Source of the DNA: Candidatus Omnitrophota bacterium
Lineage (GTDB): Bacteria > Omnitrophota > Gorgyraeia > JABMQH01
DNA: 46,691 nucleotides
Reading direction: 5' to 3'
NCBI GenBank assembly: GCA_013203355.1
Contig: JABMQH010000068.1
Coordinates: 1-46,691 of the forward strand
The position numbers were made by a program, and so were the translations under genes. Below, in pieces: positions 1 through 46,691 of the stretch. The number at the start of each line of letters is the position of its first letter. The first letter of the stretch is position 1. The notes beneath the pieces were generated by a model, which was not told the origin of the DNA, did no database searches, and saw only the letters and a list, made by a program, of their open reading frames with translations.

Positions 1-99
1 CTGGGGTGTTATCGGATAGCCTGCGTAGAACCTGCATCCCGCTAATATCGCACCTTCTGCACACGCCTCATTTCCCGACATCAATATCTTTTTTGTCAT
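1..99 (-). CDS. 2-oxoacid:ferredoxin oxidoreductase alpha subunit, N-terminus only (runs off window)
   Basis: Minus-strand translation [33 protein letters not shown] matches KorA/VorB-type N-termini; ATGA overlap with the ferredoxin stop codon. Confidence 0.85.
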
Positions 100-299
100 T
101 TAAAAACCTCTATCGCGCAATCCGGACACACAATCGCGCAAAGCATACAACCCTTACATTTCTTTGCGCCTTTAAACTTTACGGCTTTAAGCCCAAAACT
201 ATTAAAAGGCCCTGAAGGATCTATTAAGCATTCCGGACAGGCGGTTATGCATAGCTGGCAACCTTTACATTTTTCCTTATCTATTGTTATCTTGGCCAT
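96..299 (-). CDS. 4Fe-4S ferredoxin, probable delta subunit of 2-oxoacid:ferredoxin oxidoreductase
   Basis: Two CxxCxxxCP clusters ([24 protein letters not shown]); adjacent to korA-like gene. Confidence 0.9.
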
Positions 300-2206
300 T
301 ATAAATACTCTTTTATGATTGCGGCTATACCTTCTGGGGTAAGATTATATCGCCTGAATAGCTGCTCTCTTGAGCCATGCTCAATAAATGCGCTGGGTAG
401 GCCTATCCTCTTTACCTTAACGTCCCAAATCTTTTCCATTTCGAAAAATTCCAGCACGGCACTTCCGAACCCGCCATCCACTACCCCTTCTTCTAACGTA
501 AAAAATAATTTTACCCGCTTAGATAGATCCATCAGCAATTCCTCATCCAGCGGTTTTACAAATCTTGCGTTAATAACTGTTGTGCTTACCCCCTCTTTAT
601 CTAAAACTGAGGCCGCCTCTTGTCCTAAACAAACCATACTACCCAATGCAAAAATTACAGCATGTTTTCCTTTTCTTAAAACTTCTGTCTTGCCTAATTC
701 GACCTTGGGCATCATTCGGCCATCTGAAGGTACTGTGGTTTTTTGTTTTTCCTCCGCTCCGCGCGGATACCTGATGGCAATAGGCCCATTATTATACTGT
801 ACCGCAAAATCAATCATAAGTCTCAATTCTTCTGTATCTTTAGGCGCCATAACAACCATTTTGGGTATGTGCCTTAAATACGAAAGATCAAAAAGACCGT
901 GATGGGTGGGGCCATCTTCGCCAACAAGACCTGCCCTATCCAAGCAGAACACAACCGGCAAGTCCTGCAGGGCCACATCGTGAATAATTTGATCATACGC
1001 CCTCTGTAAAAATGTGGAATATATCGCAACTATCGGCTTATACCCTCCCCTGGCGAGTCCCGCCGCAAAACCAACGGCGTGCTGCTCCGCAATGCCGACG
1101 TCAAAAAACCTATCCGGGAAAAGTTTTGCGAACTCCGACAGCCCTGTCCCGTCCGGCATAGCGGCTGTTATGGCTACGACCTTATCAGATTTTTTTGCCG
1201 CTTCAACTAAGCATTCGCCAAATACATCCGTGTAGGTCCTCCCTTTTACGAACTGAATCTCTCCATCGGACATAACCCTTTTTATCCCTGTTTCTACCTC
1301 AAAAGGAGAGGCGCTATGGAATTTCTCCGGGCACTCCTCGGCATACTTATAACCCCTGCCCTTCTTAGTAATTACATGAAGCAACACCGGCTCTTTTAGC
1401 TCTATAACCTTTTTCAAAATCTCAATAAGGAGGTTGATATCATGGCCGTCAATCGGGCCAAAATACCTGAATCCCATTTCTTCAAAAACAATGCCGGCGG
1501 TTAAAAGATTCTTAAGGCCCTCCTCAAACCGCTTTGCCGCCTTGTATGCCTTATATCCGAATTTTGGCACCTTCTTTATCAGGGCCTCCGAATCCTTCCT
1601 TATTCTATTATAAAGGGGATTTGTTAAAATCCTATTTAGATATTTACTTAAGGCCCCTACGGTAGGGGAAATCGATAACTCATTATCATTCAGGACAACA
1701 AGAAGATTTTTCTTAAGATGGCCCGCGTGGTTTAAGGCCTCAAATGCCATACCGCCGCCTAAGGCCGCATCTCCTATAACAACTGTGACTTTATCGTTTT
1801 TATTTTTTAAATCTCTGGCCGTTATCAGCCCAAGCGCGTTTGAAATCGAAGTAGAGCTGTGGCCCACTGTGAATATATCATACGGGCTTTCGTTCTTATT
1901 CGGAAAACCGCTCAGCCCACCCAGTTGCCTTATCGTGCCAAATCTCGTGCGGCGTCCTGTTAAAATTTTGTGTGCATACGCCTGATGGCCCACATCCCAA
2001 AGGATCCTATCGATTGGTGCGTTCAAAAGATAATGAAGCGCTATTGTCAGATCCACCGCCCCAAGGCTCGAGGCCAGATGCCCTCCGGTATTACATATTA
2101 CCTTGATAATTTCCTGCCTTATTTCTTCGGCGAGCTCCGGCAGCTTTTCTATCGGAAGTTTTTTTAAATCTTTGGGGCTGTTAATTTGATTTAATAGCTG
2201 TGGCAT
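299..2206 (-). CDS. dxs: 1-deoxy-D-xylulose-5-phosphate synthase
   Basis: 635 aa; DVGHQAYAHKILTGR, GDAALGGGMAFEALNHAG, EDGPTHHGLFDL motifs. Confidence 0.97.
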   Translation of the reverse strand: MPQLLNQINSPKDLKKLPIEKLPELAEEIRQEIIKVICNTGGHLASSLGAVDLTIALHYLLNAPIDRILWDVGHQAYAHKILTGRRTRFGTIRQLGGLSGFPNKNESPYDIFTVGHSSTSISNALGLITARDLKNKNDKVTVVIGDAALGGGMAFEALNHAGHLKKNLLVVLNDNELSISPTVGALSKYLNRILTNPLYNRIRKDSEALIKKVPKFGYKAYKAAKRFEEGLKNLLTAGIVFEEMGFRYFGPIDGHDINLLIEILKKVIELKEPVLLHVITKKGRGYKYAEECPEKFHSASPFEVETGIKRVMSDGEIQFVKGRTYTDVFGECLVEAAKKSDKVVAITAAMPDGTGLSEFAKLFPDRFFDVGIAEQHAVGFAAGLARGGYKPIVAIYSTFLQRAYDQIIHDVALQDLPVVFCLDRAGLVGEDGPTHHGLFDLSYLRHIPKMVVMAPKDTEELRLMIDFAVQYNNGPIAIRYPRGAEEKQKTTVPSDGRMMPKVELGKTEVLRKGKHAVIFALGSMVCLGQEAASVLDKEGVSTTVINARFVKPLDEELLMDLSKRVKLFFTLEEGVVDGGFGSAVLEFFEMEKIWDVKVKRIGLPSAFIEHGSREQLFRRYNLTPEGIAAIIKEYL

Positions 2207-3033
2207 TATATCTTTCTTTCAACTAAATAATCGGCAATGGCCCTTAAGTTGCCTGCCTTGCCTGAAAAAATAGAAAGGCTATCCTTTGCTTTCTCAGTAA
2301 GAAATCTTGCTTTTTTATAAGCACCTTCTTTTCCGAATCCTCTGACAGAATCCCCGTTGTCCAATATGTCATCAATTATCTGAAAGGCCCCACCAATAGA
2401 TTTACCGAATTCCCCCATGGTTTTTATCTTTTTAGAATCCGCTCCTGCTGCTATGGCGCCTATCTTCAATGCCGCCTTTATAAGTGCGCCTGTCTTACGT
2501 AAATTTATGTAGTTCAGGATACTTGGCAATTTCTTCCTGCCGTCGTATTCAATATCGACACACTGCCCGCCTATCATACCCATGCTCCCGGTTGAAGCTG
2601 TCAGCTCCCTTATCAATTTTACTTTTATGCCTGAATCCCCGCCGGTTGTTAAGGTCTCGAAGGCCAAAGACAAAAGTCCGTCCCCGGCTAATATCGCTGT
2701 GGCTTCATCGAATTTTTTATGGCAGGTCCATTTCCCGCGCCTGTAATCATCGTCATCCATGCTGGGAAGGTCATCATGTATCAGTGAAAAGGTATGCACG
2801 AGCTCTATGGCGCAGGCGGCGCGTAAGACATCCCTGATTTTGCCGCCGCAGCAAAAACAGCTCTCTATAGCCAGGATAGGCCGTATCCTTTTCCCACCTG
2901 AAAAAACGCTGTATCTCATCGCCTTATGAAGTTTTTTTGGCGCGGCAACCTGCTTTGGGAGTATTTCATTCAGCGCCTTGTCCACTACAATTTTACGTGC
3001 CTTTAATATTTTGCTTATATCATCCATTTTCAT
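2206..3033 (-). CDS. ispA: Polyprenyl (geranyl/farnesyl) diphosphate synthase
   Basis: SGGKRIRPIL, HDDLPSMDDDDYRRG, FQIIDDILD motifs. Confidence 0.93.
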   Translation of the reverse strand: MKMDDISKILKARKIVVDKALNEILPKQVAAPKKLHKAMRYSVFSGGKRIRPILAIESCFCCGGKIRDVLRAACAIELVHTFSLIHDDLPSMDDDDYRRGKWTCHKKFDEATAILAGDGLLSLAFETLTTGGDSGIKVKLIRELTASTGSMGMIGGQCVDIEYDGRKKLPSILNYINLRKTGALIKAALKIGAIAAGADSKKIKTMGEFGKSIGGAFQIIDDILDNGDSVRGFGKEGAYKKARFLTEKAKDSLSIFSGKAGNLRAIADYLVERKI

Positions 3034-3038
3034 CTAGA

Positions 3039-3269
3039 CTAATCTGTTCCTTCGTCAAATGGCTTTAATTGAAATTTTCCATTGGGGGCTTTTGTCAGAA
3101 CCTCAACCTTTTTTTGCGCAACATCCAACTTCTTAGAGCACGCCTGAACCAGCTTTATGCCTTCTTCGTATTTCTTAAGCGCCTCATCTAAAGATAGCTC
3201 TCCGTCCTCCAGTTCGCTGACTATTTTTTCAAGCCTCTCAAGCGATTTTTCAAAATTTTGTTCCGCCAT
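3039..3269 (-). CDS. xseB: Exodeoxyribonuclease VII small subunit
   Basis: FEKSLERLEKIVSELEDGELSLDEALKKYEEGIKL; next to xseA. Confidence 0.95.
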   Translation of the reverse strand: MAEQNFEKSLERLEKIVSELEDGELSLDEALKKYEEGIKLVQACSKKLDVAQKKVEVLTKAPNGKFQLKPFDEGTD

Positions 3270-3305
3270 ATCATTGCCCTCCTCGCATCTTGGTACTCCG
3301 TACTA

Positions 3306-4535
3306 TCAATTTTCAACCTTGCTTATGATTTTGCCCTTATTCAATCTTGTCTCTATCTTGTCCCCCGGCTTCAGTACTTTCGCATCCTTGATAGCCTTCC
3401 CTTCCGGTAATTTAAAGGTTATGCTGTACCCTCTGGACAAAACCGCTAATGGGCTTAAGGCCTCTAATTTACCGGTTAAGGTATTGAACTCTTCCTTATT
3501 CAACTCAACTATGTGGTTCGTCCTTATGGTAAGGTCGTGCATCAAATCATCTACCCTCTGCCTCATCTGTACCACCAGGTTTAGCGGCTGGCGCAGTATG
3601 TAACTTTCTTTCAGCTGTTTAAATCGTTCTTTTAAAAGATTGATCTTATGCAGGAAATTGTTTGTTAACCTCCTATACGAGGTTTCTATCATAGAAGCCA
3701 GCTTTTCCTTCTCGGGTATAACTAATTCTGCAGCAGCCGAAGGCGTAGGTGCTCTAAAATCAGCCACAAAATCGGAAATCGTAAAGTCCACTTCGTGCCC
3801 AACCGCGGATATCACAGGTAGTCTGGAATCAAAAATTGCCCTGGCAACTATTTCTTCGTTAAAAGGCCATAGATCTTCCATGCTCCCGCCGCCCCTTGTG
3901 AGCACTATGACATCTATCTTGTTATATTTATTGAATTGCTTGATTGCATCGGCAATTTCATGGGCCGCATCTTTTCCCTGAACCCTTACCGGGTTTATAA
4001 TTATCTCAATATTTTGGAATCTCCTTCTTGAGATATTTAATACGTCTCGTATCGCGGCACCGGTGGGCGATGTAACTATACCTATGCGATTCGGTAGAAA
4101 AGGAACAGGTTTTTTATGGGCTGGGTCAAATAGGCCTTCCTTCTCTAGCCTTTCCTTTAATTGCTGAAATGCCAATTGGAGCGCACCGATACCTTTTGGC
4201 TCCATCGCCTGAACGTAGAGTTGGTATTCCCCTTTTTTCTCATAGATGCCAACCTTGCCAAGGCATAGGACTTTCATCCCATCTTTTGGGACAAATCTCA
4301 ATTGCTGATTAGCCATTCTAAACATTGCGCATTTCAGTACCGCGTTTTCGTCCTTCAGGCTAAAATACATATGGCCTGAAGAGTGCAGTATAAAATTTGA
4401 AATCTCCCCCTCCACCCATGCCGACGGGAAGGCGCTTTCCAAAAGCATTCGCGCTTCACGCGTAAGTTCGGCTACGGTGTATATATGCCTCTTTGTGGCT
4501 GGTTTGTCTGAAATCCGGGGGGTCAGTTTCTGCAT
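3306..4535 (-). CDS. xseA: Exodeoxyribonuclease VII large subunit
   Basis: OB domain plus IGIVTSPTGAAIRDVLNISRRR, TRGGGSMEDLWPFNEE. Confidence 0.96.
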   Translation of the reverse strand: MQKLTPRISDKPATKRHIYTVAELTREARMLLESAFPSAWVEGEISNFILHSSGHMYFSLKDENAVLKCAMFRMANQQLRFVPKDGMKVLCLGKVGIYEKKGEYQLYVQAMEPKGIGALQLAFQQLKERLEKEGLFDPAHKKPVPFLPNRIGIVTSPTGAAIRDVLNISRRRFQNIEIIINPVRVQGKDAAHEIADAIKQFNKYNKIDVIVLTRGGGSMEDLWPFNEEIVARAIFDSRLPVISAVGHEVDFTISDFVADFRAPTPSAAAELVIPEKEKLASMIETSYRRLTNNFLHKINLLKERFKQLKESYILRQPLNLVVQMRQRVDDLMHDLTIRTNHIVELNKEEFNTLTGKLEALSPLAVLSRGYSITFKLPEGKAIKDAKVLKPGDKIETRLNKGKIISKVEN

Positions 4536-4578
4536 AATACTATTATATTCCTATGAAACTTAAGTTTCAATACTTCTA

Positions 4579-5355
4579 TTATAGCGGTCTTTGTATTCTC
4601 TTTATAGACAATGCCTTCCCGGATTTTTCATCCACCTCAACCACGGCCCCGGCAAGTTTCACGTTATCCTCAGCCATCTCAAATCTTGTTGGCAACTGTG
4701 TTACAAATCTTGTTAGGATCTGGTCAACCCTTCTTCCGATAACGGAATCGTACGGCCCTGTCATACCTAAGTCTGTAATATATGCGGTACCTTTCGGTAA
4801 AATCCTCTCATCCGCAGTCTGAATATGCGTATGCGTCCCGAATACGCAGGAAACAACTCCATCCAAATACCAGCCTAAGGCTATCTTCTCGCTTGTGGCT
4901 TCAGCGTGTATATCCACAAAAATAATCTTAGTTAACTTAGATATATTATCTATCTCTTCTCTTACGACCCTGAACGGACATTCAACGGAATCCATAAAAA
5001 CCCTACCGGCAAGATTTATGACGCCGATCTTCGCTGATTTTTTATCTATTACGCAGGAACCGAATCCCGGGGCGCCATTCGGATAGTTTGCAGGCCTTAA
5101 TATATTACTGTTCTTGCCAAGGTATTCAAAGACCTCTTTTCTATTCCATATATGGTCGCCTGTGGTCATGACATCTATCCCATATTTAAACAGTTCGTCA
5201 GCAATCCGCGGCGTCACCCCGCTTCCGCCTGCCGCATTCTCAGCGTTGGCGATTACGAGGTCAAGGGCTTCCTCTTTTCTTAAAACAGGTATAAGTTCTT
5301 CCACTGCGTTTCTACCTGGACGGCCTACTATGTCGCCTATTATTAGTATTTTCAT
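4579..5355 (-). CDS. ymdB: YmdB-type metallophosphoesterase (TIGR00282 family)
   Basis: MKILIIGDIVGRPGRNAV, NAENAAGGSGVTP, FGTHTHIQTADERILPKGTAYITDLGMTGP; next to rny as in many genomes. Confidence 0.93.
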   Translation of the reverse strand: MKILIIGDIVGRPGRNAVEELIPVLRKEEALDLVIANAENAAGGSGVTPRIADELFKYGIDVMTTGDHIWNRKEVFEYLGKNSNILRPANYPNGAPGFGSCVIDKKSAKIGVINLAGRVFMDSVECPFRVVREEIDNISKLTKIIFVDIHAEATSEKIALGWYLDGVVSCVFGTHTHIQTADERILPKGTAYITDLGMTGPYDSVIGRRVDQILTRFVTQLPTRFEMAEDNVKLAGAVVEVDEKSGKALSIKRIQRPL

Positions 5356-5404
5356 AAAAATATCTTTTCCTTTTTGGGGTCAGATTATATGCACCTATGG
5401 GGAC

Positions 5405-5430
5405 AGGTTCCTGCGGTTTCCCGGGAACCT
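5405..5430. repeat. Dispersed hairpin repeat, copy 1 (AGGTTCC-12-GGAACCT core within GGGGACAGGTTCCTGCGGTTTCCCGGGAACCTACCCC)
   Basis: Palindrome read directly; second copy at 8081-8106 with same spacing; preceded by TGGGGTCAGATTATATGCACC. Confidence 0.8.
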
Positions 5431-5453
5431 ACCCCAACTATGCGCTTGGGTCA

Positions 5454-7025
5454 TTACTTTGCGTATTCGATCGCCCTTGTTTCTCTGATCACTACAACCT
5501 TTATCTGGCCCGGATATTCAAGCCCTTCTTCAATCTTTTTTGTAATATCCCTTGCTAAAACAATGGACTCCTGGTCCGATATCTTTTCGGGCTGAACTAT
5601 TACCCTTATCTCTCTGCCCGCCTGAATCGCATAGGCCTTTGCGACACCTTTAAACGAATCTGCGATAGATTCCAATTTTTCAAGACGTTTTACATAAATC
5701 TCTAACGTCTCTCTCCGGGCCCCTGGCCTTGTAGCGCTTATCGCATCCGCTGCCTGGCAGAGGACAGCCAAAAGCGTCTTTGCCTCTATGTCCTGATGGT
5801 GTGCCTCTACTGCATGAATCACGCTTTCCGGTTCATTAAATTTACGTGTCAGCTCCGCCCCTATCTTGGCGTGCGTTCCTTCGACTTCATGGCTGACCGC
5901 CTTGCCGATATCATGCAGGAGCCCAACGCGCCTTGCAAGATAAAAGTCCAATTTCAGCTCAGACGCCATTATGCCCATAAGAAAAGCGACTTCTTTCGAA
6001 TGCTGCAATACATTTTGTCCATAGCTGGTCCTGTATTTTAACCTACCCAAAAGCCTTACAAGTTCAGGATGTATCCCCTGCAAGCCTACATCTAGTAGTG
6101 TCTTTTCTCCTTCTTCTTTTATTGTAACATCCATCTCTTTTTTGACCTTTTCGACAACCTCTTCAATCCTCCCCGGGTGTATCCGTCCGTCCTCCATGAG
6201 GCGCTCAAGGGTAAGTTTCGTTATTTCTCTTTTAACCGCATCAAAACTTGAAAGTGTAATTGCCTCAGGGGTGTCATCTATTATGATGTCCACACCCGTT
6301 GCAATCTCAAGGGCCCTTATGTTCCTTCCTTCCCTTCCAATAATACGCCCTTTCATCTCATCGTTTGGCAAACTTACAGAGCTGACCGTTGTCTCAACCG
6401 TATGGTCGGCAGCGCATCTCTGTATTGCAAGGCCTATGATCTTTCTTGCCTGTTTATCCGCGTTCTCTTTGGCTTCGTCTTCGAGCCTTTTCATTGTATT
6501 AGCTGCATCGCGCTTGACCTCGTCTTCCAGGCGCGTAAAAAGCTGCTTCTTGGCCTCCTCGACTGTAAGCCCGGATATACTCTGCAATTTTTCTTTTTCC
6601 TCATTCACCAAAGTCTGCAGCTCTCTTTCTTTTAAGCCTAAATTCCTATCCCGATCAGCCAGGGATCTCACCCTGTCTGATAAATCTTTCTCCTTCTTGT
6701 CTAAAATATCGACTTTCCTGTCAATATTTTCTTCTTTTTGCATCAGCCGCTTTTCCAGCGCACTCAATTCCTGGCGTCTTTCTTTGGTCTCCTTCTCGAA
6801 ATCCGCCCTGACCTTATGCAAAAGGTCCTTCCCTTCCAGCTCCGCTTCCTTTCGCTTGCTGGCCTGTTGTTTCTTTGCATCTTCTAAGATCTGTTTTGCG
6901 CTTTGCTCTGCATTTTTAATTTTTCTATCCGCGATATACTTCCTCACGGAATAGCCTACAAAAAACATCAATACGCCTACCACCAGGCATATTCCAGAAA
7001 TTACTAAAATCGATTGTCCAAACAT
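5454..7025 (-). CDS. rny: Ribonuclease Y
   Basis: N-terminal TM, coiled coil, KH ([15 protein letters not shown]), HD ([13 protein letters not shown]...LLHDIGKA). Confidence 0.97.
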
Positions 7026-7070
7026 TGATTCCTCCTCCTTCTTGTTGTGTAAGCACTCCTTGCTTGCGCG

Positions 7071-7655
7071 TCAGCCCGCGAGAAGCATCTTGACAGGAAT
7101 GTCGTGGGGCAGTCTTGGGATTGATTCTACTACTTGAAAATTAAAGCAGAGCCCAATTGTCAGGGCGCGTTTTGGAAGTCCTTTTAAAAACTTATCGTAA
7201 TAACCCTTGCCTCTTCCAAGTCTATTTCCAGCTTTGTCAAACGCAATCCCCGGAACTAAAACCAATTCCATATCTTCGCAAGGAATCGGCCTAATTGTTT
7301 TGGCCTCTGGCTGACCTACGCCATAAAAGCCTTTTTTGAGTTCTTTTTCTCTGCTGTTAATTTGAGAAATGTTTAAACATCCCTCCCCCTCAACTACGAC
7401 AGGCACCCCAACCCTTTTCCCCATCTGGATGCTCTCATCAATCATATCGTACGTGTTGACCTCTGTCTCCATTGATACATAAAATACCACGCACCTTGCC
7501 TTCTTGAACTCCTCTAAATCAAATAATCTTCTCTTGATAGCTGCGCTATTCTCTAAAATTTGCTTTTTCTCTTGGGATCGTAACTGACTTGATATCTCCT
7601 TTCTTATCTTCCTTTTTGACAACAAAATTGTGTTATCCTGACTGTTTTCACTCAT
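7071..7655 (-). CDS. 5-formyltetrahydrofolate cyclo-ligase
   Basis: LVLVPGIAFDKAGNRLGRGKGYYDKFL signature. Confidence 0.93.
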   Translation of the reverse strand: MSENSQDNTILLSKRKIRKEISSQLRSQEKKQILENSAAIKRRLFDLEEFKKARCVVFYVSMETEVNTYDMIDESIQMGKRVGVPVVVEGEGCLNISQINSREKELKKGFYGVGQPEAKTIRPIPCEDMELVLVPGIAFDKAGNRLGRGKGYYDKFLKGLPKRALTIGLCFNFQVVESIPRLPHDIPVKMLLAG

Positions 7656-7663
7656 TGTTTACC

Positions 7664-8047
7664 TTATTTCCTTGGATGCTTTTTTAAATAATCGTCTATT
7701 GCGCTCTTTAATGCCTGCTCTGCCAATAACGAGCAATGCATTTTTATCTTAGGTAGTCCTCCTAATGCCTCGGCTACAGCCCTATTCGAAATCTTAAACG
7801 CCTCGTCTACAGTTTTTCCCTTAACAAGCTCTGTGACCATTGAGCTTGTGGCAATAGCGGCCCCGCATCCGAACGTCTTGAATTTTGCATCCGCTATAAC
7901 GTTATCCCTTACCTTTATATAAAGCTCCATTATATCCCCGCACATGGCATTCCCGACGTGTCCGGTGCCGTCTGCATCGGGCATATCCCCTACGTTCCTG
8001 GGATTTTTGAAATGGTCCATTACCTTTTCGCTATATTGCCCTTCCAT
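7664..8047 (-). CDS. iscU: Iron-sulfur cluster scaffold, IscU/NifU N-terminal type
   Basis: YSEKVMDHFKNPRNVG, GCGAAIATSSMVTELVKGK, K(M)HCSLLAEQAL. Confidence 0.95.
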   Translation of the reverse strand: MEGQYSEKVMDHFKNPRNVGDMPDADGTGHVGNAMCGDIMELYIKVRDNVIADAKFKTFGCGAAIATSSMVTELVKGKTVDEAFKISNRAVAEALGGLPKIKMHCSLLAEQALKSAIDDYLKKHPRK

Positions 8048-8080
8048 ATCTCATTCGCTCCTATGGGTTCCTATGGAGAC

Positions 8081-8106
8081 AGGTTCCTGCGGTCTCTCGG
8101 GAACCT
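8081..8106. repeat. Dispersed hairpin repeat, copy 2 (AGGTTCCTGCGGTCTCTCGGGAACCT)
   Basis: Same 26-nt hairpin length and arms as 5405-5430, with compensatory loop/arm variants. Confidence 0.8.
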
Positions 8107-8127
8107 ATCCCGACTTTGAATTTTGGC

Positions 8128-9291
8128 CTATCCTTTGTATAACGGCGACATCTTGCGCAACCTATCAATGATAGGCGGCAAAGCCTTTATTACGTAGTCA
8201 ATATCCTCTTCGTTGTTATCCTTACCTAATGAAAATCTTATAGAGCCCTGTGCCCTAACAGGGCTTACACCCATTGATGTCAAAACATGCGATGGCTCTA
8301 AGCTCCCGGATGTACAGGCAGAGCCGGTCGAGACCCCGACCCCTTCCATATCCAGGTTTAGAATTATAGATTCGCCTTCTAGATATTCAAAACTAATATT
8401 TACGGTATTGCAAAGTCTGTTTTCTGGATGCCCGTTTAAATAGGTGTGCTTGATGTTTTCCGTTATACCATTATGCAGCTTATCCCTAAGGGCCTTTATG
8501 CGAGTTTGGGACTCGCTCATATTTTTAGACGCCAGTTCTGCGGCCTTGCCTAAACCAACTATGCCTGCCACATTTTCGGTGCCCCCACGCCTGTTCTTTT
8601 CATGGTGCCCGCCGTGTAAAAGCCTAGTCAGCTTAACACCCTTTTTAATAAAAAGTGCGCCTACCCCCTTCGGCCCATAAAATTTATGCGCCGATAAGCT
8701 GATCAGATCCGCACCCAGCTTCGAGGCATTCATCGGAACTTTACCTGTCGCCTGGACGGCGTCTGTATGGAATAAAACGTCTTTCTCTTTTGCGATCTTT
8801 GAGATATCCGAAACAGGCTCTATTGTGCCGATCTCGTTATTTGCATACATTATCGAAATCAGTATCGTCTTATCGGTAATAGAATCTTTAAGCTCATTCA
8901 AATCCACAATGCCGAATTTATCAGTTTTTAAATAGGTTACTTTGTACCCGTTCTGCTCGAGAAATTTACAGGTATTCAGAACTGCATGGTGTTCAATTGA
9001 GCTTGTAATGATATGATTGCCTTTTGCTTTTAGGTTATCTGCGGCGCCTTTTATAGCAAAGTTATCGGACTCCGTGCCGCTTCCCGTAAAAACAACTTCA
9101 TCAACATCCTTCGCTCCTAAAAGTGAGGCGACCTTTGCCCTCGCCTCATCAATGCCTTTTCTGGCAAGCCTCCCGAATTCATGTACGCTTGAGGCATTTC
9201 CAAAAACATCCCTGTAATAAGGCAGCATTGCCTCCAGGATCATTGGGTCCAATGGCGTTGTGGCGTTGTGATCAAGATATATTTTTTTCAT
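8128..9291 (-). CDS. nifS: Cysteine desulfurase (NifS/IscS family)
   Basis: YLDHNATTPLDP, SAHKFYGPKGVGALF, TGSACTSGSLEPSHVL. Confidence 0.96.
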   Translation of the reverse strand: MKKIYLDHNATTPLDPMILEAMLPYYRDVFGNASSVHEFGRLARKGIDEARAKVASLLGAKDVDEVVFTGSGTESDNFAIKGAADNLKAKGNHIITSSIEHHAVLNTCKFLEQNGYKVTYLKTDKFGIVDLNELKDSITDKTILISIMYANNEIGTIEPVSDISKIAKEKDVLFHTDAVQATGKVPMNASKLGADLISLSAHKFYGPKGVGALFIKKGVKLTRLLHGGHHEKNRRGGTENVAGIVGLGKAAELASKNMSESQTRIKALRDKLHNGITENIKHTYLNGHPENRLCNTVNISFEYLEGESIILNLDMEGVGVSTGSACTSGSLEPSHVLTSMGVSPVRAQGSIRFSLGKDNNEEDIDYVIKALPPIIDRLRKMSPLYKG

Positions 9292-9601
9292 TTTGAAAAT
9301 TTATCGGGAGAGAATGCGGTGTTTTTAGGGTATCGCGGCGTGCTGGTTTTTGAATGGTTTTTGGGTGAGCGGTTTATTTAAAACAAGTTGAAGTGCCTTG
9401 TCTGTTTAATTCATCGCAAATAAGCATATTCTCGTTGTTCTCTTATCTATTAACCGCACCCTTACTTTTATCAACTCTCTTACAAGAATCATCTAAACAC
9501 CCTCTTGCGCATAGCGCAATCGAGTATATACAACCATTCAATTTAAAATGCTACCACCACTTGCGTTACCACTCTCCTGAAAAACCTCCTTCTTTTCAAT
9601 A

Positions 9602-9620
9602 GGTCTAATTATATTAGACC
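9602..9620. promoter_or_regulatory. Palindrome GGTCTAAT-TAT-ATTAGACC overlapping a TTGACA-17-TCTAAT promoter facing nifS
   Basis: Perfect 8-bp arms; on minus strand TTGACA lies 17 nt upstream of TCTAAT, which sits inside the palindrome. Confidence 0.55.
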
Positions 9621-9649
9621 ACTATCGTTTAATGGTGTCAATATAAATT

Positions 9650-10552
9650 TTACCGTGAAATCACGCTGTAGCCAAGCCCAAGCCCTACAGACAATAATAC
9701 CACAAGCGCCAAATATACAGCCAATATTTTACCGCCAAACTCCTTCCTCAAAACCAGAACTGTCCCATAGCTGGTAATAGGCCCGATCAACAGCAGGACC
9801 ATGCCTGCGCCAACGCTTATCCCCTGGTTTATAAATGCATCCACCAAAGGGACGCTTGCGGTTGAGCATATATACATCAAAAGTCCAAAAATAACACTAA
9901 ATATATAACCAAACCACCCAGCTAAATAATGCTTAATAAAAAACCCTATCGGAAAAACACTCGCCACAACAGCAGCCAGCACAATACCGATTAAGAGCTC
10001 TACCCCTAACTCTTTCGGCATTTCCCAGAAAGAGTATTTTAATATTGAAACAATAACCTCTTTAGGCTTCCTCCCGTGCTTGTGCGATTCCCCCAACGCC
10101 ACATCCTCATTACAATGCGGGCAGGCCTCTTTTTGGGCAAATTTCGGCGTAAGTTTTAACCTATTGCCGATCAGCCCGCAAACAATACCCATTAGAATAA
10201 CCCCGAAGAATACATAAATCGTAAAATTGAAACCGAGTAATTTATAAGTAACCAAAAGCGCGCTTATTGATGTCGCGGGTGTTGCAATCAAAAAGGCCAA
10301 TACTGGCCCAAGCCCTGCACCTTTTTTGTAGAAACTTATGGCGACCGGCAAAGACCCCCAGCAGCAAACAGGCAGGAGCGTACCAACAATTGTGGCGGAC
10401 AAAATCGGCATAATGCCTTTTCTGCCCAAATATTTATTCACCCACCCGGTTGGAATAAGCTCGTAGGCCACCCCGCTTAAAAAAAACCCTATTAATACCG
10501 CCGGGATAACCTCAATAAAATAAGCATAAAGTACTGTTAAAAATCCACTCAT
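9650..10552 (-). CDS. Multi-TM permease of the DUF318/ArsP/SO_0444-like metal(loid) efflux type
   Basis: TLLPVCCWGSLPVAISFYKKGAGLGPVLAFLIATPATS and CPHCNED...HKHGRK loop; multiple hydrophobic segments. Confidence 0.8.
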   Translation of the reverse strand: MSGFLTVLYAYFIEVIPAVLIGFFLSGVAYELIPTGWVNKYLGRKGIMPILSATIVGTLLPVCCWGSLPVAISFYKKGAGLGPVLAFLIATPATSISALLVTYKLLGFNFTIYVFFGVILMGIVCGLIGNRLKLTPKFAQKEACPHCNEDVALGESHKHGRKPKEVIVSILKYSFWEMPKELGVELLIGIVLAAVVASVFPIGFFIKHYLAGWFGYIFSVIFGLLMYICSTASVPLVDAFINQGISVGAGMVLLLIGPITSYGTVLVLRKEFGGKILAVYLALVVLLSVGLGLGYSVISR

Positions 10553-11547
10553 ATCCTCAGGGCCTCCAGTTTGTCCTTATCTAAGGGCTTAACTTCAGTA
10601 AAGGACCTATCGTCCTTGCCGCTGGCCCAATGTTCCATGAGAACAGTATCACCTTCTGTTTTATCCGCATATCTTGCCACAATGCGAAGCGCAATACTTA
10701 AGTCATCCTCTGTTGCCTCGCCTCTTAAAAGCCCTATTGGGCCTGGTACATCCTTCGCGTCCATCAGCGAATCTTTCTCATCCGCAAGGGTGGATATTTT
10801 TTCATTTTCTTTTTCATTCCTGCCAACAATGAGTTTGCATGATTTTGATAACCTGAAATGCCTTCCTGCTTTTAACAAGAAAACATTATCCAGTGTGAAG
10901 TTTTTATGCGCTAATAGGTCTTTTGCCCTTTTTGAAAATCCAGGATCCGTCAAAAGGCACCCGCCGGCAGGGCATGGATATTCATTAAGATCCAACTCTT
11001 TGGCAAGCTCTATCTGGGGCTTTCTGGAACGTCCGGAAATCGCTAATAGCGCTTCTCTGTCTACAACACCTGTCTTCTCCGGAATACTCGGCTCAAATAA
11101 TTTCGCAGACAAAGGCCTTAAGATCAGCCCCTGGAGTCCGGATTCTTTTTCAATTACCATTAGTGGCGCTCTTCTTTGAGACATGGGTCTTTCACCCAAC
11201 ACCTCACCTGTTATGATAAATGAGGCATCGATCCTTTGCATGAATTCCTTTGCTCTCTTAAAAATAAATATCCTGCAATCTATGCAAGGATTAACCCCGC
11301 TGCCGTATCCATGCTTGGGGTTTTTAACTATTTCTAAATATTCATTTGTAATATTTTCTACCGTAATCTTTATGCCCAACTCCTTGGCGACCTTTGAGGC
11401 CTCATGCTGGCACCCCTTTTTTGTGCAGGTGCAAAATGTGGTCAGAAAATTTATTGCCTCAAGCTCAATCCCCTGCTCCAGCATAAGCTTAGCCGCCAAT
11501 GTGCTGTCTAGTCCACCAGATAATAAAACGACTGCTTTCTTATTCAT
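10549..11547 (-). CDS. PP-loop ATPase, ThiI/MnmA-like putative tRNA sulfurtransferase with C-terminal extension
   Basis: VLLSGGLDSTLAAKLM PP-loop; FCTCTKKGCQ, NPCIDCRIFIFKRA; 4-nt overlap with permease. Confidence 0.8.
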   Translation of the reverse strand: MNKKAVVLLSGGLDSTLAAKLMLEQGIELEAINFLTTFCTCTKKGCQHEASKVAKELGIKITVENITNEYLEIVKNPKHGYGSGVNPCIDCRIFIFKRAKEFMQRIDASFIITGEVLGERPMSQRRAPLMVIEKESGLQGLILRPLSAKLFEPSIPEKTGVVDREALLAISGRSRKPQIELAKELDLNEYPCPAGGCLLTDPGFSKRAKDLLAHKNFTLDNVFLLKAGRHFRLSKSCKLIVGRNEKENEKISTLADEKDSLMDAKDVPGPIGLLRGEATEDDLSIALRIVARYADKTEGDTVLMEHWASGKDDRSFTEVKPLDKDKLEALRI

Positions 11548-11594
11548 AATATGCTTATTCTACCACAAGCCTGGCATCTCTTTCAACCTGACAG

Positions 11595-11611
11595 ATCTAA
11601 CCTGGTTAGAT
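11595..11611. promoter_or_regulatory. Operator-like palindrome ATCTAACC-T-GGTTAGAT upstream of the PP-loop/permease operon
   Basis: Perfect 8-bp arms, 48-64 nt upstream of the ATG, just upstream of a TTGAAA-18-TAGAAT promoter-like pair on the minus strand. Confidence 0.5.
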
Positions 11612-11622
11612 TGGGCAGGATA

Positions 11623-11658
11623 GAAAAAATTTGGGCGCTCCGAAAGGAACGCCCAAAT
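11623..11658 (-). terminator. Rho-independent terminator of the 1025-aa gene
   Basis: ATTTGGGCG(T)TCC-TTTC-GGA(G)CGCCCAAAT followed by TTTTTTCT on minus strand. Confidence 0.85.
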
Positions 11659-11680
11659 GTATTCGAATTGTAGGATTCGA

Positions 11681-14600
11681 TTACGCTGACAGGAAGATGC
11701 TTCTCGAAGCAAGAATTTCCTGTTGGCGCGCTGCAGGCATAGGATGTGCCGTTGGCAACATGGGGAAGCTTCCCGCAAAGCCCAATCGTGCCTGCATGTC
11801 TGTATCATCCTTTAAGGCCAACAGCTTCAAGACATCCTCATCCGTGATCGCGTTCTCAAACAGTCTTGGCCCAACTGCTGCGTCTCTTGCTCCTCTAAGT
11901 TCCGCTAACATAGCCTTCAGCGCTGCAAAGGAACGGGTCCTTTGTATTGCCGCCGCTATCTGTGCCTCTGGCATATTCTGTCCTTGCATCTGTGCTATCT
12001 GTGTATTTAAATGCCGCATTAATATAAGCCCTTGGGCCACATTATCCACGGGGTTTGCTTGCACTTTCCCCACCTGGAGTTGAGTATTGAAATCCGCAAC
12101 ACTTAAGATCGGAACACCTTTAAGATTAGGATCTGCTTTCATTGCTGCCGCATCCTCAGGTGCTGCCATAACAAGCGGGGTTTCTCCTCTCCTTATGGCG
12201 GCTCTTACTTGTGCAGTGATGTTCCTAGCATTTGAATAGCCTTTTACCTGTACAGCACCAGCACTCGCCTCGGTTAATGTACCTCTAAGCTCTGCGCTTA
12301 CTGAATCCGTGTTAGCTGCGGGTACTATATACGTAAACTTTGACTTTGTAATATCGGTCCTTGCTTCCTGAGTAACTGCGTCAAAGATTGACATAAATCT
12401 CTTACATCTGGATGTAAACTGAACGTCTAAATCGCCATATGCAAATCTTGTCAATGCCCTTATGGCGTAGTGTACTTTTATACCTTCCCTACCTTCTCCT
12501 GCTGTTATGTGGGTTTGATACCATGCCCAGGCCTGCGCATCCTTCTGTAATTCAGTTTCCATCTCCGGCAGGGTTAGAAGCCCCGCATCATGTGCTGCTT
12601 CAAGGTCCTCGTGAGCAACTCCTACTGGGGTATCTGCCTCATCAAGCTGTAAACTTCTTGCAAGGGCTCTCACATTTTTATTTCCTATGCCGCCTATACC
12701 ATATTCATTATCATCAATAATACAAGTTGGCGCCACTGTGTGCTCTGCCACAGCTCTTAATTTTTCGTGAATAAAACTGCGGTGGCTTGCTGTCACTCCG
12801 GTAGCTGCACTAGCTGGTGGCAGGCCGGCTAATCTTTGCTGATGTTGGTCTTGACCGACTAGCTCTGCGTTTAGTGTCACCTCTACTGTTGAGTTAGGTT
12901 GTCCCGCAGGAACTCTTATGTCTCGTAGAGTTGCCTTTACTGCACCCGCGGTTGCGCCTTCGTGTGCAACTGCCGTTGCATCATATTCAGCACTTACGAC
13001 TGCATAAAATCCGATATTGCCGCCTGTTTCGCCTGTTTCCCCTGTCTGCGCATCTGCAGCCCTCTTTGTCGTTGCTACTGCCGCCAATCGAGCTGCTTCC
13101 GTTTCAACTTGCGCTGCTCCTTCGCCTAATTCTGGATGGGCAGCTACGTCAGCGCGCATTTCTACAACTACTGCGTCTATATCCGTGGCCGACTTAGCAT
13201 CCGCACCAGCTGCCTTAGCCAGGTTGGCTACGCCAGGGACTGTAGGTATTGAAGAAATCACCTTGCTTGCATATTCAAAATCTGCTTTTCTGGTCTTCTT
13301 ATATAACTCGCTGTAATCCCTTACAATATCAATCTTTGGGGCTATGATTACATATGAATACCCCTTTTGCTGCAACAGGTCCTTCATGTTCTCTGTGTGG
13401 AACCCGCCTGTCATAAGAATAGCTTTGTCTTTTCCGTACTTCTTGAGGTTGGCCTCTATATTCTTCATGAATGCCAAATCTCTGTCAAACGCAACCCTGT
13501 AAAATCTGCCAAGAAGAGGCATATTGCTATCTAACACCTTGACATCATCCGGTACAGGATTGGTAAGGTTAAACTTAGCTGAATTGTTCTTCAAAAATGT
13601 AAGCCAGTCCTTTAGGTCAAATTCTGCCTTATTGGCCTGAAAATAACTATATTCATCAGGTATTAGCTTTATGTTCACAAACCCTAATAGTATGGAAAGA
13701 CCTTTATCTATCTGGCTTAATTTCTTTTGTTCCGGTGTCTTCACTAAGGTAGCTTGCGACTTATCCACCAGCTGGTCAACTTCCTTAAATAAGAGGTTGA
13801 TGTTTATTTTCTCGTAGGTTGTAATGTATGTGGTATAAGTTGCCAGATTCTTATGCTTTAATATGTCTACTTTTGCGTTTTGAGCAGTATTTTTTAGGTA
13901 GGCATAAAATTCACCCTGTGAGATATCCCCGGTTCTGAATTGGACTCCCTTTGTCAAGAACTCATCTTTGGCTTTACCTTTGAGCGCCTTTTCTATCGCA
14001 TCCGTTGCCTCGGTGCGCTCTGTTTCAACCGCGATAAAATCAATCGCATCCTCTAAGCCTGCTGCTTCGCTAAATAACACTATGTTGGAAAAACTCTTTA
14101 CATCTATATTATTAGAGCCGGCTGCGCCTTGTAGATACTTTATGTACTCAACAAGTCCGATCTCATCTTTATCATAAGCGGTTACCTTCTCATCCAGCTC
14201 GCGTAATTCCTTTGTATATATATGGAGTTTCAGATTGGATGAAATGTTTTGGAGGTTCTGAATGAGACTTGCCATCGACTGGCGTTCAGCCGATATCGTG
14301 ATAAAGTCCTCTGACTGTGCCTTATATAAGGTTATATCTTCTATTCCTTGAATTGTAAAATTGGCATCAGAGATAAAATCCAAATACTCAACGGCTACTA
14401 TGTCAGCGTCTCCCAGTAATTTTTCAGCTGTCCTCTCGCGAACCGCCTTGGATTCTTTTCGGTATCTCTTAAAGTCGGTATTGCTATCATGCCGTTTGCC
14501 CTCCAAAAGAACAAGGTCAAACCCATAGTCCCGTATAAGAGACTCGAGTATGCCCACTTCGGCCTTCTGGGCCTCATAGTTTACGTGTATATCCTGCACA

Positions 14601-14758
14601 TAAGCTATTAATGGTCCATTGCCCTTGGCTACATGGGTTTCGACTATACGGCCATCATCTCTCGGAACAACAATTTTGGAAGGTTCTACTGCTGCAGCTA
14701 AAGAAATCTGGGATCCAAGGAAGATCCCCATTAACAAAAACAAAATGGTCTTTTTCAT
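11681..14758 (-). CDS. Large secreted protein: signal peptide, TraB/ChaN/EreA-like domain, Ala-rich linker, unassigned C-terminal region
   Basis: Signal peptide MKKTILFLLMGIFLGSQISLAAA; GPLIAYVQDIHVNYEAQ...LVLLEG and ILMTGGFHTENM motifs; own promoter and terminator. Confidence 0.75.
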   Translation of the reverse strand: MKKTILFLLMGIFLGSQISLAAAVEPSKIVVPRDDGRIVETHVAKGNGPLIAYVQDIHVNYEAQKAEVGILESLIRDYGFDLVLLEGKRHDSNTDFKRYRKESKAVRERTAEKLLGDADIVAVEYLDFISDANFTIQGIEDITLYKAQSEDFITISAERQSMASLIQNLQNISSNLKLHIYTKELRELDEKVTAYDKDEIGLVEYIKYLQGAAGSNNIDVKSFSNIVLFSEAAGLEDAIDFIAVETERTEATDAIEKALKGKAKDEFLTKGVQFRTGDISQGEFYAYLKNTAQNAKVDILKHKNLATYTTYITTYEKININLLFKEVDQLVDKSQATLVKTPEQKKLSQIDKGLSILLGFVNIKLIPDEYSYFQANKAEFDLKDWLTFLKNNSAKFNLTNPVPDDVKVLDSNMPLLGRFYRVAFDRDLAFMKNIEANLKKYGKDKAILMTGGFHTENMKDLLQQKGYSYVIIAPKIDIVRDYSELYKKTRKADFEYASKVISSIPTVPGVANLAKAAGADAKSATDIDAVVVEMRADVAAHPELGEGAAQVETEAARLAAVATTKRAADAQTGETGETGGNIGFYAVVSAEYDATAVAHEGATAGAVKATLRDIRVPAGQPNSTVEVTLNAELVGQDQHQQRLAGLPPASAATGVTASHRSFIHEKLRAVAEHTVAPTCIIDDNEYGIGGIGNKNVRALARSLQLDEADTPVGVAHEDLEAAHDAGLLTLPEMETELQKDAQAWAWYQTHITAGEGREGIKVHYAIRALTRFAYGDLDVQFTSRCKRFMSIFDAVTQEARTDITKSKFTYIVPAANTDSVSAELRGTLTEASAGAVQVKGYSNARNITAQVRAAIRRGETPLVMAAPEDAAAMKADPNLKGVPILSVADFNTQLQVGKVQANPVDNVAQGLILMRHLNTQIAQMQGQNMPEAQIAAAIQRTRSFAALKAMLAELRGARDAAVGPRLFENAITDEDVLKLLALKDDTDMQARLGFAGSFPMLPTAHPMPAARQQEILASRSIFLSA

Positions 14759-14820
14759 ATCTTTCTCTCCTTTTGTTATCGCTTTTATTTTTTGTTAGCA
14801 AGTGAATCTAGTATACTTCG

Positions 14821-14848
14821 AGTATACCACGAAAAACGTTTTTGTCAA
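14821..14848 (-). promoter_or_regulatory. Sigma70-type promoter of the 1025-aa gene (TTGACA-16-TATACT)
   Basis: Read on minus strand; flanked by 8-bp inverted repeat GTTAGCAA (14794-14801)/TTGCTAAC (14856-14863); -10 lies in GTATACTCGAAGTATAC. Confidence 0.65.
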
Positions 14849-14919
14849 GAAAAATTTGCTAACTTTTTTAACTCCTAACCTATCGGGGCGTATCTAATAT
14901 GTTTATTATCACATAAGAC

Positions 14920-15110
14920 AAAAAACCCCGCTGTGTCGTGTGAATCAAGTTAAAGCTTTGAACCTGTTATTTACAGGTGGGTACCTTCTTAAGCGGTTCA
15001 TGTTTACCAAAACTACCTAGGCCCTACAATCCGCGCTTAACGTTAGGTTCCCATTTAAAATTTATTGGCTCAAGCTTTGCCTTGTCAATCACGCACACAG
15101 CAGGGAACTT
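14920..15110 (-). ncRNA. ssrS: 6S RNA
   Basis: Closing stem CCCTGCTGTGTGCGTG / CACACGACACAGCGGGG followed by TTTTTT; internal TTGAGCCAATA similar to E. coli CTGAGCCGATA; own promoter TTGTTT-16-TATACT at 15157-15130. Confidence 0.82.
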
Positions 15111-15173
15111 TTGCTGTACTTCTAATAAAAGTATATCATAAAAGATAAAAAAAACAAGGAAACTTGCGCATGA

Positions 15174-17210
15174 TCATCTGATCACGGCTTTAAATTTTGC
15201 TACCAGTGCCTCTTTTATTTTATTATGCACCTTCTCTATTTGATTTTCTGTAAGTTGTTCGTCCTTAGCCAGATATTGAACGGAAAACGTAAGCCCCCTC
15301 TTCCCCGCCGGGATTTGTCCTCCGAAATATTCATCAAACAGCTCTACGCCTGTCAATAATTCCCCGCCTGATTCTTTAATAACATCGGCCAGTGCCATTG
15401 CGGGAACATCTTTTTCTATGATCAAAGAAATGTCTCTTGTTGCAGGAAGAAATTTCGCAAGTGTGGTAAATCTTTTTTCTACATTCACAAACTCAATCAG
15501 TTTTCCAAATTTTATCTCGCATAAGAAAACCTCTTTCTTGATGTCAAAGTTACTAAGCACGGATTTTTTAAGCTCGCCGATTACCCCCACTTCATTTTTA
15601 TTCACTGAAATCACAGCAGACCTCTCGGGATAAAAAATCTGGGGTGCGCTGTTTGAAAATTCGTAGTTGTTAATGCCTAAATTTTCCAGCAAAGTTTCAA
15701 CAACACCTTTTAGTTCAAAAAAATCCGTGTTTGTCTTTTGGCGCCAATCATTTTTTGCCCTGCCAGACATAAGAATACAAAGATTCTGCTCTTCTTGGCG
15801 CTTCCTGTCTTTTGAGATGGAATACACATTTGATAATTCAAAGATACCGAAGTCCTCTACCTTTCTATTGATGCTGAACTTGGCCGCATTCAGTATGCCA
15901 GGGATGAGGCTTGTGCGCATCACCTCTTGTTGATTGCTGGCAGGGTTTTTGATTGCTATAATGCTGTCTTCTAGAGCGGCGATCTTCTTTAAATCTTCTC
16001 TCCCGACGAGAGAATAGTTGACAACCTCTTCCATGCCTTCCGAAACCATAACCCTTCTTGCAAGTTCTGATATCTTTCTTTGAAATTCTTTTCTTTTCGA
16101 GTGGCCCACCATCATCGGAATCGTTGTAGGTATCTTATCATATCCATATATCCGGGTTATTTCTTCGATGAGGTCTTCTTCTCTCTTTAAATCTTTCCTG
16201 AACGATGGGGCCTCAACCCTTAATTTTTCCTGGGCGCCCGAAACCTTCAATCCCAAACTCTCCAAGATCCTTTTTGCCGCAATGGGTGTCAGCTCTAAAT
16301 TCAATATCTTGTTTGTCTTATTTAAAGACAGCTTAAGAATGTTTGTCTTGGCAGCCTTTATGCCAACATCTTTTACGATGCCGATTTTCCCTCCGCATAA
16401 CTCAACCATGAGTTTGGCCGCCCTATTGGAAGCAAGCGCGACGCCTTCCAGGTCTATGCCCCTCTCAAATCTATAACTTGAATCCGTTGTTAAAACCAGT
16501 TTCCTCTGAGTTCGCCTGACTGATATGGGATCAAAACAGGCGCTCTCGATCAAAACAGTTTTTGTGGACTCGGTGACTTCAGTATCAAGGCCGCCCATCA
16601 CCCCGGCAATTGCAATGGGCCGTTTTTCATCGGTGATGACAAGCATCTCATTGTCTAATTCCCTCTGGACGTTGTCAATTGTCAACATCCTCTCGCCTTT
16701 TTTGGCTTTTCTTACAACAATCTTCTGCCCGCTTAATTTATCATAATCGAAGGCGTGCAGGGGTTGGCCTGATTCCAAAAGACAAAAATTCGTTATATCC
16801 ACAACATTGTTTACCGGCCTTACGCCCACAGCCTCCAGCCTTGCTTTAAGCCAATCCGGGGAAGGCCCAACACGGACTCCGTCTACGATCCGTGCGGTAT
16901 AGCGCGGACACAGAAGTTTATCTTCTACCTCGACCTTAATTTGTTTGTCTCTGTTGGTTATTGGCAATAAGTTGGGGGTCTTTGGCACCTTCAGCTGCTT
17001 TCCTGTTACAGCCGATACCTCTCTCGCAACTCCGATAACACTTAACCAATCCGGCCTATTTGTCGTAACCTCTATCTCCAGTACGGAATCTTTCCCCTTC
17101 TCCTCTAAAGAGGTCACTTCCAAACCGGCCATGGTCAGCCATTGCGCCACCTGCTTAGCCGAATTCTTTACCCCTACGTACTCTTTTAGCCAATTATATG
17201 ATATTTTCAT
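15174..17210 (-). CDS. pheT: Phenylalanyl-tRNA synthetase beta subunit, lacking the tRNA-binding EMAP-like insertion
   Basis: MKISYNWLKEYVGV, VTTNRPDWLSVIGVAREV, B3/B4 and B5 domains, C-terminal FDX-ACB; 678 aa. Confidence 0.96.
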   Translation of the reverse strand: MKISYNWLKEYVGVKNSAKQVAQWLTMAGLEVTSLEEKGKDSVLEIEVTTNRPDWLSVIGVAREVSAVTGKQLKVPKTPNLLPITNRDKQIKVEVEDKLLCPRYTARIVDGVRVGPSPDWLKARLEAVGVRPVNNVVDITNFCLLESGQPLHAFDYDKLSGQKIVVRKAKKGERMLTIDNVQRELDNEMLVITDEKRPIAIAGVMGGLDTEVTESTKTVLIESACFDPISVRRTQRKLVLTTDSSYRFERGIDLEGVALASNRAAKLMVELCGGKIGIVKDVGIKAAKTNILKLSLNKTNKILNLELTPIAAKRILESLGLKVSGAQEKLRVEAPSFRKDLKREEDLIEEITRIYGYDKIPTTIPMMVGHSKRKEFQRKISELARRVMVSEGMEEVVNYSLVGREDLKKIAALEDSIIAIKNPASNQQEVMRTSLIPGILNAAKFSINRKVEDFGIFELSNVYSISKDRKRQEEQNLCILMSGRAKNDWRQKTNTDFFELKGVVETLLENLGINNYEFSNSAPQIFYPERSAVISVNKNEVGVIGELKKSVLSNFDIKKEVFLCEIKFGKLIEFVNVEKRFTTLAKFLPATRDISLIIEKDVPAMALADVIKESGGELLTGVELFDEYFGGQIPAGKRGLTFSVQYLAKDEQLTENQIEKVHNKIKEALVAKFKAVIR

Positions 17211-17229
17211 AGTTTTACTCGTGCGATAA

Positions 17230-17429
17230 GCAACGGGTGTCGTGTTTCTTTTTGGTATTGACAGGCCGATGGGGTCTTGAGCGTATAAGTTTTGCGCAGT
17301 TAATAGCTACCACCTAAATACCTCCGATACAGTAATCAGCCTATAATTATAAATCAGTACGACGACGCTGAAAGCAAAACTCGCGAAAGACCTCTCGGTC
17401 TAGCAATACCTGAGAGATAAACCCGTTGC
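17230..17429. ncRNA. Candidate structured RNA element between pheS and pheT (strand not resolved)
   Basis: Three strictly nested perfect complements: GCAACGGGT 17230-17238/ACCCGTTGC 17421-17429; GGTATTG 17254-17260/CAATACC 17404-17410; AGTTTTGC 17288-17295/GCAAAACT 17374-17381; inner TCAGC/GCTGA. Confidence 0.5.
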
Positions 17430-17437
17430 GTCATCTC

Positions 17438-18451
17438 TTAAAACTGCCGCAAAAATCTCAGATCATTTTCAAAAAACAACCTTATATCATCAACCCCAAA
17501 TTTAAGCATCGCTATCCTCTCAACACCCATGCCGAACGCAAATCCCGTCCATTTCTTGGGATCATACCCAACCATCTCGAATAGCCTGGGGTGTATCATG
17601 CCGGCACCCAATATCTCAAGCCAGCCCTTATGAGAGCAGACGCGGCAGCCTTTTCCCTTGCATATCATACAGGATATATCAACTTCGGCGGACGGTTCTG
17701 TAAAAGGAAAAAAGTGGGGCCTGAAACGCATCTTGATATCTTCGCCAAACATCTGTTTTGAAAACAGGGTTAAGATCCCTTTTAAATCAGAAAATTTTAT
17801 ATCCTTGTCCACCATAAAACCTTCTACCTGATGAAACATAAAAGAATGGCTTGCGTCAGTGGCATCCGGTCTAAAAACCTTCCCCGGCGCTATTACCTGC
17901 AGCGGCGGTTTTTCTTTTTCCATAACCCTGATCTGAACCGTCGAGGTCTGGCTTCTGAGTAAAGTATTATCATCTATATAAAAGGTATCAAAGGCATCCC
18001 TGGAAGGATGTTCTAAAGGAATATTTAATGCCTCAAAATTATAATGCGGGGTTTCTATCTCCGGGCCTTCGGCAATTTTGAAACCTAAATTCAAAAATAT
18101 CTCGTTTATCCTATTGGTGACCTGTGTAAGCGGGTGCAAATTACCCAGAGGCCTTTTTGTGCCCGGCATCGTGACATCTATTCTTTCACATTTCAGATCG
18201 TCCCTGGCTACACCTATCCTGCTCTTTGCCTCGCTCAAGGTTTCTGTGATCGAATTTTTTAAACTATTCAGCATGTTTCCGACCTTCGGCTTCTCCTCTG
18301 CTGAAATACTGCCCAATTCGGAAAAAAGCCTGTTAACCAAACCTTTTCTTCCCAAATATTTAACCCTCAGTTGTTCTATATGGTCGGGGGTTTCCGCTTG
18401 ATTGGCTTCTTTTATTGCCTGTTTCTGTATCTCTCTTATCTCTTCTTCCAT
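17438..18451 (-). CDS. pheS: Phenylalanyl-tRNA synthetase alpha subunit
   Basis: LHPLTQVTNRINEIFLNLGF, ATDASHSFMFHQVEGFMVD, GFAFGMGVERIAMLKFGVDDIRLFFENDLRFL. Confidence 0.97.
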   Translation of the reverse strand: MEEEIREIQKQAIKEANQAETPDHIEQLRVKYLGRKGLVNRLFSELGSISAEEKPKVGNMLNSLKNSITETLSEAKSRIGVARDDLKCERIDVTMPGTKRPLGNLHPLTQVTNRINEIFLNLGFKIAEGPEIETPHYNFEALNIPLEHPSRDAFDTFYIDDNTLLRSQTSTVQIRVMEKEKPPLQVIAPGKVFRPDATDASHSFMFHQVEGFMVDKDIKFSDLKGILTLFSKQMFGEDIKMRFRPHFFPFTEPSAEVDISCMICKGKGCRVCSHKGWLEILGAGMIHPRLFEMVGYDPKKWTGFAFGMGVERIAMLKFGVDDIRLFFENDLRFLRQF

Positions 18452-18460
18452 CGTTCTCTA

Positions 18461-18961
18461 TTATTTCCTTTTTGCCCTGATGGCGCACAAAATAGCAAAC
18501 CCTGCCGCCACAATAAACAAACCCATTGCGCCTACCACCTCTTCTTGCTTTATGGGATGCAAAACGCGAAAACCTTCCCTTACCTTTATAAAATTCACTA
18601 CATGGATATCAAGGTCACCTCCATGCTGCCGGCAGGCCCTATGAAAAACACCTTTTACTTGCAGTATATCACCTTTATAATTATATCCCCCTTTATATCT
18701 CACCAGATTATAGATCGGGCTTCTTCTTCCATATGCCCCTATTGCCTTCTTACCATCGTGTAAATTAACCCAAGCAAAATCTCCGCGCGCCATTACATCG
18801 CCGACAACCTCTCCCTGGTATTCTATAGTCTTCTTATCATACTTTCTTGCATTTTCAATCAATTCTGTGCTGGAAATAACCTCGGCGTTCGCCGTCGTGG
18901 TTACTCCTAAAATCAATAATATAAAAATAAAGGATTTTATGGGTGGTATAAAAATTCTCAT
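18461..18961 (-). CDS. Exported OB-fold protein with C-terminal TM
   Basis: Start at MRIFIPP (ATGA overlap with trkH stop); signal peptide, OB-like EYQGEVVGDVMARGDFAWVNLHDG...GDILQVKGVFHRAC, C-terminal hydrophobic segment. Confidence 0.65.
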   Translation of the reverse strand: MRIFIPPIKSFIFILLILGVTTTANAEVISSTELIENARKYDKKTIEYQGEVVGDVMARGDFAWVNLHDGKKAIGAYGRRSPIYNLVRYKGGYNYKGDILQVKGVFHRACRQHGGDLDIHVVNFIKVREGFRVLHPIKQEEVVGAMGLFIVAAGFAILCAIRAKRK

Positions 18962-20460
18962 TTCCGCCCCTTTACCAACGCGACAATAAACCCAATAAAT
19001 GCGAACACCGATATAAATTCCAGCCTCCCAAGCCACATCTGAACCATATAAGTAAGCTTTAGCAAGTTAGGCATCGAGGCCTGCGTAATGCCGCAAGAAA
19101 GGCCTACATTCGCCGTAGCTGATACGGATTCGAATAGGGCCTCAATCGGAGAATACCCAAAAAGCATCCCGATTACCGCGCCTCCGAAATACACTAAAAG
19201 ATAGCATAATATAATTGTTGCCGCCACCCTTACGTGCTTATTTTCTAAAACCATATCCTTTATATGGTGAAATGTCTGGACTACAACTCCATCCCCCGGA
19301 GTCATGATCTTCTTGATATCCTGGCGCAGGGCCTTAAACATAATCCCTATTCTCAATGCCTTTATGCCGCCTGCCGTAGAGCAAGCGCATCCACCTAAGG
19401 CCATGGCAATAATGGTAGTGGCCATAGCCAAGCCTCCCCACTCCAGGACAAACTGCCTTCCATAAATTGTTGAATAGCCAGCGCCTACATGAGCGGAGAT
19501 TAGCTGATAGAAACCTTTCCTGAATAAGGATACCGCCTCCGGATATACCCCCAGCCGAGAAAGTCCGACTGCGCAAAGCGAGAATGTAGTTAATATGGTA
19601 ATAAGAATGGTAACTACCTCGATATTTTTAAATATCTCTTTTTTGTTCCCTGTCCAAACGGCATAATGAAGCTTAAAGTTTAATGCGCCGAGGGTCATCA
19701 AACTGATAGTTATAATCTCAAACGCGATACTATGGTAATACAGGATATTCTGCGATTGTGGTGCAAAACCTCCCGTATCCCATGCGGACATAAATATCCA
19801 CATCCCGTGAAGAAATGCCCTCACGACGGGCAGGCCTTCATAGACACCGATTATGGTAAGGGCAGCCGTACCTACGCCTAAATACACGAGGCTGACGGTC
19901 CAGATAAATCTTGCTGTATGAATAACGTTTGGGAGGATCTTCTCTTCTCTTGCCTCGCCTACATACATAGTGAATGTGCCGGAGGCCTTTATTAAAAATG
20001 TAAGCGCGACAACAATTATACCCTGACCACCTATAAACATTATAAAATGCCGCCACATATTATGTGAATTGGCAAGATGGTCCAAATCCCCTATTAGGGT
20101 AAGACCGGTAGTTGCAAATCCGCTCATTGTATCAAAACAGGTATCGAGGAAGGTTAAAAAATGCCCGCTCAGATATAGCGGTATTGCGCTTAAAAAGGTA
20201 GCAACCAGCCAGCTTAATGCGGCTACGATCATCCCATGCATCCAGCCCAACTCCTCTTTTGTATAAAATACCCTCACGAAGAAAAACCCGAATGAAAGAG
20301 AGGCCATCATGCCAATCAAAAAATCAAACGCTGCATCCCATTCCTTGAATACAAGGCTCACAAGCAGCGGCACAAGCATCAGAAGCCCTATACCTATGAT
20401 CACCTTGCCGAGGTAATAGCAGATAATCTTTATATCGTTGTATCTGGGTCTTAGTATCAT
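18958..20460 (-). CDS. trkH: Trk-type potassium uptake protein, membrane subunit
   Basis: DTMSGFATTGLTL, SAWDTGGFAPQS, GGCACSTAGGIKALR, SATANVGLSCG selectivity-filter repeats; SD GGAGG 9 nt upstream of ATG. Confidence 0.95.
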   Translation of the reverse strand: MILRPRYNDIKIICYYLGKVIIGIGLLMLVPLLVSLVFKEWDAAFDFLIGMMASLSFGFFFVRVFYTKEELGWMHGMIVAALSWLVATFLSAIPLYLSGHFLTFLDTCFDTMSGFATTGLTLIGDLDHLANSHNMWRHFIMFIGGQGIIVVALTFLIKASGTFTMYVGEAREEKILPNVIHTARFIWTVSLVYLGVGTAALTIIGVYEGLPVVRAFLHGMWIFMSAWDTGGFAPQSQNILYYHSIAFEIITISLMTLGALNFKLHYAVWTGNKKEIFKNIEVVTILITILTTFSLCAVGLSRLGVYPEAVSLFRKGFYQLISAHVGAGYSTIYGRQFVLEWGGLAMATTIIAMALGGCACSTAGGIKALRIGIMFKALRQDIKKIMTPGDGVVVQTFHHIKDMVLENKHVRVAATIILCYLLVYFGGAVIGMLFGYSPIEALFESVSATANVGLSCGITQASMPNLLKLTYMVQMWLGRLEFISVFAFIGFIVALVKGRK

Positions 20461-20564
20461 CCCGTTAGACCTCCAAACACCGCTATATTTAATACCTCGG
20501 ATATATTATACAGTACCATATTTTTTATACACAAAACAGAACGTGTCTGAAGAGGTCTAACGGG
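20461..20564 (-). promoter_or_regulatory. 13-bp perfect inverted repeat (78-nt loop) covering the trkH ribosome-binding site
   Basis: CCCGTTAGACCTC 20461-20473 and GAGGTCTAACGGG 20552-20564; TATAAT on minus strand at 20510-20505 within the loop. Confidence 0.75.
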
Positions 20565-20566
20565 AA

Positions 20567-20704
20567 TCATTTAGAGAACCATCTGGATATAAAAAAGCCG
20601 ATTATAAAAACAACGCCCATCATTACTAATGTCGCAAAGACCTCGACAAATATGCCTCCGATCCTTTTAAGCAATAATGATATTGATCCTTCCCGTTTTC
20701 TCAT
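20567..20704 (-). CDS. 45-aa small single-TM membrane protein in the trk operon
   Basis: Not in the ORF track; MRKREGSISLLLKRIGGIFVEVFATLVMMGVVFIIGFFISRWFSK*; TGATG overlap with trkA stop codon. Confidence 0.75.
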   Translation of the reverse strand: MRKREGSISLLLKRIGGIFVEVFATLVMMGVVFIIGFFISRWFSK

Positions 20705-21372
20705 CAGCCCTTCACAACCCCCAGAAGCGTATCTAAGAGCTTACGCTCATTTTCTATCGTCGTAAGAGCAATAATATCATCTCCTGCCTTAAGAACGGTG
20801 TCGCCTTTTGGAATAGTTACCTCGCCCCCCCTCAGTATCGAAACCAACACGGAATCCTTTGGGATCTGCATATCCATAACCTGTTTGCCGACGACGGGGG
20901 ACTCGTTCGTCAGGTCAATCCTTACTATGGAAAGCTTGCCTCTCTTAAATGTCATAAGTTTTACGATGTCCTCGAATGATGCCTCCTCTTCTATTACTGT
21001 GGCAATGAGGGAGGTACCATCAACCGGTACATCTATGCCGAGCTCTGAAAAGATGCGCGTATTTTTTGAATTATTGACGCGGGCAACTGTGCGCGAGACA
21101 TCAAATATGTTTTTTGAAAGCTGACAGATTATTAGATTGTCCTCGTCTTCGCCTGTAACCGCGGCGAGCACATCGGCCCTTTTGATACCGGCTTCTTCCA
21201 AGAACGTCGGGTCGCAGGCGTCTCCGTTTATAACCAGGATATTCTGCTCCTTGGCGATCTCATCGCAAACCTCTTTATCCTTCTCAATCAATGCAACGGT
21301 ATGTTTATTACTTATCAACCTCTTTGCTAAATAAAAACCAACATTTCCACCACCAGCTATAAGGATATACAT
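20704..21372 (-). CDS. trkA: TrkA-type K+ uptake regulator (RCK N + C domains)
   Basis: MYILIAGGGNVGFYLAKRL, VINGDACDPTFLEEAGI, TrkA-C region. Confidence 0.93.
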   Translation of the reverse strand: MYILIAGGGNVGFYLAKRLISNKHTVALIEKDKEVCDEIAKEQNILVINGDACDPTFLEEAGIKRADVLAAVTGEDEDNLIICQLSKNIFDVSRTVARVNNSKNTRIFSELGIDVPVDGTSLIATVIEEEASFEDIVKLMTFKRGKLSIVRIDLTNESPVVGKQVMDMQIPKDSVLVSILRGGEVTIPKGDTVLKAGDDIIALTTIENERKLLDTLLGVVKG

Positions 21373-21384
21373 GTGCCCTCCGCC

Positions 21385-22029
21385 TTATACCCCAAAAATC
21401 TTTTTGATCTTTAAAAGGGATACCGTTTTTACTATGCCCATTAGGAGGTCTCCCTTTTCCAATACCGTATCTTGTTTCGGTATTATGGCATTTTTCCTTC
21501 TTACTATTGTAGCGACAAGAAACTCATCTGATATGTTTACGTCGCAAATCTTTTTGCCGATCAGTTCCTTCCCGACCGGGATATTTATTACACCAAGCTC
21601 ACCCGTCTCAATCAAAAAACCCGTGAAATGGCTCTCGATTATCTTATCTCTCAACATAGCCGCAAATAAGATAGTACCACTTATTACATCTAGGCCCAGA
21701 TGCTTATAAATATTGGCCCTCTTCGGGTCATAGATCCTTGCGATAACCTTTGGGACTTTAAAAATAGTTTTTGCTACCTGCGCAGACATTATGTTGGTAT
21801 TGTCGCCGTTTGTTACCACACAAAATGCATCCGCCTTCTCAACACCTGCCTCTTTCAGAATCTCGGAATCATAACCATTACCTGTCAGGGTAATACCGTT
21901 AAAGGTTGGGCCGAGTTTGTGGAAACTCTTGTGGTTTTTATCTATTATCACAACATCGTGCCCTTCCTTCTGAAGAAGGTTTGCCAACTCAGAGCCAACC
22001 CTTCCGCAGCCCACGATTATTATATACAT
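21385..22029 (-). CDS. Second TrkA-type RCK protein
   Basis: MYIIIVGCGRVGSELANLLQKEGHDVVIID, GNGYDSEILKEAGVEKADAF. Confidence 0.92.
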   Translation of the reverse strand: MYIIIVGCGRVGSELANLLQKEGHDVVIIDKNHKSFHKLGPTFNGITLTGNGYDSEILKEAGVEKADAFCVVTNGDNTNIMSAQVAKTIFKVPKVIARIYDPKRANIYKHLGLDVISGTILFAAMLRDKIIESHFTGFLIETGELGVINIPVGKELIGKKICDVNISDEFLVATIVRRKNAIIPKQDTVLEKGDLLMGIVKTVSLLKIKKIFGV

Positions 22030-22038
22030 TTGGGCCTC

Positions 22039-22383
22039 CTATTTTATAAGCGCTACCAGCTTATCAAATGCCGCGACGTCTTTCACCGCGAGTTCAGCAA
22101 GCATCTTTCTGTTTATAGCTACCTTCGCTTTAGTAAGCCCACCTATAAATTTGCTGTAGGAAATTCCTCTCTGTCTGCAGGCAGCAGTGATCCTTGCAAT
22201 CCAAAGCCTTCTAAAGTCGCCCTTTTTGGCACGTCTGTCACGCCAGGCATACATCATCCCTTTTTGGATGGTCTCTTTTGCCATTCGATAACGAGAGTGT
22301 CTTCCGCCCCATTGTCCTTTGGCAAGTTTCAAAACCCTTTTATGTCGCCTCCTTGTCGAAACTGAAGTCCTTACCCTTGGCAT
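22039..22383 (-). CDS. rplT: 50S ribosomal protein L20
   Basis: RRRHKRVLKLAKGQWGGRHSRYRMAKETI...RRLWIARITAACRQRGISYSKFI. Confidence 0.98.
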   Translation of the reverse strand: MPRVRTSVSTRRRHKRVLKLAKGQWGGRHSRYRMAKETIQKGMMYAWRDRRAKKGDFRRLWIARITAACRQRGISYSKFIGGLTKAKVAINRKMLAELAVKDVAAFDKLVALIK

Positions 22384-22415
22384 TTTATTATATTCCTCCT
22401 ATTCTTAGAATTTAT

Positions 22416-22613
22416 TCATCCATACGGAAGCATTCGTGCAATTGTTTTTGCATCAGCCCCATGCACCAAAGCCGATTTTGAAAGTTTTCTTTTCCTCTTA
22501 GAAGATTTCCACGATAAGAGATGGCCCTTAAAGGCCTTCCTTCTCTTTATCTTCCCACTCTTTGTAAGTTTAAACCTTTTCGCTACGCTTTTTCTTGTCT
22601 TTAACTTTGGCAT
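22416..22613 (-). CDS. rpmI: 50S ribosomal protein L35
   Basis: [33 protein letters not shown]. Confidence 0.97.
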
Positions 22614-22638
22614 CCTTATCCTCCATCCATCATATTTT

Positions 22639-23154
22639 TTATTTTACCTTCGGCCTGAATGTCATTACTATAGTCCTTCCAAACATCCTCTTCGGCGGCT
22701 CCTCTACTTCACCTATATCGGCGACCTCTTTCATGATCCTGTTCAAAACAGCTCCGCCCCTCTCCATATGCTGGACCTCTCGGCCGCGGAACACAACAGT
22801 AAGTTTTATCTTGTCGCCTCTTTCCAAAAATCTCCTTAGGTGGTTAAGTTTTACCTGATAATCATGTTCCTCGATATTTGGCTTTAGTTTTAATTCCTTA
22901 ACGTGAATCACGTGCTGCTTCTTCCTGGCCTCACGTTGTTTTTTCGCCTGCTCATATTTGTATTTCGGGTAATCCATGATCCTGCATACAGGCGGGTTCG
23001 TATCCGGGGCGACTTCAACCAAATCCAGCCCTGCTTCCTCTGCGCGCTTTAAAGCTATCTGCGTCTGGATTACACCGACCTGCTCTCCATTTTGGTCAAT
23101 CACCCTTACTTCTCTCACCCTAATGCGATAATTTACTCTTGTTTCTCGTGCGAT
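22639..23154 (-). CDS. infC: Translation initiation factor IF-3 with likely AUC start
   Basis: Extended N-terminus [28 protein letters not shown] is in frame upstream of the track ORF; aaGGAGGT lies just upstream of ATC at 23154. Confidence 0.85.
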
Positions 23155-23172
23155 ATATACCTCCTTGTTTTG

Positions 23173-24900
23173 TTATTTCTTTTCCTTTATATCTTTTAAA
23201 ATTCTATCTATAAAATCTTCTAGTTTTGATTTGCCTTCATCCTTCACCCGAGATCTTACAGATACCACCCTGCCGGATACCTCTTTCTCGCCGACAATAA
23301 GCATATAAGGGACCTTTTGAAGCTGTGCTGCTCTAATCTTATAACTTAATGTTTCGTTCTGGTCATAAACCTCTGTCCTTATATCCTGATCCGCTAGTTT
23401 ATTTTTAATCTCATGCGCATAATCTTTCTGCTTATCCGTTATCGAGATGATCGCTGTCTGAACCGGTGAAAGCCAAACAGGCAGCGCGCCTGCGTAATGC
23501 TCTAAAAGCGCGCCGATAAACCTTTCCATGCTTCCCAAGATAACCCGGTGAAGCATAACGGGCCTGTATTCCTTCCCGTCCTGACCGATGTATGCTAAGT
23601 CAAATCGTTCCGGGAGCGCAAAGTCGCACTGGATGGTGGCACATTGCCAAAAACGGCCTAAGGCATCCTTTAATTTTATATCTATCTTCGGCCCGTAAAA
23701 AGCGCCTTCGCCTTCATTGACCTGATATTTTATACCTTTTTTGTCCAAGGCGCCCACAAGCGCATCATGGCTATCCTTCCAGATTTTATCGGTCCCTATG
23801 GATTTAAGGGGCCTCGTCGAAAGCTCCACCATAAACTCATTAAACCCAAAAGCCTTCATGGCAAAACTTACAAAATCTATCACGCCCGTTATCTCATCTA
23901 TTAATTGTTCCGGCAGACAGAATATATGAGCGTCGTCTTGAGTAAACCCGCGCACACGAAGCAAGCCGTGCAATACGCCGCTCTTTTCATACCGGTATAC
24001 GGTGCCCAACTCAAATAGCTTGATGGGCAACTCCTTATAGCTTCTTGTCTTTGACTTATATATAAGCATATGGCCGGGGCAGTTCATCGGCTTCACAGCA
24101 TATTCCTGGTTTTCTATCTTGAAGGTATACATAAGGTCTTTGTAATATTCGTAGTGCCCCGAGCGAACCCATATGTCGGATTTTAAAATATGCGGCCCTA
24201 TGACTATGTGATAACCACGCTTAAGGTGTTCTTTCTTTTCCCAGTCTTCGATTATAGTGCGCAGCAATCCTCCCTTGGGGTGATATAGCGGCAAGCCGGC
24301 ACCCATTTCATTATGGAAGCTAAAATATTCTAATGTCTTTCCGAGTTTTCTATGGTCACGTCTTTGGGCCTCTTCCAGAAATTGTATATAATCATCCAAT
24401 TCTTTCTGTGAAGCAAAGGCGGTGCCATAAATTCTCTGTAGCATCGGGTTCGTCTCGATCCCCTTCCAATACGCGCCGGCAATAGTCAAAAGTTTAAATA
24501 TCTTAACCTCACCGGCATTAGAGATGTGGGGCCCCTTGCACAGATCTATGAAACTACCATGTTTATAGACAGATACTTCTTTATCGGGCAAGTCTCGGAT
24601 GAGCTCAACCTTATACTTCTCCCCCATTTTTTCAAAGAGCGCTATCGCCTTCTCTTTAGGCATCATCTCTTTTTGGAAAGGGTCGTTTGCTTTCGCGATC
24701 TCCTTCATCTTCTTTTCTATTTTTTCCAAATCATCAGGTGTAAAAGGGGTTTCTCTTTCAAAATCATAATAGAACCCCTTCTCTATTGCCGGGCCAATGC
24801 CTAATTTCACGTCGGGGCATAACTGTTTTACCGCATCAGCCATTATATGTGATGCGCTATGTCTTAATGCCTCGATGTCCATGCTAATTTTTTTACTCAC
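23173..24900 (-). CDS. thrS: Threonyl-tRNA synthetase (no TGS domain)
   Basis: LRHSASHIMADAVKQL, MNCPGHMLIYKS, HRVILGSMERFIGALLEHYAG. Confidence 0.97.
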   Translation of the reverse strand: MSKKISMDIEALRHSASHIMADAVKQLCPDVKLGIGPAIEKGFYYDFERETPFTPDDLEKIEKKMKEIAKANDPFQKEMMPKEKAIALFEKMGEKYKVELIRDLPDKEVSVYKHGSFIDLCKGPHISNAGEVKIFKLLTIAGAYWKGIETNPMLQRIYGTAFASQKELDDYIQFLEEAQRRDHRKLGKTLEYFSFHNEMGAGLPLYHPKGGLLRTIIEDWEKKEHLKRGYHIVIGPHILKSDIWVRSGHYEYYKDLMYTFKIENQEYAVKPMNCPGHMLIYKSKTRSYKELPIKLFELGTVYRYEKSGVLHGLLRVRGFTQDDAHIFCLPEQLIDEITGVIDFVSFAMKAFGFNEFMVELSTRPLKSIGTDKIWKDSHDALVGALDKKGIKYQVNEGEGAFYGPKIDIKLKDALGRFWQCATIQCDFALPERFDLAYIGQDGKEYRPVMLHRVILGSMERFIGALLEHYAGALPVWLSPVQTAIISITDKQKDYAHEIKNKLADQDIRTEVYDQNETLSYKIRAAQLQKVPYMLIVGEKEVSGRVVSVRSRVKDEGKSKLEDFIDRILKDIKEKK

Positions 24901-24923
24901 TTAATCTCCTCTGGCCCTATATA

Positions 24924-25000
24924 TGGTGGGCGGTACAGGGTTCGAACCTGTGACCTCCACGATGTCAACGTGGCGCGCTAACCAGCTGCGCCAACCGCCC
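24924..25000 (-). tRNA. tRNA-Val(GAC), CCA encoded
   Basis: GGGCGGT...ACCGCCCACCA acceptor; anticodon arm CCACG-TTGACAT-CGTGG; GGTTCGAACCC T arm. Confidence 0.95.
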
Positions 25001-25046
25001 TAAAAAACTGTCTCTCGCGCTGCGGGCACGACGTGGCTGGTTTTTT

Positions 25047-25077
25047 TTAAAGGGGAAACGGGGGGTTTCCCCTTTAA
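25047..25077. repeat. Perfect hairpin TTAAAGGGGAAAC-GGGGG-GTTTCCCCTTTAA
   Basis: 13-bp arms read directly. Confidence 0.8.
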
Positions 25078-25130
25078 TATATCCCCTTCCTTACCTGATT
25101 ATTAGCCACTGTCTTGTATCCGCAGACCAT

Positions 25131-25163
25131 CTTAAAGAAGGGAACGTAGTTCCCTTCTTTAAG
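25131..25163. repeat. Perfect hairpin CTTAAAGAAGGGAAC-GTA-GTTCCCTTCTTTAAG
   Basis: 15-bp arms, 3-nt loop, read directly. Confidence 0.85.
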
Positions 25164-25166
25164 TAA

Positions 25167-25282
25167 TCATCCTTCCTAAAAGGAGTGCTTCTTGTCATTG
25201 CGATATGAGACTAAAGCTGTAGACCGTGAAACAATCTCAAAAAATCATCCCTCCTAAGAGGAAGTCATCTTTCCTAAAAGAA
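25167..25282. repeat. Three copies of TCATCYYTCCTAARAGRA (25167-25184, 25245-25262, 25265-25282)
   Basis: Direct comparison; two further inverted copies at 46574-46591 and 46616-46633. Confidence 0.8.
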
Positions 25283-25291
25283 CTATCTTTG

Positions 25292-25375
25292 TGGGCAAGG
25301 AGGGAGTCGAACCCTCATGGTTTATACAACCAACGGATTTTAAGTCCGTCGTGTCTGCCATTCCACCACTCGCCC
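25292..25375 (-). tRNA. tRNA-Leu(TAA)
   Basis: GGGCGAG/CTTGCCC acceptor; anticodon arm ACGGA-CTTAAAA-TCCGT; long variable arm; GGTTCGACTCC. Confidence 0.93.
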
Positions 25376-25393
25376 TTCACGCTTACTGTGTTA

Positions 25394-25465
25394 AGGCGGC
25401 TTCCGGATTCGAACCGGAGTATAGGAGTTTTGCAGACTCCTGCCTTACCACTTGGCTAAGCCGCC
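25394..25465 (-). tRNA. tRNA-Cys(GCA)
   Basis: GGCGGCT/AGCCGCC acceptor; anticodon arm GGAGT-CTGCAAA-ACTCC; GGTTCGAATCC. Confidence 0.94.
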
Positions 25466-25481
25466 GTTTGATTTAAAAGAG

Positions 25482-26021
25482 CTATAAAATTTTACCTGCG
25501 GCCTTTATAATATCGGCAACATCCGACATGCAGCCAATTGCTTCATACCCACAAGCAAGTCTTCCCACCCTCGGCCCGATGAATTTATAGCCAATCTTTT
25601 TAAGCTTAGAAATATTTTCCTGTACGATTTTATTATTGTACATCACATCGTTCATTGCAGGTGCAATCAAAACTGGCGCCTTTGAGGCAATGACCGTGCA
25701 ACAGAGAAGACTGTCACATATGCCGCCTGCCAGCTTCCCGATCACATTTGCTGTGGCCGGTGCGAGCAAAATCAAATCTGCCCTTTTTGCCAAAGAGATA
25801 TGTTTTGCATCCCACTCCTCCGGGATTTCAAACATATCAGAATAGACTCTGTTTCCGGATAGTGTCTGTAATGTAAGCGGCGAAATAAACTCTATCGCCT
25901 CTTTTGTCATAACGACAAATACCTCGCAGCCCTTCTTCCCTAGACTGGAAACAAGATCCGCGGCCTTATAGCTTGCAATCGAGCCCGATACACCTAATAC
26001 TATTGTCTTTTTGCGTTTCAT
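25482..26021 (-). CDS. Flavoprotein, phosphopantothenoylcysteine decarboxylase domain only (CoaC/Dfp N-terminal half)
   Basis: VLGVSGSIASYKAADLVSSL, ISPLTLQTLSGN, HISLAKRADLILLAPATANVIGKLAGGICDSLL, APAMNDVMY. Confidence 0.9.
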   Translation of the reverse strand: MKRKKTIVLGVSGSIASYKAADLVSSLGKKGCEVFVVMTKEAIEFISPLTLQTLSGNRVYSDMFEIPEEWDAKHISLAKRADLILLAPATANVIGKLAGGICDSLLCCTVIASKAPVLIAPAMNDVMYNNKIVQENISKLKKIGYKFIGPRVGRLACGYEAIGCMSDVADIIKAAGKIL

Positions 26022-26044
26022 TTTATTTTATTTCTGCGTGCCTT

Positions 26045-26275
26045 TTAAGCCTCTTTGGACTTATAGCTTATTTTACCTTCTTCTATCTCTTTTATGGCAA
26101 TGGATGCCAATTTTGTGTTCGGAGGGGTGTCGACCAGTTTTTCTTTTCCCTCGTTTAATTCCAATGTCCTCCTTGAAGCCAAAATAGTAAGTTTATACCT
26201 TGAGCCCACTTTTTGCATTAACTCCTCCATTTGAAAAGAAATCATAACGTCACCCTTTTCTGCAGCGCTCGGCAA
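26045..26275 (-). CDS. rpoZ: RNA polymerase omega subunit
   Basis: GSRYKLTILASRRTLELN...TKLASIAIKEIEEGKISY; next to gmk. Confidence 0.8.
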   Translation of the reverse strand: MPSAAEKGDVMISFQMEELMQKVGSRYKLTILASRRTLELNEGKEKLVDTPPNTKLASIAIKEIEEGKISYKSKEA

Positions 26276-26822
26276 TAACTATATCCTTTAGCTTAGAGAC
26301 GGCGTTACTTATACTGTCATTTACAACACAATAATCATATCTGTCCACATACGATAATTCCCTCTTTACAATTTTGAGTCTTTTGCTAATTTCTTTTTTG
26401 TTATCGGAATTGCGTTTTTTAAGCCGGCCTTTTAGCTCCTTTATCGACGGCGGTGCAATGAAGATCAGGATGCTTTTAGGGTAGAGCCTCTTTACATTAA
26501 CCGCGCCTTTTACATCAATGCTAAGCAGAATGTCTTTCCCTTTTTTCAATAAATTAGAAACGTTTTTTTTCGGAGTACCATAATACCAGCCATATGTTTT
26601 TGTCCACTCTAAAAAACCGTTTCTTTTTACTTGCTTCTGAAAACCGGCCTTCGATACAAAATAATAATCCCTGCCGTTTCTCTCCCCCGTTCTCCTCGGC
26701 CTAGTCGTCATTGACACGGAATAAGCCAACCCCAGTTTGCCCTTAAGCAGCCTCTTGCAAAGTGTAGTCTTCCCGCACCCGCTCGGTGCTGATATGATAA
26801 ACAATTTGGCCTTTCTACTCAA
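26250..26822 (-). CDS. gmk: Guanylate kinase
   Basis: FIISAPSGCGKTTLCKRLL, SVSMTTRPRRTGERNGRDYYF. Confidence 0.95.
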   Translation of the reverse strand: MSRKAKLFIISAPSGCGKTTLCKRLLKGKLGLAYSVSMTTRPRRTGERNGRDYYFVSKAGFQKQVKRNGFLEWTKTYGWYYGTPKKNVSNLLKKGKDILLSIDVKGAVNVKRLYPKSILIFIAPPSIKELKGRLKKRNSDNKKEISKRLKIVKRELSYVDRYDYCVVNDSISNAVSKLKDIVIAERCRKG

Positions 26823-27699
26823 TGTTTTTAGCCTGTTCTCTTAGCTTATCTATCTCGCTTTTAACCTGTATGACCTTTTGCGAAATTTTAAAATCGCTTG
26901 CCTTGGAACCAACGGTATTTATCTCCCGGTTCAATTCCTGGGCTATGAAGTCCAGTTTTTTGCCAAGCTCGATATCCTTCTCTATGCTATCCCTTAAGCT
27001 CCGGGTATGTGCCAAGATCCTCGTTATCTCTTCTGTGACATCGGAATTCTTTGCATAAAGCGCCACTTCCTGTTCAAGGCGCCCCTTGTCAAATCGCGCT
27101 GCAGATGTACCTAAAATCTCACTTATGCTCTTCTTTAATCTCTTTCTATACAGTTTGATATTTATCTTTGAGCGTGCTTTAACCAGCGTTGTCTGCTTCT
27201 CTATATTCTTAACCCTTTTTTTAAGATCTACGCAAATAGCCATTCCTTCTTTCAGCCTTGATTCATTTAATTTTTTTAATGCCTTTTTTAACGCCGTCTC
27301 AATGCACGGCCAAATATTCCCGGGGAGGGCCGCTTTTGCCTCATATGTAATAACGCCGGGGAGAGTAATTATGTGCTCCAGTTTTATTGGCCCTTCCAGA
27401 TGTATATTTTTCTTAAGCCCCGATAATTGCCTATAATATACCCTGGCAATTTTTTCATCAACAACGATTTTTTCGGTGACATCTACGCCATCTTCATGAA
27501 TCAGGTTTAGATTTACCCTGCCCCGCCTGACAAATCTCCCGATCATTCCTCTCACCCTATCCTCAAACCCCAAAAGACCGTCCGGCAGCTTAACGCTCAT
27601 ATCAAGAAACTTATGATTTACCGTACGAAGTTCAATTTTTATTGTCCCAACTTTACTGTTGGCCTCTTCTTTGCCAAAACCTGTCATCGATTTAATCAT
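26815..27699 (-). CDS. yicC: YicC family protein
   Basis: MIKSMTGFGKEEA...ELRTVNHKFLDMSVKLP...GKKLDFIAQELNREINTVGSKASD. Confidence 0.93.
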   Translation of the reverse strand: MIKSMTGFGKEEANSKVGTIKIELRTVNHKFLDMSVKLPDGLLGFEDRVRGMIGRFVRRGRVNLNLIHEDGVDVTEKIVVDEKIARVYYRQLSGLKKNIHLEGPIKLEHIITLPGVITYEAKAALPGNIWPCIETALKKALKKLNESRLKEGMAICVDLKKRVKNIEKQTTLVKARSKINIKLYRKRLKKSISEILGTSAARFDKGRLEQEVALYAKNSDVTEEITRILAHTRSLRDSIEKDIELGKKLDFIAQELNREINTVGSKASDFKISQKVIQVKSEIDKLREQAKNIE

Positions 27700-27700
27700 A

Positions 27701-28204
27701 TTATGCCCAAACTTTCTTTTTTATGTTTTTTACCTCTGATATTTTCGTCTGGTAGAGCTCTACAATAACTTCATCCGGTTCAAACCATAATTTGATCTCC
27801 CTCTGTGCTTCTTCTTCATTGGTTGAGGCGTGTATAACATTTTCGTAAAGGCCCTTTGTGGTAATCCTGCCATATTGGCCCCTAATGGAAACTGGATTCG
27901 CCTCCTCTGGGTTTGTTTCCCCTGCCAGCTCCCGCACCTTGCCTATAGCATCGTCGCCCCAGTAAACCATTGCTAAGACCTTCTTTCTGTCGTGGAGCTC
28001 TCCCATGATGTATTTAATCAGCTCATTATAAAATGGTTTATCCTTCAAGTGGCAATAGTGCTTTTCGGCGAGTTCCTTGGAGACCCTGGCCATCTTCGCA
28101 GCTATAATTTCAAGCTTTGATTCCGAAAGTCGTGTCAGGATATTGCCTGTCAAAGATTTTACCAACCCATCCGGTTTTATGAGAATGAGTGTCTGCTGCG
28201 CCAT
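27701..28204 (-). CDS. ndk: Nucleoside diphosphate kinase
   Basis: QQTLILIKPDGLVKSLTGNIL, ENVIHASTNEEEA catalytic His. Confidence 0.9.
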   Translation of the reverse strand: MAQQTLILIKPDGLVKSLTGNILTRLSESKLEIIAAKMARVSKELAEKHYCHLKDKPFYNELIKYIMGELHDRKKVLAMVYWGDDAIGKVRELAGETNPEEANPVSIRGQYGRITTKGLYENVIHASTNEEEAQREIKLWFEPDEVIVELYQTKISEVKNIKKKVWA

Positions 28205-28221
28205 ATTGGTTCACCTCTCTT

Positions 28222-29076
28222 TTAATTTGAACACTGCTTCAATAATTTAAGAATCCTCTCCATTTCATCTAGTGAAAAATATTCTATCTGTATCCTGCCC
28301 CTCTTCTTGGCATGCAGAATCCGCACCTTTGTCCCTAAGGTCCTCTGGAGTTCTTCTTCGATTGCGACGAGATTCTGATCCTGTGTGACTGTCCGCTTCT
28401 TCATCCCGGAAAGTTTTTGATTTACAAGCCGTTCTGTTTCCCTTACGGACAGCCCTTTCTTTACAACTTTCTCGCAAAGTTTAATTTGCTCCTTCTGGTC
28501 CGCTATGGCCAACAACGCCTTACCGTGCCCCATTGATATGTAATCAGAGATTATATGGTCTTGAATCTTTTTGGGAAGCTTTAAAAGTCTTATCGTATTG
28601 CTTACCGAGGTTTTGTCCTTCCCTACGGCTTTGCCTATACCTTCCAGGTTGAAACTAAACTCGTCGACTAATCTTTGATATGCGTGTGCCTCTTCGATAG
28701 AGTTTAATCCTTCTCTCTGTATATTCTCAATTAATGATAATTCCAGCAGATCAGCGTTGGAGTCAACCTTTTTAACAATTGCCGGGATTGTTTCAAACCC
28801 AAGTTGCTTAACCGCTCTTAATCTTCGCTCACCGGCAATCAGCTCATAATTTCCTTCTTCGACCTCTCTTATCAATACCGGCTGGACAACGCCCTTTTCT
28901 TTTATGGACGCGATAAGTTCATCGAGGCGCTCCTTTTTAAACATTGCTCTTGGCTGATACTTTGACGGGGATATACGTGAAATAGCGACATCGGCGATAC
29001 GCTCAGATTTTTCTAGTTGTGTTTCTTTTTCAGGAATTAGTGCCGATATACCTTTACCTAATACTTTCCTTTCCAT
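28222..29076 (-). CDS. parB: Chromosome partitioning protein ParB
   Basis: LGKGISALIPE, KYQPRAMFKKERLDELIASIKEKGVVQP, ELIAGERRLRAVKQLG; start taken at MERKVLGKG. Confidence 0.95.
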   Translation of the reverse strand: MERKVLGKGISALIPEKETQLEKSERIADVAISRISPSKYQPRAMFKKERLDELIASIKEKGVVQPVLIREVEEGNYELIAGERRLRAVKQLGFETIPAIVKKVDSNADLLELSLIENIQREGLNSIEEAHAYQRLVDEFSFNLEGIGKAVGKDKTSVSNTIRLLKLPKKIQDHIISDYISMGHGKALLAIADQKEQIKLCEKVVKKGLSVRETERLVNQKLSGMKKRTVTQDQNLVAIEEELQRTLGTKVRILHAKKRGRIQIEYFSLDEMERILKLLKQCSN

Positions 29077-29080
29077 TATC

Positions 29081-29905
29081 CTAACCTCCACTTATATTTC
29101 CACCCTGATATGTAGAATCCTGTGGCGTATTCTCAGAATTAGTAATTTTTTCTCCTAACATCTCTTTTGAGAATTGTGAATACATCCTCGCTCCAATTGA
29201 GTGTTCAGCATAAACATGGATTGGCTTTCCAAAACTTGGCGCTTCACTAAGTTTTACGTTTCGTGGTATGACAGTTTCGTAAACCCTACCCTTAAAAAAA
29301 TTTCTGGCCTCTTGTATAACCTCTTCGGTTAAGTTTGTTCGATAGTCCGCCATTGTCAAAAGAACTCCTTCAATATCTAACTTAGGATTCAAATTGGTTT
29401 TAATCAAATTTATGGTATTCAAAAGTTGGCTTAGACCTTCCAATGCATAATACTCACATTGAATCGGGATAAGAATTGAATCTGATGCTGCAAGAGCATT
29501 TATTGTAAGAAGTCCTAATGAAGGTGGGCAGTCTATAATGATAAAATCGTATTGTTCTTTAATAACTGTCAACGCTTTCGTTAGCTTATACTCTCTTGAT
29601 ATAGCCGGCACTAACTCAACTTCAGCACCTGTCAGGGCGACATTTGAAGGTATCAAGGTTAAATTCGAAACAACGGTTTTGTGAACTAATTCCACTATAT
29701 TGACATCATTAACAAGCACATCATAAACGCTTTTCTCAATAGTTGCCTTGTCTATCCCGAGGCCGCTTGTGGCATTCGCCTGTGGGTCAATATCTATCAA
29801 TAAGACCTTTTTGTTGGCTATGGCTAAATAAGTAGCTGTATTAACCGCTGTGGTTGTCTTCCCAACCCCGCCTTTTTGATTACAAACTGAGATTACTTTC
29901 GCCAT
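29081..29905 (-). CDS. parA: Chromosome partitioning ATPase ParA/Soj
   Basis: MAKVISVCNQKGGVGKTTTAVNTATYLA, LLIDIDPQANATSGLG. Confidence 0.96.
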   Translation of the reverse strand: MAKVISVCNQKGGVGKTTTAVNTATYLAIANKKVLLIDIDPQANATSGLGIDKATIEKSVYDVLVNDVNIVELVHKTVVSNLTLIPSNVALTGAEVELVPAISREYKLTKALTVIKEQYDFIIIDCPPSLGLLTINALAASDSILIPIQCEYYALEGLSQLLNTINLIKTNLNPKLDIEGVLLTMADYRTNLTEEVIQEARNFFKGRVYETVIPRNVKLSEAPSFGKPIHVYAEHSIGARMYSQFSKEMLGEKITNSENTPQDSTYQGGNISGG

Positions 29906-29909
29906 AACC

Positions 29910-29923
29910 TTTCCACGTGGAAA
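29910..29923. promoter_or_regulatory. parS: parS-like site TTTCCACGTGGAAA
   Basis: 14-bp perfect palindrome with the CACGTG core of parS, 5 bp upstream of the parA start. Confidence 0.8.
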
Positions 29924-29971
29924 CCCTTATTTTTTATATAGAGTATACATTAAATCGTTAAAATTTCAAGT

Positions 29972-30151
29972 TTATTTTAGGGTTACCTTGACCTTAGCGA
30001 GTTTTCCGCCTTCCATACCAAATAGACCTTTACTCTCCTCGCATAAAATCTTAATATCTACCTGATCCTTAGTAACCGTCAGGATCTTCAAAGCTTTCTT
30101 TATTGCCTCTACCGTTGTCTTGCCCTCAACTTCAATACTTTTTTTCCGCAT
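29972..30151 (-). CDS. Jag N-terminal domain-only protein
   Basis: MRKKSIEVEGKTTVEAIKKALKILTVTKDQVDIKILCEESKGLFGMEGGKLAKVKVTLK; no KH or R3H region follows. Confidence 0.8.
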   Translation of the reverse strand: MRKKSIEVEGKTTVEAIKKALKILTVTKDQVDIKILCEESKGLFGMEGGKLAKVKVTLK

Positions 30152-30159
30152 ATCTTTCC

Positions 30160-31770
30160 TCACTTCGGAGTCCTTGTAATTAAAAATTGGTACCCTGACA
30201 TAATAACCGTATTCCCTAACCAATACAATACCAGTCCTGATGGAAAATTATAGAATATGAACCCAAACATCACAGTCATCATAACCGACATCATCTTCTG
30301 TTGTTTTCGCTGTTCATCCGTTTGGGACATTGCAGTTACTCTCGTACTAAGCCGTTGTTGGAAAAACATTGCCACCACCATCAAAAGAGGAAGAATGTTT
30401 AGCGAATCACCGAATATCGGTAATTCGATTGGTATTTTAATGTTTTCCGGGAGAGATAGATCTTTTATCCACAAAAAATGCGCTCCTCGTAACTCAATAG
30501 ACCGCATCAGACCTTGGTAAAGCGCGATAAATATAGGCATTTGTAAAATCATAGGAAGGCAGCCACCCATAGGGTTGACTTTATGTTTTTTGTAAAGCTC
30601 CATTATCCCTTTTTGTAGTTTCTGGGGACTGCCCTTAAGCTCCTGCCGTATTTTTTCTATCTCGGGCTGCAACATCTGCATATCATGCATTGACTTGTAA
30701 CTCTTTCTAGTTAAAGGAGATAGGATAATATTAATCAATAAGGTTAGCAGCAAAATTGCCACTCCCCAATTATGGGATACCTTGTGGAAGAACTTAAGCG
30801 CGCTTATTAGCAATTGGCTTAAGCTTCCGAAGATACCATAGCTTAATGCATCCTCGGCTCCAAAATTCGCTTTTTTGGCCAACTCTAGATTTAGCGGGCC
30901 CATATATAAGCCAAATGTATGTATTACGCTTGAATTTGGCTGCAAATTGAATGGCTGCATCTCTATCCCAGTCGTAAGCGTTTTGTCCTGTAATTGCCGT
31001 ACAACGCATCCTGAGGGGGTAATAAAAGGCCGTAGGATCATTGCGAAATATCTATTCTTTAGCATCGTCCAAGATACGGTACCGGCCTTTCGGATTTCGA
31101 ATGGCTTCTTCCGCTTGCGGTATTTTACCACCTTCCCATCCTGGCTAGAGGAGACTTCCAAAAATCTTTCTTCCGAACGCGACAAAGATAAATGCGCCCC
31201 TGAAATTAATGAATATTGCTTGACAATATTATCTGCGCGCATATTTTTCCACGTAAGCTCTAAGTCGATACGGTACAAAGAGTTATAAAAAATAAACCTT
31301 TTCTCCAATGTGAACTCATTATTGAAATTGTGAGTAAAAATTACTTCGTTGCCGACTACACTGGAATTATACTTCACATCGTTTAATTCTGTACCGGCCT
31401 CGTCAGGCACGAATAGGCACAAGCTTGCACGCGGATCTGTTACATCAAAGATATCATACGGAATATTCAAGCCCTCTTCCGGATTTTTGTTTAGAGTAAC
31501 CTTCTTGATCCCGGCGCCGACGTCGCTAAAAATAATCGTATACAGGTCATTCTGGAAACTTATTTCTTTTTCGTCAGGTAAAACAGTGTCGTTTCCCCGT
31601 CGGGAAATCGCTTTTGTGTCAACCATGGGCGTTTCTTCTTTAACGACTTCCCCCTGAGGGGTACCGGCGGACTGCTGCAGCCCTTGGGGGCGCTGCTGCG
31701 GCATAAGCCACTGGAAGGCGACAAGTATAAATAATGATAATGCTAACGCAAGTATAACTCGTTTTTCCAT
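30160..31770 (-). CDS. yidC: Membrane protein insertase YidC (long Gram-negative type)
   Basis: N-terminal TM, periplasmic domain, NWGVAILLLTLLINIILSPLTRKSYKSM, NPMGGCLPMILQMPIFIALYQGL. Confidence 0.97.
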   Translation of the reverse strand: MEKRVILALALSLFILVAFQWLMPQQRPQGLQQSAGTPQGEVVKEETPMVDTKAISRRGNDTVLPDEKEISFQNDLYTIIFSDVGAGIKKVTLNKNPEEGLNIPYDIFDVTDPRASLCLFVPDEAGTELNDVKYNSSVVGNEVIFTHNFNNEFTLEKRFIFYNSLYRIDLELTWKNMRADNIVKQYSLISGAHLSLSRSEERFLEVSSSQDGKVVKYRKRKKPFEIRKAGTVSWTMLKNRYFAMILRPFITPSGCVVRQLQDKTLTTGIEMQPFNLQPNSSVIHTFGLYMGPLNLELAKKANFGAEDALSYGIFGSLSQLLISALKFFHKVSHNWGVAILLLTLLINIILSPLTRKSYKSMHDMQMLQPEIEKIRQELKGSPQKLQKGIMELYKKHKVNPMGGCLPMILQMPIFIALYQGLMRSIELRGAHFLWIKDLSLPENIKIPIELPIFGDSLNILPLLMVVAMFFQQRLSTRVTAMSQTDEQRKQQKMMSVMMTVMFGFIFYNFPSGLVLYWLGNTVIMSGYQFLITRTPK

Positions 31771-31779
31771 TAACGCTCC

Positions 31780-31992
31780 TTATTTAATAGGGTCATATCC
31801 GCCAGGGGAAAAGGGGTGGCATTTGAGGATTCTCGATATCGAAAGAAAGAAACCTTTAAAAAACCCGTACTTTGTTAAGGCTGATATTGCATATTGTGAA
31901 CAGGATGGATAAAATCTGCAACTTTGTCGTAACTTAAGCATTGATAAGAGGTTACGGTATATGGTAATACAAAATATTGCAATTATTCTCAT
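31780..31992 (-). CDS. yidD: Membrane insertion efficiency factor YidD
   Basis: [23 protein letters not shown]...[11 protein letters not shown]; start at MRIIAIF overlapping the rnpA stop. Confidence 0.95.
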
Positions 31993-32357
31993 GCCTGCTT
32001 CAATACCCCGGCTCTTTTCCACAAATTTAAAAGTTCTTTTTCTATGTCTTTATACGCCAAGTTGACAATTGACAATTGTTTAGGCCTAATAAGCATATCG
32101 TATCCCGTGGCTAATCTATACTTGTTTACCCTAAAGGCCTCTCTAATCAATCTCTTTATACGGCTTCGGCATGCTGCCTTTGCGATAACCTTCTTAGTAA
32201 TGCTAATGCCCAATCTTGATATATTTAGCTTATTAGGCAATAGCCGTAAAGAGAAATTGGTGCTTTTAGAATACTTGCCTTGTTTAAATAGGCTGGTAAA
32301 TAATGCTCTGTCCTTGAATCGTTCGGCTTTGCTAAGCCCTTGCGTATTCTTACACAC
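31989..32357 (-). CDS. rnpA: Ribonuclease P protein component
   Basis: [22 protein letters not shown]...[19 protein letters not shown] start. Confidence 0.93.
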
Positions 32358-32487
32358 ACAAGCTCTTGCGTCCCTTTTGGCGTCTCCTTCGTAAAACCGC
32401 CCTGCCGCTCCTGGTCTTCATTCTCTGACGAAAACCATGCTTTCTTTTTCGCTTCAAGTTTGTTATTGTCCTTAATGTTTTCTTCAC
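32350..32487 (-). CDS. rpmH: 50S ribosomal protein L34 (absent from the ORF track)
   Basis: GTG start; [45 protein letters not shown]; overlaps rnpA start by 8 nt. Confidence 0.95.
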
Positions 32488-32631
32488 CTAGAGAAACTCC
32501 TCCCTCTAACCTCGTTTTATCAGGTATTCGTATATTGAGCAATTGTAACACAATACCTTTTTTAGTCAAGAGAAAAACGACGCCATGCCTGTGCGGCGGT
32601 CATGTGTTGCCAGATATGCGGGTATATCCGC

Positions 32632-32660
32632 TTGACAAGATGATAGTGGTATGTTATCTT
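32632..32660 (+). promoter_or_regulatory. Promoter TTGACA-17-TATCTT for the flavoprotein pair
   Basis: Read directly, 45 bp upstream of the 32705 start. Confidence 0.65.
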
Positions 32661-32704
32661 CATATCTACTTCTATATTACTATAATCATTTATAAGGTGG
32701 GGCA

Positions 32705-33544
32705 ATGAAAATCATTAAGAAGGAAATTTTAGTGCACGCCCAGAGCACCAGAATTACACAATTGGCTATACTGGCCCCTGATATCGCCAAAAGGGCCATG
32801 CCTGGTCAATTCGTTGTGCTTATGACGCACGAAGAAGGGGAAAGGATTCCTTTAACGGTCGTGTCTAAGAGCGAGGGAGAGGGGACTATTGGCTTGATCT
32901 TTCAAGAGGTCGGCTTAACTACTAAATTATTGGGCATGTTAAACGTTGGGGATTCATTGTACGCCCTAGCCGGCCCGCTGGGGCATTCTACCAAGATTAA
33001 AAACTACGGAAAGGTTATCATCGTGGGTGGAGGCGTAGGTATCGCGGAAATCTATCCTGTGGCACAGGCCTTGAAAAACGCTGGGAATCATATCACCACG
33101 ATAATAGGCGCGAGATCTAAGGATATATTTATTTTGGAGGAAGAGTTAAAGGGCGCGTCTGATGAGCTTTACATCACCACAGATGACGGTTCTTATGGCC
33201 GCAAAGGGTTTACTACGGATGTCTTGGTGGAACTGCTGAGAAAGGATACATACAATCTTATATATGCCGTAGGCCCGATCCCGATGATGAAAAAGGTTTC
33301 TCTTGCAACAGGAGGCTCCGGCATAAAAACCATCGTATCTTTAAACGCCTTAATGGTAGATGCAACCGGCATGTGCGGATGTTGCAGGGTTACCGTCGCC
33401 GGCAAAACAAAATTTAGCTGCGTAGATGGGCCGGAATTTGACGGTCATTTGGTAGAGTGGGAAGAATTGGAAAAACGAAATACGGTTTACCTGGACAAAG
33501 AAAAAAAGGCCTGTAGTTTGGTAGCGGCCCTTAATAAAAAATGA
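32705..33544 (+). CDS. Sulfide dehydrogenase/NfnA (NfnS)-like FAD/NAD-binding subunit with Fe-S cluster
   Basis: RIPLTVVS, VGGGVGIAEIYPVAQALK, DATGMCGCCRVTVAGKTKFSCVDGPEFDGH. Confidence 0.9.
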   Translation: MKIIKKEILVHAQSTRITQLAILAPDIAKRAMPGQFVVLMTHEEGERIPLTVVSKSEGEGTIGLIFQEVGLTTKLLGMLNVGDSLYALAGPLGHSTKIKNYGKVIIVGGGVGIAEIYPVAQALKNAGNHITTIIGARSKDIFILEEELKGASDELYITTDDGSYGRKGFTTDVLVELLRKDTYNLIYAVGPIPMMKKVSLATGGSGIKTIVSLNALMVDATGMCGCCRVTVAGKTKFSCVDGPEFDGHLVEWEELEKRNTVYLDKEKKACSLVAALNKK

Positions 33545-34971
33545 ATGCGTTAAAAAAAGAGCCTGTAAAAATAAAAGAATTAGAAACAAAAAAAAGAATT
33601 GGCTCCTTCGAGGAGGTTATTGCGGGGTACATGGAAGAGGAGGCCCTGGAAGAGGCTTCTCGGTGTCTGCAATGCAAGAACCCCGTCTGCATTGCCGGCT
33701 GTCCCGTCGAAATAGATATCAAAAAATTCATCTATCAAATTACGCAAAAGGATTATAAAGGGGCGTATTCCACCATAAGAGAAAAAAATGATTTTCCTTC
33801 CATGTGCGGAAGGGTTTGCCCTGCCGAATATCAATGCCGAAAGGCATGCGTATTGACTAAAAAAGGCTCACCCTTTGCCTCAGAACAAGCAATCAACATT
33901 CATTTTTTAGAAAGATTTGTCGGTGATTACGGAATAAAAAATAGTTTAGAGATTCCTATAAAAAAAGACGAACGGCTTTCTAAAACCAGGGTCGCCGTGG
34001 TGGGATCCGGCCCGGCAGGTCTGTGCTGCGCAGGCGAATTGGCAAGACAGGGGATAAAAGTAGTTGTTTTTGAAAGCCTTCATAAAACCGGCGGCGTTTT
34101 GCGATACGGGATCCCTCCGTTCAGGCTACCGAGAGAAATTTTGGACTTTGAAATAAATTATCTAAAAAGATTAGGGGTAGAAATCGTCCCGAATTTTATC
34201 GTGGGCAGGACCAGGACCCTGGATGAGCTTTTCCGGGAAGGGTATTCCTGCATATTTTTAGGCTTAGGGGCGGGAACGCCTTCCTTCCTCGGAGTCAATA
34301 GAGAAAACTTATGCAATATCTATTCGGCCAATGAATTCTTGACCAGGGTTAATCTCATGTCCGCATATGAGTTCCCCAAGGCCCATACCCCTGTCAACAT
34401 AGGGAATAATATAATAGTAATCGGCGGAGGCAACACCGCTATGGATGCGGCTAGGGCCGCTATACGATTACAAAAAATGAACGGTATAGCTCCGAATACC
34501 ACAATCTTTTACAGGCGTACCGAGGTTGAGATGCCGGCTCGGCGTCTTGAGATAGCGCATGCCAAAGAAGAAGGCGTAAAATTTCAATTTCTTGTGCAGC
34601 CAAAAGGATTCACAGGAAATGAGTCGGGCTTCGTAAGCAAGATAGAGTGCATCAAGTGCCAACTGGGAGAGCCTGATGCTTCCGGCAGGAGAAGGCCTGT
34701 CCCGATTGAAGGCAGCAATTTTGAAACCCCATGCGATGTAGCAATAATCGCTGTTGGGCTACAGGCAAATCAAGTCTTAACAAGCGTAACGCCTCAGTTG
34801 AAAACCGATAAATACAAAGATGTGGTAGTGGCCCCCGATACCATGGAAACCTCTATAGAGAAAGTCTTTGCCGGAGGAGATATAGTCGGGGGGGAAGGGA
34901 CGGTAATTGAGGCGATGGGCATGGCGAAAAAGGCTTCACGGGCAATACTTGGTCTGCTTTCTAAAAAATGA
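33541..34971 (+). CDS. Glutamate synthase small subunit-like / NfnB (NfnL)-like NADPH flavoprotein
   Basis: EEASRCLQCKNPVCIAGCPV, VAVVGSGPAGLCCAGELARQG, VIGGGNTAMDAARAAIRL, FAGGDIVGGEGTVIEAMGMAKKA. Confidence 0.92.
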   Translation: MNALKKEPVKIKELETKKRIGSFEEVIAGYMEEEALEEASRCLQCKNPVCIAGCPVEIDIKKFIYQITQKDYKGAYSTIREKNDFPSMCGRVCPAEYQCRKACVLTKKGSPFASEQAINIHFLERFVGDYGIKNSLEIPIKKDERLSKTRVAVVGSGPAGLCCAGELARQGIKVVVFESLHKTGGVLRYGIPPFRLPREILDFEINYLKRLGVEIVPNFIVGRTRTLDELFREGYSCIFLGLGAGTPSFLGVNRENLCNIYSANEFLTRVNLMSAYEFPKAHTPVNIGNNIIVIGGGNTAMDAARAAIRLQKMNGIAPNTTIFYRRTEVEMPARRLEIAHAKEEGVKFQFLVQPKGFTGNESGFVSKIECIKCQLGEPDASGRRRPVPIEGSNFETPCDVAIIAVGLQANQVLTSVTPQLKTDKYKDVVVAPDTMETSIEKVFAGGDIVGGEGTVIEAMGMAKKASRAILGLLSKK

Positions 34972-34991
34972 TATTGTATCAAAGGGGCTTC

Positions 34992-35670
34992 ATGACGAAT
35001 AGTAAGGCAAAAATGATTAAAGGAATGTCCATAGTGCTGATTTTCCTCTTTTGCTTGACGCCCGCATCCGTTATTGCCGCAAATGATTTTTCTGCTGACG
35101 CGACATCAACATCTGGCGCTGGGTCCTTCCAAGGAAAAATTTTCGCCACTAAAGGAAAAATCCGGATGGATCTGCCTGAGAGCACGACAATAACACGAAT
35201 TGACAAAAAGGTTGTATGGTTACTTATGCCTGGCGAAAAAATGTACATGGAAGTCCCCATGGATGAAAATATGGGTGGAAATATAGTTGCCGGCAGCGAT
35301 AAGGTCCCCGGTGAACTTGGGCGTAAACTCCTAGGTAAAGAGACGATAGGCGGCATTCCAACTAAGAAATACAGAATAACCTACGCGGCGACAGGCGAGG
35401 AGGGGGTTATCTTTTCATGGATAAACGCAGGATCAGGCCTTCCGGTAAAAACGTCTGCCGAGGATGGAAGCTGGATATATGAATATAAAAACCTTACGCC
35501 GGGCGCGCAGCCTAGAGAGCTCTTTTGAGATCCCGCATGGATATCAGAAATTTTCTTACAATACCCCGTCCTTGCCAGGTATGGAAAACGCCCTCAAAGA
35601 TGCTGGTCTGGAAGATCTGCTTAAAGATATAGAAAATGTGAATCAAGATATAAAAAACATGGGTGAATAA
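34992..35670 (+). CDS. DUF4412-like exported protein split across two frames (+1 shift at about 35526)
   Basis: Frame 1 ...NLTPGAQPRELF-TGA; frame 2 continues EIPHGYQKFSYNTPSLPGMENALKDAGLEDLLKDIENVNQDIKNMGE, the expected end of the domain. Confidence 0.65.
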
Positions 35671-35671
35671 T

Positions 35672-36151
35672 ATGAAAAGCGCCATTATTTATTATTCCTA
35701 TACAGGCAATACCAAAAGAGCGGCCGATGTTTTGGCCGAGCATCTAAAACAAAAAGGGCAGGTTGAGATTATAATGCTGAAGGGCCTGGATGAATCAGGG
35801 AATTTTTTAATGCAGTCTGCCAGGGCATTAAGGCATAAGCGGGCAAATATACAAGATGTGAATTTTAATCTTTCAGGCCATGATTTAATCTGTTTTGGAA
35901 CACCAGTGTGGGCCTTTGGACCAGCGCCGTCGATGAATACATACCTTGATTCGTGTCTCGGTGCTGAGGGTAAGGATATAATTCTATTTACTACTTACGG
36001 AAGCGGCACGGGCAATAAGCGCTGCCTGGATTATATGCAGAATATACTAACAAAAAAGGGGGCGGGTTCATTTAAAAGATTCTCTGTCCAACAGTTTAAG
36101 GTAGGCGATAAGGAATTTGTCGCATCCAAAATCAAAAAAGTGGCGCCATGA
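35672..36151 (+). CDS. Flavodoxin-like protein
   Basis: MKSAIIYYSYTGNTKRAADVLAEHLK, FGTPVWAFGPAPSMNTYL, FTTYGSGTGN. Confidence 0.88.
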   Translation: MKSAIIYYSYTGNTKRAADVLAEHLKQKGQVEIIMLKGLDESGNFLMQSARALRHKRANIQDVNFNLSGHDLICFGTPVWAFGPAPSMNTYLDSCLGAEGKDIILFTTYGSGTGNKRCLDYMQNILTKKGAGSFKRFSVQQFKVGDKEFVASKIKKVAP

Positions 36152-36681
36152 TGCCTAGCATAAAAATGAAGTTGGCTGTAATGGCTTTGGCAACATCGCT
36201 TGTTTTCGTAACAAGTGTTGCCGAGGCACAGGATAAAGGAGGAATCAAGATGAAATTAACAAGTCCTGCGTTTGAACACAATGCGTTTATCCCAAAGAAA
36301 TTCACTGGCCAGGGGGAAGATGTCAACCCTGCCCTTGTTATCGAGAACATCCCTGAGGGGACAAAAAGTTTGGCTTTAATCGTCGACGACCCGGATGCAC
36401 CTATGGGCACATGGGTCCATTGGGTTGTTTACGACATATCTGTTGTCTCGCGAATCGAGGAAAACGGCATCCCCGGCAAACAGGGGATTAATGATTTCCG
36501 CAGGAAAGATTATGGCGGGCCTAACCCGCCATCGGGTACCCACCGTTACTTTTTCAAAATATATGCCTTGGATGCAATGCTTGAATTAAAAGAAGGGATC
36601 AGCAAAAAGGAATTAGAAAAAGCATTGCAAGGCCATATGCTCGACAAGGCCGAATTAATCGGCCTGTACAAAAGATCATAG
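36148..36681 (+). CDS. YbhB/YbcL-type PEBP family protein with signal peptide
   Basis: LTSPAFEHNAFIPKKFTGQGEDVNPAL, LALIVDDPDAPMGTWVHWVVYDI, YGGPNPPSGTHRYFFKIYALD. Confidence 0.93.
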   Translation: MMPSIKMKLAVMALATSLVFVTSVAEAQDKGGIKMKLTSPAFEHNAFIPKKFTGQGEDVNPALVIENIPEGTKSLALIVDDPDAPMGTWVHWVVYDISVVSRIEENGIPGKQGINDFRRKDYGGPNPPSGTHRYFFKIYALDAMLELKEGISKKELEKALQGHMLDKAELIGLYKRS

Positions 36682-38199
36682 AAGGGGTAAATACTTCTTA
36701 ACCTCGTGCTGTGTGATTTGTATACGGTATTCCTCCCATTCCTTTTTCTTATTAAACAAAAATCTATCGAAGATATGCTCCCCAAGGGCCTCTTTAACGA
36801 AGTGGCTCTTTTGTGTCTCTGTGATAGCTTCGGAAAGGTTCCCCGGTAAAGAGGTAAGCCCTCTTCTTTCTCTCTCCTCCATGGCCATATGATAGATGTT
36901 CGGCTCCACGGGCGGGGAGAGCTTATATTTTTTCTCAATACCCTCCAGGCCGGCTGCTAACATAACTGTAAACGCCAGATACGGGTTACAAGCAGGGTCC
37001 GGACAACGCAATTCTGCGCGTGTTGCCTTCTCGTTCCCCGGTCGATATAAAGGCACCCTAATTAATGCGGTGCGATTCCTCTGTGCCCAAGAGGCGTAGA
37101 CCGGCGCCTCATATCCCGGCACCAGCCTCTTGTAAGAATTTACCCATTGAGCCGTAAGGGATGAGATTTCCCTTGCGTGCTTGAGTTCTCCAGCAATAAA
37201 CTGTTTGGCGATCTCTGAAAGGTTATATTTATCCTTCTTGTCATAAAAGGCGTTTCGGCTCCCTTTAAATAGAGATTGGTGCGTATGCATGCCTGAACCA
37301 TTAACACCAAATACTGGCTTCGGCATAAATGTAGCATATACGCCGTGTTGTTGGGCTATTTCTTTAATAACATATCTGCATGTCACGACGGCGTCCGCCA
37401 TGATAAGCGCTTCGTTGTATTTAAGGTCGATTTCGTGTTGGCTTGGCGCAACTTCGTGATGTGTTGCCTCCATTGAAATGCCCATTTCTTCCAGGGTCCT
37501 TATAGTCTTATTCCTTAATGTATTCGCCAGGTCGTTGGGTATCAATTCAAAGTAGGAACCCTCGTCGATAATTTCAGCGGATTTGTTGGACTTAAAATAA
37601 AAATATTCTATCTCAGGCCCTAGATAAAATATAAAGCCCTTCTTCTTGGCCCTTGCCAACACCCTTCTTAAGGCACCTCTTGTGTCACCGGCATATGGTG
37701 TCCTGTCTGGATTCAATATGTCGCAAAACATCCGGGCAATCGGCTCGGTGTCTTTTGTCCAAGGCAATACCTTAAAAGTATCGATATCCGGTTGAGCGAT
37801 CATGTCGCTCTCTTCCGCCTCGGCAAACCCGGCGACAGAAGACCCGTCAAATCCCTTCCCGTGCCTTAGGGCTTCCGTTAATTCACCTTTGGTAATGGAT
37901 ACACACTTAGGAATCCCGAGGATATCCACAAACCAAAGCTGTATCGTCTGAATACCCTCTTTTTCTACCTTATTTAAGATGGCGCCGATAGAGTCTTTCT
38001 TGTATTTTGCTATTGGCTTGACACCTTTCTTCTTTGGGGTATCTTCCTTCTTAGACTGTATGTGATCCGCAGGGATAATATATTGCCTCCCGGCGCGTTC
38101 TGCGGTAAGAGAGCCGCGTTTTATGCGCGCGATAACCGCTTGTCGGGATATTCCCAAAATCTTCGCTGCTTCAGTAGGACTTAAATAATCCTTGCTCAT
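36676..38199 (-). CDS. glnA: Glutamine synthetase type I with N-terminal excisionase/MerR-like HTH domain
   Basis: aa 1-55 YLSPTEAAKILGISRQAVIARIKRGSLTAERAGRQYIIPADHI (HTH_17-like), then complete GS: KGFDGSSVAGFAEAEESDM, NGSGMHTHQSLF, NRTALIRVPLYRPG...RAELRCPDPACNPYLAF. Confidence 0.93.
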   Translation of the reverse strand: MSKDYLSPTEAAKILGISRQAVIARIKRGSLTAERAGRQYIIPADHIQSKKEDTPKKKGVKPIAKYKKDSIGAILNKVEKEGIQTIQLWFVDILGIPKCVSITKGELTEALRHGKGFDGSSVAGFAEAEESDMIAQPDIDTFKVLPWTKDTEPIARMFCDILNPDRTPYAGDTRGALRRVLARAKKKGFIFYLGPEIEYFYFKSNKSAEIIDEGSYFELIPNDLANTLRNKTIRTLEEMGISMEATHHEVAPSQHEIDLKYNEALIMADAVVTCRYVIKEIAQQHGVYATFMPKPVFGVNGSGMHTHQSLFKGSRNAFYDKKDKYNLSEIAKQFIAGELKHAREISSLTAQWVNSYKRLVPGYEAPVYASWAQRNRTALIRVPLYRPGNEKATRAELRCPDPACNPYLAFTVMLAAGLEGIEKKYKLSPPVEPNIYHMAMEERERRGLTSLPGNLSEAITETQKSHFVKEALGEHIFDRFLFNKKKEWEEYRIQITQHEVKKYLPLL

Positions 38200-38212
38200 A
38201 GTTCCTCCTTGC

Positions 38213-38252
38213 TTTACAATTGTAAATATACCACATCTTTTACATTTGTCAA
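38213..38252 (-). promoter_or_regulatory. glnA promoter (TTGACA-16-TATATT) with two operator-like motifs TTTACAATTGTAAA and TTGACAAATGTAAA
   Basis: 38213-38226 is a perfect palindrome; 38239-38252 is a related motif overlapping the -35; centres 26 bp apart. Confidence 0.65.
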
Positions 38253-38267
38253 GTGAAATCTTTGTGC

Positions 38268-38454
38268 GGTACGGAATATGCTGTGGCGATGTGGTGAGCG
38301 GGACGTTAAAAACCGCGAGCGGGCATGGTTCCCGAGCCCCTTAGACAGCATATTTGCTCGGGAGAGCGAGCGGTTTTTGCCGAGCGAAGTCCGACCTCGC
38401 TGGGGTCGGACGAGCGTTCCCGCGAACCGCTCGCCACAGTAAATATTCCGTACC
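38268..38454. repeat. 187-bp nested inverted-repeat element between glnA and dnaA
   Basis: Ends GGTACGGAATAT.CTGTGGCGA / TCGCCACAG...ATATTCCGTACC; inner AAAAACCGC/GCGGTTTTT, CCCGAGC/GCTCGGG, GTCCGACC/GGTCGGAC. Confidence 0.75.
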
Positions 38455-38467
38455 AATAATTTTTCTC

Positions 38468-38495
38468 TTGCATTTATTTTTCATTTTGATATAAT
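38468..38495 (+). promoter_or_regulatory. dnaA promoter TTGCAT-16-TATAAT
   Basis: Read directly upstream of dnaA. Confidence 0.6.
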
Positions 38496-38625
38496 GCCGA
38501 TATATATTTTGCAGACTGGTTAAGTACTGCTTAGGACTTATAAATAAGGTGCTATTTAGATTTTAGCGTGGCCTCTGATTGACAGCTTGGATAAACTAAA
38601 TAGGACATGTGGAAGATCGTGGGGC

Positions 38626-38645
38626 TGTGGATAACCTGTGGATAA
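38626..38645 (-). promoter_or_regulatory. Two consensus DnaA boxes (TTATCCACA on minus strand) 11 bp apart at the dnaA start
   Basis: TGTGGATAA at 38626-38634 and 38637-38645; second overlaps the GTG start at 38638. Confidence 0.85.
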
Positions 38646-40029
38646 TATAAAAACCGCTTCTACCCTCTGGCAAGAAGCCCTTAAAATAATAAAACCCGCC
38701 TTAAACCCCCAGGCATTTCAGACCTGGTTCTCCTTCATAACACCCATTTCATTAAAAGAGGACGCCCTGGTTCTTGAGGTACCAAATCAATTCTTCAAAA
38801 ACTGGATTTTGGACCATTATTCCGATACGATAAAGGCATCTTTAAATAACATAGCCGGCAATGAAATACAGCTGGAGTTCAAGGTCTCGGAGATACAAGA
38901 AAAGAAAAGGGCGGTTACGGAACAGATAATGTTAAAAAGCCAGGGGCAGGAACAGGAAGCTGTTAAGACCCCTACTCAGGCACTGTCGTACACAAGCCGA
39001 TATAAAGAGCTTAAGCTAAATCCAAAGTGCACCTTTGAAAGCTTCGTGGTCGGTTCCAACAATAGATTCACTCATGCAGCCTCGTTGGCGGTCGTTGATT
39101 CCCTTGCCAGGGCATACAACCCGCTTTTTATACATGGAGGGGTCGGATTAGGAAAAACGCACCTTATGCATGCTATCGGGCATGCCGTGGCACAAAGATA
39201 TCCACAAGCGAAGATCTTGTACATAACCAGTGAAAGGTTCACCAACCATCTCATAACCTCAATACAGACTAGGACTACCCCCAAATTTAGACAGCTCTAC
39301 AGGTCTGTGGATATCTTGTTGATAGATGATGTCCATTTTATAGCTGGGAAAGAATCAACGCAGGAGGAGTTCTTCCATACCTTCAATGCCCTGCATGAAA
39401 ACCACAAACAGATAGTGTTATCGAGCGACCGTTCTGCCAAGAATATCCAGCGGCTGGAAGAAAGACTCGTATCCAGGTTTGAATGGGGGTTAGTAACCGA
39501 CATCCAGCTCCCGGATCTGGAAACCAGGATCGCTATTTTGAAAAAGAAATCGGAGAGGGAGACAATTCAGGTCCCGAATGAGGTGTTGTTTTATATTGCG
39601 GAAAAGATAAAGTCCAACATTAGAGAGCTTGAAGGCGCACTTATAAGGGTAGTGGCATACGCGAAGCTTAATAATATAAGCATAGGGCTGGATATGGCAA
39701 AAGATGTCCTAAAGGACATGATCGTTGAAGAAGAGAAGAAGATAACCATAGAGCTTATACAGAAGAAGGTGGCTGAATATTTTGACATACGCATTTCAGA
39801 TATGAAGGTTAAGAAAAGGAGTAAGATCATAGCTTACCCAAGGCAGATTGCCATGTACTTAGCCAGAGAGCTGACAGGCCACTCCTTACCGGAAATCGGA
39901 GAGCGGTTTGGCGGCAGAGATCACACAACAGTATTGCATGCCTTTGAGAAAATACAAGGTGAGGCAAAGTCAAACTCGACCATTAAGGGCTTGCTTAATA
40001 AACTCGTTTTTGAAATCAGGAATTATTAA
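38638..40029 (+). CDS. dnaA: Chromosomal replication initiator DnaA (GTG start)
   Basis: FIHGGVGLGKTHLMHAIGHAV, DILLIDDVHFIAGKESTQEEFFHTFN, GGRDHTTVLHAFEKI. Confidence 0.98.
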   Translation: MDNIKTASTLWQEALKIIKPALNPQAFQTWFSFITPISLKEDALVLEVPNQFFKNWILDHYSDTIKASLNNIAGNEIQLEFKVSEIQEKKRAVTEQIMLKSQGQEQEAVKTPTQALSYTSRYKELKLNPKCTFESFVVGSNNRFTHAASLAVVDSLARAYNPLFIHGGVGLGKTHLMHAIGHAVAQRYPQAKILYITSERFTNHLITSIQTRTTPKFRQLYRSVDILLIDDVHFIAGKESTQEEFFHTFNALHENHKQIVLSSDRSAKNIQRLEERLVSRFEWGLVTDIQLPDLETRIAILKKKSERETIQVPNEVLFYIAEKIKSNIRELEGALIRVVAYAKLNNISIGLDMAKDVLKDMIVEEEKKITIELIQKKVAEYFDIRISDMKVKKRSKIIAYPRQIAMYLARELTGHSLPEIGERFGGRDHTTVLHAFEKIQGEAKSNSTIKGLLNKLVFEIRNY

Positions 40030-40073
40030 CAGGGTATCTTGTTTGGTTGTATCATGTTACGTGTGTTACTAAG

Positions 40074-40120
40074 TTTTCCACAGGCCATACTACTAGTACT
40101 ACTATTTATATATTAAACTA
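40074..40120 (+). other. oriC: Origin unwinding module: DnaA box, GC spacer, DnaA-trios, AT-rich DUE
   Basis: TTTTCCACA (40074-40082), GGCCATA, CTA-CTA-GTA-CTA-CTA (40090-40104), TTTATATATTAA. Confidence 0.85.
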
Positions 40121-40158
40121 TTAATAGTAAGTAGAAAAGTAAACATAAAGGTGAAAAG

Positions 40159-41265
40159 ATGAAAGTGAGATGTGAGAAAGAGAGCTTATTAAACGGTATC
40201 CAGACTGTATATAGCACAACAACACTGAAGTCAACACTACCAATACTATCAAACATATTACTAGAAACCAAAAAGGAAAACATTAAATTAACAGCTACAG
40301 ACCTTGATATAGGAATAACTAGCGATGTAGAGGTCAAGGTTGAAATGGATGGAGCAGTAACCCTTCCAGCAAAAAGGTTTTTTGATATCATAAAAGAGCT
40401 GCCACACAATAAAGAAATATTAATCTCAGCAAAGAAGAATAATACAGTTTACCTGGAATGCGAAAACACGTTTTTTAAACTAATGGGTCTCCCAAAAGAA
40501 GAATTTCCAAAACTGCCTGAATTCAAGGATAAGGATAGTATAATAATTCCCCAGTTGCTTTTAAAGCGGATGTTGGCAGTAACGGCGTTTTCAATGAGTT
40601 ATGACCAGACGCGGTATGTTCTGAATGGCGTTTTGTGTATCATTGGGCCGAAAACAATTAAGCTGGTAGCGACAGACGGCCGCCGGCTAGCTACCATAGA
40701 AAACCCAGCTCAACTCCCCCGGGAGTTTGAAAAAGCACCTAAAAAAATCATTGTACCCACAAAAGCAGTCTCGGAACTCCTAAGGACACTAGGGACCGGC
40801 ACAGAGGCAAGAGTGGTTCTTAATGAAAACCAGGTGTTGTTTAACCTTGGGCGGACGACGGTTGTTTCAAGGCTTGTTGAGGGAGAATTTCCGAACTATG
40901 AACAGGTGATTCCGAAAGAGATAAAGGATAAACTAAAGGTCAACAGGGACAATTTCCTTTTAGCAGTAAAAAGGGCCAGCATACTTACAAGCCAAGAATC
41001 ACAGGCTATAAAACTAGAGCTATCCAGGGATAAGCTGGTGGTTTCAAAGGTTACCCCTGAGCTCGGAGAATCCCGGGAAGAGCTTAACGTGGACTATAAG
41101 GGCTCAGATCTTGCGATCGGGTTTAACCCCAATTATCTTATTGATGTGTTAAAAAACCTAAATCGCCCGGAAGTTGAACTCGAGCTGACCTCTCCCGAGA
41201 GGCCGGGCGTAATAAGAACAGGCGATGGATACGTGTACGTGGTTTTACCTATGCAGATAGGCTAA
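40159..41265 (+). CDS. dnaN: DNA polymerase III beta subunit (sliding clamp)
   Basis: MKVRCEKESLLNGIQTVYSTT...LPILSNILLE, ATDGRRLA, C-terminal VYVVLPMQIG. Confidence 0.97.
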   Translation: MKVRCEKESLLNGIQTVYSTTTLKSTLPILSNILLETKKENIKLTATDLDIGITSDVEVKVEMDGAVTLPAKRFFDIIKELPHNKEILISAKKNNTVYLECENTFFKLMGLPKEEFPKLPEFKDKDSIIIPQLLLKRMLAVTAFSMSYDQTRYVLNGVLCIIGPKTIKLVATDGRRLATIENPAQLPREFEKAPKKIIVPTKAVSELLRTLGTGTEARVVLNENQVLFNLGRTTVVSRLVEGEFPNYEQVIPKEIKDKLKVNRDNFLLAVKRASILTSQESQAIKLELSRDKLVVSKVTPELGESREELNVDYKGSDLAIGFNPNYLIDVLKNLNRPEVELELTSPERPGVIRTGDGYVYVVLPMQIG

Positions 41266-41269
41266 AGGC

Positions 41270-44075
<2,806 letters not shown>

Positions 44076-44105
44076 AAATGATTTATAGATAAAAAAAGGA
44101 GAAAT

Positions 44106-46541
44106 ATGTACACCCGGAATGAAAAGATAATACCGGTATCCATCGAAGATGAGATGCGCGATTCTTACATAAGCTACGCGATGAGCGTAATAGTCGGGCG
44201 CGCCCTCCCCGATGTGAGAGATGGGCTCAAGCCTGTCCACCGAAGAATTTTATATGCTATGAGTGGACTTAACCTCGAGCACAACAAGCCATATAAAAAG
44301 TGCGCCAGGATAGTCGGCGACTGCCTTGGGCGGTACCACCCACACGGCGACACGGCTGTTTATGACGCGCTTGTCAGGATGGCGCAGGATTTTTCTTTGC
44401 GGTATACATTAATTGAGGGGCAAGGGAATTTTGGCAGTGTTGATGGTGATGCGCCCGCGGCCATGCGTTACACCGAGGCCAGATTTGAGCGTATTACTGA
44501 CTGGATGCTTCAGGATATAGATAAGGACACAGTCAAATTTACCCCGAATTTTGACGAAACACTGGAAGAGCCCACTGTTCTTCCGGCAAGTATTCCTAAT
44601 TTATTAGTAAATGGATCATCGGGTATTGCGGTCGGCATGGCAACGAACATCCCGCCGCATAACCTGAAAGAAGTGTGCGACGCCGTATGCGCGCTTATCG
44701 AAAATCCCGAGGCAGAGATAAAGGAACTGATGAAGTATGTTAAGGGCCCGGATTTTCCAACCGGGGGTATCATAAGAGGCAAGGAAGGCATAAAGTCTGC
44801 CTATACCACAGGCCGCGGCATTCTAAAGGTCTACGCCAAGGCAAGCGTAGAAGAACAGAAATTAGGCAAGGAAACCATCGTGATAAGCGAACTCCCCTAT
44901 CAGGTAAACAAGGCGTCCCTCATAACGACCATAGCTAACTTGGTGCGCGACAAGAAGATGGAGGGCATAAGCGATATAAGGGATGAATCCGATAAGGACG
45001 GTATCCGGGTTGTGATTGAGTTAAAGCGGGGCGAAAACTCGCAAGTTGTTTTAAATAATTTATACAAACACACCCAGATGCAGGAGACATTTGGCGTTAT
45101 CATGCTTGCGCTGGTAAAGGGAAGGCCGCAGGTATTGAATCTTAAACAGCTTCTGCAGAACTATGTCGAACACAGAAAAGACATAATCACAAAACGCACA
45201 AAATTCGATTTAAATAAAGCTCAGGATCGGGCTCATATCCTGGAAGGATTAAAAATCGCATTAGATCATCTGGATAAAATCATCAAGTTGATAAAGCAGT
45301 CCAAGAACCCGCAGGTGGCCAAGGAAGGCTTGATGAAAAAGTTCGATTTTTCCGAAAGACAGGCTACAGCCATATTGGAAATGCAGCTACAGCGCCTGAC
45401 GGCTCTTGAGAGAGATAAGATAGAAGAAGAGTATTTAGATCTTATAAAAAAGATAGCCTTTTATAAAGCCATACTCGAGAGCGAAAAAAAGATCCTCGAG
45501 ATAATAAAAAAAGAAATCGTAGAACTGAAGGAGAAGTTTGGGGATGAAAGAAGGACCGAGCTACTGTCCGAGACAGAAGAGATTGCAATTGAAGATTTGA
45601 TTGCAGAGGAAGACATGGTGATTACCATAAGTCATGCCGATTATATCAAACGCCTGCCGGTAAGCGCATATAGAAAACAAAAGCGCGGCGGCAGTGGCGT
45701 CACAGCGGGGGATATAAAAGAAGAGGATTTTGTAGAACATCTGTTCATTGCCTCAACGCACGATTTTCTATTATTCTTCACCAATAAAGGCAGAGTTCAC
45801 TGGGTGAAGGTTCATGAGATACCACAGACCTCAAGGCAGGCGCGAGGTAAAGCAATAATCAACCTGCTGCAGCTCGTACCGGGAGAAACGATAAGCGCCT
45901 ATATCCCCGTTAGAGAGTTTAAAGAAGGCAGCTACCTGGTGATGACTACCAAAAGCGGTTTGATAAAGAAGACCGAACTGTCCGCATTCTCGAATCCTCG
46001 TAAAGGCGGCATCATTGCCCTTACTTTAACAGAGGATGACGAATTGATAGGGGTAAAATTGACAGATGGCCACAAGGAGTTATTTTTAGCCACGCGTGAC
46101 GGCAAAGCCATTAGGTTCTCAGAGGATGATGTCAGGGACATGGGGAGAGCCGCCAAAGGCGTACACGGCATAAGGGTTGGCAAAAAAGATGTTGTAATAG
46201 CCGTAGAGGTCGTCGAAAAAGATGCTACACTTCTGACTGTTACTGAAAACGGCTTTGGGAAACGGACCGACTTTTCTGAATATAGGCAGCAATCCCGCGG
46301 AGGCAAGGGGATAATAAACATAAAGACGACCAAGAACAATGGCCAGGTTGTAGGGGCAAAAAGCGTTACGGATAAAGATGAATTCATGCTCATCACAGAA
46401 AAAGGTATGATAGTCCGCTGCGCCATAAAAGACATAAGGGCTACAGGCCGCTCAACCCAAGGCGTCCGGCTTATGAAGCTTGGTTCCGCGGATAAGATCG
46501 CCACAGTCGCCCGCGTCGTAGCGGAAGAAGAAAGCGACTAA
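44106..46541 (+). CDS. gyrA: DNA gyrase subunit A
   Basis: [50 protein letters not shown]-terminal beta-pinwheel repeats. Confidence 0.97.
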
Positions 46542-46573
46542 AAAACTTATCGCACATTGATAATACTCCCCTC

Positions 46574-46633
46574 TCCTTTTAGGAAAGATGATTTCCTAAA
46601 GAAGAAAGTACATCTTCCTTTTAGGAAGGATGA
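46574..46633. repeat. Two inverted copies of the TCATCYYTCCTAARAGRA repeat (46574-46591, 46616-46633)
   Basis: Reverse complement matches 25167-25282 copies; TTAAGTAATCATCCTTCCTAAAAGGA is identical over 26 bp with 25159-25184. Confidence 0.8.
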
Positions 46634-46691
46634 TTACTTAAGGAAGCACTTCCGTGCTTAGCCCAGGCCATGCAGTCCTTCAATGCATCGC

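Follow-up and report, generated by a model that had tools for sequence, protein, structure and literature searches.

The spacer between pheS and pheT in a 46,691-nt stretch of Candidatus Omnitrophota DNA (hereafter the window; contig C44 of a MAG of 206 contigs and 1.57 Mb) contains an imperfect palindrome at positions 17230-17429. With a probability of roughly 80%, this palindrome is a copy of a non-autonomous, ERIC/MITE-like dispersed intergenic repeat that occurs in two Omnitrophota families of one class, was inserted between pheS and pheT in this lineage and is mobilized in trans. Like other small dispersed palindromic intergenic repeats, its copies occupy unrelated intergenic sites and fold into a conserved stem-loop. 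Because copies are dispersed and the pheS-pheT spacers of relatives lack the element, it is not read as an RNA tied to pheST; instead, the odd gap in a core operon is accounted for as an insertion.

The element in the pheS-pheT spacer

Both genes are intact and lie on the minus strand, and their ORF ends bear out the separation of 227 bp (17211-17437) given in the original prediction, which had also held that pheS and pheT usually abut; in most class members examined, the two genes overlap or lie a few bases apart. Homologues of pheS were recovered from 14 of the 17 relatives searched, and the element was absent from every pheS-pheT junction read in these relatives, both in the family of the window (f1) and in other members of the class. 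Within the family, the spacer measures 114 bp in genome G002 and 57 bp in genome G001, the latter taking the pheT start at the conserved VKISYSWL position. The longer spacers (G001, G002, G194 and G276) hold other sequence, in part short inverted repeats. That of G001 (locus L057) carries an unrelated inverted repeat around ACCCAGCCCCTCTT, that of G276 (L064) carries unrelated repeats of the TAGCGTATAGCGG type, and that of G002 (L056) is among those with other, unrelated short repeats. The spacers of G001, G002 and other relatives are thus empty sites, with an exact insertion joint that is not alignable, and they indicate that, within the sampling, the insertion is specific to the lineage of the window.

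The three nested perfect complements of 9, 7 and 8 bp described in the original prediction are all exact, and every helix that it named lies within 17230-17429 (Table 1). The local hairpin that it proposed is present as sequence (AGACC-TCTC-GGTCT at 17388-17401, or AGACC-GAGA-GGTCT in the minus reading), but the minimum-energy fold places its bases within the long rod instead. The + strand of the element, assigned by the conserved motif CTTGAGCGTA, gives the spacer a fold of -76.6 kcal/mol (z -5.6), and the minus strand one of -68.8 kcal/mol (z -3.3); none of 200 dinucleotide shuffles was as stable in either case. No promoter or terminator-like site was seen at the window copy. A conserved short ORF (MV...AKLIRSRP) read from the minus strand in f1 copies was rejected as coding because the apical arm differs by one base in length (CCGTATAAATTTT versus CCGTTAAATTTT), which breaks the frame in f29 copies.

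Table 1. Coordinates of the element, its parts and neighboring genes in the window
Feature	Position	Strand	Details
6S RNA gene, full length	14921-15109	minus	Just downstream of pheT; Rfam RF00013, 103 bits
pheT	15174-17210	minus	678-aa ORF, N-terminus MKISYNWLKEY; flanks element downstream
Whole extent homologous to other genomic copies	17223-17434	+	92% over 212 bp vs C15, 90% vs C166
Outer arm left, 9 bp, GCAACGGGT	17230-17238	+	Pairs with 17421-17429
Core by covariance model R1, two families	17252-17411	+	R1 match 185 bits, scored by a model built from five sequences including this copy
Middle arm left, 7 bp, GGTATTG (helix 1 of R1)	17254-17260	+	Covarying; 92% of cells paired (91 copies)
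Apical arm left, 8 bp, AGTTTTGC (helix 4)	17288-17295	+	99.9% paired; sequence strongly conserved across copies
Apical loop region, including conserved stretch CTACCACCTAAA	17296-17373	+	From copy alignments
Apical arm right, 8 bp, GCAAAACT	17374-17381	+	Partner of 17288-17295; conserved across copies
Middle arm right, 7 bp, CAATACC	17404-17410	+	Partner of 17254-17260
Outer arm right, 9 bp, ACCCGTTGC	17421-17429	+	Pairs with 17230-17238
pheS	17438-18451	minus	337-aa ORF, C-terminus ...NDLRFLRQF*; flanks element upstream
Three-tRNA gene cluster	24927-25465	minus	

Dispersal within the genome and across the phylum

A DNA search of the window's genome (G000) identified clear copies on contigs C15 (92%), C166 (90%), C135 (95%), C16 (93%) and C9 (75%), those on C135 and C16 each being interrupted by a contig end. 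Since a polysaccharide-deacetylase gene ends right next to the copy on each of C16 and C166, these two contigs possibly represent one place assembled twice, and the count for this genome is therefore given as five to six. All of these copies are intergenic or at gene starts, and they lie among unrelated genes, with neighbors (named from translations) that include rodA/ftsW, lptD, a heptosyltransferase gene and the argS-mfd gap. Outer arms consisting of TTTGGGTTA and its complement are common to the copies on C15, C166 and C16 and absent from the window copy. On C166 (L003, 1-1590, minus strand), the lptD ORF runs in frame through one element arm, so that part of the start region of lptD may derive from the element. 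In addition, copies or half copies adjoin mfd-like genes in three genomes (L006/L039 on C9 of G000, L135 on C1 of G002 and L141 on C226 of G276), where the element precedes the gene in G000 and G002, with the orientation reversed between the two, and follows it in G276; such genes may be a preferred site.

The search with a covariance model (R1) built from five copies covered 384 genomes from the class and 384 from the phylum. Nearly all candidates were scored in six genomes and in family f29. Filtering was strict in the large scans, in which seven candidates from each genome were scored, and weak relatives elsewhere were possibly overlooked as a result. Matches were confined to two families, f1 (three of three genomes) and f29 (10 of 26 genomes), and they sit at varied intergenic places. 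Copy number per genome ranged from 1 to 51, the highest counts being 51 in G276, 13 in G249 and 11 in G285, and element size was about 160-260 bp with a core of 160-180 bp. The best copy pairs in G276, a 1.5-Mb genome, are 97-99% identical, indicating recent amplification. Orientation relative to genes is mixed in f29, where an antisense rule that is true of seven f1 copies fails. Exact-pattern scans recovered a single true relative, a contig of an Omnitrophota MAG that corresponds to that of G001 in both the position and the score of the match; two other hits (one bacterial and one viral contig) gave no match to R1, and the remaining hits are presumed to be due to chance. A phage or plasmid origin was also considered, and no match was found. 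The original prediction had noted that many dispersed copies would indicate a transposable repeat, and five to six copies in the window's genome and about 50 in G276 are what was found. For a phylum that has received little study, these results supply a defined repeat family together with a covariance model that can be used to find it.

Ends, head-to-head pairs and search for a mobilizing enzyme

In f29, the palindrome is usually bounded on both sides by AAATTT-type words. In the three high-copy f29 genomes, the 40 nt nearest the element contain approximately 0.5-1.2 such words on each flank compared to 0.04 per 40 nt, a more than tenfold enrichment over background, and no such boundary was seen at the window copy. 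Since the AAATTT boundary is itself palindromic, these end words are ambiguous as a target duplication. A second short motif, GCGGCAGGACCCGTCCTGTCG-like and often near AAATTT, recurs beside the elements of G276 (L084, L085, L090, L101 and L112), which suggests a wider mosaic of intergenic repeats.

All 11 neighboring pairs of copies in G276 and G285 are arranged head-to-head, with gaps of 46-218 bp. Several of these pairs share homology along about 490-530 bp, with identities of 86-91%, and the pairs are not all independent; it appears that a head-to-head pair has been duplicated as a unit of approximately 500 bp. Such composites give a tangible starting point in the search for the mobilizing enzyme. 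The interior unpaired half copies examined in G276 either have ordinary genes on both sides or are members of a pair, and none of them showed a transposase between element halves or an autonomous element. A Y1/RAYT partner was not supported, as PF01797 was not found in G000 or G002, both of which have the element, and is present in many genomes without it. The arms of the element are inverted repeats. Its interior is better conserved than its ends, unlike a textbook MITE, and this, like the failure of these searches to find a mobilizing enzyme, counts against the preferred reading.

Covariation, strand and alternative explanations

Across 91 aligned matches, 93.0% of cells form standard pairs compared to 67.8% in shuffles, and the covariation score is 0.469 compared to 0.124 (0 of 500 shuffles were as high on either measure). 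These figures are biased upward, since two rows repeat palindromes already in the alignment, matched on the opposite strand, and since the rows were aligned to the model; even so, the contrast with shuffled alignments is very large. Double changes occur at 41 of 43 pairs, and all covariation measures collapse when the pairing partners are slid. The nested helices of the original description are therefore indeed conserved, and the covariation that it had proposed as a check is present. However, covariation in a palindromic DNA repeat is not by itself proof of an RNA, and the element serves as a caution, as very strong covariation of the kind commonly taken as proof of a functional RNA is found here in dispersed DNA. 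Sequence conservation is concentrated in the apical helix (AATTTTGC/GCAAAATT) and its flanking internal loops; the basal helices are variable and show covariation. Mismatch types in the basal helices are symmetric (23 G-U versus 26 C-A cells), as expected of a palindrome maintained as DNA. Within the upper helix, the first eight pairs of helix 3 show G-U in excess of C-A by 78 to 2, or by 34 to 2 when one fixed U-G pair is set aside, a hint of a strand-specific fold that comes from related, not independent, copies. Of 89 copies, 39 fold better on the + strand, and the mean difference is near zero; therefore, the folding advantage of the + strand in the window copy is not general.

Template switching is reported to create and repair hairpin stems and to fix their pairing via multi-base events (PMC8794818), and it is a sufficient source of the basal covariation. 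It is possible, if doubtful, that the covariation is purely mutational, with template switching perfecting the arms of a hairpin that has no selected function. The symmetric basal mismatches, the reported multi-base events and, in the alignment, a run of matched changes in the C9 copy (AUU/AAU to GGG/CCC) are all consistent with this explanation, but loops and apical sequence conserved across families need either selection or recent common ancestry. This explanation concerns only the persistence of the hairpin and is compatible with a mobile repeat. A less probable explanation is that the copies are functional structured RNAs, either sRNA genes or a cis-acting mRNA module, under RNA-level selection and dispersed as a by-product. 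The pairing and covariation across the 91 copies, the internal loops and apical stem shared by two families and the G-U excess of helix 3 would fit such selection; however, folding energy shows no consistent strand preference, G-U and C-A cells are balanced in the basal helices, gene orientation is mixed in f29, and presence is patchy, with copy number varying from 1 to about 50. The lack of any promoter or terminator-like site in the window copy argues in the same direction, as do Rfam scans of the window, the element and nine homologous loci, in which no match to the element reached the gathering threshold or any useful score; the original prediction had likewise been unable to match the interval to 6S, SRP, T-box, tmRNA or riboswitches. 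Similarly unlikely is a strand-specific family of mobile structured RNAs, in which the loops and apical stem would bind a host or mobilizing protein, as a transcript or a single-stranded hairpin, and the head-to-head pairs would be the moving unit. If true, this would represent a hairpin-guided mobility system new for Omnitrophota, in which none has been described.

The least credible of the alternatives is a pheST-specific cis-regulatory RNA controlling the PheS:PheT ratio. The element does sit between the two cistrons and folds stably on the transcribed strand (z -3.3), but the same element lies in the argS-mfd gap, by rodA, by lptD and elsewhere, and the spacers of family relatives lack it, which refutes such a role as a conserved feature. 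Of the three suggestions made in the original prediction, the MITE thus fits the dispersed copies, while neither the cis-regulatory RNA nor the independent sRNA is upheld, the latter having no promoter or terminator-like site, no consistent folding strand and no orientation rule. An integron attC site was also rejected, as the ends are unlike the attC core consensus and the length and gene context are wrong.

For the preferred reading, a mobile intergenic palindrome, copies elsewhere in the genome and relatives without the element at this site indicate that it entered the pheS-pheT spacer in the lineage of this genome. Spread between genes, either singly or as head-to-head pairs of approximately 500 bp, would be driven by an enzyme acting in trans. 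The hairpin may be kept through recognition of its extruded form during mobilization, through template-switch repair during replication, or both. When pheST is transcribed, the element would form a long stem in the mRNA and, by analogy with ERIC and NEMIS, may be cleaved or may alter the stability of the message; such an effect would probably be a by-effect of insertion as opposed to its purpose.

Comparison with known systems

ERIC/IRU elements are dispersed, intergenic, imperfect palindromes that are transcribed with neighboring genes, have no known transposase and are reported to exert orientation-dependent effects on the stability of upstream transcripts (PMC2229807). The Omnitrophota element is likewise intergenic, imperfectly palindromic and dispersed. 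However, ERIC is a 127-bp enterobacterial element with 7-bp terminal repeats, while the element described here has a core of 160-180 bp, is bounded by AAATTT-type words in one of its families and has another outer arm in the second; length and host therefore place it outside ERIC, a separation made by description as opposed to alignment. As in Correia/NEMIS and other bacterial MITEs, the element is small, non-autonomous, hairpin-forming and dispersed between genes, and NEMIS hairpins in mRNA have been proposed as RNase III substrates (PMC2229807). Those elements are characterized by terminal inverted repeats and by target duplications with TA ends, whereas the present element is conserved in its interior and has variable, covarying outer arms.

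The frequent arrangement of palindromes in inverted pairs resembles REP/BIME/REPIN (RAYT) systems. REPs measure 20-40 bp (PMC3733652); the core described here exceeds that length several times over, and the distribution of Y1 transposases does not follow that of the element, PF01797 not having been found in G000 or G002. Length and partner enzyme thus place the element outside the REP/REPIN-RAYT group. A long rod with an internal open region also recalls 6S and other rod-like Rfam RNAs, but the element has no useful Rfam score and the genome has its own 6S gene elsewhere (14921-15109, minus strand). A literature search, which scarcely covered subscription journals, found no report tying Omnitrophota or Omnitrophica to such repeats. 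The best reading is therefore that the element represents a previously unlisted repeat family, a new family of a known kind, the ERIC/MITE-like small mobile palindromes.
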